A stretch of DNA of 64,000 nucleotides, taken from the NCBI GenBank assembly GCA_009783695.1, contig WRCY01000001.1, positions 1 through 64,000 of the forward strand, in the 5' to 3' direction. The translations under genes and the position numbers were made by a program. Shown one piece after another: positions 1-64,000 of this stretch (position 1 is its first letter; the number at the start of each line of letters is the position of its first letter). Under the pieces are notes generated by a model. It worked only from the letters and a program-made list of their open reading frames with translations. It was not told the DNA's origin and did not search any database. This DNA is from Oscillospiraceae bacterium (lineage in GTDB: Bacteria > Bacillota > Clostridia > Oscillospirales > Ruminococcaceae).

Positions 1-1200
1 GCACAGGTTATAACTAACCTTTTAGGTAATGCAGTGAAGTTCACGCCCGAGGAAGGCTCGGTAATGCTTGCCGCAAAGTATATGAATGAAAAAAATGGAT
101 TTTGTTCCGTTCAAATCACGGTTTCCGACACAGGCATAGGCATAAGCCCCGAACAACAGAGCCAGTTATTTCAAACTTTTCATCAAGCAGAATCAAGCAC
201 AACGCGCAAATATGGGGGTACCGGCTTAGGTCTTGCCATTTCAAAGAACATTATTAATATGATGGAAGGCGAGATATGGGTTGAATCTGAGTTTGGAAAG
301 GGTGCGGCGTTCAAATTTACATTTAAGGCGAAGCGCGGTGAGGAAATGAAAGCAGAAGTGGGAAAAGATACTGTTGATTGGGGCGCAATGTCATTTTTAG
401 CTATTGATGATGACCCGGCCATATTAGAATACTTTGAGGAAATCATGGGTAGATTCGGCGCATCATGTGACACAGCATCAAGCGGAGAAGAAGCTCTCGG
501 CTTAGTAAAACTGCGGGGTGCGTACAATATTTATTTCGTGGACTGGAAAATGCCGGGTATGGACGGTTTAGCTTTAACCAGAGCGTTAAAGGACAAAAAA
601 TCCGAAGCCGACAACACCATTGTAATAATGATTTCGTCCGCCGAACTGAGCGCAATCGAAGACGAAGCAAGGAAGGCGGGCGTAGATAAGTTCTTGGCGA
701 AGCCCCTGTTTCCGTCTTCAATCAAAGAAGTTATAAATGAAACTCTCGGAATCATTCAAAAACCACTTGAAGACGAGCAGGATGATTTGTCGGGTTTGTT
801 TGCGGGTCGCTCTATATTGCTTGCAGAAGACGTTGATATTAACCGGGAAATCGTGCTGACTTTATTAGAGCCGGTTAATATTGAAGTTGACTGCGCGGAG
901 AATGGAGCGGAAGCTGTTCGGATTTTCAGTGAATCACCCGAAAAATACGATATGATATTTATGGATATTCAAATGCCCGTAATGGACGGATACGAAGCGA
1001 CGCGAAGTATCAGAGCGCTTGAAATTCCGAAGGCAAAAACTATACCTATTGTAGCAATGACCGCAAATGTTTTTCAAGATGATATTGATAAGTCTATCGC
1101 CTCGGGAATGAATGGACACTTAGGCAAACCTTTAGACTACGATGAGGTTATAGAAATGATGCGAAGGTACTTACTCGATAAGTCGGCGCTAGAAAATTAA
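1..1200 (+). CDS. Hybrid sensor histidine kinase, C-terminal part (HATPase_c + two REC domains); 5' end outside window
   Basis: Frame is open from base 1 (AQVITNLLGNAVKF); N/G boxes DTGIGISPEQQ and GGTGLGLAISK; REC motifs FVDWKMPGMDG and FMDIQMPVMDG. Confidence 0.9.
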   Translation, partial: AQVITNLLGNAVKFTPEEGSVMLAAKYMNEKNGFCSVQITVSDTGIGISPEQQSQLFQTFHQAESSTTRKYGGTGLGLAISKNIINMMEGEIWVESEFGKGAAFKFTFKAKRGEEMKAEVGKDTVDWGAMSFLAIDDDPAILEYFEEIMGRFGASCDTASSGEEALGLVKLRGAYNIYFVDWKMPGMDGLALTRALKDKKSEADNTIVIMISSAELSAIEDEARKAGVDKFLAKPLFPSSIKEVINETLGIIQKPLEDEQDDLSGLFAGRSILLAEDVDINREIVLTLLEPVNIEVDCAENGAEAVRIFSESPEKYDMIFMDIQMPVMDGYEATRSIRALEIPKAKTIPIVAMTANVFQDDIDKSIASGMNGHLGKPLDYDEVIEMMRRYLLDKSALEN

Positions 1201-1226
1201 TAAGAAATACAGGGGGAAATGAAAAA

Positions 1227-2912
1227 ATGAAAATTAATGGCGTAGATGTAGAATCCGGTATCAAACGCTTCGGAGGCAAGACGGACAGATATTTGAAAGT
1301 GTTACATTCTTTTGCTATGGGACTTGAGATAGACGACACACCGATGGAAATAACCTTTTCAAATGAAAACGCAGAAGAATCCTCTAAAAACATCCATAAA
1401 ATTAAGGGTGTGGCAGGCAATATAGGCGCCGTAGCCTTGTATGAAGCATTGGTAGAGTTTGAAAACATGCAGCGCACAGGAACTTTGGATAACATATTAT
1501 ATAATAATATATGGCTGCGCATGAAAGAAACAAAGGAAAGCATATTAAACGCAACCGGCAATGCCGCAGACATTGAACAGCGCCCGCAAGGCAGCATTAA
1601 TGAGCTTCGTGATTTGTTAATAGAGCTGCTCTTGACTTTAAAAATCAGTGAACCGACTAACTGTGAAGCCGCTGTAAAAGCATTATCAGCAAAAAGCTGG
1701 AAAACCATAAGCGGCGGTGAGTTGGATACTATCAACAAGGCGATATTGGATTACGATTATGACAAAGCGACCGAAGCTGTAAATAAAATAGTTTTAAATA
1801 ATAATTATAAAGGGGTATCGGAGGCGGTTAACGAAAAAGCAGTAAAATGCCTTATAAATAAGAATATTTCTGTTTTAATTGTAGATGATTCAAAAGAAAA
1901 CCTCAGTGCCTTGCGTGGTATACTTGAGGATTCATATACTATATACGTAGCCGCAAACGGAGAGCGTGCGCTGAAGGTCGCTGACAAGAATCTTCCCGAC
2001 ATCGTACTGCTTGACGTTGTGATGCCGGGGATTGACGGATTTGAAACATTAAAACTGATGAAAAGTGACAGCCGGTTTTTATATACGCCTGTCATATTCA
2101 TTACCGGGAGCGGAGATAGCTTCAGTGAAGCCCAGGGGCTTATGCTCGGCGCTGTTGACTATATCGTTAAGCCGTATAACCCGGACATTGTAAGTATTAA
2201 GGTACGTAATCAAATTGAAAACAAACTGCATCGCGACAGTTTGGAAGTGTTAGTGGAAAAGCGGACAGAAGAACTCCGCAAGTCTCAAGAAGCTATTATA
2301 TTCGGCATGTCCTTTTTGGCTGAACGCCGTGATTTGGGCACAGGAGAACACCTCAAAAGAATTAAACGGATGGCGGGATTGTTGGCTGAATGTCTTTTTC
2401 AAAAATATCCTGAAGTTATTTCGCTAAAAGAAATAAATAACATTGCATCATATTCTCCTTTGCACGATATAGGTAAAATCGTTATTTCAGACACCATATT
2501 GCTTAAACCCGCAAAATTGACTTCGGAAGAATTTGAAATAATGAAATCCCATACCATTCAAGGAGCCGATATGCTTTTGCAAACAAAAGAATTATTGGAT
2601 TCCGGAGCAGATAATTTGATGGTCGCGGTAGACATTGCGTTGTATCATCATGAAAAATTTGACGGCTCGGGCTATCCGAAAGGATTAAAAGGTGAAGAAA
2701 TCCCGTTATCTGCAAGAATTGTTGCTTTAGTCGATGTTTATGATGCGCTGACCAGCAGAAGAGAGTATAAAGATGCATTCACACACGAGACTGCCTTGGA
2801 TATTATACTGAACGGAGACGGTCGCACTCAGCCTGAACATTTTGACCCGTTAGTTCTCGAAGTATTTAAATTATATTCAAATAAGTTCATAGAAAAACAG
2901 CACAATATTTAA
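1227..2912 (+). CDS. Hpt-like domain + REC + HD-GYP domain response regulator (putative c-di-GMP phosphodiesterase)
   Basis: NIHKIKGVAGNIGA (Hpt-like His), VLLDVVMPGIDG (REC), HDIGK and HHEKFDGSGYPKGLKGEEIPL (HD-GYP). Confidence 0.85.
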   Translation: MKINGVDVESGIKRFGGKTDRYLKVLHSFAMGLEIDDTPMEITFSNENAEESSKNIHKIKGVAGNIGAVALYEALVEFENMQRTGTLDNILYNNIWLRMKETKESILNATGNAADIEQRPQGSINELRDLLIELLLTLKISEPTNCEAAVKALSAKSWKTISGGELDTINKAILDYDYDKATEAVNKIVLNNNYKGVSEAVNEKAVKCLINKNISVLIVDDSKENLSALRGILEDSYTIYVAANGERALKVADKNLPDIVLLDVVMPGIDGFETLKLMKSDSRFLYTPVIFITGSGDSFSEAQGLMLGAVDYIVKPYNPDIVSIKVRNQIENKLHRDSLEVLVEKRTEELRKSQEAIIFGMSFLAERRDLGTGEHLKRIKRMAGLLAECLFQKYPEVISLKEINNIASYSPLHDIGKIVISDTILLKPAKLTSEEFEIMKSHTIQGADMLLQTKELLDSGADNLMVAVDIALYHHEKFDGSGYPKGLKGEEIPLSARIVALVDVYDALTSRREYKDAFTHETALDIILNGDGRTQPEHFDPLVLEVFKLYSNKFIEKQHNI

Positions 2913-2974
2913 GGTATGTCCTTTCGTCTATATGAACATATAACGTTTTTATGAAATAAGCAAGGAGCATATAC

Positions 2975-5077
2975 ATGAATAAACGGGTTAGAAAATTTAT
3001 AGGGATAAACATCGGACAGGTGTTGTTTGTTTTTATTGCCTTTTTAACAATGGTACTTGTCAGTTATTTCTACGTCGGTAACATTGTTTCCCAGCAAATG
3101 CGTTCAATCGGCGAAGAAACGATGAATACCATGCAGGCGACCATAACCGGCAATTTGGTGGGGTCGGAGCTTATGTTTGCCAACGTTATACAAAGCGTAG
3201 AAGCCATGTTGAAAGAAAATCAAAGCAATGAAGATATTTGGGATTATTTAATTTCAATAAATACATATTTTAGTGAAAACCATTCTGCTATATCCGGATT
3301 TTTATCGGTATATGCTTATATCAGAGATGAATTTTTAGACGGTTCGCTTTGGATACCTCCGGAAAATTATTACGCGCCTTCACGCCCCTGGCATATCGGC
3401 GCAGTAAAAAATGAGGACAGCATTTATATATCAGAGCCTTATTTAGATGCTGATACCGGCGGAATATGTATCACGTTTTCTCAGCAGGTTTTTGACGCTT
3501 TCGGACAACCGGCGGGCATCGTTGCGATTGATATAGATATAACGAAGGTCACTGATTTTATCGCCGACCAAACAATTGCTAACGATGGTTATGGTGTGTT
3601 GCTTAACGACCAAATGCGCTTTTCAATACATCGCGATATTGATTTAATTGGTATTCATATTAATGTTGCCGGCGGTGAATACTCGATTTTAGAACAGATA
3701 ATTTTAGATGGAAAAGAAGTTTCTGCCGTCCGGTTTTTAAATGCCGACGACGTAGATTCTATTGCATTTTTCCGTACTATTTTTAATGGATGGCATATTG
3801 GAATCATAGTCCCGCGTTCAAACTATTATGAACAAGTGTATACAATGGGTATTGTTCTAAGCATCATAGGTGGCGGCTTAATGCTTATTTTAGCTTATAT
3901 ATTAATTCGCACCCGTGCGCAAAAAATGCGTTCAGATGAAAAAAATATGGACAAAAGCGACTTTTTGACACGTATGAGCCATGAAATGCGAACGCCGATG
4001 AACGCTATTATCGGCATAACAGAAATCGCAAAAAATGTTAATGAGCTGGAAAAAATACATAACTGTTTAATTAAAATTGAAAGTGCTGCGAACCATCTGT
4101 TGGGCGTGATTAATGATGTTTTAGACATGTCTAAAATTGAAGTGGGAAAGCTTGAATTATCTGAAACAGACTTTTTATTTAATGATATGCTGGAACAAAT
4201 TATATCAGTAGTGGCTGTAAATATAGACAAAAAGAAGCAGCAATTTACAGTACATGCAGACCAAAACATTCCGCATGCCATAACAGCCGATAAGCAAAGG
4301 TTGGCGCAGGTAATTACAAATCTTATAAGCAACGCCAATAAGTTCACGCCCGAAAACGGAAACATCAAATTGATGGTGTGCAAAGAAAATGAAGCAGAGA
4401 ACGGCTGTCTGCTCCGTATTGAAGTATGGGATAACGGCATAGGTATTTCTAAAGAGCAGCAGTCACGCCTGTTTCAGCCCTTTGAGCAAGCCGACGGCAG
4501 CACATCGAGAAAATATGGCGGAACCGGCTTAGGGCTGGCAATCTCTAAGAAAATAATCAACCTGATGAACGGTGATATTTGGATAGAATCTGAATTAGGT
4601 AAAGGTACTCGGTTTATTTTTACAGCGCTTGTCGGCATAGGGAGCACCGAGAAGGCAATCGCTTCTGATAGTCAAGACGATGATTATGACGGGCTCTTTA
4701 AAGGAAAACGAATTATACTTGCCGAGGACGTTGAAATTAACCGGGAAATCGTAATGTCGCTGCTTGAACCGACATTAGTAGAGATTAACTGTGCGGAAAA
4801 TGGTGCGGAGGCTTTGCGTATATTCCGTGAATCATTCGGCAAATTTGATATGATATTTATGGATTTGCAAATGCCGGAAATGGACGGGCATGAAGCTACA
4901 CGGAAAATCCGCGCTTCGGGACTGCCTAACGCGAAAGAAATCCCCATTATCGCAATGACAGCCAACGTATTTCGCGAAGATGTGGAGCAGTGCATAAAAT
5001 CAGGCATGAACGCCCATGTTGGCAAGCCTCTTAATATTAATGAAGTCTTAAAGATGATGAAAAAATATTTGATATGA
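2975..5077 (+). CDS. Hybrid histidine kinase with N-terminal dCache-like extracellular sensor and C-terminal REC
   Basis: Two TM segments flanking a Cache-like region (PSRPWHIGAVKNEDSIYISEPYLDADTGG), MSHEMRTPMNAIIG H-box, FMDLQMPEMDG REC. Confidence 0.88.
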   Translation: MNKRVRKFIGINIGQVLFVFIAFLTMVLVSYFYVGNIVSQQMRSIGEETMNTMQATITGNLVGSELMFANVIQSVEAMLKENQSNEDIWDYLISINTYFSENHSAISGFLSVYAYIRDEFLDGSLWIPPENYYAPSRPWHIGAVKNEDSIYISEPYLDADTGGICITFSQQVFDAFGQPAGIVAIDIDITKVTDFIADQTIANDGYGVLLNDQMRFSIHRDIDLIGIHINVAGGEYSILEQIILDGKEVSAVRFLNADDVDSIAFFRTIFNGWHIGIIVPRSNYYEQVYTMGIVLSIIGGGLMLILAYILIRTRAQKMRSDEKNMDKSDFLTRMSHEMRTPMNAIIGITEIAKNVNELEKIHNCLIKIESAANHLLGVINDVLDMSKIEVGKLELSETDFLFNDMLEQIISVVAVNIDKKKQQFTVHADQNIPHAITADKQRLAQVITNLISNANKFTPENGNIKLMVCKENEAENGCLLRIEVWDNGIGISKEQQSRLFQPFEQADGSTSRKYGGTGLGLAISKKIINLMNGDIWIESELGKGTRFIFTALVGIGSTEKAIASDSQDDDYDGLFKGKRIILAEDVEINREIVMSLLEPTLVEINCAENGAEALRIFRESFGKFDMIFMDLQMPEMDGHEATRKIRASGLPNAKEIPIIAMTANVFREDVEQCIKSGMNAHVGKPLNINEVLKMMKKYLI

Positions 5078-5093
5078 GAAAGGGTGTGTAAAT

Positions 5094-5327
5094 ATGGAGC
5101 AACATATAGAATTAGAAAAATATTTCAAAAAGCACGCACCTTCAACTGTATACCATAAATTAACTGTCCGTGCAATCAACGCATTAGTGCGCGGAGGAAT
5201 TACAACAATGGACGAGCTTTGTTCTGTTTCTGTAGAAAAACTTAACCGTGTTCGTAATTTAGGAGAAAAATGTCTTGAAATGGCATTGTTTATGCGGAAT
5301 AAATACGAGTCGGAAAAAAACAAATAA
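5094..5327 (+). CDS. Small stand-alone protein resembling the RNA polymerase alpha C-terminal domain (helix-hairpin-helix)
   Basis: LTVRAINALVRGGITTMDELCSVSVEKLNRVRNLGEKCLEM aligns by eye with [42 protein letters not shown] of rpoA in this window. Confidence 0.75.
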   Translation: MEQHIELEKYFKKHAPSTVYHKLTVRAINALVRGGITTMDELCSVSVEKLNRVRNLGEKCLEMALFMRNKYESEKNK

Positions 5328-5411
5328 GTAGTTTTACTAATATAAAAACGCTACATAAAAAGGCAGGGATGGAAAACGTGGATACACCATGTTTAAGCAT
5401 ATCACACCTTC

Positions 5412-8405
5412 CTAATCTGGGTAAAGTCCCTTTTTTATTAATTCGGCAAGCGTTGCAGCCGCGATTTCAAATTCATAATTTTCAATCTGCTGAACCAGTT
5501 TCTCCGTTCCCGGAATTTTGCGGATTTCATTTAACAGATTAACGCACTGAGGGTTTATGTTTTCCAGCATAGGTTCTAATTCTTCAAACAACGCCAGCGC
5601 CTGTTCAACATTTAAAGTCTGCTTTACAAGGGTATCCTGCTCAGAGCTGTTAAGCATCGGAGCAAGCTCGCTGAGTACCCGCTCTAATTCGGAATGAAGC
5701 AGACCCATTTTACTTTCCCAAATTGAAGCTGTCCCGAATTTAAGCAAAAACTCCACCTCCGATGCAGCCTTTTGCAGTTCCGGCATATTAATTAGCCCCG
5801 CATTGCCTTTTAGGGTATGCGCCAGTCTATGGGCGAGTTTTGTGTCGCCTGCTTTAAACGCGTCGGCAATATCGTTGTGCGTAGTTCGGTTATTCTTAGC
5901 AAAATTAATACGTAGTTTTTTTTGCAGTTCTCCGTTATTATCGTGCTCATCTATAAGACCTGTGCTTACAGGATTTAAATACTTTAACAAGACACGCCAT
6001 AACTCCTGCGACGTAAAAGGTTTTCCCAAACAGTCCGGCATTCCGTTTTTCTCATATTTTTCAATTTCGCTTTTCATAACATTTGCCGTCACAGCTATTA
6101 TAGGCGTACCTGTATTCATCTCTGCTATTTTTGATGCAGCTTCCATACCATCCATTACCGGCATGAACATGTCCATGAAAATTAAATCAAATGGCTTTTT
6201 GTCTGAATCTATGCGCTCCTTAACCATATCAACTCCGATTTTACCATTGTCTGCTACCGAAGCCCTAATTCCAACACGCATAAGGTGCTCGCAAATGACC
6301 TCCTGATTCATAGGATTATCATCGCAAACCAAAACGAAAGCATCAAAGTAAGGCTTTTTGAGAAGGGCGTAGTCCTCACGGGCAGAAAGCTTCTCTTCAG
6401 ACGCTATTGTTTCAAATGTTATTTCGAAGCTGAAAGTACTGCCGGCACCGGGCGAACTCTCTACCATCAGATTTCCACCCATAAGCTCAATTATATTTTT
6501 GACGATTGCAAGCCCGAGCCCGCTTCCGCCGTAATTGCGCGTTGTACTGGAATCTGCCTGGATAAAAGGGTCAAAAATTTTTTCAATCTGCTTGGTAGTC
6601 ATTCCTATGCCTTTATCTTTTACTTCAAAGTATAACGTTGAGCTCCCGTTTTCTGAACTTTTTACTGTCGATGAAAGCCTAACCGTCCCAACCTCAGTAA
6701 ATTTTACGGCATTGGATAAAAGATTCATAAGCACTTGATACAATCTCACTTGGTCGCCCATCAACATTTTATCCGGCGGTTGCTCTACGTAAATACTAAG
6801 GTCTAAGCCTTTTTCCTTAACGGCAGGAAGAACGACTGACTGGCAGCGTACGAAAACGTCATGCAGGACGAAGGGTGCACATTCCAGTTCCATTTTTCCC
6901 GATTCGATTTTTGAGATGTCAAGGATGTCATTTATTATTCGCAGCAGCCATCCGGTACTGCTTGTAATTTTGCCCAAATAATCCTTGACTTGCGCCATAT
7001 TGTTGCAATCCAAGGCAAGCTCCGCAAATCCCATGATACTGTTCATGGGAGTGCGGATTTCATGGCTCATGGTTGCTAAGAATTCAGACTTTGCGCGATT
7101 GGCGAGCTCGGCGGTGACCTGCGCCTCTTTTAAGTTTAATGTTATATCAATGAGGTGCCCCCATACTTTCTGCGTTGTCCGCGCCAGTTCCCCAATCTCA
7201 TCATTGCGTGCGATGCCGTAAATATTATTCTCATCGCGGTCAGATACAGATACGCTGTGAGTAAGCTGCGCCAGCGGTTTGAAAACTAATTGCCGTGTTA
7301 ACAGTGCGCTTATTGTTACATAAATAAAAAACGCCAAAATTAAAACAATCACCAGCGGCAGAATATTTCTGACATTGAACAATGCACCTGAGTTATAGAA
7401 TGTTACCGTCATCCAATTAGTATTCGGAATAGGGGCAATCGACAAATATTGAAAATCATTACCGGAGAGCTTAATGACCTCCGGCTCTGTTCGTCCGTAA
7501 AAAATTGCCGGGCTTCTTTGATACCTGTTTATGGCGGATATAAAATCACCGTCCGAATTGATGGTCAGTATGTGCTTTTCCTCGAGGTAAGTATTATCAA
7601 TGTTTATGATGTCGGGCTCAGGAACGGCGCTGTCCATTTGGATGATTCCCCTGTGGTCTATAACAAACCCTCTCACTCGTTCGTTGTCGTACAAGCTAAA
7701 TAACTCATTAAAAATTTCATCATACTGTACCGCTGAGCAAAATACTCCCACGGTTTTACCGTCTTGCTTTACCTTATGGTTTATCCATAAACGGCGAGTA
7801 TCAGTTATCTTGCAAATATCAACCTGCAGGGTGAAATCAAAAACCGAGCCAACGGCGGTAAAGAACCACTGGTCATATAGGTTGTTCGGGTTAAGCGTAT
7901 AAGGTAAGCTGCCCGGAACGCTTCCATCTTCAAGCAAAGGCGTGAATTTTTCAAGCGGGGCATCGCTGTTGACTGAATACTCGTGCTTTGAATCCAATAT
8001 AGCAAAATATAAGCCGTTGATTTGCAACATATCGGCATAAAACATCATCTCCTTATAAGCGGAAGCCTTTTTTTCCGGGTTTCCTTCATCGGCAAACCAC
8101 TCGATTATGTTTTCGGAACCCGACATATGCTGAACCAGCGAAATTTCTTTGCTTAAATGTGCACTGAATGTATTCACGGAATCTGTAGTGTAAAAACGTA
8201 CATAGTCAGTAGATGCGGCGTCAACCAAATTATTGATTAAAAATCCGCATACAGCTACTGTAATCGTTAGGATTAAAACAGTAAAGAATATATTCAGATT
8301 TTTGAAACGCACAGCAAGCCTGCTTTTGCTTTTCATGCTCCGTTTACCCTCGGAACCATCCGTTCTCACAGGTTGACCCATTTTATACGTTGTCTCCCTT
8401 CTCAA
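5412..8405 (-). CDS. Hybrid histidine kinase (Cache-like sensor, HAMP-like, HisKA, HATPase, REC, Hpt)
   Basis: [52 protein letters not shown]; start may be internal (MKSKSR). Confidence 0.88.
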
Positions 8406-8410
8406 AATTG

Positions 8411-9292
8411 TTATTTAATTAAGTTGCTTACCCTCAAGAAGTTTTCCGCTACATCTTTCGCATATTCGCCTTCTACGTTGACCTTGTAATTCAAGTCGCG
8501 CATAATTTCATCAGTCAGCAGTCCAACAAGCTTGTTAAGCACCTCTAACAGCTCAGGGTATTTTTCCGCCGTATCGTCCCTAATAATAATTGCCCCGTGA
8601 TATGGCGGGAAAAATTGTTTGTCATCTTCCAATACTACAAGATTGGATTCAATAAGCATCCCGTCAGTGGAGTAAACCTCAAGCACTTGGATTTCATCAT
8701 TAATAAGGGCTTGATAATGTGAGGCGGGGTTAACTACCCTTTCTTCCTTGAAAGTCATGTCATATGTAATTTTCAAATTGGGAAGACCGTCATGCCTGTT
8801 AAAGAATTCTGCAAAGCCGCCGAGAACAAAATCCGGCGACACCTCTGCCAAATCCGAAATGGTTTTAAGGTTGTGTTCTACGGCGGTATCTGCCCTAACC
8901 GCCAAGGCAAAAGTATTGTTAAAACCGAGCGGGTCAAGCATACGCAGGCTGTACCTTTCCATCAATTCTCTTGCGGAGATTTCATAAGTCTCTTCATAGC
9001 TTTTTACATCGGAAAACCTAAGAAAGCTTCCGTATACAGTTCCGGTATACTCCATATATAAATCAACGGCTCCGGTTCTTGTGGCGGCAAAAAGCACATC
9101 TGACGCCAAATCGCTTTTATATGTAACGATTATGTCAGTATTATCTTCAATAAGCAATGTGAGCATATATCCTATGATATATTGCTCTGTGAAATCCTTT
9201 GCGCCCACCACAACACTTTGACCGCTTTGCGAACAACCTGTGGGTATCCCGCAAACGAATAGAAATACCATAAGTAATTTTAACTTTCTCAT
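8411..9292 (-). CDS. Glycine betaine/osmoprotectant ABC-type substrate-binding lipoprotein (OpuAC/OpuCC-like)
   Basis: Lipobox [31 protein letters not shown] and [12 protein letters not shown] typical of the family. Confidence 0.8.
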
Positions 9293-9719
9293 AAAATCTC
9301 CTTTATTTTAATACGACTATTAATATTATACATGATAAAAACTTAAAAAACTGCGATTGTTCCATATTTGTCACAGAACCAACAAGCTGCTAAGCAAAAA
9401 TTAAGCTACCTAAAATAGATACTGCCTACTTCTTTCTGTTTTTAAAAATTTACTCAAAGCACATTGTTATTTTTTATACAAGGCACATTTTTTTGTTTTG
9501 GAAAAAATATATTGCTTTTTACGTAAGTTTTTAATATAATAATAAGTATAAATAATCAAACATAATTATTTGGGGCGATTTCCATTTGTCAAGCCTTTTT
9601 ACACTCTTTTTGAAATTACTTTTAAATCTCGTTGATTTCAAACGCTTGCTTCCTCAAAAATGCTTGTTATGGGACTTAGGGAGTTTTCAAGAAAAACTAT
9701 AGATAAACGGAGGTGTTCG

Positions 9720-11654
9720 ATGAAAAAAATTACTATATTCGTTATCTGTATAGCTTTAATATGCGGTACAATGTTCTACTTAATATCCATGCCGCGAAAT
9801 ATGTCTGATATGACCGCTTCACAGGGTGTGCTTGACCTTACCGATGAGGACTTTTCCCGCTCGCTTTTTCTTCTTAACGGTGAGTGGGAGTATCACCACG
9901 GAAAACTTTACACACCGGAAGATTTTTCAAGCAATGCGGGACTTGACGGGGACTTTATCATCGCTCCTACAGCGTGGCATCATGCAGAGTCCTCGCTTTA
10001 CGGTGTTGCCACGTTCCGATTGATTGTCAAGACGGACGAGCCGGAACTGTTAATGTTTATCCCCGAAATGATGGACGCGAGTATTATATGGATAAACAAT
10101 AGAATAGTCTTTGAAGCGGGTGTAATAGGCGAAACAAAATCTGAAACCGCAGCAAGGTCAAGGAGTGCCTTTGCGAGTTTCTCGCCCGTGAGCGGTCAAG
10201 TTGAAATCGTTATACAAGCGGCAAATTATGATATAATTGAAAGCTGGGGAACTTTCGGGATTGAAATAGGAAAATCGAATGTTCTGCTCACCGATGCAAT
10301 CAGCCGCAGGGTTTTGGTGGGAATCTTTATCGGGTTACTGCTAACTTTGTTTATATATCAAGGAACACTGTTTTTCTACCGCCGTAAAGACTTGGGAAAC
10401 CTCTTCATAGCATTGCTGTGTATTTTTGGTGCAGGGTTCTTCGCGTTAGAACGAAACGGATTCGCTTCCCTTTTTTTATCTGACGGGGTTGGCGTTGGGT
10501 TGAATCGTTTATATTATCTGTTATTGGTATTACAAACATTTACCGTAATCGGCTTTATAATCATCACATTAAAAATACCGGTAAAAAGGTTCATGCTTTC
10601 TTTTTACTGCGTGTTCTTAATAATAATGCTTTTCATCGTTTTTCTTCCTTTCAGCCTATGGAATACGCCATTTTCTTATACCGGTCTTATTCCGGCGGTA
10701 TTTGCCTATATTAGTGCTGTACGTTCAAAAAAACTCAAAGAAAACCCATTTAACATTCTGCTTGTTTCTTCGATAATTGTTTACAATGTATGGAATCATT
10801 TCTGCTGGTATGTATTAAAAGATACGTTCTATATGCAGAATGTCGCAAGCTATATGTTTTTTGTTGTTAGTCAATGTATAATTCTTTCTGTCGGTCATGT
10901 TGAAACAAAACGCAAAGAAGAGTTATCTACAGAACAAAGTGTGATTTTAGGTAACTTGAATCGGCTTAAAACTGAATTTCTGCAAGATATGAGCCATGAA
11001 ATGAAAACGCCCCTAACGCTCATCGCTACCGGAATTGACTACACAGACAGGGAAATAAAAAAAGAAAACGGAAATATCTCGAAAGTTATAACGGTTCTTG
11101 AAAAATCACGAAACGAAACACAGCGGCTTGGGCGAATGATTGAGGGTATGCTAAAATTGTCTACCATGAGTGAAATCAGCGAAAATCGCAGACGTTTAGA
11201 CTTTGCGGATTTGTTAGTAAACAGTGCAGAAACATTTAGATTGGCTTTTGAGCAGCGTAATAACAGCCTGAAAATAGAAATAATGCCGGATTTACCCGAT
11301 GTGTTTGTAGAAAAAGACAGGTTTATTCAAGTTATAGTCAACTTGCTCTCGAACGCAACAGAGCATACACAAGGCGGTTCGATTGCTCTCATTGCTGATT
11401 ATGACAGTTCTTTTATAACCGTTAAGGTAACGGATACAGGGTGTGGTATACCGCCCGAAGTTTTCCCGAATATATTCAAACGCGGAATATCGGGCAGAAA
11501 CGGGACGGGGTATGGTCTTAATCTGTGCAGAATAATCGTTGAAGCACATGGAGGAACAATCGAAATAGAAAGCGAGCCGAATATGGGTACTACTGCAGCA
11601 TTTACCGTTCCGGTTTACGGCGGACAGGAGGTCGGGCGTGATTATAAAAGATAA
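9720..11654 (+). CDS. Sensor histidine kinase with 7TMR-DISM-type N-terminus
   Basis: LLNGEWEYHHGKLYTPEDF, seven-TM block, MSHEMKTPLTLIATG, GYGLNLCRIIVEAHGG; GGAGG upstream of ATG 9720. Confidence 0.82.
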   Translation: MKKITIFVICIALICGTMFYLISMPRNMSDMTASQGVLDLTDEDFSRSLFLLNGEWEYHHGKLYTPEDFSSNAGLDGDFIIAPTAWHHAESSLYGVATFRLIVKTDEPELLMFIPEMMDASIIWINNRIVFEAGVIGETKSETAARSRSAFASFSPVSGQVEIVIQAANYDIIESWGTFGIEIGKSNVLLTDAISRRVLVGIFIGLLLTLFIYQGTLFFYRRKDLGNLFIALLCIFGAGFFALERNGFASLFLSDGVGVGLNRLYYLLLVLQTFTVIGFIIITLKIPVKRFMLSFYCVFLIIMLFIVFLPFSLWNTPFSYTGLIPAVFAYISAVRSKKLKENPFNILLVSSIIVYNVWNHFCWYVLKDTFYMQNVASYMFFVVSQCIILSVGHVETKRKEELSTEQSVILGNLNRLKTEFLQDMSHEMKTPLTLIATGIDYTDREIKKENGNISKVITVLEKSRNETQRLGRMIEGMLKLSTMSEISENRRRLDFADLLVNSAETFRLAFEQRNNSLKIEIMPDLPDVFVEKDRFIQVIVNLLSNATEHTQGGSIALIADYDSSFITVKVTDTGCGIPPEVFPNIFKRGISGRNGTGYGLNLCRIIVEAHGGTIEIESEPNMGTTAAFTVPVYGGQEVGRDYKR

Positions 11655-12312
11655 GTTGATTCTTTTAGTAGAGGACAACGAAGATGTTCAAGAACTTAAC
11701 AAAAGTATGTTGGAAGATGAGGGGTTTGTTGTTAATACGGCTATGACACTTAGCGAAGCAAAAATATCCATTCAACAAAGAAAACCCGATTTAATAGTGC
11801 TTGATATTGGGTTGCCCGATGGTAACGGACTTGAATTTTTACGAAAATTCCGTAAACTCTCAAAAATCCCTGTGTTGCTCTTAACGGGTTACAGCGAGGA
11901 CACGGACGTTATTAAAGGTTACGAAAACGGTTGTAACGATTATTTACCCAAACCCTATACTTTTGGTGTTCTGCTTGCACGGCTAAAAAGCCTGTTGCAA
12001 AGTGCGGAGCAAATACCGGAACGCATTGCCCACGGCTCGCTATACCTTGACGTACAGAGCGGACGTGCCTTTGTTAATGGTAACGATTTATTGCTTGCAC
12101 AAAAGGAATTTTTTCTGCTGTTATATTTTATACAGAATGAGGACGTAATAATGACCGCAGAACATCTTTATAAAAAGGTTTGGGGACAGCCGATGAACAA
12201 GAATAACCAAGCAATTAAAAAGACGATTTCCCGTTTACGGAACAGTCTTGAAGATTCGGGGTACACCATTGTAGTTACACGGGGCAAAGGGTATGTGTTT
12301 GAAAGAGTATAA
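11638..12312 (+). CDS. OmpR/PhoB-family response regulator
   Basis: LIVLDIGLPDGNG plus winged-helix C-terminus (TVVTRGKGYVFERV-like); overlaps the kinase end. Confidence 0.9.
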   Translation: MIIKDKLILLVEDNEDVQELNKSMLEDEGFVVNTAMTLSEAKISIQQRKPDLIVLDIGLPDGNGLEFLRKFRKLSKIPVLLLTGYSEDTDVIKGYENGCNDYLPKPYTFGVLLARLKSLLQSAEQIPERIAHGSLYLDVQSGRAFVNGNDLLLAQKEFFLLLYFIQNEDVIMTAEHLYKKVWGQPMNKNNQAIKKTISRLRNSLEDSGYTIVVTRGKGYVFERV

Positions 12313-12518
12313 AGTAATAAATGCGAAAGAGCCGTTTACGGAATTTTCGTGTTTTTTCGTTTATTTAATGTTATAATTTGTATTATAATCGTTTAAATTG
12401 AAAACTGCGTGGCATCAATAAAACGTGGTATAAAGCAGAGAAAGATAATGGAGTTACTAAACGTAAACTTCTCAACGGTGGTATTGATTTTGCGAAATCA
12501 CTAATACCTACTTCTTAA

Positions 12519-13169
12519 TCACTAAAGGGCAGTCTCTCAAATCTACTGTCCACAATTACCACCTGCGGGCAGGTTGAGGGGCATTTTATTCTGCCGCCTC
12601 AAAACAAAACAACGAAATACGAACACGTAATCCCCGCTCTTGTCGCCATTGAGCAGGACCGGAGCATCGACGGGCTTTTAATCATTTTAAACACCGTTGG
12701 CGGCGACGTTGAGGCGGGGCTCGCAATCGCGGAGCTGCTTTCTTCCATGAGCAAGCCCACGGTTTCAATCGTTGTTGGCGGCGGCCACTCAATCGGCGTA
12801 CCGCTCGCCGTCAGCGCGCGTAAAAGCTTCATTGTACCGAGCGCCACGATGACCATTCACCCTGTCCGTATGAACGGGCTTATGCTCGGCGTGCCGCAGA
12901 CGCTGTCCTATTTTGACCGTATGCAGGAGCGGATTATTAATTTCGTCGCCCGCAACAGCAATATAAAACCCGACCGCTTCAAGGAGCTAATGATGAAAAA
13001 GGACGAGCTTGTCATGGACGTGGGCGCGGTGCTCGACGGCGAGGCGGCGGTCAGCGAGGGTATTATCGACAGCATCGGCGGACTTTCAGAAGCTGTCAGC
13101 TGTTTAAATTCACTTGTTGAGGAATCAAAGGGAGGAAACAACGATGCTCATTCACACAATCATCAGTGA
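12519..13169 (+). pseudogene. tepA: TepA/ClpP-like translocation-enhancing protein, apparently 5'-truncated
   Basis: In-frame [58 protein letters not shown] continues upstream of ATG 12747, but no ATG/GTG/TTG precedes it in frame before the stop at 12516. Confidence 0.65.
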
Positions 13170-13314
13170 GATGGATATATTTTATACACCACCTCAGTTT
13201 GAACAACAAAAAAGTAATGGCATTGCCACTAACATCGCTCCCTATGTGACGAATCCCGCAGAGTTTTTAAAACCCCGTGAAAACCCGTACTACCAAAAAA
13301 ATAACGCGGTATAA
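13144..13314 (+). CDS. YlzJ-like small protein
   Basis: [14 protein letters not shown]... directly after tepA, as in Bacillus-type tepA-ylzJ synteny. Confidence 0.6.
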
Positions 13315-13325
13315 ACCGCGTTATT
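13300..13325 (+). terminator. Hairpin AATAACGCGG-TATAAA-CCGCGTTATT overlapping the ylzJ stop codon
   Basis: 10-bp perfect inverted repeat followed by T-rich tract. Confidence 0.65.
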
Positions 13326-13371
13326 TAATTTATTAATACATATTATTCTTATAATGTGCATTAAACAGTTA

Positions 13372-13782
13372 TCACTTGCGTATCCAAATAACTATGTTTG
13401 ACCATTTGCTATATCTTGTAGAATTGAAATTTCGTATTGTACGAACTGTTACTTCTGCATTTTCTGTAATCAATTGAGAATTACTCAAATCCATAGATGT
13501 TAAATCTATGGATAAGATTTCATCTACTCTTTTTGCTCCATCAACAATTGTCGTAAATGTTTCATCACCAATAATTACACGTACTTCATACGACCGAATA
13601 AAACGTCCTGCTCTAATATCACCTGTACCTGTGGTGTTCCATGAAACTGTATTATTTTCAATAGAAATAATAGGGGTTGTATGTCTTGTTCGCTCAATAT
13701 AAATAATTAATGCAGATATAAAAATTATTGCTGTTATTATAACGCTTATTACAATTTTAATTTTTTTCTTATGCATTTTCAA
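13372..13782 (-). CDS. Small membrane-anchored hypothetical protein
   Basis: Single N-terminal TM helix (IKIVISVIITAIIFISALIIYI); ORF. Confidence 0.5.
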   Translation of the reverse strand: MKMHKKKIKIVISVIITAIIFISALIIYIERTRHTTPIISIENNTVSWNTTGTGDIRAGRFIRSYEVRVIIGDETFTTIVDGAKRVDEILSIDLTSMDLSNSQLITENAEVTVRTIRNFNSTRYSKWSNIVIWIRK

Positions 13783-13808
13783 CCTCGCATTTTATAAATT
13801 AAACACAC

Positions 13809-14369
13809 CTACTTCTTCTTCATATACATGATATTATCCATCGTCCACTTCTCATAAAACCCTACCCAGTATCCCAGCCTGCAGATAAGCGGCGTAAGTG
13901 CAAAGATACTCATGAACACAAACGGTGCCCAAATCGGGTTCGATAAATCCCCAAGCAGCAGCGATATCGCCATAACAGTTGCAAAAATAATCCTCACGAA
14001 ACTGAAATAGCTCCCGCTTATAACCGTGCCGTCGTCGCCGCTGTTTACGCTGAACACAAATAAAAGCGCGCACATCAATACAAAAAAACCACCCACAATC
14101 GAGCCTATAACGAACCACTTTCCGCCCTGCTGCGTGTCAATCGTTTTTCTGTTGAAAAGCTTGCGGTCGAGCTCGCCGTCCTTGTGCCCGGCATTGAACA
14201 GCATCATCAGATAGAGCGAAACCGAGCAGAACAGCGCAATGCCTTTAAACGCGGTGCCTGCGCCGAACGAGAGCAGCGAAAACGTAACAATCAGCGCCAT
14301 TACATTACCTCCCGCCGCGTATCCGAATGTTTCAAGCAGCAATCTTAAAAATGATTTTCTTTGCATATA
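13809..14369 (-). CDS. Hypothetical integral membrane protein
   Basis: Several hydrophobic segments; start at MQRKSF inside the listed ORF. Confidence 0.6.
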   Translation of the reverse strand, partial: YMQRKSFLRLLLETFGYAAGGNVMALIVTFSLLSFGAGTAFKGIALFCSVSLYLMMLFNAGHKDGELDRKLFNRKTIDTQQGGKWFVIGSIVGGFFVLMCALLFVFSVNSGDDGTVISGSYFSFVRIIFATVMAISLLLGDLSNPIWAPFVFMSIFALTPLICRLGYWVGFYEKWTMDNIMYMKKK

Positions 14370-14424
14370 TTTGCCCTTTCGGTTGATAATAATCTTAATA
14401 ATATTTTTCAAGGTAAATAATAAG

Positions 14425-14498
14425 GCTTAAAGCAACTGAATCCGTGAAACATCGTTTTCATCATTTGCTTGTAAGGAAAGGACTTAGTAGAAATAATT
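14425..14498 (+). repeat. Family-1 RBS-bearing repeat upstream of the 59-aa ORF
   Basis: ACTGAATCCGTGAAACATCGTTTTCATCATTTGCTTGTAAGGAAAGGACTTAGTAGAAATAATT-ATG. Confidence 0.8.
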
Positions 14499-14678
14499 AT
14501 GAACGGAAAAAAATATCTGCACGGCAACAATACACGCATGAAACCTGATAAAAGCATTACCCCGCGCTTCACGAACTATGTCGTGAACAACTATACAACG
14601 AGAGACGGCACGGTTTATTACCACCTGCCCGACGATGCCGAAGTCGCTAAAAAAGAAGTTGACGATAATAAACTTTAA
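14499..14678 (+). CDS. 59-aa hypothetical protein (MNGKKYLHGNNTRMKPDKSITPRFTNYVVNNYTTRDGTVYYHLPDDAEVAKKEVDDNKL)
   Basis: Not in ORF track; preceded by a family-1 repeat supplying GGAAAGGACTT RBS. Confidence 0.55.
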   Translation: MNGKKYLHGNNTRMKPDKSITPRFTNYVVNNYTTRDGTVYYHLPDDAEVAKKEVDDNKL

Positions 14679-15427
14679 CCGTTTATCACCGCATTATTTA
14701 CTATATTGCCGAGCACCTCAAGCGAGCGTTCATGCGCTCGCTGTTGTCTTTCGTTTTCAAGGTTCAGCGCGAGCAGCGCGATGTAAAAATCATCGGGGCA
14801 GAAATCGCCTATGCCGGAGAGCCGCGACAATTCGCTGCCTGCGAGTTTATAAAACACATCTTCTTTCACGTTCGCGTTGCCCGGGAAAAGCTCGCTTAAA
14901 TTAACAAATATTGCGTCCAATTCACGGTTTGAATCGCCTACTATGCGGTCGAAAGCCTCGCGGTTTCCGATGATTAACCGCGTCACGCCCGTCCTTATCT
15001 GCGTGAAAAGCTTGGTCTGCGTCGCCATGAAAGCGTTATTGTCGAACACGTTGTAAAGGTCGATGACAAGCCCCTCCGCATGAACGTACTTGTTTTCGTC
15101 AAAGTTAGGCGTAAACGCCGCGACAGCCTCGCTTATATCTTTATCGAAGCTGTACATAACAGCGCTCGTGATTTCATTCGAAGCAATCATCAAAAACTCA
15201 ATGTCGGGCTTTTTTCTCGAAAGCAAATCAACGGCAAAAAAGCCTGTTAACAAACCGAAAAACAGTACCATTAAAACATGAATCTTATAATGGTACCAAA
15301 AGTTTTCGGCTTTCTTTTTACCGTGAAGTTCGACTGCTTCAGTTTCTTCTTTTTTTATTACCTCGCTGTCTTCAATAAGCCCCTGCTTCAATTTTAACAG
15401 CTCGCGTTTATCATGATTCGTTGACAT
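14675..15427 (-). CDS. Hypothetical single-TM protein
   Basis: ORF with TM HVLMVLFFGLLTGFFAV; AGGAGAAACTT-ATG at 15427. Confidence 0.6.
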   Translation of the reverse strand: MSTNHDKRELLKLKQGLIEDSEVIKKEETEAVELHGKKKAENFWYHYKIHVLMVLFFGLLTGFFAVDLLSRKKPDIEFLMIASNEITSAVMYSFDKDISEAVAAFTPNFDENKYVHAEGLVIDLYNVFDNNAFMATQTKLFTQIRTGVTRLIIGNREAFDRIVGDSNRELDAIFVNLSELFPGNANVKEDVFYKLAGSELSRLSGIGDFCPDDFYIALLALNLENERQQRAHERSLEVLGNIVNNAVING

Positions 15428-15439
15428 AAGTTTCTCCTG

Positions 15440-15489
15440 AATTGTCAATTATCAATTGTTAATTATGGATTGTCAATTGTCAATTATCC
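15440..15489 (-). repeat. Family-2 heptamer array after lysS stop
   Basis: ATTGTCA ATTATCA ATTGTTA ATTATGG ATTGTCA ATTGTCA ATTATCC. Confidence 0.85.
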
Positions 15490-15490
15490 G

Positions 15491-16912
15491 TTACGGCTTC
15501 ATCGTCGGGAACAAAAGTACGTCGCGGATTGACGCGCTGTCCGTGAGAAGCATCACAAGCCTGTCAAGCCCGAGCCCGAGCCCTCCCGTCGGAGGCAAGC
15601 CGTACTCCAGCGCAGTCAGAAAATCTTCGTCCAGCTCAGCTTTTAAGCCTTGTTTCCTCTTCTCCTCAACCTGCTTCGCAAAGCGTTCGCGCTGGTCAAT
15701 AGGGTCGTTGAGCTCGCTGAACGCGTTACCGAACTCCCACGCATTAATAAAATATTCAAAACGCTCCGTAAACATTGGGTCGTCTTTTTTCCGCTTGGCA
15801 AGCGGCGAATTCTCCACGGGATAATCATAAATAATAGTCGGCTGAATGAGCTTCGGCTCGACGTGCTCTTCAAACAAATCAATCAGCTCGTTGCCGCTTA
15901 CGCCGGTTTTGCCCGTGTATTTCTCGACTGCCCCGCGCATTGTCATACGCGTCCACGGCTTGCCGAGTTCGATTGCCGTACCCTTAAACATAATTGTATC
16001 GCTGCCGCAAATCGTAAGGCATAAATGCCTGTAAAGCGCCTCGACCAAATCCATAACCGCGAAGTAATCCACATACGCCCAGTACAGCTCAATCGACGTG
16101 AATTCGGGGTTGTGCGTGGAGTCCATGCCCTCGTTTCGGAAGATTCTGCCGACTTCATAAATCTTGTCAAAGCCGCCCACAATCAGCTTTTTAAGGTACA
16201 GCTCTGTTTCTATTCTAAGATACATTTCAATATCAAGCGTGTTGTGATGCGTGATGAAAGGCCGCGCCGCCGCGCCGAGCGACACGGTGTGAAGTACGGG
16301 CGTGTCAACTTCAAGGAACCCTAAATTATCAAGGTAACTGCGGATTTCGCGCAGAATCAGCGAGCGTTTGACAAACGTATCCTTTACCTCCGGATTCGCG
16401 ATTAAATCGAGGTAACGCTTCCTGTAACGTTCCTCCTTATCCCGCAGTCCGTGCCACTTTTCTGGCAGCGGCAGCAGCGATTTTGTAAGCAGCGTGATTT
16501 CTTTGGCATGAACGGAAATTTCACCGCGCCTTGTCTTGAAAACAAAACCGCGGACACCGACTATATCGCCTAAATCCCACTTCTTAAATTGCGCGAAGTT
16601 TTCCTCGCCGATGTCGTCGGTTTTCACATAAACCTGCATGCGTCCGCTTGCGTCGCGCACGTCGATAAAATTCGCCTTGCCCATATCGCGCCAGCTCATT
16701 ATCCGCCCGGCAATACACACGTCCTTGTTCTCATACTCATCGAATTTATCTGCGATTTCAACATTTTTATGCGTTACCGCATACTTTGTTATCTCATAAG
16801 GATTCTGCCCCGCGCTTTTTAGTTCCGCAAGCTTTTCAAGCCTTATCCGGTTTTGCTCGCCAAGCTCTGCAAGCATCTCCTCATTGGTTAAAACTATTTC
16901 GTTTTCCTGCAT
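15491..16912 (-). CDS. lysS: Lysyl-tRNA synthetase, class II
   Basis: GRIMSWRDMGKANFIDVRDASG, FRNEGMDSTHNPEFTSIELY, GLGLGLDRLVMLLTDSASIRDVLLFPTMK. Confidence 0.96.
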   Translation of the reverse strand: MQENEIVLTNEEMLAELGEQNRIRLEKLAELKSAGQNPYEITKYAVTHKNVEIADKFDEYENKDVCIAGRIMSWRDMGKANFIDVRDASGRMQVYVKTDDIGEENFAQFKKWDLGDIVGVRGFVFKTRRGEISVHAKEITLLTKSLLPLPEKWHGLRDKEERYRKRYLDLIANPEVKDTFVKRSLILREIRSYLDNLGFLEVDTPVLHTVSLGAAARPFITHHNTLDIEMYLRIETELYLKKLIVGGFDKIYEVGRIFRNEGMDSTHNPEFTSIELYWAYVDYFAVMDLVEALYRHLCLTICGSDTIMFKGTAIELGKPWTRMTMRGAVEKYTGKTGVSGNELIDLFEEHVEPKLIQPTIIYDYPVENSPLAKRKKDDPMFTERFEYFINAWEFGNAFSELNDPIDQRERFAKQVEEKRKQGLKAELDEDFLTALEYGLPPTGGLGLGLDRLVMLLTDSASIRDVLLFPTMKP

Positions 16913-17001
16913 TTTATATATTCCTTCCAAGAATCAATTCGCATTAAAAACTCATCTGCCCAGACGGCAGACAGTACTTTCAATGTGCATTGGTATGCTG
17001 A

Positions 17002-17475
17002 TTATTTAGATATTTCTAAAATTTTATAGGAAACTGTGCCCGCGGGCGCTTCCGCGTTAATCACATCGCCGACCTTATGCCCGATGCACGCCCTGCCAAT
17101 CGGTGATTCATCGGAGATTTTGCCCGCTTTCATATCAACTTCCTTCGAGCCCACGATATAAAGGTTCATCTCTTTTTTTGTCGCCGTGTTTTCTATTTTT
17201 ATTTTGTTGCCGATTTGCACTTCCTCTGTCGTAAGGCTCTCGGCGTCGAGGATTTCCACGTTCATAAGCGTGGCTTCGATTTCGGCTATGCGCGCCTCGA
17301 CAATCCCCTGCTCGTTCTTCGCCTCGTCGTATTCCGAGTTTTCGGCGAGGTCGCCGAAAGAAAGCGCGGTTTTTATTTTTTCGGCAATATCGCGCCGCTT
17401 CACGGTCTTCAGCTGCTCGAGCTCCGCCTCCAGTTTGTTAAGTCCCTCTTGCGTTAAAATTGTCTGCTTTGCCAT
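17002..17475 (-). CDS. greA: Transcription elongation factor GreA
   Basis: LTQEGLNKLEAELEQLKTVKRRDIAEKIKTALSFGDLAENSEYDEAKNEQ. Confidence 0.97.
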   Translation of the reverse strand: MAKQTILTQEGLNKLEAELEQLKTVKRRDIAEKIKTALSFGDLAENSEYDEAKNEQGIVEARIAEIEATLMNVEILDAESLTTEEVQIGNKIKIENTATKKEMNLYIVGSKEVDMKAGKISDESPIGRACIGHKVGDVINAEAPAGTVSYKILEISK

Positions 17476-17495
17476 GTTAATCTCCTCCGTTATGA

Positions 17496-17621
17496 TAATT
17501 AATAATTAACAATTAATAATGAACAATTATGGAGTTCGCTTCGCGAACGGTTCTTAAATCCGCCGCCATAGGCGGCACAACAATTGTTCATTGTTCACTG
17601 TTCATTGTTCACTGTTCCCTG
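17496..17621 (-). repeat. Family-2 element: heptamer arms flanking GC hairpins, overlapping the S41 peptidase stop
   Basis: Arms (TAATTAA)n and (TTCATTG/TTCACTG)n; core GTTCGCTTCGCGAAC and GCCGCCATAGGCGGC. Confidence 0.85.
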
Positions 17622-18812
17622 TATCCGTGCCTCAGTTACTTCAAACGCTTTTCTGATTTGCAGGTCGCGTGTATTCTCGAGATTATATAAATCCATCTCA
17701 ACAGGCGTCGTCATTTCAACCAGGAAGTCGGGGCGAATCCCCTCGCCGTCGAAGCTTGTACCCCCGCCGGAACGTACTTTCATAATCGAAAGAATCACCG
17801 CGCTGCCATCTCCAAGCGTCTGCGTATTCGTGAACATCGCATCGCCTTTTGTGACTGTCCCCACCAACTGCGCTCCCGCGAAATCTTTCAGCGCCGCCGC
17901 GAGCAGCTCGCCGCCCTCAGCGGTATTTCCGTCTGTTATAATCGTAACCGGCAGGTTTACGAACGACTCGCTTGTTATTTCTATTAAATTATTGACGCTG
18001 CCGTTTCCAAGCTGAGCGACCGCCGCCGTGCATCTCGGAAGCAGCCTGTCTAAAATCTGCCTCTGCGGCGTAATCAAACTGCCGCTTGTTCCGCGCAAAT
18101 CTATAATTAAACCCTTTGCGTTATTCGCCAGTACCTCGCCGAGCGCCGCCTCAAACTGCTCACCCGTGTTCTCCGCGAACGCCGAGATTTTGATAAAGCC
18201 GAAATCGCCGTGCTGCGCGCTCTTAACCGTGATGAGCTCCACATCCTGCCGACTTAAGGTAAAACGCCGTTCCTCGCCGTCACGCTGGATTGTAATGACA
18301 AGCCGCACGCCCTCTTCCCCCGAAAGCATACGAATTGCGCTCTCCGCGCCGATTTCAAGCACCTGCATATTGTTGATGCTCGTAATAATATCGTCAACTT
18401 CGATTCCCTGGAGCTCCGCTGAAGAACCCTCGTAAACTCCGGTTACTCTTATATACCCGTTCTCGTTTCGCACAACCTGAATCCCTGCGGTGATAATCCG
18501 TCCCCGCGTGTGCTGCTGCAGTTCATAAAACTCAGCGTCGGGTATGTATCTGCTTTTACTGTCGCCGAGCCCCGCCATATAGCCGCTCATAATGCCGTTT
18601 ACAAGCCGCTCCTCGTCAATCGCCCCGAAAAAACTATTTCTGACATAGGAGTCGATGTTCTGCAGCTTTGCATTAATAACTCCGCGCTGGTCAACTCCTG
18701 CGATTCTCTGATTGTAAACGTCAAGAGAAAGGCTCATGGTCAATACAAATGTCACGGCGCAGGCGACAGCAATCAAGCTTATGCAAACGCCGAGCGATAT
18801 TTTCTTGTTCAT
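17595..18812 (-). CDS. S41 family peptidase / PDZ carboxyl-terminal processing protease-like
   Basis: PDZ region (GIEVDDIITSINNMQV..IRMLSGEEGVRLVITIQRDG) and S41-like LIIDLRGTSGS; the catalytic motif looks divergent. Confidence 0.75.
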   Translation of the reverse strand: MNKKISLGVCISLIAVACAVTFVLTMSLSLDVYNQRIAGVDQRGVINAKLQNIDSYVRNSFFGAIDEERLVNGIMSGYMAGLGDSKSRYIPDAEFYELQQHTRGRIITAGIQVVRNENGYIRVTGVYEGSSAELQGIEVDDIITSINNMQVLEIGAESAIRMLSGEEGVRLVITIQRDGEERRFTLSRQDVELITVKSAQHGDFGFIKISAFAENTGEQFEAALGEVLANNAKGLIIDLRGTSGSLITPQRQILDRLLPRCTAAVAQLGNGSVNNLIEITSESFVNLPVTIITDGNTAEGGELLAAALKDFAGAQLVGTVTKGDAMFTNTQTLGDGSAVILSIMKVRSGGGTSFDGEGIRPDFLVEMTTPVEMDLYNLENTRDLQIRKAFEVTEARIQGTVNNEQ

Positions 18813-18890
18813 TTATTTTCAATAAATCCTTTCTTAACCAAAGGGATATGAAAACCTGGTTTTCCCCAATTTAACAGTTTTTTACTTTTA
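18813..18890 (-). repeat. Family-1 repeat upstream of S41 peptidase gene
   Basis: TTGGGGAAAACCAGGTTTTCATATCCCTTTGGTTAAGAAAGGATTTATTGAAAATAA-ATG. Confidence 0.8.
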
Positions 18891-18912
18891 GCTTTAATTA
18901 TTCTCTATATTA

Positions 18913-19827
18913 TTATACTTTAAGGTGTTTTCCCATGCTCATGATTGTACCGATTGCGCCGAGCATTGCGCCCGCGAAACAGTTGGCGGCAAGCGCAAGC
19001 CACATTATATCATCGAAAACGATTACATTCGCGAGCCCGAAAATCTGCAGGATTGTAATATCCTCCGTAAACACCGAAACCACCGAATTATAGGCGACTC
19101 TCGTCAGCGCCCATGAAGCGGCTCCCGCAAGAATCCCGATGAACATCCCCTCAATGAAGAAAGGTATTCTTATGAACGCGTTCGTCGCGCCGACATGCTT
19201 CATTATGTTGATTTGCATTCTCCGCGCAAAAACGCTCGACCTCGCCGTGTTGTAAATAATAACAAGACAGACGACAACAAGCGCGCTTAAAATCGCGATT
19301 CCTATCATTGAGAACGTGTTGCGTATGGTAATCAGAATCTCCGCAAAATCATACGGCGCATAAATCTCCTCGACGCCCTCGATTGCGCGGAAAATATCCG
19401 CGGCTTCATTAATTCTCGTAATGTCCCATAATGTAACGACAAACGTGCTGGGCATCGGGTTTTCACCCACTGCATCGAAAAGTGCTTTTACATCGCGGTA
19501 AATAGGATTATCGCGCGCCATCTGCCATGCTTCTTCTTTCGGGCGGAAAACCACCCTGTCAACAAACTCATTGTTATAGCTCTGCAGAATCTCGGTAATA
19601 TAGCTGAGCTCCGAGTCCGGCACGTCGCCGTCAACAAAAACAAGTATTTCGTTTTTATCCTCAATATTACCTATTACTATGCTGATATCAAGAGAAATAA
19701 GCACGGCAAGTCCGATTAACAGTAAACTTACCATTAATATACAAAAGCTTGCAAACGACATTATGCGGTTATGCCATACCGAAACAACTCCCTGCTTTAC
19801 AAGGTACGAAAAATTACTGCTTCTCAT
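18913..19827 (-). CDS. ftsX: Cell division protein FtsX
   Basis: FtsX-type permease, adjacent to ftsE. Confidence 0.92.
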   Translation of the reverse strand: MRSSNFSYLVKQGVVSVWHNRIMSFASFCILMVSLLLIGLAVLISLDISIVIGNIEDKNEILVFVDGDVPDSELSYITEILQSYNNEFVDRVVFRPKEEAWQMARDNPIYRDVKALFDAVGENPMPSTFVVTLWDITRINEAADIFRAIEGVEEIYAPYDFAEILITIRNTFSMIGIAILSALVVVCLVIIYNTARSSVFARRMQINIMKHVGATNAFIRIPFFIEGMFIGILAGAASWALTRVAYNSVVSVFTEDITILQIFGLANVIVFDDIMWLALAANCFAGAMLGAIGTIMSMGKHLKV

Positions 19828-19904
19828 TTTTCATCATGTCCTTTCGACACCAACGAAGAATGAAAAGTTCCGTTTTCCCCGATTCAGTGCCATTTATTTC
19901 AAAC
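19828..19904 (-). repeat. Family-1 repeat upstream of ftsX
   Basis: CACTGAATCGGGGAAAACGGAACTTTTCATTCTTCGTTGGTGTCGAAAGGACATGATGAAAA. Confidence 0.85.
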
Positions 19905-19911
19905 CTATCCC

Positions 19912-19945
19912 CAAAATTATAATTAATTGTCAATTGTTCATTATC
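19912..19945 (-). repeat. Short family-2 heptamer element after ftsE stop
   Basis: AATTAATTGTCAATTGTTCATTATCC. Confidence 0.65.
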
Positions 19946-20624
19946 CGTCATTTCCTCCTATATAGTCATCGAAGTCAACGCTGCCTTTCTTGAGGCTTAT
20001 GATTCGCCCGCCGAAGTATTTTACCAAATCGTGCTCATGCGTTACCATCAGAACCGTGGTGCCGCATTTGTTTATATCTTTAAGCAGCTCGACAATCTCA
20101 TAAGAAAGCTCGGGGTCGATGTTTCCGGTCGGCTCGTCCGCTATTATAAGCCCCGGGTCAGAGGCAAACGCCCGCGCAATCGCCACGCGCTGCTGCTCCC
20201 CGCCCGAAAGCTGTGAGGGATACGCGCGCGCCTTGTCCGAGAGACGGACTAAATTAAGCACATAAGGCACACGCTGACGGATAAACCGCCTTGACCTATC
20301 GGTCACGCGCAGCACAAACGCCACGTTCTCGTAGACCGTCAGGTTCGGAATCAGCCGGAAATCTTGAAATATCATGCCGATTGAACGCCGGAATTTCGGT
20401 ACCTTACCCTCGCGCAGCTTCGACAGGTTGTAGCCGTTGACGAAAACCCGCCCGTTCGTGGGCTTGCGCTCACGCGTCAAGAGCTTTAGGAGCGTTGACT
20501 TCCCCGCACCCGAACTCCCGACAATGAAAACGAACTCACCGTCATTTATTCTTAAATTTACGTCGTTGAGCGCTTCCACGTCGCCTTCCTTGTAGTATAC
20601 GTCAACGTTTTTCAGTTCTACCAT
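19941..20624 (-). CDS. ftsE: Cell division ATP-binding protein FtsE
   Basis: [39 protein letters not shown]. Confidence 0.95.
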
Positions 20625-20629
20625 GTTTT

Positions 20630-20751
20630 CTCCAATTAATAATTAATAATGAATAGTGAATAATTTTAGTGTCACTCCGCGATGATTTTATATCCGTCCG
20701 CGAAGCGGACTCTTTAATTATTCCTTGTTAATTATTCATTATTAATTAGAA
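20630..20751 (-). repeat. Family-2 element, long imperfect inverted repeat after the PucR-type gene stop
   Basis: AATTAATAATTAATAATGAATAGTGAATAATT ... core TCCGTCCGCGAAGCGGAC ... AATTATTCCTTGTTAATTATTCATTATTAATT. Confidence 0.85.
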
Positions 20752-21831
20752 TTTTACGGGGTCCGCGGAAAGATACTTTTTCACCATAAGCGCAATCTTA
20801 AATATAATAGCGTGGTCAAATTCGCGCAGGTCAAGCCCCGTCAGCTTCCGAATCTTGTCAAGGCGGTAAACCAGCGTGTTCCTATGTACGAACAGCTTTC
20901 TTGAAGTTTCTGAAACGTTCAGATTGTTCTCAAAGAATCTTTGAATCGTGAACAGCGTTTCATGGTCAAGCGACTCAATCGAGCCTTTCTTAAACACTTC
21001 TGACAGGAACGTATCGCAGAGCGTGGTAGGCAGATGGTAAATAAGCCGCGCTATACCGAGGTTATCGTAGCTGATGATGGTCTTGTCCGTGTCAAAAACC
21101 TTACCGACTTCAAGGGCAATCTGCGCCTCCTTGAAGCTGCGCGCCAGGTCCTTGACGCCGAGTACGGGCGTGCCGATACCAACGTTCACACGGGTGAAAA
21201 ATTCACTCGACAGCGTGTCCGAAATCGAACGCGCAAGCTTTTCGAGGTCTTTTATATCAATCTGCGCCTTGAGCTCTTTCACGAGCACGATGTCGGTTTC
21301 TGTAATATTAAATACAAAATCCTTGTTTTTATCGGGGAAAAGATTCTGAATCACATCATAAGCCGAAACATCGTTGGACGAGATAATGCTGATTAAGAAA
21401 ACGACGCGGTTTATGTCTGAATTAAAGTGCAGTTCGCGGGATTTTATGCTGATGTCTCCGGGCAGAATATTATCGAGGATTATATTTTTGATAAAATTAT
21501 TACGGTCATATTTTTCGTCATAATACTGTTTAATGCTCGCAAGCGTTATCGCCAGTATCGAGGCATATTTGCCCGCCCCCTCGTCAACGCCCTCGACAAA
21601 TACGGCATAATCGGGCTTCGCGTGGATTCCGAACGGCTTGTACGTGTAGCCGTCCCTGATGAAAATATCGTGCGATTCGCCGATTTCGATTGAGAAGAAG
21701 TCAGTGCTGGTGCCGAGTTTCGGGGTTTCGCTGCAGGCGACTACGGTTGCGTTCTCGTCAATAACGCCGATAACTCGCCCCACGGTGTCTTTCATCTGCT
21801 GAATTACCCCTTGAAATAATCTGTTAGACAT
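20746..21831 (-). CDS. PucR/CdaR-type helix-turn-helix regulator
   Basis: C-terminal FENNLNVSETSRKLFVHRNTLVYRLDKIRKLTGLDLREFDHAI. Confidence 0.85.
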   Translation of the reverse strand: MSNRLFQGVIQQMKDTVGRVIGVIDENATVVACSETPKLGTSTDFFSIEIGESHDIFIRDGYTYKPFGIHAKPDYAVFVEGVDEGAGKYASILAITLASIKQYYDEKYDRNNFIKNIILDNILPGDISIKSRELHFNSDINRVVFLISIISSNDVSAYDVIQNLFPDKNKDFVFNITETDIVLVKELKAQIDIKDLEKLARSISDTLSSEFFTRVNVGIGTPVLGVKDLARSFKEAQIALEVGKVFDTDKTIISYDNLGIARLIYHLPTTLCDTFLSEVFKKGSIESLDHETLFTIQRFFENNLNVSETSRKLFVHRNTLVYRLDKIRKLTGLDLREFDHAIIFKIALMVKKYLSADPVKF

Positions 21832-22039
21832 ATTAATCTACCTTTCCGCCCTTAATCTCAAGGGCTTCGCCGCCTCTGCCGGTGCTCTCCTCCGCAGGAT
21901 TTAAAAACAATCCTGCTGGGCGCATAGGTCGGGCCGGCGCTTGAATAACCATAGATATATATATTCTACATGAAAACGGTAAAAAAAGCAAGTCTTTTTT
22001 ATGAGAAATGTAAATTTTTCATCTAAATTTTTTGTTATA

Positions 22040-22068
22040 TTGCCAAAGAGTTAGAATTGTGGTATACT
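22040..22068 (+). promoter_or_regulatory. Sigma-A-type promoter upstream of metG
   Basis: TTGCCA - 17 nt - TATACT. Confidence 0.6.
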
Positions 22069-22104
22069 AAATTGTACATTTATACGAAAGGACAGATAAA
22101 AATC

Positions 22105-23709
22105 ATGTCTGAAAATACTTTTTATATAACCACGCCTATTTATTATCCGTCGGGAAACCCGCACATCGGGCACTGCTACACGACAGTCGCCTGCGATACG
22201 ATTGCGCGTTATAAACGCTGGCAGGGCTTTGACGTGTTCTTCTCAACCGGCACGGACGAGCACGGCATGAAAATCGAGGAAAACGCAAAAAAGGCGGGAA
22301 TGGAGCCGCAGGCTTATGTTGATGAAATCGCCGCACGCTTCAAGAAACTCTGGGCATACATGAACATCAGCTACGACCGTTATATCCGCACTACCGACGA
22401 TTATCACAAGTCTGCGGTTCAGAATATCTTTAAAAAAATCTATGATAAAGGTTATATTTACAAAGGCGAATATTCCGGGAAATACTGCGTCCCCGACGAG
22501 AGCTTCTGGACAGAATCCCAGCTCAGGGACGGCAAATGCCCCGAGTGCGGGCGTGACGTCATCGACGCTAAGGAAGAGGCATACTTCATGAAGATGCAGC
22601 CGTTTGCAAAGCGTATAGAAAAGCTGCTCACCGAAACGGATTTCCTCAAGCCGTCCGCCCGCGTAAACGAAATGGTGAATAACTTCATCAAGCCCGGGCT
22701 CGAAGACCTCTGCGTGTCACGAACCTCATTTAAATGGGGTGTTCCCGTGCCTTTTGACGGGGAGCACGTCGTTTACGTCTGGCTTGACGCGCTGTCAAAT
22801 TATATCACGTTGCTCGGTTACGGGAACAACGAGTATGACGATATGCGGTATTGGGGAAATGAGAACCCCGCCGAAGGCGGCGTTGCCGCCGCGGATACCG
22901 TTATGCACATGACCGCAAAGGAAATCGTGCGTTTTCATTCTATTATTTGGCCCGCGATTCTTCTTGCGCTGGATTTGCCGCTCCCGAATCGGCTCTACTC
23001 ACACGGCTGGATTAACTTCGGCGGTCAGAAAATGGGTAAGAGCACCGGCAACGTCGTCGACCCGTTCGTACTCGGAAAGCGCTACGGCGTTGACGCCGTG
23101 AGGTATCAGATTCTGCGCGATATGCCTTTCAGCGGCGACTTCGACTTCACTAACGAAATCATGCTCAGCCGTATAAACACAGACCTCGCAAACGATTTGG
23201 GGAACCTGGTATCCCGTACGGTCGCGATGGTTGAAAAGTATTTTGATTCTTCCCTTCCCTCAGAAAAAACGCAAAACAATGAACAAGACAGCGAACTTGT
23301 TTCTCTCGCTTCCGGCTTGAAAAACAAAACCGACGCACTCATCAGCGAACCTCAGCTCAGCGCGTCGCTCATTGAAATTTTTAAGGTAATCTCACGCGCC
23401 AATAAATATATTGATGAAACGGAGCCGTGGATTCTCGCTAAAGATGAGAAAAACAAGCCGCGGCTTGCCGCTGTGCTTTACAATCTGCTTGAAACCATTC
23501 GCATTTGCTCGTCGCTGCTCGCAGCATTCATGCCAACGACAATGCCGAAAGTCTGGGAGCAAATCGGCGCAAGTGAAGATTGCGTTACTCACGAGAATAC
23601 AGGGAAGTGGGGCATATTGCCGCATGATGTCACTGTCAAACGCGGGGAAATTATCTTCCCGCGGTTCGATGTGGCGAAAGAGATTGAGGCTTTGAGCGCC
23701 TTGACTTAA
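22105..23709 (+). CDS. metG: Methionyl-tRNA synthetase
   Basis: TPIYYPSGNPHIGHCYT, GQKMGKSTGNVVDP. Confidence 0.96.
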   Translation: MSENTFYITTPIYYPSGNPHIGHCYTTVACDTIARYKRWQGFDVFFSTGTDEHGMKIEENAKKAGMEPQAYVDEIAARFKKLWAYMNISYDRYIRTTDDYHKSAVQNIFKKIYDKGYIYKGEYSGKYCVPDESFWTESQLRDGKCPECGRDVIDAKEEAYFMKMQPFAKRIEKLLTETDFLKPSARVNEMVNNFIKPGLEDLCVSRTSFKWGVPVPFDGEHVVYVWLDALSNYITLLGYGNNEYDDMRYWGNENPAEGGVAAADTVMHMTAKEIVRFHSIIWPAILLALDLPLPNRLYSHGWINFGGQKMGKSTGNVVDPFVLGKRYGVDAVRYQILRDMPFSGDFDFTNEIMLSRINTDLANDLGNLVSRTVAMVEKYFDSSLPSEKTQNNEQDSELVSLASGLKNKTDALISEPQLSASLIEIFKVISRANKYIDETEPWILAKDEKNKPRLAAVLYNLLETIRICSSLLAAFMPTTMPKVWEQIGASEDCVTHENTGKWGILPHDVTVKRGEIIFPRFDVAKEIEALSALT

Positions 23710-23801
23710 ACTATTTGCATGAATTCCTGTTATGCAACCGATAGTTGGTAGTATGCAACCGCAGTTTCTTGTATAATTTCAGATGAAAGGTGGTGTTCAA
23801 A

Positions 23802-24434
23802 ATGACACTCGGAACAAAAATAAAAGAATATCGCAGCAAACTCGGTTTTTCGCAGGAAAAAATAGCTGAACTCGCAGGTACAAGCCGTCAGGCTGTCACC
23901 AAGTGGGAATCAGACCAATCTGTACCTTGCATGGAAAACCTCATTACGCTTGCCGAAATCTTCGGGGTAAATATAACTGAATTGACTAACGGTGAAAATA
24001 TTGACTCGGACCCTGCCGATATATCCGCTGTGTTTAAAGGTAAAATAGGTGCTTGGTGGTATGTCTTTATTGTGGGTTTTAATGCTTTTATGGCTTTCAT
24101 TGCTTACATTTGTTATGAAGATACCGTGGCTTTTCTGACTACAATAGGCATTGCGGTAATTTTGCTTCCGCTTCTTCTTATTATTACATTTATCAACTAT
24201 ATTATTTTGCACGATGGCATGTTAATCATTCATTTCGGATTCTTTAAAAAGCATATTAACTGTAAGGATATAATAGATATCGAGAAGACAAAAACACAGG
24301 AAGCAGGCATGGCTCTGTCATTTGACAGGTTATTAATCACCACTGTCAAAAGCAGATACATAATATCCGTTAAAGACAGAGAGGGGTTCTTGAATCAGAT
24401 AGTTAAATGCAATAAAAAAATTAATGTGTATTAA
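23802..24434 (+). CDS. XRE-family transcriptional regulator with membrane-spanning C-terminus
   Basis: N-terminal HTH (KLGFSQEKIAELAGTSRQAVTKWESDQSVP), two TM helices. Confidence 0.8.
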   Translation: MTLGTKIKEYRSKLGFSQEKIAELAGTSRQAVTKWESDQSVPCMENLITLAEIFGVNITELTNGENIDSDPADISAVFKGKIGAWWYVFIVGFNAFMAFIAYICYEDTVAFLTTIGIAVILLPLLLIITFINYIILHDGMLIIHFGFFKKHINCKDIIDIEKTKTQEAGMALSFDRLLITTVKSRYIISVKDREGFLNQIVKCNKKINVY

Positions 24435-24435
24435 T

Positions 24436-24463
24436 AAAAAGGAACGCCTCGGCGTTCCTTTTT
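24436..24463 (+). terminator. AAAAAGGAACGCC-TC-GGCGTTCCTTTTT hairpin (bidirectional)
   Basis: Perfect inverted repeat with T tract. Confidence 0.85.
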
Positions 24464-24470
24464 AATTATG

Positions 24471-24551
24471 TTTATTTCCATTAAGTCCTTTCTTCACAAA
24501 CGAGCAATTAAAACAACGTTTTCCCCGATTCAATTGTGTTTATTTTCAAAC
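24471..24551 (-). repeat. Family-1 repeat, orphan copy directly after the hpf stop
   Basis: GTTTGAAAATAAACACAATTGAATCGGGGAAAACGTTGTTTTAATTGCTCGTTTGTGAAGAAAGGACTTAATGGAAATAAA. Confidence 0.88.
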
Positions 24552-25073
24552 TTAATCCTTTGTCGGCTCCATCACCCCGTAGTGCCCGTCCTTGCGCTTG
24601 TAAACCACGTTAATCTCGCCGGTGTCGCCGTTCTTGAACATGAAGAAGCTATGCCCGACCATGTTCATCTGTAAAATCGCCTCGTCCAAATTCATTGGAT
24701 GCAGAATAATAGGCTTTTTCTTAATAACCTCATATGCCGCCTGCTCCTCGATTTCATCTTCAAAACCGTCGTTAAATGCTGCTATGTGCAGGCGTTTTTC
24801 GATTTTTGTTTTATTCTTGCGGATTTGCCGGACAATCCTGTCGACACAGGCGTCAAGCGCGTCGTTCTTATTCTGCGCGGACTGCTCTGCTCTGAATGTA
24901 AGATTATCGTGCTGTACGGTAAGCTCAAGTGTTATCATGCCGCGCTGCGTGGACATCGTGATTCTCGCGTCAAAGGCTTCCCCGAAAAACCGTTCGAGTT
25001 TTTTAAGCTTGCTCTGGGCGTACTCCGCTAAGCCGTCGGCCTGCACTTTTTTCGCGGTTATTTTTACGTTCAT
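24552..25073 (-). CDS. hpf: Ribosome hibernation promoting factor, long form
   Basis: MNVKITAKKVQ... HPF N-domain, C-terminal PMNLDEAILQMNMVGHSFFMFKN. Confidence 0.93.
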   Translation of the reverse strand: MNVKITAKKVQADGLAEYAQSKLKKLERFFGEAFDARITMSTQRGMITLELTVQHDNLTFRAEQSAQNKNDALDACVDRIVRQIRKNKTKIEKRLHIAAFNDGFEDEIEEQAAYEVIKKKPIILHPMNLDEAILQMNMVGHSFFMFKNGDTGEINVVYKRKDGHYGVMEPTKD

Positions 25074-25108
25074 GTGCTTTCTCCTTCTGTTTATATAGAG
25101 TTATCCAA

Positions 25109-25137
25109 ATTATAGCAAATGTTAATCGGTTTGTCAA
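25109..25137 (-). promoter_or_regulatory. Sigma-A-type promoter of hpf
   Basis: On minus strand TTGACA - 17 nt - TATAAT. Confidence 0.8.
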
Positions 25138-25169
25138 GGGCGGGCGGAACCCTGTGTTCCCTTTATTAT

Positions 25170-26072
25170 TTAGCCCATGAGTTTTACCATGACCGCTTTT
25201 TGCGCGTGCAGGCGGTTCTCGGACTCGTCGAAAATCGCATCCGCGTGTTCCTCGAAGACCTTATGAGTAATCTCCTCGCCCTTGTGCGCGGGCAGGCAGT
25301 GCAGAACCATGACATCGGGATTCGCAGCCTTAATCGTTTCGCAGTTAATCTGGAAGCCCGTGAAGTCTTTCTTGCGCTTGTCGGCTTCGTCTTCCTGCCC
25401 CATAGACGACCAAACGTCGGTTACGAGCACATCGGCGTCCGCTGCCGCCTCCAGCGGATCGCTCAGCAGCTCAAAGTTCGCGTAATCTTTCGCGAAATCC
25501 AGCGCGAACTGCGCCGGCTCATATCCTTTCGGAGTCGCTACGCTGACGTTCATGCCGACTTTAAGGCAGCCGACTATCAGCGAGTTTGCCATGTTGTGCC
25601 CGTCACCTATAAAGCAGAGCTTCAAGCCCTCGAGCTTGTTCTTATACTCCCGGATGGTCATTAAATCCGCGAGCACCTGGCACGGATGCGAGGCGTCCGT
25701 AAGCCCGTTGATGACAGGGATTGTGCTGTTTTGTGCAAGAACCTCCACGTCCTCCTGCTTATAAGTGCGTATCATTATGCCGTCAAGGTACCGCGACAGC
25801 ACGCGCGCCGTGTCTTCAATCGGCTCGCCGCGCCCCATCTGCAGCTCCTGCGACGACAGGAACAGCGCATATCCGCCAAGCTGGTACATTCCCGCCTCGA
25901 ACGAAACCCGCGTTCTTGTCGAGGCTTTCTCGAAAATCATACCGAGCGTTTTCCCTTTTAAAAACTTGTGCGGTATTCCGTGCTTCTGCTCGTATTTAAG
26001 CTGGTCAGCGAGGTTCAGTATCTCTATGATTTCTTCAGGGCTCAAGTCGAGCATTTTAAGTAGGTGTTTCAT
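25170..26072 (-). CDS. argF: Ornithine carbamoyltransferase
   Basis: FEKASTRTRVSFEAG, MHCLPAH-equivalent VLHCLPAHKGEEI. Confidence 0.95.
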   Translation of the reverse strand: MKHLLKMLDLSPEEIIEILNLADQLKYEQKHGIPHKFLKGKTLGMIFEKASTRTRVSFEAGMYQLGGYALFLSSQELQMGRGEPIEDTARVLSRYLDGIMIRTYKQEDVEVLAQNSTIPVINGLTDASHPCQVLADLMTIREYKNKLEGLKLCFIGDGHNMANSLIVGCLKVGMNVSVATPKGYEPAQFALDFAKDYANFELLSDPLEAAADADVLVTDVWSSMGQEDEADKRKKDFTGFQINCETIKAANPDVMVLHCLPAHKGEEITHKVFEEHADAIFDESENRLHAQKAVMVKLMG

Positions 26073-26125
26073 GTTGTTTATTTCCTTTCGGTTGTTTATT
26101 TGTTAATTTCGGGATTTTCAGTTCT
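26047..26125. repeat. 79-bp direct repeat, copy A (argF 5' end + spacer + xre tail)
   Basis: Identical by eye to 26465..26543. Confidence 0.92.
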
Positions 26126-26314
26126 ACCATAAAGATAATCTATAGACACGTTAAAAAAATCTGCTATTTTCGGTATAACAGTTATACTCGGCTTTGCTTT
26201 GCCTGATTTCCAATCGCTTATATTTCCGGTTGAAACTCCTATTGTTTCAGCCATGTTTTTTTGTGTTAATTGCTTTTCTTTAAGCAGATTGAATATTTTG
26301 TCTACTATATACAT
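26096..26314 (-). CDS. XRE-family regulator (module 1)
   Basis: HTH LTQKNMAETIGVSTGNISDWKSGKAKPS; tail SIDYLYGRTENPEINK. Confidence 0.85.
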   Translation of the reverse strand: MYIVDKIFNLLKEKQLTQKNMAETIGVSTGNISDWKSGKAKPSITVIPKIADFFNVSIDYLYGRTENPEINK

Positions 26315-26371
26315 ATTAAATACCTCATATTTGTGTAATACGTAAAAATTCGATAATTCGAGAATAATGTA

Positions 26372-26400
26372 TTGACAATCTCGATTATTCGAGCTATAAT
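26372..26400 (+). promoter_or_regulatory. Module 1 promoter TTGACA-17-TATAAT with palindrome CTCGATTATTCGAG between the boxes
   Basis: Sequence match; related TTCGATAATTCGAG just upstream. Confidence 0.7.
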
Positions 26401-26435
26401 ATAATTATAAAATCCAGAACAAAGGAGCTATTACC

Positions 26436-26477
26436 ATGAACGAAACAATCAGAAAGCTTTTTAATCGAGCATTTTAA
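26436..26477 (+). pseudogene. Truncated 5' fragment of the small DUF6809-like ORF (MNETIRKLFN then junction)
   Basis: Near-identical start to MNQTIRKLFN at 26861; broken at the 79-bp duplication. Confidence 0.75.
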
Positions 26478-26543
26478 GTAGGTGTTTCATGTTGTTTATT
26501 TCCTTTCGGTTGTTTATTTGTTAATTTCGGGATTTTCAGTTCT
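26465..26543. repeat. 79-bp direct repeat, copy B; contains a 5' remnant of argF
   Basis: Identical by eye to 26047..26125, offset 418. Confidence 0.92.
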
Positions 26544-26738
26544 CCCTGCGAGATAATCAATTGATACTTCAAGATAATCCGCAATTTTTTCAACGGTATC
26601 AATTTTAGGCATTTGCCCCTTAGACAAGTTACCCACATAATCTTTAACGCCGCATGAAATAAGAAGTTGATTTCTGCTGATTCCTCTTAATTCCGCTAAA
26701 GCATCTATTTTTTTAATCATTATTTGTGCATTAGCCAT
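26514..26738 (-). CDS. XRE-family regulator (module 2)
   Basis: HTH-like; tail SIDYLAGRTENPEINK. Confidence 0.82.
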   Translation of the reverse strand: MANAQIMIKKIDALAELRGISRNQLLISCGVKDYVGNLSKGQMPKIDTVEKIADYLEVSIDYLAGRTENPEINK

Positions 26739-26797
26739 AAATTGTCACCTCATTTTTTGTGTAAATATACAAATTGTGTTAGTTAACAAATCTTGTA

Positions 26798-26826
26798 TTA
26801 ACATTTGTTAGTTAACATATTATAAT
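26798..26826 (+). promoter_or_regulatory. Module 2 promoter TTAACA-17-TATAAT with TGTTAGTTAACA palindromes
   Basis: Two copies of the TTAGTTAACA motif around the promoter. Confidence 0.6.
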
Positions 26827-26860
26827 AAGAACAAGAAAACTAAAACAAAGGAGCTATACC

Positions 26861-27109
26861 ATGAACCAAACAATCAGAAAGCTTTTTAACGGCGAGATTG
26901 ACCCTGCCGGCAAAAAATACTATTATATGTTAGAAGACGAACTTAAATTTGCTGAAAATGATTTAAACGAAACCTTTAACGACAGACAAAAAGAGTTATT
27001 CGCTTCATATAAAATCGCCCATCGCAATTACGAAAGAGAAATTGAATTTTTTCATTTCGAGTGCGGATATAAAACAGCCTCTAAATTAATCATTGAGGGT
27101 TTGAATTAA
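26861..27109 (+). CDS. Small DUF6809-like protein (module 2)
   Basis: MNQTIRKLFNGEIDPAGKKYYY..; paralogue of 29863..30105. Confidence 0.7.
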   Translation: MNQTIRKLFNGEIDPAGKKYYYMLEDELKFAENDLNETFNDRQKELFASYKIAHRNYEREIEFFHFECGYKTASKLIIEGLN

Positions 27110-28252
27110 AATCGCCAAGCCTTTATCAATACTTTCATAATCAATCACGAGCGGCGGCAGAAGCCGCAGCTTCTCTTTCGCCGTCAGCGTCAGCAAGCCC
27201 GCTTCCAGCGCCGATTTCATAACATCGACAGCTTTTTTATTTTTAAGTGTAATCCCGAGCATCAGCCCCTTGCCGCTTATCTTTGCAACTTCGTCAAGCG
27301 CCGATAATTTCTCTTTGATATACTCGCCTTTTTTTATAACTTCGGCGAGAAAACCCTCCCTTGAAACTTTGTTAAGAACAGCCAGCGCCCCTGCTAAAAT
27401 CACAGGATTCCCGCCGTAGGTTGAGCCGTGGGTTCCGGCTGCCAGCACATTTGCGCATTTCTTACCCGCAAGGCAAACCCCGAGCGGCAGACCGCCGCCG
27501 ATGCCTTTAGCGAGCGTAGTTAAGTCGGCTTTTTTACCGTAATGCTCGCCCGCAAGAAACTTTCCCGTGCGCCCTGTGCCCGTCTGCACTTCGTCTGCAA
27601 TCGTCAGCACATCATGCGCTTTGCAGAGCTTGAAAAGCTCATCGACGTAATCCTGCTCAAGCGGGGTTACACCGCCCTCGCCCTGCACATACTCGAACAT
27701 GACCGCGCATACGGAGTCGTCGAGCTTCGCCTTTAAGTCGGCGATGTTATTAGCCTCGGCGTGCACAAAACCCCCGACAAACGGAAAGAAGTAATTATGC
27801 ATTTCCTCCTGCCCCGTCGCCGACAAGGTCGCAATTGTTCTGCCGTGAAAAGAATTCACGAGCGTTATAATAGTGTGCCTGTTTTTGCCGTATTTATCAA
27901 AGCTGTACTTGCGCGCTATTTTAATCGCGCACTCGTTCGCCTCCGCGCCCGAATTCCCGAAAAACATATTAGTATAGCCGGTAATTCTGCAGAGCTTCTC
28001 GGCGAAATCCGCGCCCGGTTTATTATAGTAATAATTTGAGTTGTGCTGCAGGGTCTGCGCCTGCTTGCATACCGCTTCAACCCAGTCGCTGTCGCAGAAG
28101 CCGAGCGAGTTTGTACCTATTCCCGAGCCGAAGTCTATTAACGTCTTTCCGCCCTCTGCGACTGCATTCACGCCGCTTCCGCTTTCAATGGCGAGCGGAA
28201 GCCGCCCGTAGGATTTCATAACGTGCTTGTCGTATTTTTGAATTATACTCAT
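27086..28252 (-). CDS. argD: Acetylornithine aminotransferase
   Basis: Class III aminotransferase motifs (ADEVQTGTGRTG, TTLAKGIGGG); true start MSIIQKY at 28252. Confidence 0.92.
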   Translation of the reverse strand: MSIIQKYDKHVMKSYGRLPLAIESGSGVNAVAEGGKTLIDFGSGIGTNSLGFCDSDWVEAVCKQAQTLQHNSNYYYNKPGADFAEKLCRITGYTNMFFGNSGAEANECAIKIARKYSFDKYGKNRHTIITLVNSFHGRTIATLSATGQEEMHNYFFPFVGGFVHAEANNIADLKAKLDDSVCAVMFEYVQGEGGVTPLEQDYVDELFKLCKAHDVLTIADEVQTGTGRTGKFLAGEHYGKKADLTTLAKGIGGGLPLGVCLAGKKCANVLAAGTHGSTYGGNPVILAGALAVLNKVSREGFLAEVIKKGEYIKEKLSALDEVAKISGKGLMLGITLKNKKAVDVMKSALEAGLLTLTAKEKLRLLPPLVIDYESIDKGLAILIQTLND

Positions 28253-28318
28253 AATTTCAATAAGTCCTTTCTTCACCTTATTCGGGATAAAAACAACGTT
28301 TTCCCTATTCAATTTAAA
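28253..28318 (-). repeat. Family-1 repeat between argB stop and argD start
   Basis: AAATTGAATAGGGAAAACGTTGTTTTTATCCCGAATAAGGTGAAGAAAGGACTTATTGAAATT-ATG. Confidence 0.88.
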
Positions 28319-29165
28319 CAGTTATCATCGTTCCCGCACCCTTGTCGGTCAGCAGCTCAATTAAAATAGAGTGCGGGATTCTTCCGTCTATTATATTCGC
28401 TTTCTTGACCCCGCGCCTCACAGCCTCAAAGCAGCAGTCAATCTTCGGAATCATGCCGCCGGATATAACACCTCGCTCCTTTAAAAGCGGAACCTCGCTG
28501 AGATTTATATTGTATATCAGCGTGCTTTCATCGTCCTTGTCCTCTAAAATTCCCTTAACGTCAGTCATCAGGATAAGATTGTCCGCGCCCATTTCCGCCG
28601 CAATGCGGGAGGCTGCGATGTCGGCGTTGATGTTATAAACCTCGCCGTTCTCCCCGCCCGCAACAGTCGCAATGACGGGGATATAGCCGTTGTTGAGTGC
28701 ATTTTTGATTACCTCGGGGTTGGTCGCCGTTATTTCTCCCACAAAGCCGAGCTCCTCGCTCAGCTGCTTTGCCTCAAGCATGCCGTCGTCAAGACCGCAC
28801 AGCCCGATTGCCTTGCCGCTGTGTGAATAGAGCAGATTCACAAGGTCCTTGTTGACCTTCCCGCACAGCACCATCTGCACGATTTCCGCTGTTTCCTTGT
28901 CGGTATGACGCAGACCGTCAATGAACTTCGGCTCCTTGCCTACTTTTTCGAGCACAGCGTTTATTTCGGGGCCGCCGCCGTGTACCAGCACGATTTTAAT
29001 CCCGCACAGCGACAGCATTACAATGTCCGACATTACCGCCTGCTTGAGCTCGTTGTTTATCATCGCGTTTCCGCCGTACTTTATTACGACGATTTTTCCG
29101 TAGTACTGCCTGATGTAGGGCAGCGCTTCTATTAATATATTTGCTCTTGTATTATTATCTATCAT
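28314..29165 (-). CDS. argB: Acetylglutamate kinase
   Basis: VVIKYGGNAM, LVHGGGPEIN. Confidence 0.95.
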   Translation of the reverse strand: MIDNNTRANILIEALPYIRQYYGKIVVIKYGGNAMINNELKQAVMSDIVMLSLCGIKIVLVHGGGPEINAVLEKVGKEPKFIDGLRHTDKETAEIVQMVLCGKVNKDLVNLLYSHSGKAIGLCGLDDGMLEAKQLSEELGFVGEITATNPEVIKNALNNGYIPVIATVAGGENGEVYNINADIAASRIAAEMGADNLILMTDVKGILEDKDDESTLIYNINLSEVPLLKERGVISGGMIPKIDCCFEAVRRGVKKANIIDGRIPHSILIELLTDKGAGTMITV

Positions 29166-29175
29166 TATTTTCTCC

Positions 29176-29397
29176 TTATTTATTTACCTCGGGATTATCG
29201 GTTCTGCCCGCAAGATAATCAATGGATACACCTAAGTAATCCGCAATTTTCGCGACTGTATCAATTTTAGGGACTTGCCCTTTTTGTAAATTATCAACAT
29301 AAAATTTCACACCGCATGATATTAGCAGTTTATTACGGCTTGTGCCGCGTTCTTTTGCTAATTCATCTATTATTTTTACCATTTGTTCAAGATTCAT
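29176..29397 (-). CDS. XRE-family regulator (module 3), 10 nt upstream of argB
   Basis: MNLEQMVKIIDELAKERGTSRNKLLISCGVKFYVDNLQKG..AGRTDNPEVNK. Confidence 0.8.
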   Translation of the reverse strand: MNLEQMVKIIDELAKERGTSRNKLLISCGVKFYVDNLQKGQVPKIDTVAKIADYLGVSIDYLAGRTDNPEVNK

Positions 29398-29457
29398 AAT
29401 AAACCACCTGTTCTTTTGTGCAAGCATACAAACATCTGTTATCTAATAGATAAGCTA

Positions 29458-29486
29458 TTGACATCTGTTAGTTAATGGATTATAAT
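29458..29486 (+). promoter_or_regulatory. Module 3 promoter TTGACA-17-TATAAT; partner small ORF apparently lost
   Basis: Sequence match; no small ORF follows. Confidence 0.65.
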
Positions 29487-29527
29487 AAGAATAAGAAATT
29501 AATACAAAACGGACGCGCAATGCGCCC

Positions 29528-29749
29528 CTACGCATTAATTTCGGGATTATCAGTCCGCCCTGCAAGATAATCAATAGATACGCCTAAGTAATCCGCAATT
29601 TTCGCGATTGTAGCAATGTTGGGCAACTTATCTTTTTTTAAGTTATCTACATAACTTTTTACACCGCAATCATTAAGTAGCTTATGACGGCTCACACCGC
29701 CACGTTTTGCTAAGTCATCTATTATTTTTATCATTTGTGCACTATTCAT
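29528..29749 (-). CDS. XRE-family regulator (module 4)
   Basis: MNSAQMIKIIDDLAKRGGVSRHKLLNDCGVKSYVDNLKK..AGRTDNPEINA. Confidence 0.8.
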   Translation of the reverse strand: MNSAQMIKIIDDLAKRGGVSRHKLLNDCGVKSYVDNLKKDKLPNIATIAKIADYLGVSIDYLAGRTDNPEINA

Positions 29750-29808
29750 ATTTTTTCTACCTCTTAATTGTATATTTATACAAATTGCGTACAAATACGG
29801 ATTCTATA

Positions 29809-29837
29809 TTGACTTCCGTATATGTACGTGATATAAT
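29809..29837 (+). promoter_or_regulatory. Module 4 promoter TTGACT-17-TATAAT with inverted CGTACAAATACGGA / TCCGTATATGTACG
   Basis: Near-perfect inverted repeat spanning the -35 region. Confidence 0.7.
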
Positions 29838-29862
29838 AAAGAAAACGAAAGGAGCAAATCCA

Positions 29863-30105
29863 ATGAGCGAAATAATAAGAGAGCTTTTTAACGGCGAAAT
29901 ACAACCTGAAAAACATTTTTATTTGTTTGACGATGATTTTAAGATTGCCGAAAAGAAACTGAGCGAAAATCTAAGCGACAAACAGAAAGAATTATTTAAA
30001 GCCTATAAGGCTGCCCGCAGCAATTATGAAAATGAAATTGCGTTCAATAACTTTGATTACGGATACAGAACAGCCTGTAAACTGGTTCATGCGGGATTGA
30101 AATAA
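29863..30105 (+). CDS. Small DUF6809-like protein (module 4)
   Basis: MSEIIRELFNGEIQPEKHFYLFDDDFKIAEKK.., GGAG upstream. Confidence 0.7.
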   Translation: MSEIIRELFNGEIQPEKHFYLFDDDFKIAEKKLSENLSDKQKELFKAYKAARSNYENEIAFNNFDYGYRTACKLVHAGLK

Positions 30106-31353
30106 TTAAGTCCGGTACTCCGCATTAATCTTCACATAATCATAAGTTAAGTCGCAGCCCCACGCAACCGACCGGTTGAGCTCCGCGTTTTCTTCGCCTA
30201 AATCTATAACGATAATAACTTCGTCCGCAAGTAAAACCTTATGCGCCTCCTCGTCCGAGTGACCGACGCCTGCGCCGTTCTCGCAGACTTTGACGTCGCC
30301 GTTTTCAGAAACGATTCTCACCGAAACTTTTTCGGGGTCGAACTCCGCGCCCGAAGCTCCCGCCGCCATCATAATCCTGCCCCAGTTCGCGTCCGCCGCG
30401 AAAACTGCGGCTTTCACGAGGCTTGAGGAAATCACCGCCCTTGATATAAGTGCGGCCGCTTCCTCGCTCGGCGCGTTCATAACTGCGCACTCGATGAGCT
30501 TTGTCGCGCCCTCGCCGTCGCGCGCTGTTTCCTTTGCTAGGTTAAGCATTACCGCGCAAAGCGCGCCGAAAAACGCCTCGTAATCCTCGTTTTCCTCGGT
30601 TATCAGTTCATTCCCCGCGAGCCCCGACGCCATAACCGACGCCATGTCGTTGGTGGAGGTGTCGCCGTCGATATTGACGCGGCTGTACGATATTTCGTTC
30701 GCGTCCGACAGCGCCTTCTGCAGCATCGGCACCGAAATCGCGGCGTCCGTGGTGATAAAAGCGAGCAGCGTCGCCATGTCGGGGTTAATCATGCCCGAGC
30801 CTTTTGAGATACCGCCGATTCTGCAGGTTTTATTCCCGAGCGGCAGCGTGAATTCAAATGCGAATTCTTTCACCCGCGTGTCCGTGGTCATAATCGCTTT
30901 GCACGCATCCGTGCTGCCGACTTCGCTGAGCACGCCCGCAAGCACCGGTATGCCTTTCTCGAACGGCTCCCGCGTCAGCTGCTGCCCGATTACGCCCGTG
31001 GACGCGACAATCACGTCTTCTTTTTTTATTTTAATGCAGTCTGCCGTCAAGCCGCACATCAGCTCCGCGATTTCGATTCCGTTTGCGTTGCAGGTGTTTG
31101 CATTTCCGCTGTTCACGATTACGGCTTGCGCCTTGCCGTCCTTCAGGTGCTTCTGCGTAACGGTAATCGGCGCGCCTTTGACAATATTCTGTGTGTAAAC
31201 CGCAGCCGCCGAGCAGGGCTTAACGCAGTAAATGAGCGCAAGGTCGTCTTTCCCGCTGCTCGCCTTTATTCCCGCGCGGACTGCGCCGGCTGTAAAGCCG
31301 GCAGCCGCACAAACGCCGCCGTAAATAGGGTTCAATCCCTCAAAAGTTATCAT
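30106..31353 (-). CDS. argJ: Bifunctional glutamate N-acetyltransferase / ornithine acetyltransferase
   Basis: ATLLAFITTDAAI; start MITFEGLNPIYGGVCAAAGF after repeat RBS. Confidence 0.94.
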   Translation of the reverse strand: MITFEGLNPIYGGVCAAAGFTAGAVRAGIKASSGKDDLALIYCVKPCSAAAVYTQNIVKGAPITVTQKHLKDGKAQAVIVNSGNANTCNANGIEIAELMCGLTADCIKIKKEDVIVASTGVIGQQLTREPFEKGIPVLAGVLSEVGSTDACKAIMTTDTRVKEFAFEFTLPLGNKTCRIGGISKGSGMINPDMATLLAFITTDAAISVPMLQKALSDANEISYSRVNIDGDTSTNDMASVMASGLAGNELITEENEDYEAFFGALCAVMLNLAKETARDGEGATKLIECAVMNAPSEEAAALISRAVISSSLVKAAVFAADANWGRIMMAAGASGAEFDPEKVSVRIVSENGDVKVCENGAGVGHSDEEAHKVLLADEVIIVIDLGEENAELNRSVAWGCDLTYDYVKINAEYRT

Positions 31354-31504
31354 TATTTTATTAAGTCCTTTCTTCACAAACAAATTATGAAAACAACGTT
31401 TTCCCCGATTCAGTTTTGCTGTTTATCATGCTTATTTTCATTAAGTCCTTTGCTTCACAAACGAATCACAAAAATAATGCTTTCCCGATTCAGTCATTTT
31501 CATT
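31354..31504 (-). repeat. Two family-1 repeats in tandem upstream of argJ
   Basis: Two GTGAAG(C)AAAGGACTTAAT cores between argC stop and argJ start. Confidence 0.88.
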
Positions 31505-32410
31505 TTAAGCTTTTGCTCCCATCATTATATCAAAACACTGCACAGCCGCGCCGCTCGCGCCTTTGCCGAGATTGTCGAACCGTGCGCTCAGCAGTATCCG
31601 CTCGCCGTCCCCGAACACATAGATTTCCATATCGTCCGAACCGGCAAGAGCGTTTGCCGCGAGGAAACTTACGCCGTCGGAATCCATGAGTTTTATTCTG
31701 CCTGTTTTATAATGATTATTGTAAACAGTTTTAATTTCATCTGCGCTTGTATTTGGCAGCTGCAGCGGCACATTCACAATCATTCCGCTGAAATAATCGT
31801 CAATAACGGGACTAAACATCGGCGTTTTTGTAAGACCGCAAATCTTCTGCATTTCGGGCTGATGCTTATGCACTTGCGAAAGTGCGTAAAGCCGTGCGCC
31901 TGACAGCTCGGGGTTTCGCTGTGCGCTCTCATACTCTTCGATAAACGCTTTGCCGGCGCCGCTGTAGCCGGAAATCCCAAAGCAGCTGACCGAATAATCG
32001 GCAGGGATTATGCCCGCCTTAACCAGCGGATGAACCAGCGCTATAAACCCGCTCGCGTAGCATCCGGCGTTCGCGACCCGCTTGGAAATACGGATTTTCT
32101 CATACTGCTCCGCGCTAAGCTCCGGGAAACCGTAGTCCCAGCCGGGATGGGTTCTATGTGCGGTTGAAGCGTCGATTATGCGCGTTTCGGGATTCTCCGT
32201 CATAGCTACCGCCCCGATAGCCACCTCATCAGGCAGGCAAAGGAACACAAAGTCCGCCATGTTTAGGAATTTTTTGCGTTCGTCTGCATTTTCACTGAGT
32301 TCGGGCGCAATCACAAGCAGTTCTATATCCGTTCTGCCTGCAAGCCGTTCGCGGATTTTAAGCCCTACTGTCCCCGATTCGCCGTCTATAAATACTTTTG
32401 GTTTATTCAT
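31505..32410 (-). CDS. argC: N-acetyl-gamma-glutamyl-phosphate reductase
   Basis: MNKPKVFIDGESGTVGLKI, ANAGCYASGFIALVHPLV. Confidence 0.93.
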   Translation of the reverse strand: MNKPKVFIDGESGTVGLKIRERLAGRTDIELLVIAPELSENADERKKFLNMADFVFLCLPDEVAIGAVAMTENPETRIIDASTAHRTHPGWDYGFPELSAEQYEKIRISKRVANAGCYASGFIALVHPLVKAGIIPADYSVSCFGISGYSGAGKAFIEEYESAQRNPELSGARLYALSQVHKHQPEMQKICGLTKTPMFSPVIDDYFSGMIVNVPLQLPNTSADEIKTVYNNHYKTGRIKLMDSDGVSFLAANALAGSDDMEIYVFGDGERILLSARFDNLGKGASGAAVQCFDIMMGAKA

Positions 32411-32484
32411 TTTTATCAAGCCCTTTCTTCATAAGTAAATCATGAAAACAATGTTTCATCGATTCAATTGTTTTATTTTAAAAC
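32411..32484 (-). repeat. Family-1 repeat upstream of argC
   Basis: CAATTGAATCGATGAAACATTGTTTTCATGATTTACTTATGAAGAAAGGGCTTGATAAAA-ATG. Confidence 0.85.
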
Positions 32485-32485
32485 T

Positions 32486-32908
32486 TTACTCTTTAATATA
32501 AACTAAACTCATTCCCGCACCGTAATTATCAAAAGGGCGCGGTTTAAATCCGAACTTTTCGTAAAAAGGCTCCTTGCCTTTCGCCGAAGCGAGGTGAATA
32601 ACAACATACTCGCCGCTCTCTGCGGAATCGTTTATGAGCTTCAGCAGCCGTTCGTTTATTTCCCGCCCAAGCCCCTTACCCTGATGCTCTGGCAGAACTA
32701 CTAAGTCCGATATATTCCAATAATAACCGCCGTCACCTATAGCTTTTCCCATTGCGATTGTTTTACCGTTTTCCTTGGCAACCACAGTATACTGCGTGTT
32801 TTTGACACCTATATCAAACTGCCTTTCGCTGACCTCCCGCCAGCCGACCGAATCGCGCAGAGCTTTGTAATCAGCATACGAGATTTTATTATCATACGTA
32901 TATTTCAT
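32486..32908 (-). CDS. GNAT-family acetyltransferase
   Basis: VVLPEHQGKGLGREINERLL. Confidence 0.88.
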   Translation of the reverse strand: MKYTYDNKISYADYKALRDSVGWREVSERQFDIGVKNTQYTVVAKENGKTIAMGKAIGDGGYYWNISDLVVLPEHQGKGLGREINERLLKLINDSAESGEYVVIHLASAKGKEPFYEKFGFKPRPFDNYGAGMSLVYIKE

Positions 32909-33337
32909 TTAATATAACCTCAATCTTCGCGTTGTAGCCATATTCTCTTCTGTAAAACCGATTTTCTCCCAAAAGGCGTTCCCGCCTTCATTTTCGCTTA
33001 ATACAAAAGCGACAACAACTTTAATCCCCTCGCTTTTTATCATTTCGACAGACCTATCTACCAATGCCTTTCCTATGCCCTTTTCGCGGCACTCTTCCGA
33101 AACAGTAAGCCGGTAAATCAAGCCTGTTCTTCCGTCGTGCCCCGCTAAAATAGTCCCCGCGATATTCCCGTCAATTTCCGCTATGAAGCAGGATTTAGGA
33201 TTACGCGTCATAAATTTTTCTAAGTTCTCCCTGGAATCGAGCTCCGTGCATTTATCGCACTTGCAGACGCCCTCGGTGCTCCGCCAAAGCAAGTGAGCCG
33301 CTTCAATATCGGCTGATGCAAACTCCCTTATTATCAT
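32909..33337 (-). CDS. GNAT-family acetyltransferase
   Basis: VSEECREKGIGKALVDRSVEMI; start MIIREFASAD after repeat RBS. Confidence 0.87.
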   Translation of the reverse strand: MIIREFASADIEAAHLLWRSTEGVCKCDKCTELDSRENLEKFMTRNPKSCFIAEIDGNIAGTILAGHDGRTGLIYRLTVSEECREKGIGKALVDRSVEMIKSEGIKVVVAFVLSENEGGNAFWEKIGFTEENMATTRRLRLY

Positions 33338-33415
33338 ATTTTCATTAAGTCCTTTCTTCACCAATGCGAAATGAAAACGTCGTTTCCCCCAATTCAGTTT
33401 TATTTGTTTTCAAAC
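33338..33415 (-). repeat. Family-1 repeat upstream of GNAT gene
   Basis: GTTTGAAAACAAATAAAACTGAATTGGGGGAAACGACGTTTTCATTTCGCATTGGTGAAGAAAGGACTTAATGAAAAT-ATG. Confidence 0.88.
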
Positions 33416-33610
33416 TTTTTACCGCCTCTTTTTTTGTCTATACTGAATATTATACATTATATTTCGTCAATGTCAAGGAATAATATAATCATAATTGCAT
33501 AATATTCATTTTATTATGCATATTCTTTGTATATCAAAAATATTTTTCTCATATATTGATTTTTTGATATTTTCATGTTATACTATTATCATGAACAGGA
33601 GGCAAAGCAA

Positions 33611-33688
33611 GGTTGAAAATAAATGATACCAAATCGGGCAAAACGAAACTTTTCATTCTTGTTTGTGTAGAAAGGGCATGGTGAAATT
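33611..33688 (+). repeat. Family-1 repeat upstream of XRE gene, plus orientation
   Basis: GGTTGAAAATAAATGATACCAAATCGGGCAAAACGAAACTTTTCATTCTTGTTTGTGTAGAAAGGGCATGGTGAAATT-ATG. Confidence 0.8.
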
Positions 33689-34084
33689 ATGAAACTCAGT
33701 GAGAAACTTGAGGTTCTCATTCGCCGGGGCGGCATGAAGAAGACCGAGTTCGCCGAAAAAATAGGCATAACCTACCGCGCGCTCGCCAATTACATTTCCG
33801 GCACGCGCGAGCCTAAGAAGTCAGTGCTGCTCAAAATCGCCGAAACTCTTGAAACCGACATCGTTTTCCTCACTGACGACGCGAAAACCCTCACCCTCAC
33901 AAGCGAAGAGCGTTTTTACTTCGGCGCGACCTCCGAGGGACGCGGAATTCTGGACGCGATGTTTTACCTTGACAAGTCGCGGGAGCTTTTCGCGGGGGAA
34001 AAACTTTCTGAAGGGGATAAGCAGGCGCTTTTTAACTGTGTGACGGAGATTTATTTTGCGGCGAAGAACAAAAAGAACGTATAG
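33689..34084 (+). CDS. XRE-family transcriptional regulator
   Basis: MKKTEFAEKIGITYRALANYISGTREPKK HTH. Confidence 0.85.
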   Translation: MKLSEKLEVLIRRGGMKKTEFAEKIGITYRALANYISGTREPKKSVLLKIAETLETDIVFLTDDAKTLTLTSEERFYFGATSEGRGILDAMFYLDKSRELFAGEKLSEGDKQALFNCVTEIYFAAKNKKNV

Positions 34085-34111
34085 GACGGGGGGGCCTCCC
34101 CTGGTCATGAT

Positions 34112-34136
34112 AAAAGGGCGGCTATGCCGCCCTTTT
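34112..34136 (+). terminator. AAAAGGGCGGC-TAT-GCCGCCCTTTT hairpin
   Basis: Perfect inverted repeat with T tract. Confidence 0.85.
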
Positions 34137-34156
34137 ATATAATTTATTCAATCATA

Positions 34157-34747
34157 TCATATTAAATCATTTTCAATATCATTTATGATTTTATTTAAAA
34201 CCTGTTCCCGGTTTTTAGATACATCATAAATAACAGGGTTATGTTTTTGATATTTATTATAAAAATTCCGGCTGTATTCTATGCAGTGGTCTACATGACT
34301 TCTTAACTCGTTATCGCTAAGATTATATGTCCAGTCGTCCTCGGTATCGAACTTCCTTATATCGTTAAATAATCCTCCGGACGTTTGCCCGGGATAAATC
34401 AAACCTATAAGCAAGCAGTTATCTTTCCATTCGTCATACATTCTCAAAACAGGCAGCATTGCATTTAAATCAAAATAACCTCCCTCGAAAACATATTTGG
34501 TTCCGTTATGGCAACAGGAACGATAGGATAACCCGCCAAGGAAATGAGCAAGGAACGGTGCTAAATTAGCCGCAGTCTTTTCAGAATCATTAGGCTTACC
34601 GATTCCTAATTGAAGAAAAGACCTCTCAAACGCAGTGACAATTTCATCAGTGCCGATGACACTGTAATTCAATTCTTCATTTAATTTTTTTGCTAATGTT
34701 GTTTTACCCGCTCTTCCTGTGCCAAATATTATAATGCTTTTCTTCAT
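34157..34747 (-). CDS. P-loop kinase-like protein
   Basis: IIIFGTGRAGKTTLAKKLNEEL Walker A. Confidence 0.7.
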   Translation of the reverse strand: MKKSIIIFGTGRAGKTTLAKKLNEELNYSVIGTDEIVTAFERSFLQLGIGKPNDSEKTAANLAPFLAHFLGGLSYRSCCHNGTKYVFEGGYFDLNAMLPVLRMYDEWKDNCLLIGLIYPGQTSGGLFNDIRKFDTEDDWTYNLSDNELRSHVDHCIEYSRNFYNKYQKHNPVIYDVSKNREQVLNKIINDIENDLI

Positions 34748-34929
34748 TAAAAATTTCCTCCATTTTTAGGAGGGTGGCTCCTTTGTAAGAGGAGTTAAAT
34801 ATGAATTGCCCTCCTTATTTGCAACTTGTTTACAATAAAATATTTTTTCATAAAATATCACACCTTTCTTTATCAGGAATATCTATATTAACACAAGTTT
34901 CCTTGTGGGATTATTAATTACATCTATCA

Positions 34930-36069
34930 CTATCTCCCCAACACCCCGTGCGTTTCTTTCAGCTGCTCAATAATCTTCAGTTTCTGCGGGCATTTTTCCT
35001 CGCACACACCGCATTCAATGCATTGCCCCGCGTCCGTCCCCCAACCGATTTCCCATGCCGCCGTGCGCTGTTCCATCGGCTTATAAAGATTGCCGTATTC
35101 TGCCTTTGAGTAGCCGGTCAGCTCGTAAACCCTGTGGTAGTTCATCAGCGAAAAAACGTGCGGTATGTTGATTTTCTGCGGACATGGCATACAATAATTG
35201 CAGCCCGTGCAATACAGGTCGGAAAGCTTTTTATTCTCCGCCATCATCAGATTAATCTGCTCGATTTCATCGGCAGTCAGCGCGTTTTCAATGCCTGCGA
35301 TTCTTGCATTCTCCTCAAGCTGTGCAATATTCTGCATACCCGAAAGCGCAATGTCTACATAGGGATTCGCGGTCACAAAGCGCATCGCGATTTCCGCCGA
35401 GCTCTTGACCTCGCGCTTCAGCAAGCTTTTTATCACGCTCGACGGCGTGCCGAGCCGTCCGCCGCCGACAGGCCCCATAATAACAGTACCCAGACCCTTT
35501 TCTTTCGCGTATTTAATCGCGTCCTCAAGCGAGCGGTCAAGCAGGTTGTATTGCAGCAGCACCGACTCGAAAACCCCGCTGTCTATCATCGGAAAAATGT
35601 TTTCCGCCTTGTCGTGGAACGAGAATGAAAGATGTTTAATCAATCCTTCCTCTTTCAACTTCGCCGCCTCGTCAAGCACACCGCCTTTTACGCTTACTCT
35701 CTCGATTGTACCTGCGTTTATGCCCCATAAATGATAAAAATCCACACAGCCGGTATCAAGTTTCTTAAGCGATTCTTCAAGCTTCTCGCGCAAATCGGCG
35801 GCGGTAGCTTTCTCGCACGGATATTTCGTGGAAACGTAAACCTTGTCACGCCAGCCCTTGAGCGCTTTTCCTACAGCAACCTCACTGTCGCCGTCGCAAT
35901 AATAAGGCGCACTATCTATGTAATTAACGCCGAGCTCAAACGCCCGCTGCATGAGCGGGGTAGCAAGCTCATAGTTCACTTTTCCGCCCTCCGCCATCGG
36001 CAGCCGCATCGCCCCAAAACCGAGCAGCGACATTTTTATCCCCGTTTTCCCAAAATCCTTATAAATCAT
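34930..36069 (-). CDS. Aldo/keto reductase with C-terminal 4Fe-4S domain
   Basis: CTGCNYCMPCPQKINIP and CIECGVCEEKCPQ. Confidence 0.92.
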   Translation of the reverse strand: MIYKDFGKTGIKMSLLGFGAMRLPMAEGGKVNYELATPLMQRAFELGVNYIDSAPYYCDGDSEVAVGKALKGWRDKVYVSTKYPCEKATAADLREKLEESLKKLDTGCVDFYHLWGINAGTIERVSVKGGVLDEAAKLKEEGLIKHLSFSFHDKAENIFPMIDSGVFESVLLQYNLLDRSLEDAIKYAKEKGLGTVIMGPVGGGRLGTPSSVIKSLLKREVKSSAEIAMRFVTANPYVDIALSGMQNIAQLEENARIAGIENALTADEIEQINLMMAENKKLSDLYCTGCNYCMPCPQKINIPHVFSLMNYHRVYELTGYSKAEYGNLYKPMEQRTAAWEIGWGTDAGQCIECGVCEEKCPQKLKIIEQLKETHGVLGR

Positions 36070-36298
36070 TTTTTCAACAAGTCCTTTCTTCACCTATACG
36101 GCATGAAAACATCGTTTTCCCCGATATAGTAATTTTTTATTCTAAACTTTCAACAAGTCCTTTCTTCATCTATACGGCATGAAAACATCGTTTTCCCCGA
36201 TTTAGTAATTTTTTATTTTAAACTTTCAACAAGTCCTTTCTTCATCTATACGGCATGAAAACATCGTTTTCCCGATTCGGCAGTTTTTATTTTAGATT
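36070..36298 (-). repeat. Three tandem family-1 repeats, 76-bp period, upstream of aldo/keto reductase
   Basis: CAACAAGTCCTTTCTTCA starts at 36075, 36151, 36227. Confidence 0.93.
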
Positions 36299-36374
36299 TT
36301 CCCTGAATACAATATTTGAGCGGGGTAGCGCACTGCGCGTACCCCACCTGTAAATCATCTGCATTTTTAAAAGC

Positions 36375-37073
36375 CTACGCTGTTGCCGAAAATTTATCGC
36401 CCGTTTTAAACATATCCTGCGCGCCCACCTTGAAAAGGTCCATGTAGTCGGAATTGACGTATCTTGTGCTGGTTCTCGTCACGCCGCCGGAAACGTAATT
36501 CTTGCCACATTCGGGGCAGGTATCTGTTTTAATCTGCACGCTTTGGGTTAAAATACGCCTGTCGCTGTCGCCTGCGACTTTCTGATGCTCGCGCCGGACG
36601 TGCTCCATCTCGTGCGCCATAACCTTGTACGCTGCTTCTGCCGGTTTCATTTTCGCAGGCTTTTGAAATGAAACTGCCGAGTCTGCCGACCGGTCAACAT
36701 AGCGCCTGTTTTTGCAGGTTTCGCACTCACACAGCGGGCAGTTGATGTGCGAGTCGCTGTGCTCGTTCCGGATGTGGCTGTTTGCGTGTTCGTTCTTGGT
36801 TTTGTACGCATCCGGCTTATAATTCCCGCCGATGTCGAACATCTTTTCGAGATGCTCTTTATGCGCTTCTTTCCTTGCCTCGGAATCTTTCGTGATTCCG
36901 TCGGGGTCGTACCCGGATTGCTTTTCCACTGCGTATACCCTTTGAGAATCTTCGAGCCCTGCGTTCGCTTTTTCGCTCTTCATGCGCGAATATGCCGAAC
37001 CCTGGGCATATTTGTTTGCATCGTCAATATAATTAAACCTATGCCCGTAGTATTGCGCTACCATTCCGGTCAC
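36375..37073 (-). CDS. Putative metalloprotease-like protein with HEMEH motif and Cys clusters
   Basis: CPLCECETCKNRRYVDRS, VMAHEMEHVRREH, CPECGKNYVSGG. Confidence 0.6.
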   Translation of the reverse strand: MTGMVAQYYGHRFNYIDDANKYAQGSAYSRMKSEKANAGLEDSQRVYAVEKQSGYDPDGITKDSEARKEAHKEHLEKMFDIGGNYKPDAYKTKNEHANSHIRNEHSDSHINCPLCECETCKNRRYVDRSADSAVSFQKPAKMKPAEAAYKVMAHEMEHVRREHQKVAGDSDRRILTQSVQIKTDTCPECGKNYVSGGVTRTSTRYVNSDYMDLFKVGAQDMFKTGDKFSATA

Positions 37074-37282
37074 CCCTTTCTAAAAATTTAGCCATTTATA
37101 CACTATAAGAATAACATATGACGTAAATTTTGTCAATAGATTTTATTAAATTTTGTCAATAAAGTCAATTTTTTCCTGCGTTTCTGTAAAAATTAAATAA
37201 ACTTTTAAAACCCGCTCTAAATTTTTTATTTTTTCTGCCGATATAAAAAATAACTTGGATTATACAAAAATGGAGAAATGTA

Positions 37283-38047
37283 ATGAGGGTTAGCTTTAAC
37301 AGTGAAGTTGCGGCGAACGCAGCCAAGGCGGCGAGAAATGCAAGAATAAATTTCAACCCGCGGGACGGGGAAAATCGCTTTGCCGAAAGCGGCAGAATCG
37401 AGAGCTTACGCGACCGGATTAGCCAAATCCGCGAGCGGATATACGAGATTAACACCGACCCGAATCTTTCGAGCGAAACTAAGGCAAATATGGTTAAAGA
37501 ACTCACAGAGAGCATTTACGCGCTTGAGCTTGACATAGAATATCTCTCGCACGAGTTAAGGCGCAAAATAGAAGAGGAGCAAGAACATAACGGCCTTCTT
37601 TCCGATAAAAACAACGCTAAAAACTACGATACTTACACAGAAGAAAAAAGAGCCGAACGATACCAAAAGTACGTCGGCGTAACAGAGGGCGTAATGGCGC
37701 GTTTCCTTGAAGAAAAAGAAGCCGAAGCCGCCGCACGGACGGAAAAACTCGCTCAATCCGAGCAGAAGCAGGAAAAACCCGATGAAAGCCTTGAGAAGAA
37801 TACACTTTTAGAATATAATGCGGGCAGCTCAGCGGCGCCAAGCTCGCTCGAAGATATTTCGGCAGCGGGCGCGGGACTTGACAAGGCCGAAACCATACTT
37901 CAGTCTACACGTAGGCTGGAACGGGAAACGGAGCTGAGGGAAGCCGCGTTCCTCAAAAGCGGCAACAGAGCGCATATCGACTCAATTTTAAAGGCAAAAA
38001 CGCAAATCAGAATAAACCGAACAAACCCGCTTAACGGATTAAAATAA
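37283..38047 (+). CDS. Hypothetical coiled-coil protein
   Basis: Long ORF, charged helical composition. Confidence 0.6.
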   Translation: MRVSFNSEVAANAAKAARNARINFNPRDGENRFAESGRIESLRDRISQIRERIYEINTDPNLSSETKANMVKELTESIYALELDIEYLSHELRRKIEEEQEHNGLLSDKNNAKNYDTYTEEKRAERYQKYVGVTEGVMARFLEEKEAEAAARTEKLAQSEQKQEKPDESLEKNTLLEYNAGSSAAPSSLEDISAAGAGLDKAETILQSTRRLERETELREAAFLKSGNRAHIDSILKAKTQIRINRTNPLNGLK

Positions 38048-38050
38048 TAA

Positions 38051-38201
38051 GTTTAGAATAAAATATTACTGTATTAGGAAAACGATATTTTCATGCCATA
38101 TTAGTGAAGAAAGGACTTAATGAAAGTTCAGAATAAAAACTATCGAATCGGGAAAACGATGCTTTTATACTGTATTGGTAAAGAAAGGACTTAATGAAAA
38201 C
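38051..38201 (+). repeat. Two tandem family-1 repeats upstream of GH3 gene
   Basis: Two GGGAAAACGAT..GAAGAAAGGACTTAATGAAA-type units; second ends at GTG 38202. Confidence 0.88.
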
Positions 38202-40304
38202 GTGAGTATTAACGATTACAAATCCGCCGCTCGCTCCCTCATTTCGCAGATGACCCTGGAAGAAAAAGTATCGCAGATGCTGCACAATTCTGCGGCGATT
38301 CCGCGGCTGGGGATTCCTGCTTACAACTGGTGGAACGAGGCTTTGCACGGCGTTGCGCGCGCCGGAACGGCGACGGTTTTCCCGCAGGCAATCGCGATGG
38401 CGGCGATGTTTGACGAGGATTTAATTCACGAGGTTGCAACAGCGATTTCCGACGAGGGCCGCGCAAAACACCACGCCTGCGTCCGTGAGGGCGACAGGGA
38501 TATTTACAAGGGGCTGACGTTCTGGTCGCCTAACATCAATATTTTCCGCGACCCGCGCTGGGGCAGAGGTCACGAAACCTACGGCGAGGACCCGTATCTG
38601 ACCTCTCGCCTGGGAATAAAATTTGTGCAGGGTTTACAGGGCGATGATGAAAACTGCCTGAAAACCGCCGCCTGCGCCAAGCATTTCGCGGTACACTCGG
38701 GACCCGAGGAACTGCGTCATGAATTCAACGCCGAGTGCGATGATTACGACCTTTGGAATACATATTTACCGCACTTTGAGGCAATGGTTTACGAGGCAAA
38801 CGTGGAGGGTTTCATGCCTGCGTACAACCGTACAAACGGCGAGCCCTGCTGCGGTTCAAAGGCGCTGCTGCAGGATATTTTGCACGGGAAGTGGGGCTTT
38901 GACGGCTATGTAACGTCCGACTGCTGGGCGGTTAAGGATTTCCACGAGAAGCACAAAGTCACAGCGAACGCTACTGAATCAGCTGCGCTTGCCGTCAGCA
39001 TGGGCTGCCATCTCAACTGCGGAAATTTGTATGGCTACTGTCTTCTTGCGGTTAAGGAGGGTTTGCTTTCCGAGGAGAAAATCGACGACGCTGTCGGGCA
39101 TCTTTTTGTGACGAGAATGAAGCTCGGCCTGCTCGGCGACTTTCCGAAAAAACAAGAGTACATCAATATTCCCTATGATGTTGTCGACTGCCCGAAGCAC
39201 AGGGAATTAAACTTGAAAACTGCACAAAACGGCATAGTTATGCTGAAAAATAACGGCACTCTTCCGCTTGATTTAAACAAGCTCAAATCCATCGCCGTGA
39301 TAGGTCCCAACGCCAACAGCCGAGCCGCACTCGTGGGCAACTACGAGGGCACGGCGAGCGAGTATGTGACCGTAATTGAAGGAATCATTGAAAAATCCCG
39401 GGGGAATATTGCGAGCGGAGGCTCTCCGCTGCGTGTTTATTACGCCGAGGGCTGCCATCTCTGGAGTGACAGGGTTCGCGCACTGACACTGCCCGACAGT
39501 TTGGAGTCCGAAGCGATTGCCGCGGTGAAAAGCAGCGATGCCGTTGTGGTTTGTCTGGGGCTTGACGTGCGGCTTGAGGGCGAGGAGGGCGGCACGGGAA
39601 TCGAGTATTCGAGCGGCGATAAACCGGGCATCAGCCTCCCCGGGAAGCAGCAGCAGCTTCTTGAAAAAGTAACGAAAGCTGCAGATGGAAAACCTGTAAT
39701 TCTCGTTGTGCTTGCAGGCAGCGCGCTTGCGGTTACCCGGGCACAGGAGAGCAAAAACGTCGGCGCAATCCTGCACGGCTTCTATCCCGGAGCGCAGGGC
39801 GGACGCGCTGTCGCGGATATTATTTTCGGGCATGTCAGTCCGTCGGGCAAACTGCCCGTGACGTTTTACAAAAGCGACTGCGACCTGCCGGAATTTACCG
39901 ATTACAATATGAAAAACCGCACCTACCGCTATTTTAAAGGCGAGCCGCTTTACCCTTTCGGCTTCGGGCTCAGCTACTGCAGGTTCGAGCTCAGCGATGT
40001 TATCACCGGCGAAACTGAAGTGCGTTTTACCGCAAAAAACATCGGCGCCTGTTCGGATATTATAAATCCGAATCAAGCGCACGGTGAAGTTGTGCAGGTT
40101 TATGCAGAAAATCCGAACGTGCGGGAAATCCGCAGCTTGATTGGTTTCAAGCGGATTGAACTTAAAGCGGGCGAGTCAAAATCCTACACTATTACGATTG
40201 ATAAAAACGCCTTTCATCGGCGTGACAAGAACGGCGATTTATACAGAATTCCCGGCGAATGGAAAATCCATGTAGGCTTCGGACAGCCTAACTTTATTAA
40301 CTGA
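38202..40304 (+). CDS. Glycoside hydrolase family 3 (beta-xylosidase/beta-glucosidase-like)
   Basis: HFAVHSGPE, GYVTSDCWAV, C-terminal fibronectin III-like; GTG start after the repeat RBS. Confidence 0.9.
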   Translation: MSINDYKSAARSLISQMTLEEKVSQMLHNSAAIPRLGIPAYNWWNEALHGVARAGTATVFPQAIAMAAMFDEDLIHEVATAISDEGRAKHHACVREGDRDIYKGLTFWSPNINIFRDPRWGRGHETYGEDPYLTSRLGIKFVQGLQGDDENCLKTAACAKHFAVHSGPEELRHEFNAECDDYDLWNTYLPHFEAMVYEANVEGFMPAYNRTNGEPCCGSKALLQDILHGKWGFDGYVTSDCWAVKDFHEKHKVTANATESAALAVSMGCHLNCGNLYGYCLLAVKEGLLSEEKIDDAVGHLFVTRMKLGLLGDFPKKQEYINIPYDVVDCPKHRELNLKTAQNGIVMLKNNGTLPLDLNKLKSIAVIGPNANSRAALVGNYEGTASEYVTVIEGIIEKSRGNIASGGSPLRVYYAEGCHLWSDRVRALTLPDSLESEAIAAVKSSDAVVVCLGLDVRLEGEEGGTGIEYSSGDKPGISLPGKQQQLLEKVTKAADGKPVILVVLAGSALAVTRAQESKNVGAILHGFYPGAQGGRAVADIIFGHVSPSGKLPVTFYKSDCDLPEFTDYNMKNRTYRYFKGEPLYPFGFGLSYCRFELSDVITGETEVRFTAKNIGACSDIINPNQAHGEVVQVYAENPNVREIRSLIGFKRIELKAGESKSYTITIDKNAFHRRDKNGDLYRIPGEWKIHVGFGQPNFIN

Positions 40305-41430
40305 CCTCCAGATAATTCCCGAGGAAAACGAAGCTGTGATTGCTTTCGGAAAGGTCGGCGAGCAATGCGCGAACCCGCTCGTCAACAACGGAACCCTCAA
40401 AGTCGAAATAAAACATAAAAGCGAAATCTTTGCCTTGAATAGTTCGGCTTTCGAGCTTGTTTAAATTCAATCCAAGCGCGGCAAAACGCCCCACCAAACG
40501 ATAAAGACTCCCCGGTTCATGCGGCAGAGAAAGCATCAGGCTTATGCGGTTTGAACCGGGATAAATTTCGGTTTTTTTAGAAATACAAATGAACCGCGTG
40601 TAGTTATTATCGTTATTTTGTATGCCGTCAGCAAGCACGTCAAGCCCGTAATAATCGGCACAATTCGGCGAACAGACAGCGGCGGCGCCCCTACCCGGCG
40701 ACTTCGCTACGTACTCGGCAGCGGCTGCGGTATTTTCAAACGCCGTGATTTTTACGCCCGACAGCGACTTTAAGAACTCGCCGCATTGCCCGAGCGCAGG
40801 GTCAATCGAAAGCACTTCTGTGATTTCTTCGAGCTTGACTCCTTTTTTTGCAAGCAGAGCGTGGTGAATGTGCATGCGGATACTGCGCACAATGTTGAAA
40901 TTCTTCGTTCTCATAAGGTCATAAACCTCGCCCACAGAACCGTACGAACTGTTCTCAAGCGGCAGAATTCCATAAGCGCAGAGCCCGTTTTCCACTGCTT
41001 TAAAAACATGTTCAAATTCCGAAAAGAACATGATGTTCGCGACAGGAAAAAGGCGGCTGCACGCCTGCTGCGAAAACGCACCCTCAACACCCTGGCATGC
41101 GACTGTCGCTTTACGCGGGAATAACGCGGGAGTGTCAGCGAGCGCCAACGAAATCCTTTCTGACAGAGCATTTTTGCTGTTCAAAAACGCGCTTTGAAAC
41201 GCGCGGCTTGAATCGAAAACCGCACCGAAAATAAGCCGCAGATAATCCTCGTTCTCACCCTCGCAAACGCGGTTCAAAATCTCCATTTCCCGCTTCCTGT
41301 CTGCGATTCCCGCGCCTGTTTTCTTTTTATATTCAGCTACGCTTTTTACTATTTCCATGCGCTTATTTATGAGCGCGGCGATTTGGTCGTCGGTTATGTC
41401 AATTTCTTTCCTTATGTTTTCTAAGTTCAT
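40297..41430 (-). CDS. pheA: Bifunctional chorismate mutase / prephenate dehydratase
   Basis: N-terminal chorismate mutase; C-terminal PDT + ACT (SLMLSLPHEPGSLYRLVGRFAALGLNLNKLESR). Confidence 0.93.
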   Translation of the reverse strand: MNLENIRKEIDITDDQIAALINKRMEIVKSVAEYKKKTGAGIADRKREMEILNRVCEGENEDYLRLIFGAVFDSSRAFQSAFLNSKNALSERISLALADTPALFPRKATVACQGVEGAFSQQACSRLFPVANIMFFSEFEHVFKAVENGLCAYGILPLENSSYGSVGEVYDLMRTKNFNIVRSIRMHIHHALLAKKGVKLEEITEVLSIDPALGQCGEFLKSLSGVKITAFENTAAAAEYVAKSPGRGAAAVCSPNCADYYGLDVLADGIQNNDNNYTRFICISKKTEIYPGSNRISLMLSLPHEPGSLYRLVGRFAALGLNLNKLESRTIQGKDFAFMFYFDFEGSVVDERVRALLADLSESNHSFVFLGNYLEVS

Positions 41431-41497
41431 ATTTTAATTAAATCCTTTCTTCACCACTAAGGCGTAAATATTTCGTTTTCCCGATTCGATTGTTTTA
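41431..41497 (-). repeat. Family-1 repeat between aroC stop and pheA start
   Basis: TCGAATCGGGAAAACGAAATATTTACGCCTTAGTGGTGAAGAAAGGATTTAATTAAAAT-ATG. Confidence 0.85.
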
Positions 41498-42478
41498 ATT
41501 TCTTTCAATGATTTCATCAAGCAGTACTAACGCGCAAACAGCCTCTGCGACAGGCACGGCGCGGATTGCAATGCACGGGTCATGCCTTCCTTCTATTTTT
41601 AATTTCACACTTTTAAGTGTTTCTAAATCCACGCTGTCTTGCTCGAGTGCAATACTCGGCGTCGGCTTGAGCGCAATTCTGAAAACGAGCGGCATACCCG
41701 TTGTTATCCCGCCGAGCAGTCCGCCATGATTGTTAGTAGCGGTAACTATTTCATTGTTCTCAACGATAAACGCATCATTATTTTCGCTGCCTTTTTTCCT
41801 GCTGCCCTCAAAGCCGGAGCCGAATTCCACACCCTTGACCCCGGGAACCCCGAAAAGTGCATATGACAGCTTGCTTTCAAGCCCGTAAACCCCGCCGCCG
41901 AGCCCTGCGGGAACTCCTGCCGCTTCACACTCAATCACACCGCCTACAGAATCGCCGTCAAGGTTTTTTATCAGCTCGTACATCGCCTCACCCCGGACGC
42001 CTCCGATTGAGTAAATATGCGCGTTTATGGCAATCCCGCGCCTCTTTAGAATCTGAAGTGCAACCCCTCCTACCGCGCAAACCGGAGCAGTCAGCCTGCC
42101 CGAAAAATGCCCGCCGCCCCTCATATCCGCATGACCCGCATACCTCAGCCATGCTGTAAAATCAGCGTGACCCGGCCGCGGAATCGTTTGCATTTTTTTA
42201 TAATCCGACGAGCGCGTATCCGTATTTTCAATGACTACACAAACGGGCGAGCCTGTTGTTTTCCCTTCGTAAACGCCGGAAACAAACCTTGGCGTATCCG
42301 CTTCCTTTCTTGGTGTCGTCAGCGTTTTTCCGGGGGCGCGCCGCGCCATAAAACTAAAAAGCTCAGCTTCATTTATTTCCTCGCCCGCCGGCAATCCGTC
42401 AATCACAGCGCCGATTGCCGCGCCATGCGATTCACCGAAAACCGAAACTTTTATGTTCTTTCCGAATTCAGACGGCAT
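41495..42478 (-). CDS. aroC: Chorismate synthase
   Basis: FGESHGAAIGAVIDGLPAG, RPGHADF. Confidence 0.94.
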   Translation of the reverse strand: MPSEFGKNIKVSVFGESHGAAIGAVIDGLPAGEEINEAELFSFMARRAPGKTLTTPRKEADTPRFVSGVYEGKTTGSPVCVVIENTDTRSSDYKKMQTIPRPGHADFTAWLRYAGHADMRGGGHFSGRLTAPVCAVGGVALQILKRRGIAINAHIYSIGGVRGEAMYELIKNLDGDSVGGVIECEAAGVPAGLGGGVYGLESKLSYALFGVPGVKGVEFGSGFEGSRKKGSENNDAFIVENNEIVTATNNHGGLLGGITTGMPLVFRIALKPTPSIALEQDSVDLETLKSVKLKIEGRHDPCIAIRAVPVAEAVCALVLLDEIIERN

Positions 42479-42538
42479 TTTCTTATCAAGTCCTTTCCTC
42501 GCTAATGCTTTTTAAACCGTGTTTTCTCCGATTTCATC
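42479..42538 (-). repeat. Family-1 repeat overlapping aroA 3' end, upstream of aroC
   Basis: GATGAAATCGGAGAAAACACGGTTTAAAAAGCATTAGCGAGGAAAGGACTTGATAAGAAA-ATG. Confidence 0.8.
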
Positions 42539-43711
42539 AAACTCGCTGCACACCTGCACGCAACCCCCGAGTTTTTTTAAATCTTCAAAAAACTGCGGAT
42601 ACGATTTTTCCACTGCCTGCGCGCCTTTTATAACAGTTTCCCCCTCACAGAAGCTTCCGCAAACCGCCGCCGCCATTACGATTCTGTGGTCGTTTTTACC
42701 CTCGATTATCCCGCCTTTTAATTCTCCGCCGGTGATAATTAAACTGTCGCTTTTCTCCTCAACTTTCGCGCCGAAAGCTTGCAGCATTTCGCTCACGCTT
42801 GAAAGCCTGTCGCTCTCTTTCAGCCGTAACCTCGCCGCGTTATAAAGTACGGTTTCACCTTTCGCGAACGCGCCTGTAACCGCTAAAATCGGCACTAAAT
42901 CAGATATTTGCGAAACGTCAATTTCAATGCCGGAAAGTTCGCCGCACACCTTAAAACGGTTTAATATACTAACTATTTCCTTGTCGCCCTGCGTCGAATT
43001 CATATCCAGTCCGGATATTTTAATTTGACCGCCGATTGCATCCGCCGCAAGAAAAAAAGCCGCGTTTGACCAGTCTTTTTCAATAATAATTTCACCGGGC
43101 GAAACATACTTTTGCCCGCCTTTGACTTCGTAATTATTACCGTTTCGTGTTATTTCAACACCGAATTTTTTAAGCATGTCCACCGTCATGTCAACGTAAC
43201 CCTCAGACTCAAGCGGTGATGTGAGTCTGATTACGCTGTCGCCGTCAAGCAGCGGCAACGCAAGCAGCAAGCCGCTTATAAACTGCGAGCTTACATTCCC
43301 CGGTAAAACAAATTCACCGCTTTTAAGTTCTCCCGAAACTGTAAAAGGCAGCTTATCCGAAGAAAAAACTGCGCCGTTTGCCTTAAGCGCGTCGAGTAAA
43401 GCAGAAATCGGACGTTCCGGCAATCTGCCCTCTCCGGTGAACTGCGCGCTGTTGCACAAATGAGCCGCAAGCGGCAGCAGCAGCCTGAATGTCGCGCCGC
43501 AGTCACGGCAATCAATTAAAGGCGCGTTTTTGATTCTCATCGCGCTGAGACAACTTACTGTCGCCTCTATATCGCTTGACATATTATCAATTTTTATTTC
43601 CGGTTTCTGCTCACATAAAAATGCGCAAATGAGTGCGCGGTGCGCCGCTGATTTTGACGTTATCGCCGCTGCTTCCCCCGATAATTTCCGCGGTGTAATT
43701 TTTATATTCAT
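42512..43711 (-). CDS. aroA: 3-phosphoshikimate 1-carboxyvinyltransferase
   Basis: LKESDRLSSVSEMLQAFGA, NDHRIVMAAAV; start MNIKITPRKLSG. Confidence 0.94.
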   Translation of the reverse strand: MNIKITPRKLSGEAAAITSKSAAHRALICAFLCEQKPEIKIDNMSSDIEATVSCLSAMRIKNAPLIDCRDCGATFRLLLPLAAHLCNSAQFTGEGRLPERPISALLDALKANGAVFSSDKLPFTVSGELKSGEFVLPGNVSSQFISGLLLALPLLDGDSVIRLTSPLESEGYVDMTVDMLKKFGVEITRNGNNYEVKGGQKYVSPGEIIIEKDWSNAAFFLAADAIGGQIKISGLDMNSTQGDKEIVSILNRFKVCGELSGIEIDVSQISDLVPILAVTGAFAKGETVLYNAARLRLKESDRLSSVSEMLQAFGAKVEEKSDSLIITGGELKGGIIEGKNDHRIVMAAAVCGSFCEGETVIKGAQAVEKSYPQFFEDLKKLGGCVQVCSEFDEIGENTV

Positions 43712-43953
43712 GTTTTCATTAAGTCCTTTCTTCACCAACGAGAAATAAAAAACAACATTTTCCCCGATTTTGTATCAGTTATTTTTAAACATATTTTCAT
43801 TAAGTCCTTGTCTTCACCAACGAGAAATAAAAACAACATTTTCCCCGATTTTGTATCAGTTATTTTTAAACATATTTTCATTAAATCCTTGTCTTCACCA
43901 ACGAGAAATAAAAACAACATTTCCCCTATTTTATATCAGTTATTTTTAAACAT
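43712..43953 (-). repeat. Three tandem family-1 repeats, 81-bp period, between aroB and aroA
   Basis: CATTAAGTCC/CATTAAATCC starts at 43717, 43798, 43879. Confidence 0.94.
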
Positions 43954-43954
43954 G

Positions 43955-45022
43955 TTAATCCTTTTCCAGTCCCAGCTTAAATATTTCAAGAAGCTCAATC
44001 GCCTCAATCTCTTTTATAACGCACTTTCCGATGCGTTCGGGAATGATAATGTTAATTTTTACGCCGCTTCTTTTTTTATCCGAAAGTGCGGCTTCGTATA
44101 GTTTTTCAGCACAGAAATTCATATTAAATACATTCGGAAAATCAAAGTACGCCGCAGCGATTTCCTGCGAAAAATCGCAGTCACAGAATCCTTTTTTATA
44201 AGCCGCCCTGCTCATTATAATCATTCCCGCCGCTACGGCTTGTCCGTGCGATACCGCATGATTAGTGCATTTTTCTATCGCGTGTCCTGCTGTATGCCCG
44301 AAGTTTAACAACTGCCGTTTTCCTTTTTCAAACTCATCAGCCGCTACAATCCCGCCTTTAATTTTAATATTACGCGAGATAAATTCAACTATGTTTTTCA
44401 TATATTCGCTGCGTGTTTTTCCGCTTAAACAGCGGAAAAGCTCCTCATCGGCAATAAACCCGTGCTTAACCACTTCCGAAACTCCGTCCGCAAACGTAAC
44501 ATCATCAAGCGTACGGAATGTTTCCGGGTCGCATATCACAGCTTCAGGCTGATAAAAAAGCCCCGCCAAATTTTTTCCTGCACCGAGATTCACCGCAGTC
44601 TTCCCGCCCACGGAAGAATCGACCGCCGCAAGAAACGTTGTCGGAACTTGAATATACCTTATTCCGCGCAGGTAAATCCCGGCCGCGAAGCCCGCCATAT
44701 CTCCGGCAATACCGCCGCCGAGCGCGATTATAAAATCCGAACGTGTCACCTTATTGTCAGCCAAAAAATTTAAAATTTTAAAAAGTTCATCGGTTGTTTT
44801 ATGATTTTCACCGTTTTTAAATGCATAAGAAATCACGTTGAATCCTGCGTTTTCAAGCGATTTGCGTACTGCCGGCTCATATAGCGCAAAAACATTATCA
44901 TCGGTGATTACAGCGGCTGTTCCGCCTCTTATATATGTCGGAAAATATGCCGCTATTTCATTTATTATGCCCGTTTCAATTATAACGTCATAAGGTTTTC
45001 TCACATTAATTCTGACTTTCAT
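43955..45022 (-). CDS. aroB: 3-dehydroquinate synthase
   Basis: ALGGGIAGDMAGFAAGIYLRGI, LNFGHTAGHAIE. Confidence 0.95.
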   Translation of the reverse strand: MKVRINVRKPYDVIIETGIINEIAAYFPTYIRGGTAAVITDDNVFALYEPAVRKSLENAGFNVISYAFKNGENHKTTDELFKILNFLADNKVTRSDFIIALGGGIAGDMAGFAAGIYLRGIRYIQVPTTFLAAVDSSVGGKTAVNLGAGKNLAGLFYQPEAVICDPETFRTLDDVTFADGVSEVVKHGFIADEELFRCLSGKTRSEYMKNIVEFISRNIKIKGGIVAADEFEKGKRQLLNFGHTAGHAIEKCTNHAVSHGQAVAAGMIIMSRAAYKKGFCDCDFSQEIAAAYFDFPNVFNMNFCAEKLYEAALSDKKRSGVKINIIIPERIGKCVIKEIEAIELLEIFKLGLEKD

Positions 45023-45782
45023 TTTTTAACTTCTCCGCTATGCTGCTGATTTTCTCGAGCCTGTGAAAAACCCCGCTACGGCTGAGTCTGGGCTCGCATG
45101 CCTCGCCAATTTCTTTAAGGCTCATCTCAAAATTATTAAGCCGCAGCTTCGCCACCTGCCTTAGCTCCGGCGACAGAAAATCCGCGCCTTTTTTCTTAAA
45201 AATAAATTCGATATTCGCAATTTGTACCGCCGCCGCGCGCGTTGTTTTTTCTATGTTTGCCGCATCGCAATTGACGGCGCGGTTAACGTTATTACGCACT
45301 TCCTTCATGATTTTAGCGTTCATAATTTCCATGGAATTAACGCCTGCACCAATAAACGTCAAAAAATCTGAAATCAGTTCGCTCTCTTTGATATACAAAA
45401 TCGGACGGTTTTTCCTCGCTCCTTTTTTAATTGCAATTCCGCTTTCGTTAATAAGCGTAAAAAGCTTGTCCGCCTTTTGTTCATCGGTGATATTAATCTC
45501 AAGGTGATAATTTTGGGAGGGGTCGGAAACGGTTCCGCGCGCCAGAAAAACGCCGCGCAAAAACAATCCTGTTTCCCGGTCGCCGTTTATATTCACTTCG
45601 TTTAGCTGCTCGCCGGTGAATTCTTCACGAAGCTTTTCATACAGCGCTGTTACCGCTTCATTTTCGGCACTTGGCTTTCTGCGCGAGCAATAAAGCATAC
45701 CGTGAAAAAGTATTTTACGGTGGCTTTTGAGCGTTTCGCGATGCCCGCTCAGCTCGTTTTTAACTTCACTTGAGAACGACAT
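45006..45782 (-). CDS. whiA: Sporulation transcription regulator WhiA
   Basis: MSFSSEVKNELSGH, adjacent to rapZ. Confidence 0.93.
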   Translation of the reverse strand: MSFSSEVKNELSGHRETLKSHRKILFHGMLYCSRRKPSAENEAVTALYEKLREEFTGEQLNEVNINGDRETGLFLRGVFLARGTVSDPSQNYHLEINITDEQKADKLFTLINESGIAIKKGARKNRPILYIKESELISDFLTFIGAGVNSMEIMNAKIMKEVRNNVNRAVNCDAANIEKTTRAAAVQIANIEFIFKKKGADFLSPELRQVAKLRLNNFEMSLKEIGEACEPRLSRSGVFHRLEKISSIAEKLKNESQN

Positions 45783-45834
45783 TTTATTTCCTCAGAATTA
45801 TCAATAAATCTAATGTAACCGCGCAGATTATCTG

Positions 45835-46683
45835 TTAAATATTCCTGTGCAGTGCGGAAGCATTATAACCTTTTTCAATGAGCCAACCGCGGAAATACTC
45901 GGCAAGCGCAACGCTTCTGTGCCGCCCGCCTGTGCAGCCGAACGCAATGGTCAAACGGCTTTTTCCCTCCCGGATATACTCGGGAACCATGAAACCAAGC
46001 AGGTCAGTTAGCTTTAAAATCAGCGCCTTCGTGCAATCCGACGCCATTACGTATTCGCGTACATCTGCATCCAGTCCGGTTTTTTCCTTTAACTCCTCGA
46101 CATAGAAAGGATTCGGCAAAAACCGCACATCAAACAGCAAATCCGCCTGCCCCGAAAAGTTATGCTTAAATCCGAACGACAAGCAGGTAATCATCATCGT
46201 ATCGGAAAAATCATGCTTCAACAGGTCAAAAACATGCTCCTTTAACCGCGAAACCCCGATTCCGCCGGTATCTATATATAAATCCGCCATCTGCTTGAGC
46301 GGCGCTAAAATCTCGTTCTCAGCAGCAATAGCCTTATCTAAGTCACCGCTTGCCGCTTCCGTCAGAGGATGACGGCGGCGCGTTTCGTTAAATCGCTTTT
46401 TAATGATCTCAGCCTCGGCGTCCGTGTATAAAAGCCGCACGCTGTAACCTTGCTCCCGAAGCTCGCGAAGCCGCTCGGGAAGCGACAAAAACATCGTTCC
46501 GCCACGAATGTCAACCACAAGCGCGATTCGCTCAATCTCAGTGTTATCCTTGCATATTTCCACGAATTTCGGAATTAACTGCGGCGGCAGGTTATCCGCG
46601 CAGAAGTACCCGGCGTCTTCAAGAACATCGGCGACGCAGGATTTCCCCGAGCCCGAAAGCCCTGTAATTATCACTATTTCCAT
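45835..46683 (-). CDS. rapZ: RNase adapter RapZ
   Basis: ITGLSGSGKS, FGCTGGRHRSVALAE. Confidence 0.95.
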   Translation of the reverse strand: MEIVIITGLSGSGKSCVADVLEDAGYFCADNLPPQLIPKFVEICKDNTEIERIALVVDIRGGTMFLSLPERLRELREQGYSVRLLYTDAEAEIIKKRFNETRRRHPLTEAASGDLDKAIAAENEILAPLKQMADLYIDTGGIGVSRLKEHVFDLLKHDFSDTMMITCLSFGFKHNFSGQADLLFDVRFLPNPFYVEELKEKTGLDADVREYVMASDCTKALILKLTDLLGFMVPEYIREGKSRLTIAFGCTGGRHRSVALAEYFRGWLIEKGYNASALHRNI

Positions 46684-46749
46684 TTTTTAACCCAACCCTT
46701 TTACATCGTTACCGTTTGATTTAGTTTTCTTCCTCAAATCTTCATCTAC

Positions 46750-47646
46750 CTACCCAAGAACCTCAACTTCTTTTTCCAGCATGATTCCCGTTTCTTTATA
46801 AACCCGTTCTTTCACTGCTTCTATGAGCTTCAACACATCACCACAGGTTGCGCCGCCTTTATTAATAACGAATCCCGCATGCTTCTCGCTCACCTGCGCG
46901 CCGCCGACGCTGAAGCCTTTCAGCCCGCAAACGTCAATCAGCCGCGAAGCATAATCGCCCTCAGGTCTTTTGAAAGTACTGCCCGCGCTCGGAAACTCCA
47001 ACGGCTGCTTACTTTTTCTGCGATTCATGAAGTCGTTCATCTTTGCAGTAATCTGCGTTTTATCGCCATGTGTGAGCGCGAATATTGCCGACAAAATTAT
47101 TTTTTTTGTGCCCGTGAAAGGGCTTTTTCTGTAAGCAAAATCCTCGGTATATCGTGTATCAAGTCTTTTAATTTCACCGTCTTCATCAAGATATTCAATT
47201 TCATAAAGCACCTGCGAAATCTCCCCGTCATAAGCTCCCGCGTTCATGTAAACCGCACCGCCGACCGTACCCGGAATCCCGTAAGCGAATTCAAGCCCTG
47301 TCAGCGCATTATCACGTGCGATAATACACGCACTCGTCAATCTTGCGCCTGCATTTGCCACAACGCAGGCTCCCGGCATATCAATATCTGCGAAATCCGA
47401 ACCAATCAGCAAAACCGCACACCGCACACCCTCGTCCGAAACAAGCACATTACTGCCGTTGCCGATGATATGATAATTCACGCCGCTTTGCACGATTTTC
47501 TGCAACAGTTCAACATTATTTACTTTTACAAGAAAATCACACGCCCCGCCGATTTTAAAGGTCGTGTAAGCGCTGAGCGTCGCGTTACGTTCAAACTTTG
47601 CGCCGTATTTTTTACATATTTCTTCAAGTTTATTATAATTATTCAT
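46750..47646 (-). CDS. murB: UDP-N-acetylmuramate dehydrogenase
   Basis: FAYGIPGTVGGAVYMNAGAYDGE. Confidence 0.95.
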   Translation of the reverse strand: MNNYNKLEEICKKYGAKFERNATLSAYTTFKIGGACDFLVKVNNVELLQKIVQSGVNYHIIGNGSNVLVSDEGVRCAVLLIGSDFADIDMPGACVVANAGARLTSACIIARDNALTGLEFAYGIPGTVGGAVYMNAGAYDGEISQVLYEIEYLDEDGEIKRLDTRYTEDFAYRKSPFTGTKKIILSAIFALTHGDKTQITAKMNDFMNRRKSKQPLEFPSAGSTFKRPEGDYASRLIDVCGLKGFSVGGAQVSEKHAGFVINKGGATCGDVLKLIEAVKERVYKETGIMLEKEVEVLG

Positions 47647-47682
47647 AGTTTTATTTTATGCTGTTCCTGTTAAGTATAAACC

Positions 47683-47719
47683 TAATTGTCAATTATCCAT
47701 TGTCAACTGTCAATTGTCA
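47683..47719 (-). repeat. Short family-2 heptamer array at the hprK stop
   Basis: ATTGTCAATTATCCATTGTCAACTGTCAATTGTCA. Confidence 0.75.
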
Positions 47720-48676
47720 CGAGTGCTCCCAGTCTTTAACCGTGCTTGAAGCCTCCATGTTTAAGCCTAAGTTGTCAAGAAGCTCCTGCGCCGCGTTATA
47801 GCCCATCTTCTTCTGACGGTTGTTCATCGCCGCCACTTCAAGAATCACCGCAAGGTTACGTCCGGGCTTTACAGGAATCGTTAAATGCGGGACTTTTACG
47901 CCCAAAATCGCCATATAATGGTTGTCCATGCCCATGCGGTCGTAGACTTTCTCGGGGTTCCACAGCTCCATCTCAACAACAAGGTCAATTTTCTCCGAAA
48001 TCTTAACCGCGCCCATACCGAAAAGCTGACGGGCGTTGATAATTCCGATTCCGCGCAGTTCCAGGAAGTGCCGGATATTGTCGGGCGAACTTCCGACCAG
48101 CGTTATGTTGGAGGTTCTGCGGATTTCCACCGCATCATCAGCGACGAGCCTGTGTCCTCGCTTAACGAGCTCGATTGCCGTTTCGCTCTTGCCCACGCCG
48201 CTCTCGCCGAGAATCAACATTCCCTCACCGTAAACCTCAATTAACACGCCGTGCCGAGTGATTCTCGGCGCAAGGCGAATATTAAGAAAAGCGATTAGCT
48301 TCGCCATGAAAGTAGACGTGCTTTCCTTGCTCCTAAGTACGGTTACCTCGTAATTCGCCGCGACTGATAAAATTTCGGGGTACGGGTCAATTTCGCGCGT
48401 TATTATAAAAGCGGGCGGCTTTGTCGCGAGCAGCTCGTCAAAAACCTTGAACCTCTGCTCCTCGGTATAGTGCGCCAGATAGGCGAACTCGGCTTTTCCG
48501 ACAATCTGTATGCGGCTGTTGTCGTAATACTCATAGAAGCCGGCAAGCTGCAGGCCCGGGCGGTTTATGTCGTTGTTGGTGATGCGGATTTCAGACAGCT
48601 CGCACGGGCTGTACATCGGCTCTAACTCAAACTCATTCACCAGCATGTCAAGGGTAACGTAAAATTCCTGTGCCAT
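47717..48676 (-). CDS. hprK: HPr kinase/phosphorylase
   Basis: ILGESGVGKSETAIELVKRGHRLVADDAVEIRR. Confidence 0.95.
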   Translation of the reverse strand: MAQEFYVTLDMLVNEFELEPMYSPCELSEIRITNNDINRPGLQLAGFYEYYDNSRIQIVGKAEFAYLAHYTEEQRFKVFDELLATKPPAFIITREIDPYPEILSVAANYEVTVLRSKESTSTFMAKLIAFLNIRLAPRITRHGVLIEVYGEGMLILGESGVGKSETAIELVKRGHRLVADDAVEIRRTSNITLVGSSPDNIRHFLELRGIGIINARQLFGMGAVKISEKIDLVVEMELWNPEKVYDRMGMDNHYMAILGVKVPHLTIPVKPGRNLAVILEVAAMNNRQKKMGYNAAQELLDNLGLNMEASSTVKDWEHS

Positions 48677-48778
48677 AAGTTTCTCTCTTTCGGTTATGTT
48701 TTATTTTAGTATACTATATTTTCCCAAGAATTACAATAGCTATTGATTTAAAGTTCAAATTATGGTAAAATTATACTG

Positions 48779-50863
48779 TCACAGCTCCAGTTTCATCATC
48801 ACCGCATTGTCAGTCATGCTCCAGCTTACCGCCACAGTATCCCAAAAACTGTATATAAACCCGTTCGCAAGCAAGGCGCGCCTGCGCTCATTCCCGCCGC
48901 CAAGCTCATAAATATACACGATTTCGCTTCTTTCATATATCCCCGTAGTTTCATGATAACCCAAAATAAGGATTTTTTCAATATCCGCAATGCCGTTCGA
49001 GAATTTGACCGGCAGAAGTATAAATATATAATCCTTATCACAGATGAAAACAGCCTCCCTGTCGAATTCTGCGTCTGTGAAAAGAAACCGGTTCCAGTTT
49101 CCGGCGACGCTGCTGTCAGCAGTAATCAAGTGAGTTGCGGTAATCTGCTCGCTTACATGAACATTGAGGCGGATTCCCGCGCGGTTGCCGCCGGAGTCAA
49201 ACTCTACAGCGATTTCAAGCTGCTCTTTATCCGATATTCTGTAAAAATCTTCTGCATAAATCTGCTCTTTCGATTCCTCTGCAGCAATAAAATCATCCGA
49301 AAGCGGCTCCAATGCATTATTAAAAACAAGAAGTCCGGCTTTTTCATCCTTATGCACTTCCACATGCAATATGCTGTGCCGCTCGCTGACGCCGCCGGCG
49401 GGAATCACGCCGTCTATGTCGTAAAACACAGGTTCATTTTCATCAACTGTACAAAGCCTTATAATTCTTGATTTTTCGCCTACGGATTGTATAACGAATA
49501 ACGCATCTTCACCTTCATAAACGTTTCCCGCGCCACCGGCGACGACAAACTCACCGACAGCTTCCGCACCGCTAATCATGCTGAGCACTGTCATTTCATT
49601 ATTCATAAGTGCGGCGGGCGGCACATAAATATGACCCATACCGATGAACCTTTTTTCGCCGTTTACTGTAAACGACGGCACAAACGCGGACAAATCGCTG
49701 TGCGCGGCAGGCTCGTGCGGGGCGTAATCAGTAATGAGAACAAGATTGCTTCCGTGCAGTAAAACCGCGTTGTAATCGCCGTCCGCAACAAAATGCATCT
49801 GCGGCGTTACGCCGAAATCCCATGCGTCATAAGCACGCACGGAAACTGTGCTTTGTATGAAGCCGCCTGCAATTGTTATTGATTCAAATTCATATTCCGT
49901 TTCAATTATTTCTTCATGCTCAAAACTTGCTTCATACCCGCTCTCGGTTATAACATAAAGCCTGTCGTTCAGGAAATACAGCTCGCGAATCTGCTCGTCC
50001 TCATATTCAATTTCTGCTGTTTTCTGCATATTACCACCATTGTATTCAATGATGTAAAGCGTGTTTTTAATTACATTAAAAATATATTTGTTGTTAAAAA
50101 GCAGTGTCTGCTGTAAATTCGCCTGCTCCGTCCGCTGCGACGGTGAATTTCCCGCACTCATCAGCCTTTGGGCAAGCTCGTGATATGTTTCGGGAACGGG
50201 AAGAACGAGCGGCTGCATTTTTTCAAGCCGGAACGAACCCGTATAAAACCATCGAAGACCAAAGCTCGCACCGAAAAGCATTGTTGCAAGGAAAAAGCAA
50301 ACGATTATTTTACCCCTGTTGCCGGCGGCGGTAATACAGGCGCCCTCTTCGCTTTCTTCCGGTTCTTCGTCTATAATATCTTCATAAAGCCCGTCGTCCG
50401 GGAGCTTCAGTTCCGGTTCAAAAGCGGCTTCTTCAATTATTTCCGGTTCATCTGCAACCATAACAGCGGCTTGCATAGTATCCGTCTGCATTTCCGCTTC
50501 CGCTTTCTTCTGCGCCTCCGCTAAAAACTTCTGCGCTTTTAAAGATGCCTTTAGTTGCTGTTCCGCCTGCCCCAGCGCCTGACCGAGCCGCTGCTCGCTG
50601 TTTTGCCGGCGCTCCAGCACGCGAAGATGCGCGAGGGCGTGCGCGTCCTTTAAAAGCCGCTTAAAATCCTCTGAAGCAAGCTTAGAGCTTTCCAGAAGCT
50701 CGACTAAACGTCCGTAAGTAAGCCCTGCATTTTCTTTTATTTCATTGTAAATATCGTTGCTGATTTTTGAGTTCCCGATTATCTCAAGAAAATCTTTACC
50801 CGAAAGATTAAACTTCTTTATTTCGGACAAAAACAGCTTTGCGTTCATAGTTTCGTTCATCAT
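48779..50863 (-). CDS. Membrane-anchored protein, possibly beta-propeller ectodomain
   Basis: Single TM (IIVCFFLATMLFGASFGLRWFY) preceded by coiled-coil cytoplasmic part; repeated beta-rich ectodomain (inference). Confidence 0.45.
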   Translation of the reverse strand: MMNETMNAKLFLSEIKKFNLSGKDFLEIIGNSKISNDIYNEIKENAGLTYGRLVELLESSKLASEDFKRLLKDAHALAHLRVLERRQNSEQRLGQALGQAEQQLKASLKAQKFLAEAQKKAEAEMQTDTMQAAVMVADEPEIIEEAAFEPELKLPDDGLYEDIIDEEPEESEEGACITAAGNRGKIIVCFFLATMLFGASFGLRWFYTGSFRLEKMQPLVLPVPETYHELAQRLMSAGNSPSQRTEQANLQQTLLFNNKYIFNVIKNTLYIIEYNGGNMQKTAEIEYEDEQIRELYFLNDRLYVITESGYEASFEHEEIIETEYEFESITIAGGFIQSTVSVRAYDAWDFGVTPQMHFVADGDYNAVLLHGSNLVLITDYAPHEPAAHSDLSAFVPSFTVNGEKRFIGMGHIYVPPAALMNNEMTVLSMISGAEAVGEFVVAGGAGNVYEGEDALFVIQSVGEKSRIIRLCTVDENEPVFYDIDGVIPAGGVSERHSILHVEVHKDEKAGLLVFNNALEPLSDDFIAAEESKEQIYAEDFYRISDKEQLEIAVEFDSGGNRAGIRLNVHVSEQITATHLITADSSVAGNWNRFLFTDAEFDREAVFICDKDYIFILLPVKFSNGIADIEKILILGYHETTGIYERSEIVYIYELGGGNERRRALLANGFIYSFWDTVAVSWSMTDNAVMMKLEL

Positions 50864-50922
50864 ATTCTTAGTTTAACATAATTCTCGCTAAAATTCAACA
50901 AATTTCTTTAAAGAGGCATTAA

Positions 50923-51077
50923 GAATGAAAACGAATGGCATTAAATCGGGGAAAACGAAACTCTTTTATTCTTTGTTGGTGCAGAAAGGACATGGTGAAA
51001 ATATTAAAAATAATGACTGATAAACCTGGAAAATGATATTTTCATACGCGTTGACGAAGAAAGGATTTAACGGAAAT
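50923..51077 (+). repeat. Two tandem family-1 repeats (diverged) upstream of murL-like gene
   Basis: AAATCGGGGAAAACGAAACTCTTTTATTC..GCAGAAAGGACATGGTGAAAAT and CCTGGAAAATGATATTTTCAT..GAAGAAAGGATTTAACGGAAAT-ATG. Confidence 0.82.
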
Positions 51078-52328
51078 ATGAACAATAAATATACCGAACT
51101 CAGAGCCCGTCATAAACGGCTTGTCTATCACGATTTTAAAATTTACGAGGGTAAAATTGTCTTTCATTTTTCTATTGACGAGTTTCATTTCAAGCCCGAG
51201 TGGACCGTCATGCCGCCGGTGACAATACCGCCGCTTATCAGCGGAAATATAGATTTGCTGGTGTTTAACTTAGGCATGGCTGAACTCATCAGCTACTGGA
51301 AGTGCGCCTGCCCGCCGATTGTCGAGGTGCGGTGCGGCGCTTTAAGCGATTGGCAGATTGCATGGTGGAAGAAGCTTTACATGAACGGGCTCGGCGAGTT
51401 TTTCTACCGCAACAATATTGAAATTGATGACGATTTCATGCAGATTCATGCAACAGGCACTGAACTGCCGGCGCCGGAAAGCCGTAAATTATCGGGTAAT
51501 CTTATACCTATCGGCGGCGGAAAGGACAGTGTTGTTACGCTTGAGCTGCTTAAAAGCCGAAAAGAAGCCAATACTTGTTATATCGCAGGCAGTATCGGGA
51601 GTGCGCTTGACTGCGCAAAAACCGCAGGTTATGCGGATTCGCAGGTAATTAATGTAAGCCGTACAATCGACCCTGCGCTGCTTGAACTGAATAAACGCGG
51701 CTATCTCAACGGGCATACGCCTTTTTCATCAATTATTGCGTTTTCTTCACTTATCTTCACTTATCTTGCCGGCAAAAAATATATCGTGCTTTCTAATGAA
51801 AGCAGCGCAAATGAGGGTAATGTTACTAATAACAGCGGCGTCAATCACCAATACAGCAAAAGCATAGAATTTGAGCGGGATTTCCGCGAGTATGTTTCGC
51901 AAACAGGCATGAATTTACCCGAGTATTTCAGCCTCCTGCGTCCCTGGAGTGAGTGGCAGATTACAAAAAGGTTTTCTGTTTTGCCGCAATATCTGAGTGT
52001 TTTTAAAAGTTGCAACGTCGGCTCAAAAACTAATACGTGGTGTGCGAAATGCGCAAAGTGCCTTTACGTTTACATCATGCTTTCCGCGTTTTTAGACGAG
52101 GAGAAGCTGCTGCCCGTTTTCGGCAGAAACCTGATGCTCGACCCTGAACTCGCACCCATACTCGAAGCTCTTAAAAACCCTGATTATGACAAGCCTTTTG
52201 AGTGCGTGGGTACCCGTGAAGAAGTCAATCTCGCGCTTAATAAAAACCGCGGAAATCCGACTCCGCTTGATAATTATTTTGATAAAATTAATTTCGTTCC
52301 AAAAGAGTTTTTGAGGTTATTAGTTTGA
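51078..52328 (+). CDS. MurL-like UDP-MurNAc-L-Ala-L-Glu epimerase candidate (PP-loop type)
   Basis: LIPIGGGKDSVVTLELLK; position next to a MurD-like ligase. Confidence 0.65.
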   Translation: MNNKYTELRARHKRLVYHDFKIYEGKIVFHFSIDEFHFKPEWTVMPPVTIPPLISGNIDLLVFNLGMAELISYWKCACPPIVEVRCGALSDWQIAWWKKLYMNGLGEFFYRNNIEIDDDFMQIHATGTELPAPESRKLSGNLIPIGGGKDSVVTLELLKSRKEANTCYIAGSIGSALDCAKTAGYADSQVINVSRTIDPALLELNKRGYLNGHTPFSSIIAFSSLIFTYLAGKKYIVLSNESSANEGNVTNNSGVNHQYSKSIEFERDFREYVSQTGMNLPEYFSLLRPWSEWQITKRFSVLPQYLSVFKSCNVGSKTNTWCAKCAKCLYVYIMLSAFLDEEKLLPVFGRNLMLDPELAPILEALKNPDYDKPFECVGTREEVNLALNKNRGNPTPLDNYFDKINFVPKEFLRLLV

Positions 52329-52404
52329 AAATAAACACAACTGAATCGGGGAAAACGTTGTTTTCATTCCGCTTTTGTGAAGAAAGGACTTAATGAGAAT
52401 AAAA
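52325..52404 (+). repeat. Family-1 repeat upstream of murD-like gene
   Basis: TTGAAAATAAACACAACTGAATCGGGGAAAACGTTGTTTTCATTCCGCTTTTGTGAAGAAAGGACTTAATGAGAATAAAA-ATG. Confidence 0.9.
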
Positions 52405-53700
52405 ATGATAAAATTATATGAATTCTTTCAGTATAAAACAGTTTTAATCCTCGGTTTTGGCTTGGAGGGCCGTTCCACACTTGATATATTACAGAAAATT
52501 CCATGCAGTATCGTAGTCGCCGACAAGAATCCCGGCGCCGTGAAAAATTTGCCGTATAAGCTTTACACCGGTGAGAATTACTTAGATTCGCTCTGCGACA
52601 GCAAAATTGATATAATCATGAAATCGCCCGGCATCAGTTTTAAAGGTCTTGAAATCCCGGCTTATGTTAGGCAGAAAATCACCTCGCAAACCGACTTGCT
52701 GCTGCGTTTCAGTGACAACAAAATCATCGGAATCACAGGCACGAAAGGCAAATCCACGGTTTCTTCGCTGATTCATCATATCCTCATATATTGCGGAAAG
52801 GAATCTGCACTCATCGGTAACATCGGCGTACCGCCTCTTGAATTTATGCGTAAAAATAATGATTCCGCCGTCACGGCGGTGTGCGAGATGTCCTGCCATC
52901 AGCTCGAATTCGTACAGGCCTCGCCTGATATCGCGGTTTATCTGAATCTTTACGAGGAGCATCTTGACCATTATAACAGCTTCGCTGATTACCGTACGGC
53001 GAAGGAAAATATTTTCCTATACCAAAAAAGCGGGGATTTACTCATCTATCTTGACGAGCTTGAATCGCAGGAATTACTTACTTCAAAAGGTGAAAAGCTC
53101 GCGCTCTCGTATAATCAGCCAAATACTTACAAATCCCGACTCCCCGGTAAGCATAACCAATACAACATAGCGGTCGCAGCCGCGGTTTGCAAGCAGCTCG
53201 AGTGCGGTGAAAAAGATGTAATTTCTGCCGTGGAAAGTTTTAACGGTCTGCCGCATCGTCTTGAATTCATCGGAATAATAAACGGCGCGGAGTACGTCAA
53301 CGACAGCATCAGCACGATTCCGCGGGCGGCGGTTTTGGCGCTGGAAACTTATCCCGACACCGATACGATTATCATCGGCGGCATGGACAGGGGAATAAAT
53401 TACACAGAACTTGTTGATTTTCTTGACAAAAATAAATTCTGTGGTATAATTAATGTAATTGTCTTACCGGACAGCGGATACAAGGTCGCAGACTTACTTA
53501 AAACCGGCAATATCAACATATACCGCGCGGGTAATATGAACGACGCTGTGCAATATGCCGTCAGCGTTACCAAGTGCCGCTGCATTCTTTCGCCCGCCGC
53601 CGCAAGTTATAATGTTTATAAAAACTTTGAAGAACGCGGCGAACATTTTAAGGAGATTATTAGCGAATATATACAAAAAGAGCAAATGACAGAGGTTTGA
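52393..53700 (+). CDS. Mur ligase, MurD/MurD2-like
   Basis: GITGTKGKSTVSSLIHHIL, LPHRLEFIGIINGAEYVNDS; start could be ATG 52393 or ATG 52405. Confidence 0.85.
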   Translation: MRIKMIKLYEFFQYKTVLILGFGLEGRSTLDILQKIPCSIVVADKNPGAVKNLPYKLYTGENYLDSLCDSKIDIIMKSPGISFKGLEIPAYVRQKITSQTDLLLRFSDNKIIGITGTKGKSTVSSLIHHILIYCGKESALIGNIGVPPLEFMRKNNDSAVTAVCEMSCHQLEFVQASPDIAVYLNLYEEHLDHYNSFADYRTAKENIFLYQKSGDLLIYLDELESQELLTSKGEKLALSYNQPNTYKSRLPGKHNQYNIAVAAAVCKQLECGEKDVISAVESFNGLPHRLEFIGIINGAEYVNDSISTIPRAAVLALETYPDTDTIIIGGMDRGINYTELVDFLDKNKFCGIINVIVLPDSGYKVADLLKTGNINIYRAGNMNDAVQYAVSVTKCRCILSPAAASYNVYKNFEERGEHFKEIISEYIQKEQMTEV

Positions 53701-53859
53701 GAGTTTAAGGATAAAACTTTTAAATCAAGAAAAACGATATTTTCATGTTTATTTTCATTAAGTCCTTTTTTCACAAATGAATCATGAAAACAACGTTTTG
53801 CCCGATTCAGTTGTTTTACTTTCAAACTTTATAAGCAAAAGAAGGGAATTAATGAAAAT
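53701..53859 (+). repeat. Nested family-1 repeats: plus-orientation copy interrupted by a minus-orientation copy (about 53749..53830)
   Basis: Plus shell TTAAATCAAGAAAAACGATATTTTCATG ... AAGCAAAAGAAGGGAATTAATGAAAAT-ATG around minus copy TTTTCATTAAGTCCTTTTTTCAC..CCCGATTCAGTTGTTTTACTTTCAAAC. Confidence 0.82.
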
Positions 53860-55152
53860 ATGCTATTTAACAACATAACAATAATCGACGAGAATTTTAA
53901 TGTCCGCCCGAATATGTATGTCGGAGTGAAGGATAAAAAAATCGCCTTTATCGGCGACAGCAAGCCCTACGACGACTTCGGCGACGTATATAACGGTAAA
54001 AATCGTCTGCTCATGAGCGCGTTTTATAATTGCCACGCGCACACACCCATGACGCTTCTGCGCGGATACGGCGAGAACCTGAGCCTGCAGAACTGGCTTG
54101 AAACACGGATATTCCCGTTCGAGGGGCAGCTTGACGACGACGCCGTCTACCGGGGAACCTTACTCGGGATTGCCGAGTCAATCCGATTCGGCATTGTTTC
54201 GACTACCGATATGTACAACTTCTGCTCAAATATTGCGCAGGCTTTCACGGAAACCGGCGTCAAAGCCAACATCGGCAGGGCGATTCTCAGCTTCACGGAC
54301 GAAGAACTGCGCGAAACCGAGCGGTTCCGTGAGTGTGAAGAATTATATAAAAACTTCCATAATACCGCAGACGGGCGCATAAAAATAGATATGTCACTGC
54401 ACTCCGAATACACCTCAAACCCCAAGACCGTCCGGCAGCTCGCCGAATATACAAAAGAAATCGGCGCTCGCATGCACGTTCACGTCAGCGAAACAAGGTT
54501 CGAGCACGAGGAGTGTAAGAAGCGGCACGGCAAAACTCCCTCGTCGTATCTTGCCGAGCATGGCTTATTCGACAGCCCGGCAACTGCGGCGCACTGCGTT
54601 CATATTGAAGACGAGGACATCGCAATCTTTAAGGAAAAAGGTGTGACTGTGGCGAGCTGTCCTGTGAGCAACTTGAAACTCGCGAGCGGTACCTGCAACG
54701 TTCCGAAGCTTGCCGCCGCCGGCGTCAATGTTGCAATCGGCACGGACGGCTGCGCCAGCAATAACAGTCTTAATTTCATCGAGGAAATGAAATTCTTCTC
54801 ACTTTTACATAAAGGAATCTTCGCCGAGCCCGCGGCTTCATCGCCGCGTGACACGCTGTATGCCGCGACCAGAGCAGGCGCTTTGTCGCAGGGGCGCACG
54901 GACTGCGGACTGCTCAAGGAGGGCTTCGCCGCCGACTTAATAGTTTTCGACCTGTCAAAGCCGAATATGAACCCCGCACACGACTTAGTCAGCAACGTGG
55001 TTTACTCCGCGTGCGGCGGCGATATAATTCTCACAATGGCAGACGGCGCAGTGCTTTACAAAGACGGCGAGTATAAGACAATCGACATAGAAAAAGTAGT
55101 TTCAGCAGCGGCAGATGCCACCGCTGCTATACTTAAAAAACTAAATCAATAA
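53860..55152 (+). CDS. Amidohydrolase, MtaD/SAH deaminase-like
   Basis: NCHAHTPMTLLRGYGENLSLQNWLETRIFP, HVHVSET, GTDGCASNNSLNF. Confidence 0.85.
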   Translation: MLFNNITIIDENFNVRPNMYVGVKDKKIAFIGDSKPYDDFGDVYNGKNRLLMSAFYNCHAHTPMTLLRGYGENLSLQNWLETRIFPFEGQLDDDAVYRGTLLGIAESIRFGIVSTTDMYNFCSNIAQAFTETGVKANIGRAILSFTDEELRETERFRECEELYKNFHNTADGRIKIDMSLHSEYTSNPKTVRQLAEYTKEIGARMHVHVSETRFEHEECKKRHGKTPSSYLAEHGLFDSPATAAHCVHIEDEDIAIFKEKGVTVASCPVSNLKLASGTCNVPKLAAAGVNVAIGTDGCASNNSLNFIEEMKFFSLLHKGIFAEPAASSPRDTLYAATRAGALSQGRTDCGLLKEGFAADLIVFDLSKPNMNPAHDLVSNVVYSACGGDIILTMADGAVLYKDGEYKTIDIEKVVSAAADATAAILKKLNQ

Positions 55153-55171
55153 TTCATAAAAATGAAATATT

Positions 55172-55253
55172 AATTTTAAAATAATAACAATTGAATCGGG
55201 AAAAAGCTTTTTCCGTGAATCACTTGTAAAGAAAGGAATTACTTAAAACAAGC
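55172..55253 (+). repeat. Family-1 repeat upstream of 55254 CDS
   Basis: CAATTGAATCGGGAAAAAGCTTTTTCCGTGAATCACTTGTAAAGAAAGGAATTACTTAAAACAAGC-ATG. Confidence 0.82.
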
Positions 55254-55787
55254 ATGAAAAAGATTTATATTGTTTTAATCAAAAGCCCGACGGTTCCTGC
55301 AAAACTGATGAATCTGTTTAAGCGCAACAAATACACGCACGCGGCTCTCAGTCTTGACGAGGAGCTTCATTCCATGTTCAGCTTCGGGCGGCACTGGACC
55401 ACCTATCCGTGCCCCTGCGGATTTAAGCAGGAAAATTTCAACGAGGGCATATACGGGAAGTTTGCGGAGCTGCCCGGCATGGTTTTGGAGCTCGCCGTTA
55501 CCGAGGAGCAATATGAAAAGGTAATGGAAAAGCTTGATGGTTTTCTTTCAAGAAGCAAGGATTACAAATATAATTATCTTGGTCTGCTCGCAAACTTTTT
55601 CCGCCTTGATTACAAGAACAAGAACAGATTTTTCTGCTCCGAGTTCGTTTATTATGTTTTGTATGAGAGCGGCATCTTCGACCTCGGCACTCCGCGCGTG
55701 TTCGTAAGCCCGCAGGAACTCTTAAAGGCGAGCAAGAAAATTGTCTACGAGGGGAACCTTAAAACATACGTATCGCAGGGAGTTTAG
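55254..55787 (+). CDS. Putative NlpC/P60- or permuted papain-like protein
   Basis: YTHAALSLDEEL and FFCSEFVYYVLYESG suggest His/Cys pair of the fold. Confidence 0.5.
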   Translation: MKKIYIVLIKSPTVPAKLMNLFKRNKYTHAALSLDEELHSMFSFGRHWTTYPCPCGFKQENFNEGIYGKFAELPGMVLELAVTEEQYEKVMEKLDGFLSRSKDYKYNYLGLLANFFRLDYKNKNRFFCSEFVYYVLYESGIFDLGTPRVFVSPQELLKASKKIVYEGNLKTYVSQGV

Positions 55788-55825
55788 GAAACGGAAGAAG
55801 CTTACAGAAGATTTTTCGATTAAAT

Positions 55826-55852
55826 AAAAAACCGCCATAAGGCGGTTTTTTA
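55826..55852. terminator. AAAAACCGCC-ATAA-GGCGGTTTTT bidirectional terminator
   Basis: Perfect inverted repeat with A/T tracts. Confidence 0.85.
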
Positions 55853-56101
55853 TTCAAGCTCCATCAAAAGCTTCAGCTTCTTTGATTCGGGATAAGGCTC
55901 TTTGACATCGGTTCTGTACAGCAGATAGTCTACACTCGTACCGTAATAATCGGCGAGCTTATGTAATGCTTCAACAGAAATTTGCCTACGCCCTATTTCA
56001 TATCCCGAATAAGTAGTTTGCTTTATATTAAGTATTTCTGCTATTTTCTTTTGCGACAAATCTGAATCTTCTCTTAAATCTTTAATTCTCATATATTTCA
56101 T
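55850..56101 (-). CDS. XRE-family regulator (module 5)
   Basis: LSQKKIAEILNIKQTTYSGYEIGRRQIS; tail TSVDYLLYRTDVKEPYPESKKLKLLM. Confidence 0.85.
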   Translation of the reverse strand: MKYMRIKDLREDSDLSQKKIAEILNIKQTTYSGYEIGRRQISVEALHKLADYYGTSVDYLLYRTDVKEPYPESKKLKLLMELE

Positions 56102-56143
56102 AGGTTTGACCTCCTATGTTATTATAGCATAACGCGTTTTGCT

Positions 56144-56166
56144 CTGCCGTTAAGGCAGTTTTTTAT
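56144..56166 (-). terminator. CTGCCGTTAAGGCAG hairpin with T tract
   Basis: Inverted repeat CTGCC/GGCAG + TTTTTT. Confidence 0.6.
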
Positions 56167-56411
56167 TCAAGCCCCATCAAAAGCTTCAGCTTCTTCGATT
56201 CCGGATAAGGCTCTTTCACATCGGTTCTGTACAGCAGATAGTCTACACTCGTACCATAATAATCTGCGAGTTTAATTAGAACCTCAACCGGTATGATATT
56301 ATCACCAAGTTCATAATGCGAAAATGAACGTTGGTTTTTACCAACAATTTCTGCTATTTGAGTCTGATTCATATCAGAATCTTCTCTAAGCTCTTTTAAT
56401 CTTGTATACAT
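56163..56411 (-). CDS. XRE-family regulator (module 6)
   Basis: MNQTQIAEIVGKNQRSFSHYELGDNIIP; tail almost identical to module 5. Confidence 0.85.
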   Translation of the reverse strand: MYTRLKELREDSDMNQTQIAEIVGKNQRSFSHYELGDNIIPVEVLIKLADYYGTSVDYLLYRTDVKEPYPESKKLKLLMGLE

Positions 56412-56455
56412 TTTTGTTCACCCCTAATTATTATACATTAGCCGTCAATAGGCTA

Positions 56456-56484
56456 TTGACTTTTAGTGTTTTCGCGGGTATAAT
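56456..56484 (+). promoter_or_regulatory. Module 6 promoter TTGACT-17-TATAAT; adjacent palindrome TAGCC-GTCAATA-GGCTA
   Basis: Sequence match. Confidence 0.7.
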
Positions 56485-56503
56485 ATACTTGGAGGTGAAA
56501 TTT

Positions 56504-56725
56504 ATGGATAACTACAAAAGCCTTTATCATTTACTTTTTAATTGTATTACAGATACGATTGAGGATTTATATGATTTAAGAATTAAGTTAGTAAGAATCC
56601 AGCAATCAGTTGAGTATCATTTTATCGAGCGCAGCGATACAGGAAAGGAGGAGCCGGTCACCGAACACGCTTTAAAAAAAATACTCCAAATAGTAAAGGG
56701 CATTAATGATAAGAATAAGCTTTAA
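56504..56725 (+). CDS. Small hypothetical protein divergent from XRE module 6
   Basis: GGAGGTGAAATTT-ATG; MDNYKSLYHLLFNCITDTIEDLYDL.. Confidence 0.65.
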   Translation: MDNYKSLYHLLFNCITDTIEDLYDLRIKLVRIQQSVEYHFIERSDTGKEEPVTEHALKKILQIVKGINDKNKL

Positions 56726-56728
56726 AAC

Positions 56729-56757
56729 AAAAAGCCGTCAATCTGACGGCTTTTTTG
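56729..56757 (+). terminator. AAAGCCGTCA-ATC-TGACGGCTTTTTT terminator
   Basis: Perfect inverted repeat with T tract. Confidence 0.85.
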
Positions 56758-56767
56758 TTTTTATGCT

Positions 56768-57571
56768 TTACGTCTTTTCCGCGACCAGGATATACGACAG
56801 GGGGATTCCTTTCCCGTCAAAAATATCCGAGCCTATGTTCCCAATGTCATAATCAAACTCGTCGAGCTTCACGGTCTTCATGCCGTTTGCTGACAACGCA
56901 TTAATAATATCGCCCATCGTATGCGAATAATCCGTGAATGTTGACGAACTGTTTTCATAATCGCCCGATATATATCCCATCTGATTGCCGGTCCACGGTT
57001 CTTTTCTAAAATACGAATGTGCAAACTTATTCAGGTTATTCCCGTCAAATTCTTCCTCGCCCGGGTGCGGAATCATAAACAAAACCGGATGCCCGTCGTT
57101 AATAAGCAGCTTGCCGCCTGCTTTCAGGCATTTCCCCGCTTTTTCAAAAAGCACGGTTAGGTCTTTAAACCAGACGATTGCGCCGATTGTAAAGAAAATA
57201 AAATCGAACTTGTTGTGATAACTTTCCGGGATTTCGAGTATGTTGCAGTTTATGAATTCGCAGTTTGTAATTCCCGCTTTGCCGGCTGTTTCCCTTGCTT
57301 GATTCAATATGTTTTCCGCGATGTCGAAGCCGGTACCCGACTGCGCGCCGCCGTCAAGAACGAGCGAAAGCAGCTCCCTGCCGTTGTTGCAGCAGAACTG
57401 TGCGACATTCTTGCCCTTGAAGTCCATGCACTTAATTAATTCTTTTAAATCGTCGTCAAAGAACGCGAATTTCTCGCTTTTAAGTTTAACATGATTATCA
57501 TCGCCCCAGCCTTGCTTGCGATTGTCGAAAACCTCTTCCCAAGCGGCTTTGTTGGTTTTTATATAGTCCAT
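56768..57571 (-). CDS. SAM-dependent methyltransferase (class I)
   Basis: NVAQFCCNNGRELLSLVLDGGAQSGTGFDIAENIL. Confidence 0.85.
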   Translation of the reverse strand: MDYIKTNKAAWEEVFDNRKQGWGDDNHVKLKSEKFAFFDDDLKELIKCMDFKGKNVAQFCCNNGRELLSLVLDGGAQSGTGFDIAENILNQARETAGKAGITNCEFINCNILEIPESYHNKFDFIFFTIGAIVWFKDLTVLFEKAGKCLKAGGKLLINDGHPVLFMIPHPGEEEFDGNNLNKFAHSYFRKEPWTGNQMGYISGDYENSSSTFTDYSHTMGDIINALSANGMKTVKLDEFDYDIGNIGSDIFDGKGIPLSYILVAEKT

Positions 57572-57700
57572 TATTTCCTCCTGTTTAATGGGAGAAATTC
57601 CTCCCAAGTTGTTTAATTTTCATAGTAAAAATCCTCCTTTCAATTATTTAATAAATAAAACAGGGGCTGTGCGCATTGCGCTGCCCCCGTAAAACTTAAC

Positions 57701-58039
57701 TTATACTAATTCAATGATTGCCATTTCTGCCGCGTCGCCGCGCCTGGGTCCTATGCGGATTATGCGTGTGTATCCGCCCTCGCGGTCTGCGTATTTAGGC
57801 GAAATCTCGTCAAACAGTTTCTTCGATACCGCTTCCTTTGTTACGTATGAAAAAATCTGACGCTTTGAATGTAGGTCTGTCTTTTTGCCGAGGGTGATTA
57901 TTTTTTCCGCTTCGCTGCGCACTTCCTTAGCGCGGGTCACAGTGGTTTCTATTTTACCGTTCTCAAGCAGAAACGTCACCATAGCGCGAAGCATTGCCTT
58001 GCGGTGGTCTGACTTCCTGCCTAACTTTCTCATAGCCAT
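57701..58039 (-). CDS. rplQ: Ribosomal protein L17
   Basis: [20 protein letters not shown]. Confidence 0.96.
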
Positions 58040-58325
58040 ATTTTTAATAAGTCCTTTCCTCACAAGCACACCATGAACAGGGCGTTTTCCCCGATTCAGC
58101 CATGCTTTGTTTCAAGTTTTGCCTTTCCTCACAAGCACACCATGAACAGGGCGTTTTCCCCGATTCAGCCATGCTCCGTTTCAAGTTTTGCCTTTCCTCA
58201 CAAGCGCGCCATGAACAAGGCGTTTTCCCCGATTCAGCCATGCTCCGTTTCAAGTTTTGCCTTTCCTCACAAGCACGTCATGAACAGGGCGTTTTCCCTA
58301 TACAACCATGCTTTGTTTCAAGCTT
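58040..58325 (-). repeat. Four tandem family-1 repeats, 69-bp period, between rpoA and rplQ
   Basis: CCTTTCCTCACAAGC starts at 58053, 58122, 58191, 58260. Confidence 0.95.
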
Positions 58326-58332
58326 AAGTTTC

Positions 58333-59295
58333 TTAAATATCCTCGCTGGTTGCAAGGTCAAATCCGAGTGAAATTAGTTTTGCCCGCACTTCCTCAAACG
58401 ACTTCTTACCTAAGTTGCGAACCTTCATCATATCTTCCTGGCTCTTGTTGATGAGGTCGTCGACGTTGTTGATTCCCGCGCGCTTGAGACAGTTGAAAGA
58501 ACGCACAGACAAATCCAAGTCTTCTATAGTCATTTCAAGAATCTTGTCCTTGCTCTTGTCGTCTTTTTCCACCATCAGCTCCGGCTGAGCGGGCTCGTCC
58601 GATAAGTCTACGAACAGCGCAAGATGCTCGTTTAGTACTTTCGCAGCGTAAGACACAGCTTCCTTTGCGGAGATTGTTCCGTCAGTCCAGACTTCAATCG
58701 TGAGCTTGTCGTAGTCGGTGCGCTGCCCGACGCGCGTGCTCTCTACCGAATAGTTTACCCTCATAACGGGGGTATAGATGCTGTCAACAGCGATTACGCC
58801 AATCGGCATAGGCGAGAAGATTGCTTTATTCTTCTCTGCGCTTACGTACCCGCGCCCTCTGTCGAAAGTCATTTCCATGTAGAGCTTTGCGCCCGCCGAG
58901 AGAGTCGCGATGTGCATACCGGGGTCGAGTATTTCGATTTCACTGTCGGTCTTGATGTCGGCAGCAGTTACTGTACACTCGCCTTCGGCTTCGATGTAGA
59001 CTGTCTTCGGCGCGTCGCCGTACATCTTGGCAATCAGCCCTTTAACGTTGAGGATGATTTCCGTTACGTCTTCTTTTATGCCTGTGATTGTAGAAAATTC
59101 GTGTTGGATACCGTCAATTTTCACGGACGTAACCGCCACGCCCGGCAAGGACGAAAGCAGCACGCGTCTAAGACTGTTTCCAAGAGTGTTTCCGTAGCCG
59201 TGCTCGAGCGGTTCAAGACAGAACATTCCGTATTTTCCGTCGGGTTTAAGCTTAACGGTTTCTATTTCCGGCTTTTCGATTTTTTCAAGCATTTT
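58333..59295 (-). CDS. rpoA: RNA polymerase subunit alpha
   Basis: [26 protein letters not shown]-terminal domain. Confidence 0.97.
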
Positions 59296-59523
59296 CTCAC
59301 CAATCCTTTCCCGCAACAGCGAGATGCAAAAATTAGTTTACAGCTTGCACAACATCTTAATAACAGGTTTTAACCCGTTCCTTTTGCAGTACAAGTTGTC
59401 GTTTGTCGTTGGGTGAGCTGAGAGCAGCTCCTGCCTGCGAATAATTCAAAATTGCTGTAGATAATGAAAAACACTACGGCAAATTTGAAATACCCGCTAC
59501 CTACATTATATGCGGGACTTTGA

Positions 59524-60126
59524 TTATTTAGAATACAATTCTATAACCAAATGTTCTTGAATCTCAAAATCAAGCTCGTCGCGCTGCGGTAATCTTACGA
59601 TTGTCGCGCTTTTCGCCTCTTTGTTGACATCAAGCCACAAAGGAAACGTTCTTCCGTGGTTTGCGTCTGCGATTTGCTCAAACTTGGGGCTCTTCCTGCT
59701 TTTTTCCTTAAGTGCCACAACATCGCCCGCTTTAATCCTAAACGAGGGTATATCCACACGCTTACCGTTCACGGAAAAGTGACCGTGCCCTACAAGCTGT
59801 CTGGCTTCGCGTCTTGTTGTAGCCATTCCCATTCTGAAAACGACATTATCGAGACGGGTTTCAAGAAGTCTGATTAAGTTTTCGCCGGATACGCCTTTTT
59901 CTTTGGTGGCGATTACGTAATAACCATGGAACTGCTTCTCCAAAACACCGTAGATAAACTTCAGCTTTTGTTTTTCTTTAAGCTGCAGTCCGTACTCGGA
60001 TATTTTTTTTCTGCTGTTGGTGTTTCTGTTACGCTTGGTTTCTTTTTTCTGGGTGTAGCCGAGAATTGCGGGACTGAGTCCCAGTGCCTTACACCTTTTT
60101 GAAATTGGGGTTCTGTCAATAGCCAT
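59524..60126 (-). CDS. rpsD: Ribosomal protein S4
   Basis: S4 domain RLDNVVFRMGMATTRREARQLVGHGHFSVNG. Confidence 0.96.
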   Translation of the reverse strand: MAIDRTPISKRCKALGLSPAILGYTQKKETKRNRNTNSRKKISEYGLQLKEKQKLKFIYGVLEKQFHGYYVIATKEKGVSGENLIRLLETRLDNVVFRMGMATTRREARQLVGHGHFSVNGKRVDIPSFRIKAGDVVALKEKSRKSPKFEQIADANHGRTFPLWLDVNKEAKSATIVRLPQRDELDFEIQEHLVIELYSK

Positions 60127-60189
60127 TGGTTAATTTTCCTCCATGTTTGTTACTTAATCTACTATCGGAATCTCACCGACATTGGGCTA

Positions 60190-60258
60190 ACAAACCCAAT
60201 TATTAATTGTCAATTCCGCTTCGCTCTGTTCGCGTTGCGAAATTGTCAATTGTTCGTT
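60190..60258 (-). repeat. Family-2 element after rpsK stop with GC core
   Basis: AATTATTAATTGTCAATT-CCGCTTCGCTCTGTTCGCGTTGCGA-AATTGTCAATTGTTCGTTA. Confidence 0.75.
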
Positions 60259-60664
60259 ACACGCGTCTGCGTTTGGGCGGCCTGCAGCCGTTGTGAGGAA
60301 TCGGGGTCACGTCTTTAATCATACGTACTTCAAGCCCCGCGCCCTGTAAAGCACGAATCGCCGCTTCGCGTCCCGAGCCCGGCCCCTTTACGTACACCTC
60401 AACGGTCTTGAGTCCGTGCTCCATGGCAGCTTTCGCTGCGGTTTCCGCCGCTGACTGCGCCGCATAAGGAGTGGATTTGCGCGAGCCGCGGAAGCCCAGT
60501 CCACCCGCCGATGCCCACGAAAGTGCATTGCCATGCAAGTCCGTAATGGTAACGATGGTGTTGTTGAACGTAGACTGGATATGTGCAGAGCCGTTCTCTA
60601 TATTCTTGCGTTCGCGCCGTCTGCGTGCTACAGGCTTTTTGCCGCCTTTCTGTTGTTTTGCCAT
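60257..60664 (-). CDS. rpsK: Ribosomal protein S11
   Basis: [32 protein letters not shown]. Confidence 0.96.
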
Positions 60665-60740
60665 ATTTTCAATAAGTCCTTTCCGCACTAATTCGAGTCG
60701 GAACAACGTTTTCCCCGGTTTGCGGGGATATTTGTTCAGA
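60665..60740 (-). repeat. Family-1 repeat upstream of rpsK
   Basis: ACCGGGGAAAACGTTGTTCCGACTCGAATTAGTGCGGAAAGGACTTATTGAAAAT-ATG. Confidence 0.83.
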
Positions 60741-60747
60741 CGCGGTT

Positions 60748-61116
60748 TTACTTCTTCTTGTTTGCAATAGTCTTACGCGGGCCCTTGCGTGTTCTCGCAT
60801 TGGTTCTTGTCCGCTGCCCGCGCACAGGTAAACCTTTGCGGTGACGTTGTCCGCGGTAACAGTTGATTTCAACCAGACGCTTTATGTTAAGCGCCACCTC
60901 GCGCCGCAAATCGCCCTCAACCATGTAGCTCGCATCAATAACCTCGCGGATTTTTGCCTCGTCAGCTTCCGTTAAGTCTTTTGTGCGCGTATCGGGGTTT
61001 ACGCCCGCTGCTGTCAAAATATCGTTCGATGTTCTTCTGCCGATGCCGAAAATATAGGTCAGCCCGATTTCAATCCGCTTGTCCTTAGGCAAATCGACGC
61101 CTGAAATTCTTGCCAT
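60748..61116 (-). CDS. rpsM: Ribosomal protein S13
   Basis: [26 protein letters not shown]. Confidence 0.96.
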
Positions 61117-61139
61117 AACTGCTTTTCCTTTCTTATGAT

Positions 61140-61253
61140 TTAACCCTGACGCTGCTTGTGCTTAGGCTCTTTGCAAATTACCATTACCCTGCCGTTGCGT
61201 TTAATTACCTTGCACTTTTCGCACATAGGCTTTACCGAAGGTCTCACTTTCAT
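61140..61253 (-). CDS. rpmJ: Ribosomal protein L36 (37 aa; not in ORF track)
   Basis: [37 protein letters not shown]. Confidence 0.96.
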
Positions 61254-61411
61254 ATTCTCACCAAGTCCTTTCATCACTATCGAAGAATGAACAGCTTCAT
61301 TTTCCCCGATTCAGTGTCGGTTGTTTTAAACTTTAACCAAGTCTTTTCATCACTATCGAAGAATGAACAGCTCCATTTTCCCCGATTCAGTGTCGGTTGT
61401 TTTTAAACTTT
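61254..61411 (-). repeat. Two tandem family-1 repeats, 76-bp period, between infA and rpmJ
   Basis: CCAAGTC starts at 61261 and 61337. Confidence 0.92.
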
Positions 61412-61432
61412 AATCAAGTCTTTTTATCTTCT

Positions 61433-61651
61433 TTATTTTGCTCTCCATGTAATTCTGCCCTTTGTCAGGTCATACGGTGACATTTCGACCGTTACCTTGT
61501 CCCCCGGCAGTATACGGATAAAATTCATCCGGAGCTTCCCGCTGACGTGAGCGAGTATTTTATGCCCGTTCGACAGCTCAACTTGAAAGGTTGCATTCGG
61601 CAAAGCTTCAAGTATTATACCCTCGACTTCTATAACATCTTCTTTTGCCAT
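61433..61651 (-). CDS. infA: Translation initiation factor IF-1
   Basis: [48 protein letters not shown]. Confidence 0.96.
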
Positions 61652-61883
61652 ATTTCATCAAGTCCTTTCTTCATAAGCATTATTTGAAACTGCGTTTTCC
61701 CCGATTATGAACAGCGTGTTGCCAAGCTTTTATTCAAGCCCTTTCTTCATAATCATTATTTGAAACTACGTTTTCCCCGATTATGAACAGTGTGTTGCCA
61801 AGCTTTTATTCAAGCCCTTTCTTCATAATCATTATTTAAAACCGCGTTTTCCCCGATTATGAACAGCGTGTTGCCAAGCTTTT
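61652..61883 (-). repeat. Three tandem family-1 repeats, 76-bp period, upstream of infA
   Basis: CAAGTCC/CAAGCCC starts at 61659, 61735, 61811. Confidence 0.94.
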
Positions 61884-61898
61884 ATTCGCAGACATTAT

Positions 61899-62138
61899 TT
61901 AAAACTGCGGAAAATTATAGCTATGCAGTAAAGCGCGCAGTTTCTTATCCGTAAGTTCAGTTGTGTCTATAGTATTGTTTGTTTTTGATATATGCTTCGG
62001 GTTTTTTGCTTTGGGTTTTTCAAGTTTTCTGCGCCGCCCGTCCGCGATTATCGGTCGTTCGCCATCCATACCGACCACAACGTAGAAACTCCCCTTGTCG
62101 CGCCCCGACGTGCTTTTTATTATTGTTCCTGTTTTCAT
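61899..62138 (-). CDS. KOW-domain RNA-binding protein (L14e/L6e-like)
   Basis: GTIIKSTSGRDKGSFYVVVGMDGERPIIADGRRRKLEKPKAKNPKH. Confidence 0.85.
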   Translation of the reverse strand: MKTGTIIKSTSGRDKGSFYVVVGMDGERPIIADGRRRKLEKPKAKNPKHISKTNNTIDTTELTDKKLRALLHSYNFPQF

Positions 62139-62139
62139 T

Positions 62140-62928
62140 TTAATCCGGTCTTGTAAGAATCATCGGCTGTCCCTCGGTTATTGCTATTGTATGCTCGAAG
62201 TGCGCGCATAAATTCCCGTTGGCTTCCACAACCGTCCAGTTATCGTTCAAAAGCTTTGTCTTCGAGGTCGATTGATTCACCATCGGCTCAATGCATATTG
62301 TCATTCCCGGCGTGAGCCGCGGCCCTTTCCCCGGTTTCCCGAAGTTCGGAATATCAGGCGCCTCGTGCAAATCCCTGCCTATACCGTGCCCTATATAATC
62401 CTTGACTACATGAAAGCCTCTGCTCTCGCAATAGGTTTGGATTGCGCTGGATATATCACCTATTCTGCTTCCCGGCAGCGCTACTTTTATAGCCGCATAC
62501 AAACATTCCTCGGTAACCCGCAGCAGCCTTTCGGCTGTTTCTGAAACTGTTCCGACTTTAAACGTCGCCGCGTTATCTCCATGCCAGCCGTCAAGAAAGG
62601 CACCCACATCAACCGAAACTATATCGCCGTTTCTGAGGATTCTTTTTTTAGACGGAATCCCGTGGATTAGTTCGTGATTTACAGAAATGCAGGCGTTACC
62701 TTTGAATCCGCGGTAGTTTAGGAACGACGGCTTCGCACCGTGTCTGTGAAGAAACTCGCCGATAATTCTGTTCAGCTCCCACGTGCTCATTCCGTCGGCG
62801 ACTTTTTCGCCTGCCAGCTTTAAAACTTTCGCCGAGAGCTCGCTCGCCTTGCGTATTTTATGAAGCTCAGCTGCGTTTTTAACGACGATTACGCTTGATT
62901 CGCGCTGTCTATGAATCAATTGCTTCAA
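62140..62928 (-). CDS. map: Methionine aminopeptidase type I
   Basis: SVDVGAFLDGWHGDNAATF, GHGIGRDLHEAP; exact start uncertain. Confidence 0.95.
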   Translation of the reverse strand: MKQLIHRQRESSVIVVKNAAELHKIRKASELSAKVLKLAGEKVADGMSTWELNRIIGEFLHRHGAKPSFLNYRGFKGNACISVNHELIHGIPSKKRILRNGDIVSVDVGAFLDGWHGDNAATFKVGTVSETAERLLRVTEECLYAAIKVALPGSRIGDISSAIQTYCESRGFHVVKDYIGHGIGRDLHEAPDIPNFGKPGKGPRLTPGMTICIEPMVNQSTSKTKLLNDNWTVVEANGNLCAHFEHTIAITEGQPMILTRPD

Positions 62929-63541
62929 AAGTCAGTTTTGTCGTGTCCGCGATTTCCTCTTGCCCCTCAACAGTGCGCAGCTTCCCGCGGCTTTCATAGA
63001 AGCTAATCAGCGGAGCCGTCTTCTCGTGATAGGTTTTAAGTCGGGCGAGCACCGTTTCGGGTTTATCGTCGTCGCGCAGCACAACCGCGCCTTTGCATAA
63101 ATCGCAGGTGTTTTCAGCCTTAACGGGTTTATACTCGATGTGGTAAGAAGCACCGCAGTCGCTGCAGACGCGTCTTCCCGACATGCGGGCGATGATTTTT
63201 TCATCATCAACATGAATATTAATAACTTTATCAATTGCAACGTCCATGCGCTCTAACGCTTCCGCCTGCTCGACAGTGCGGGGAAAGCCATCAAGAATGA
63301 AGCCCTTTTTCGCGTCGTCAAGGGCAATACGGTCTTTGATTATGCCGATTACAACTTCATCGGGGACAAGGTCGCCCGCGTCCATGAAAGCCTTAGCTTT
63401 AAGCCCTGCCTCCGTACCGTTCTTCACAGCTTCGCGAAGCATGTTCCCGGTAGATACGGCGGGAAGATTATACTTTACATTTACTTGCTCCGCCTGCGTG
63501 CCTTTTCCCGAGCCGGGAGCACCTAAAAAGATTAAATTCAT
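62909..63541 (-). CDS. adk: Adenylate kinase
   Basis: MNLIFLGAPGSGKGTQAE; Cys4 lid. Confidence 0.97.
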   Translation of the reverse strand: MNLIFLGAPGSGKGTQAEQVNVKYNLPAVSTGNMLREAVKNGTEAGLKAKAFMDAGDLVPDEVVIGIIKDRIALDDAKKGFILDGFPRTVEQAEALERMDVAIDKVINIHVDDEKIIARMSGRRVCSDCGASYHIEYKPVKAENTCDLCKGAVVLRDDDKPETVLARLKTYHEKTAPLISFYESRGKLRTVEGQEEIADTTKLTFEAIDS

Positions 63542-63625
63542 AGTTATTCTCATTAAGTCCTTTCTTCACAAAATTGGAATGAAAACAGCGTTATCCCCGC
63601 GTCAGTTTTATTTGTTTTCAAACTT
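63542..63625 (-). repeat. Family-1 repeat upstream of adk
   Basis: GTTTGAAAACAAATAAAACTGACGCGGGGATAACGCTGTTTTCATTCCAATTTTGTGAAGAAAGGACTTAATGAGAATAACT-ATG. Confidence 0.87.
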
Positions 63626-63710
63626 TTCTTCTGCCTGTCATTGTTCAGTTCGCCGTGAAAGGGCGCATACGCGCCGCCGGCCGCTTCTGCGAGCGCACGG
63701 GTTCATCGGT

Positions 63711-64000
63711 TTATTCCAAGAAACCCTTATGATGGCGCATCATCATCTGACCCTCAAGCGAGCGCACGGTTTCGAGAGAAACACCTACTAAGATTAGCAT
63801 CGTTGTGCCGCCCATTGCCATTCCGTGAATGTTCGTAACGTTCGAGAACACTATCGGGAATATAGCGATAAATCCGAGGAAAATCGCGCCTATTAAAGTT
63901 ATCTTCGAGAGTGAGTTATAGATGAAGTCCGATGTGGGCTTGCCCGGACGGTAACCCGGAATCGCACCGTTGTTTTTCTTCAGGTTATTCGCGATTTCAA
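63711..64000 (-). CDS. secY: Preprotein translocase SecY, C-terminal part (runs off window)
   Basis: Minus-strand frame ends ..MGGTTMLILVGVSLETVRSLEGQMMMRHHKGFLE*; not in ORF track because partial. Confidence 0.9.
   Translation of the reverse strand, partial: EIANNLKKNNGAIPGYRPGKPTSDFIYNSLSKITLIGAIFLGFIAIFPIVFSNVTNIHGMAMGGTTMLILVGVSLETVRSLEGQMMMRHHKGFLE

Follow-up and report, generated by a model that had tools for sequence, protein, structure and literature searches.

Why does one short repeat lie inside another, in the opposite orientation, directly ahead of a gene? The locus sits in the window, a 64,000-nucleotide stretch of an Oscillospiraceae genome, before an amidohydrolase gene (53860..55152, plus strand; PF01979, E 6e-61; ATG at 53860). 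The native Shine-Dalgarno of this gene, AGAGGTTTGA (53691..53700, plus strand), shares bases with the stop codon that ends the Mur-ligase-like gene upstream (52393-53700; PF08245). Between that signal and the ATG, the initial annotation had read a minus-oriented copy splitting a plus-oriented one, and the profile matches agree. The left half of an older, decayed host element occupies 53701..53746 (plus strand), placed by alignment and by a profile match of the joined halves. Its right half, 53828..53859 (plus strand), includes a Shine-Dalgarno, AAGAAGGGA (53839-53847), beside the gene start. A complete, younger element runs in reverse of the host at about 53747..53827 (minus strand; profile 58-59 bits, E about 1e-19). 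Joined, the host halves make 78 nt and score 11.6 bits, far above the best of 1000 shuffles (4.5 bits), which marks the host as a real, though decayed, copy. In a control on the upstream 78-mers of one relative, 6/383 reached the host-copy score of 11.6 bits, and these six, at 24-55 bits, are presumably true copies. A further full element (52322..52401, plus strand; 78-79 bits) precedes the Mur-ligase-like gene.

The nested copy could in principle be an inverted duplication or a recombination scar and owe nothing to transposition. This inverted nesting was seen in one case only, at the amidohydrolase locus, and tandem arrays of the family are evidence of local recombination or duplication among copies. 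Against this, the inserted copy finds its nearest matches among dispersed copies, the closest of which lies on another contig of the genome and is 94.7% identical; its ends are the usual ends of the family; and the host halves join to an element of normal length (78 nt). We consider a scar very improbable. The arrangement is confirmed; its reading as one copy that jumped into an older, decayed copy, as first proposed, is supported, and so are the termini suggested near GTTTGAAA and GACTTAATGAAAA.

TTTA is indeed present on both sides of the nested copy, but the TAAA at its 3' side belongs to the usual 3' end of the element (AATGAAAATAA...). Across 62 single copies we found no consistent duplication, so the TTTA pair should not be taken as a target duplication and is better explained by that usual end; a general TTTA duplication is not supported. 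The 3' end of the nested copy adjoins a minus-strand ATG triplet, seen as CAT in the TTTTCAT of the host copy, where no gene begins. An ATG-like triplet may thus be part of the insertion target, as judged from this single case and set beside the few other off-target copies that have no ATG after them. One such rare off-target element (24473..24553, minus strand) has no start codon after it and lies 5' of a terminator-like hairpin.

We compared the amidohydrolase start with its counterparts in relatives. Three of them (L067 in G012, L032 in G077 and L036 in G069) share the end of the upstream gene and lack the element; there, a Shine-Dalgarno, GGAGGTTTAA or GGAGGCTCAA, stands directly 5' of the same ATG. 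All three genomes bear the family at other places, and an empty start in element-bearing relatives supports mobility. The same holds at other genes. Among all comparable orthologous starts, 17 carry the element here and lack it in G012, 8 have it in both genomes and 0 in G012 alone; in the comparison with G077, 33 carry it here and lack it there, 3 are shared and 3 have it in G077 alone. A Shine-Dalgarno lies no more than 20 nt away at 15/17 of the empty sites in G012 and at 25/33 of those in G077. In several cases the native bases are retained on both flanks, as in TTTTGGGGATA|element|ATGAGA here and TTTGGGGGAATA|ATGAGA in G012. Thus, the element is mobile, as the initial annotation had inferred from the nesting.

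The repeat unit is 77-82 nt long, with conserved blocks GTTTGAAAATAA, CGGGGAAAACG and GAAGAAAGGACTTAATGAAAAT. In 822 kb of the 2.23 Mb genome, the profile matched 333 copies (E <= 0.01) and 0 on reversed sequence; an 18-mer allowed <=2 mismatches gave 359 matches in the genome and 0 for the reversed pattern. The density of about 0.41 copies per kb extrapolates to about 900 copies per genome, the 822 kb being the largest contigs and not a random sample. To our knowledge, about 0.4 copies per kb is exceptional among known bacterial short repeats. Of the loci, 155 hold one copy each and 67 hold arrays with between two and five, among them three elements before a gene start at 43709..43955 (minus strand). 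Mean identity is 87% among array members and 68% between arrays, a pattern that suggests duplication in place. The spread has been fairly recent, given that identity between dispersed copies rises to 97-99%. In L136:1-400 we also saw an array of three from a divergent subfamily, with CCGGGCAG...CTACCCG around TGAATCGGGGAAAACG and a shortened 3' part.

Other repeats occur in the same DNA. On the minus strand at 55838-56408, a segment of about 258 nt is duplicated in tandem (78% identical) and contains two small ORFs, 83 and 82 aa long. A three-copy repeat of about 217 nt (26520-26736, 29182-29398 and 29534-29750; 71-78% identical) is unrelated to the leader element. Short intergenic TTGTCAATTGTCAATT-type runs lie at 15427-15503 and 47657-47719, with others like them in further parts of this genome and in G012. 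G012 and G077 have another intergenic hairpin family, GTAGGG(T)GCGACGCCCTCGGCGCACCG, near gene starts, for example 5' of genes in L160 and L223.

Where the leader element lies is highly regular. In this genome, 196/214 testable loci are directly 5' of a start codon in sense orientation, and the same applies to 36/37 loci in G012, 22/25 in G006 and 11/13 in G077; in a looser control, 473/3000 random positions had an ATG and open frame within a 39-nt window. A Shine-Dalgarno-like motif stands just 5' of the element at 47/112 loci, compared with 6/112 in a control window further upstream, and the element therefore separates the native Shine-Dalgarno from the ATG. That retained motif does not fade with age: decay of the native Shine-Dalgarno in older copies was rejected, with 38% in young and 39% in old copies. 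The element also has a Shine-Dalgarno of its own, AAGAAAGGA, at its 3' end, most commonly 12 nt before the ATG; a second arrangement is 4 nt longer and brings an ATG of the element in frame with the gene. Among single copies of this genome, the distance from element end to ATG has two peaks, 4 or 8 nt after ATGA, and the in-frame ATG of the longer form would add an N-terminal M-K-I-x. Most element-bearing genes lie downstream in gene clusters: 138/167 come after a gene on the same strand, and the median gap between that gene and the element is 13.5 nt. The ribosomal protein genes for L2, L22, L14, L6, L30 and L15 are among those with an element in front. The initial annotation missed two features: that the element targets the stretch from Shine-Dalgarno to start codon, and that it has a Shine-Dalgarno of its own.

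The family is restricted to a clade. A sequence model found it in 10/71 genomes of the genus: dozens of copies in several of G006, G012, G020, G069, G077, G085 and this genome, and few in G003, G023 and G080, all counts being lower bounds since scoring covered only the top candidates in each genome. Outside the genus, an order-level sample gave three single, partial, near-threshold matches, and phage and plasmid collections had no match to the element. The consensus differs per species; the plan and the place before start codons are common to all. The named relatives are Oscillospiraceae assemblies, which from their sample names we take to be termite-gut metagenomes, and this genome presumably comes from a termite-gut bacterium. 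Our search of the open literature found no paper describing this element family.

We then turned to what might move it. The initial annotation had suggested a RAYT-like gene, and the family does share with REP/BIME elements a short, non-autonomous, intergenic unit at high copy number. A hairpin mobilized by a Y1 transposase, of the REP/RAYT or IS200/IS605 type, would fit these features and the near-perfect hairpins of some copies. However, the Y1 transposase profile (PF01797) had 0 matches in this genome, which is 94% complete, and none in G012, and no hairpin or palindrome is conserved across the family. The family targets start codons, and sense orientation there is not known to be typical of REPs. 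Such an origin is less probable still than a recombination scar at the nested locus, and the suggested RAYT-like gene is not supported. A group II intron or retroelement derivative was likewise rejected on 0 matches to the reverse transcriptase profile (PF00078) in the same 94% complete genome, and TnpB on no match there. A classical MITE was rejected because the ends, GTTTGAAAATAA and TTAATGAAAAT, are not mutual inverted repeats and no fixed target duplication was found over the 62 single copies.

IS110 transposases occur in 6/10 element-bearing genomes and about 10/61 others of the genus (Fisher p 0.007, post hoc), located for example at L262 (G077), L298 (G085) and L299 (G012). We did not accept IS110 as the mover, because it is absent from the genome richest in copies, where its profile had no match at 94% completeness, and its flanks are unlike the element. 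A degenerate copy near IS110 in G077 is in fact 5' of another gene. A caveat applies to all of these absences, as the assembly is 94% complete and metagenome assemblies often lose transposons.

Two described repeat families come closer in position. MIRU of mycobacteria are repeats that seem to be mobile and have start codons as their insertion sites; they are short, intercistronic, sense-oriented and tandem, have little effect on the gene, and contain an internal ORF coupled to it with a -4 nt overlap (2025 review, PMC12548453). The present element resembles them in described features, with no sequence relation known: in its length of 77-82 nt, its intercistronic place, its arrays of up to 5 and its insertion at start codons (196/214 loci, with empty sites). 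It differs in having a Shine-Dalgarno instead of a coupled ORF, in its far greater copy number (about 900, extrapolated) and in its phylum. In the only frame tested, a TTG-started one, the stops of 14 testable copies scatter between -68 and +14 relative to the ATG, giving no consistent ORF end, and copies differ in length by 1 nt. Single-base indels between copies, which leave no reading frame intact, led us to reject a coding repeat. Despite the similar position and tolerance, then, we do not file the family as MIRU, since a coupled ORF was not found. For MIRU, too, we know of no mover. TAACTGA direct repeats of marine Beggiatoaceae are forward-oriented, lie immediately 5' of start codons and overlap the ribosome-binding region (PMC4679880). 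The present element is also forward-oriented right before start codons, but it is an 80-nt unit with filled and empty sites, whereas the TAACTGA repeats are heptamers without Shine-Dalgarno character, in 169 sets.

Sequence conservation within the family raises a different reading, in which the copies are regulatory leaders kept by selection: a shared protein or small RNA would bind CGGGGAAAACG and govern the translation of a large regulon, and this regulation would be the reason that copies persist. In diverged copies, CGGGGAAAACG (90%) and AAGAAAGGAC (89%) match the consensus far better than the rest (54-71%), and some insertions are common with G012 (8/25 loci). The AAGAAAGGAC block is the element's Shine-Dalgarno; the conservation of CGGGGAAAACG suggests a role beyond carrying that signal, and CGGGGAAAACG may be recognized by the mover or serve in regulation. 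Because the profile search favours copies that keep both blocks, these conservation figures are partly biased and suggestive only. Further, the copies stand before a varied set of genes, most insertion sites occupied in one species are vacant in the next, and the copies have no consensus RNA structure, no covariation and no Rfam match. A structured RNA or riboswitch was rejected on that Rfam result and an empty consensus fold, and a small hairpin before the Shine-Dalgarno gave no covariation. We regard selected leaders as unlikely.

Taken together, we propose with considerable confidence that these ~80-nt units are non-autonomous mobile elements. They insert in sense orientation, 3' of a gene's Shine-Dalgarno and 5' of its start codon, and bring a Shine-Dalgarno of their own at the 3' end. 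On this model, an element would enter that gap, often inside operons, and its Shine-Dalgarno AAGAAAGGA would take over translation of the gene. Since each copy brings a Shine-Dalgarno, the gene would stay translated, which would have let the element reach about one fifth of all genes, those for ribosomal proteins among them. Local amplification would then have turned copies into tandem arrays. At the amidohydrolase locus, one copy would have entered between AGAGGTTTGA and the ATG, and a second would later have entered the first in reverse.

A bolder version, in which a mobile 5' leader has rewired translation across at least a fifth of the genome through the Shine-Dalgarno/start-codon gap and placed it under common control through CGGGGAAAACG, is a tentative idea that we think doubtful, if somewhat less so than selected leaders. 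If it is true, the genes with a copy, ribosomal proteins included, would have one translational signal in common. The gap between Shine-Dalgarno and start codon is among the most sensitive places of a gene, and a mobile element can occupy these few bases by supplying a replacement signal. With the usual enzymes not found, what moves it becomes a sharp question. The clade itself is a natural experiment, in which the same orthologous starts can be compared with and without the element.
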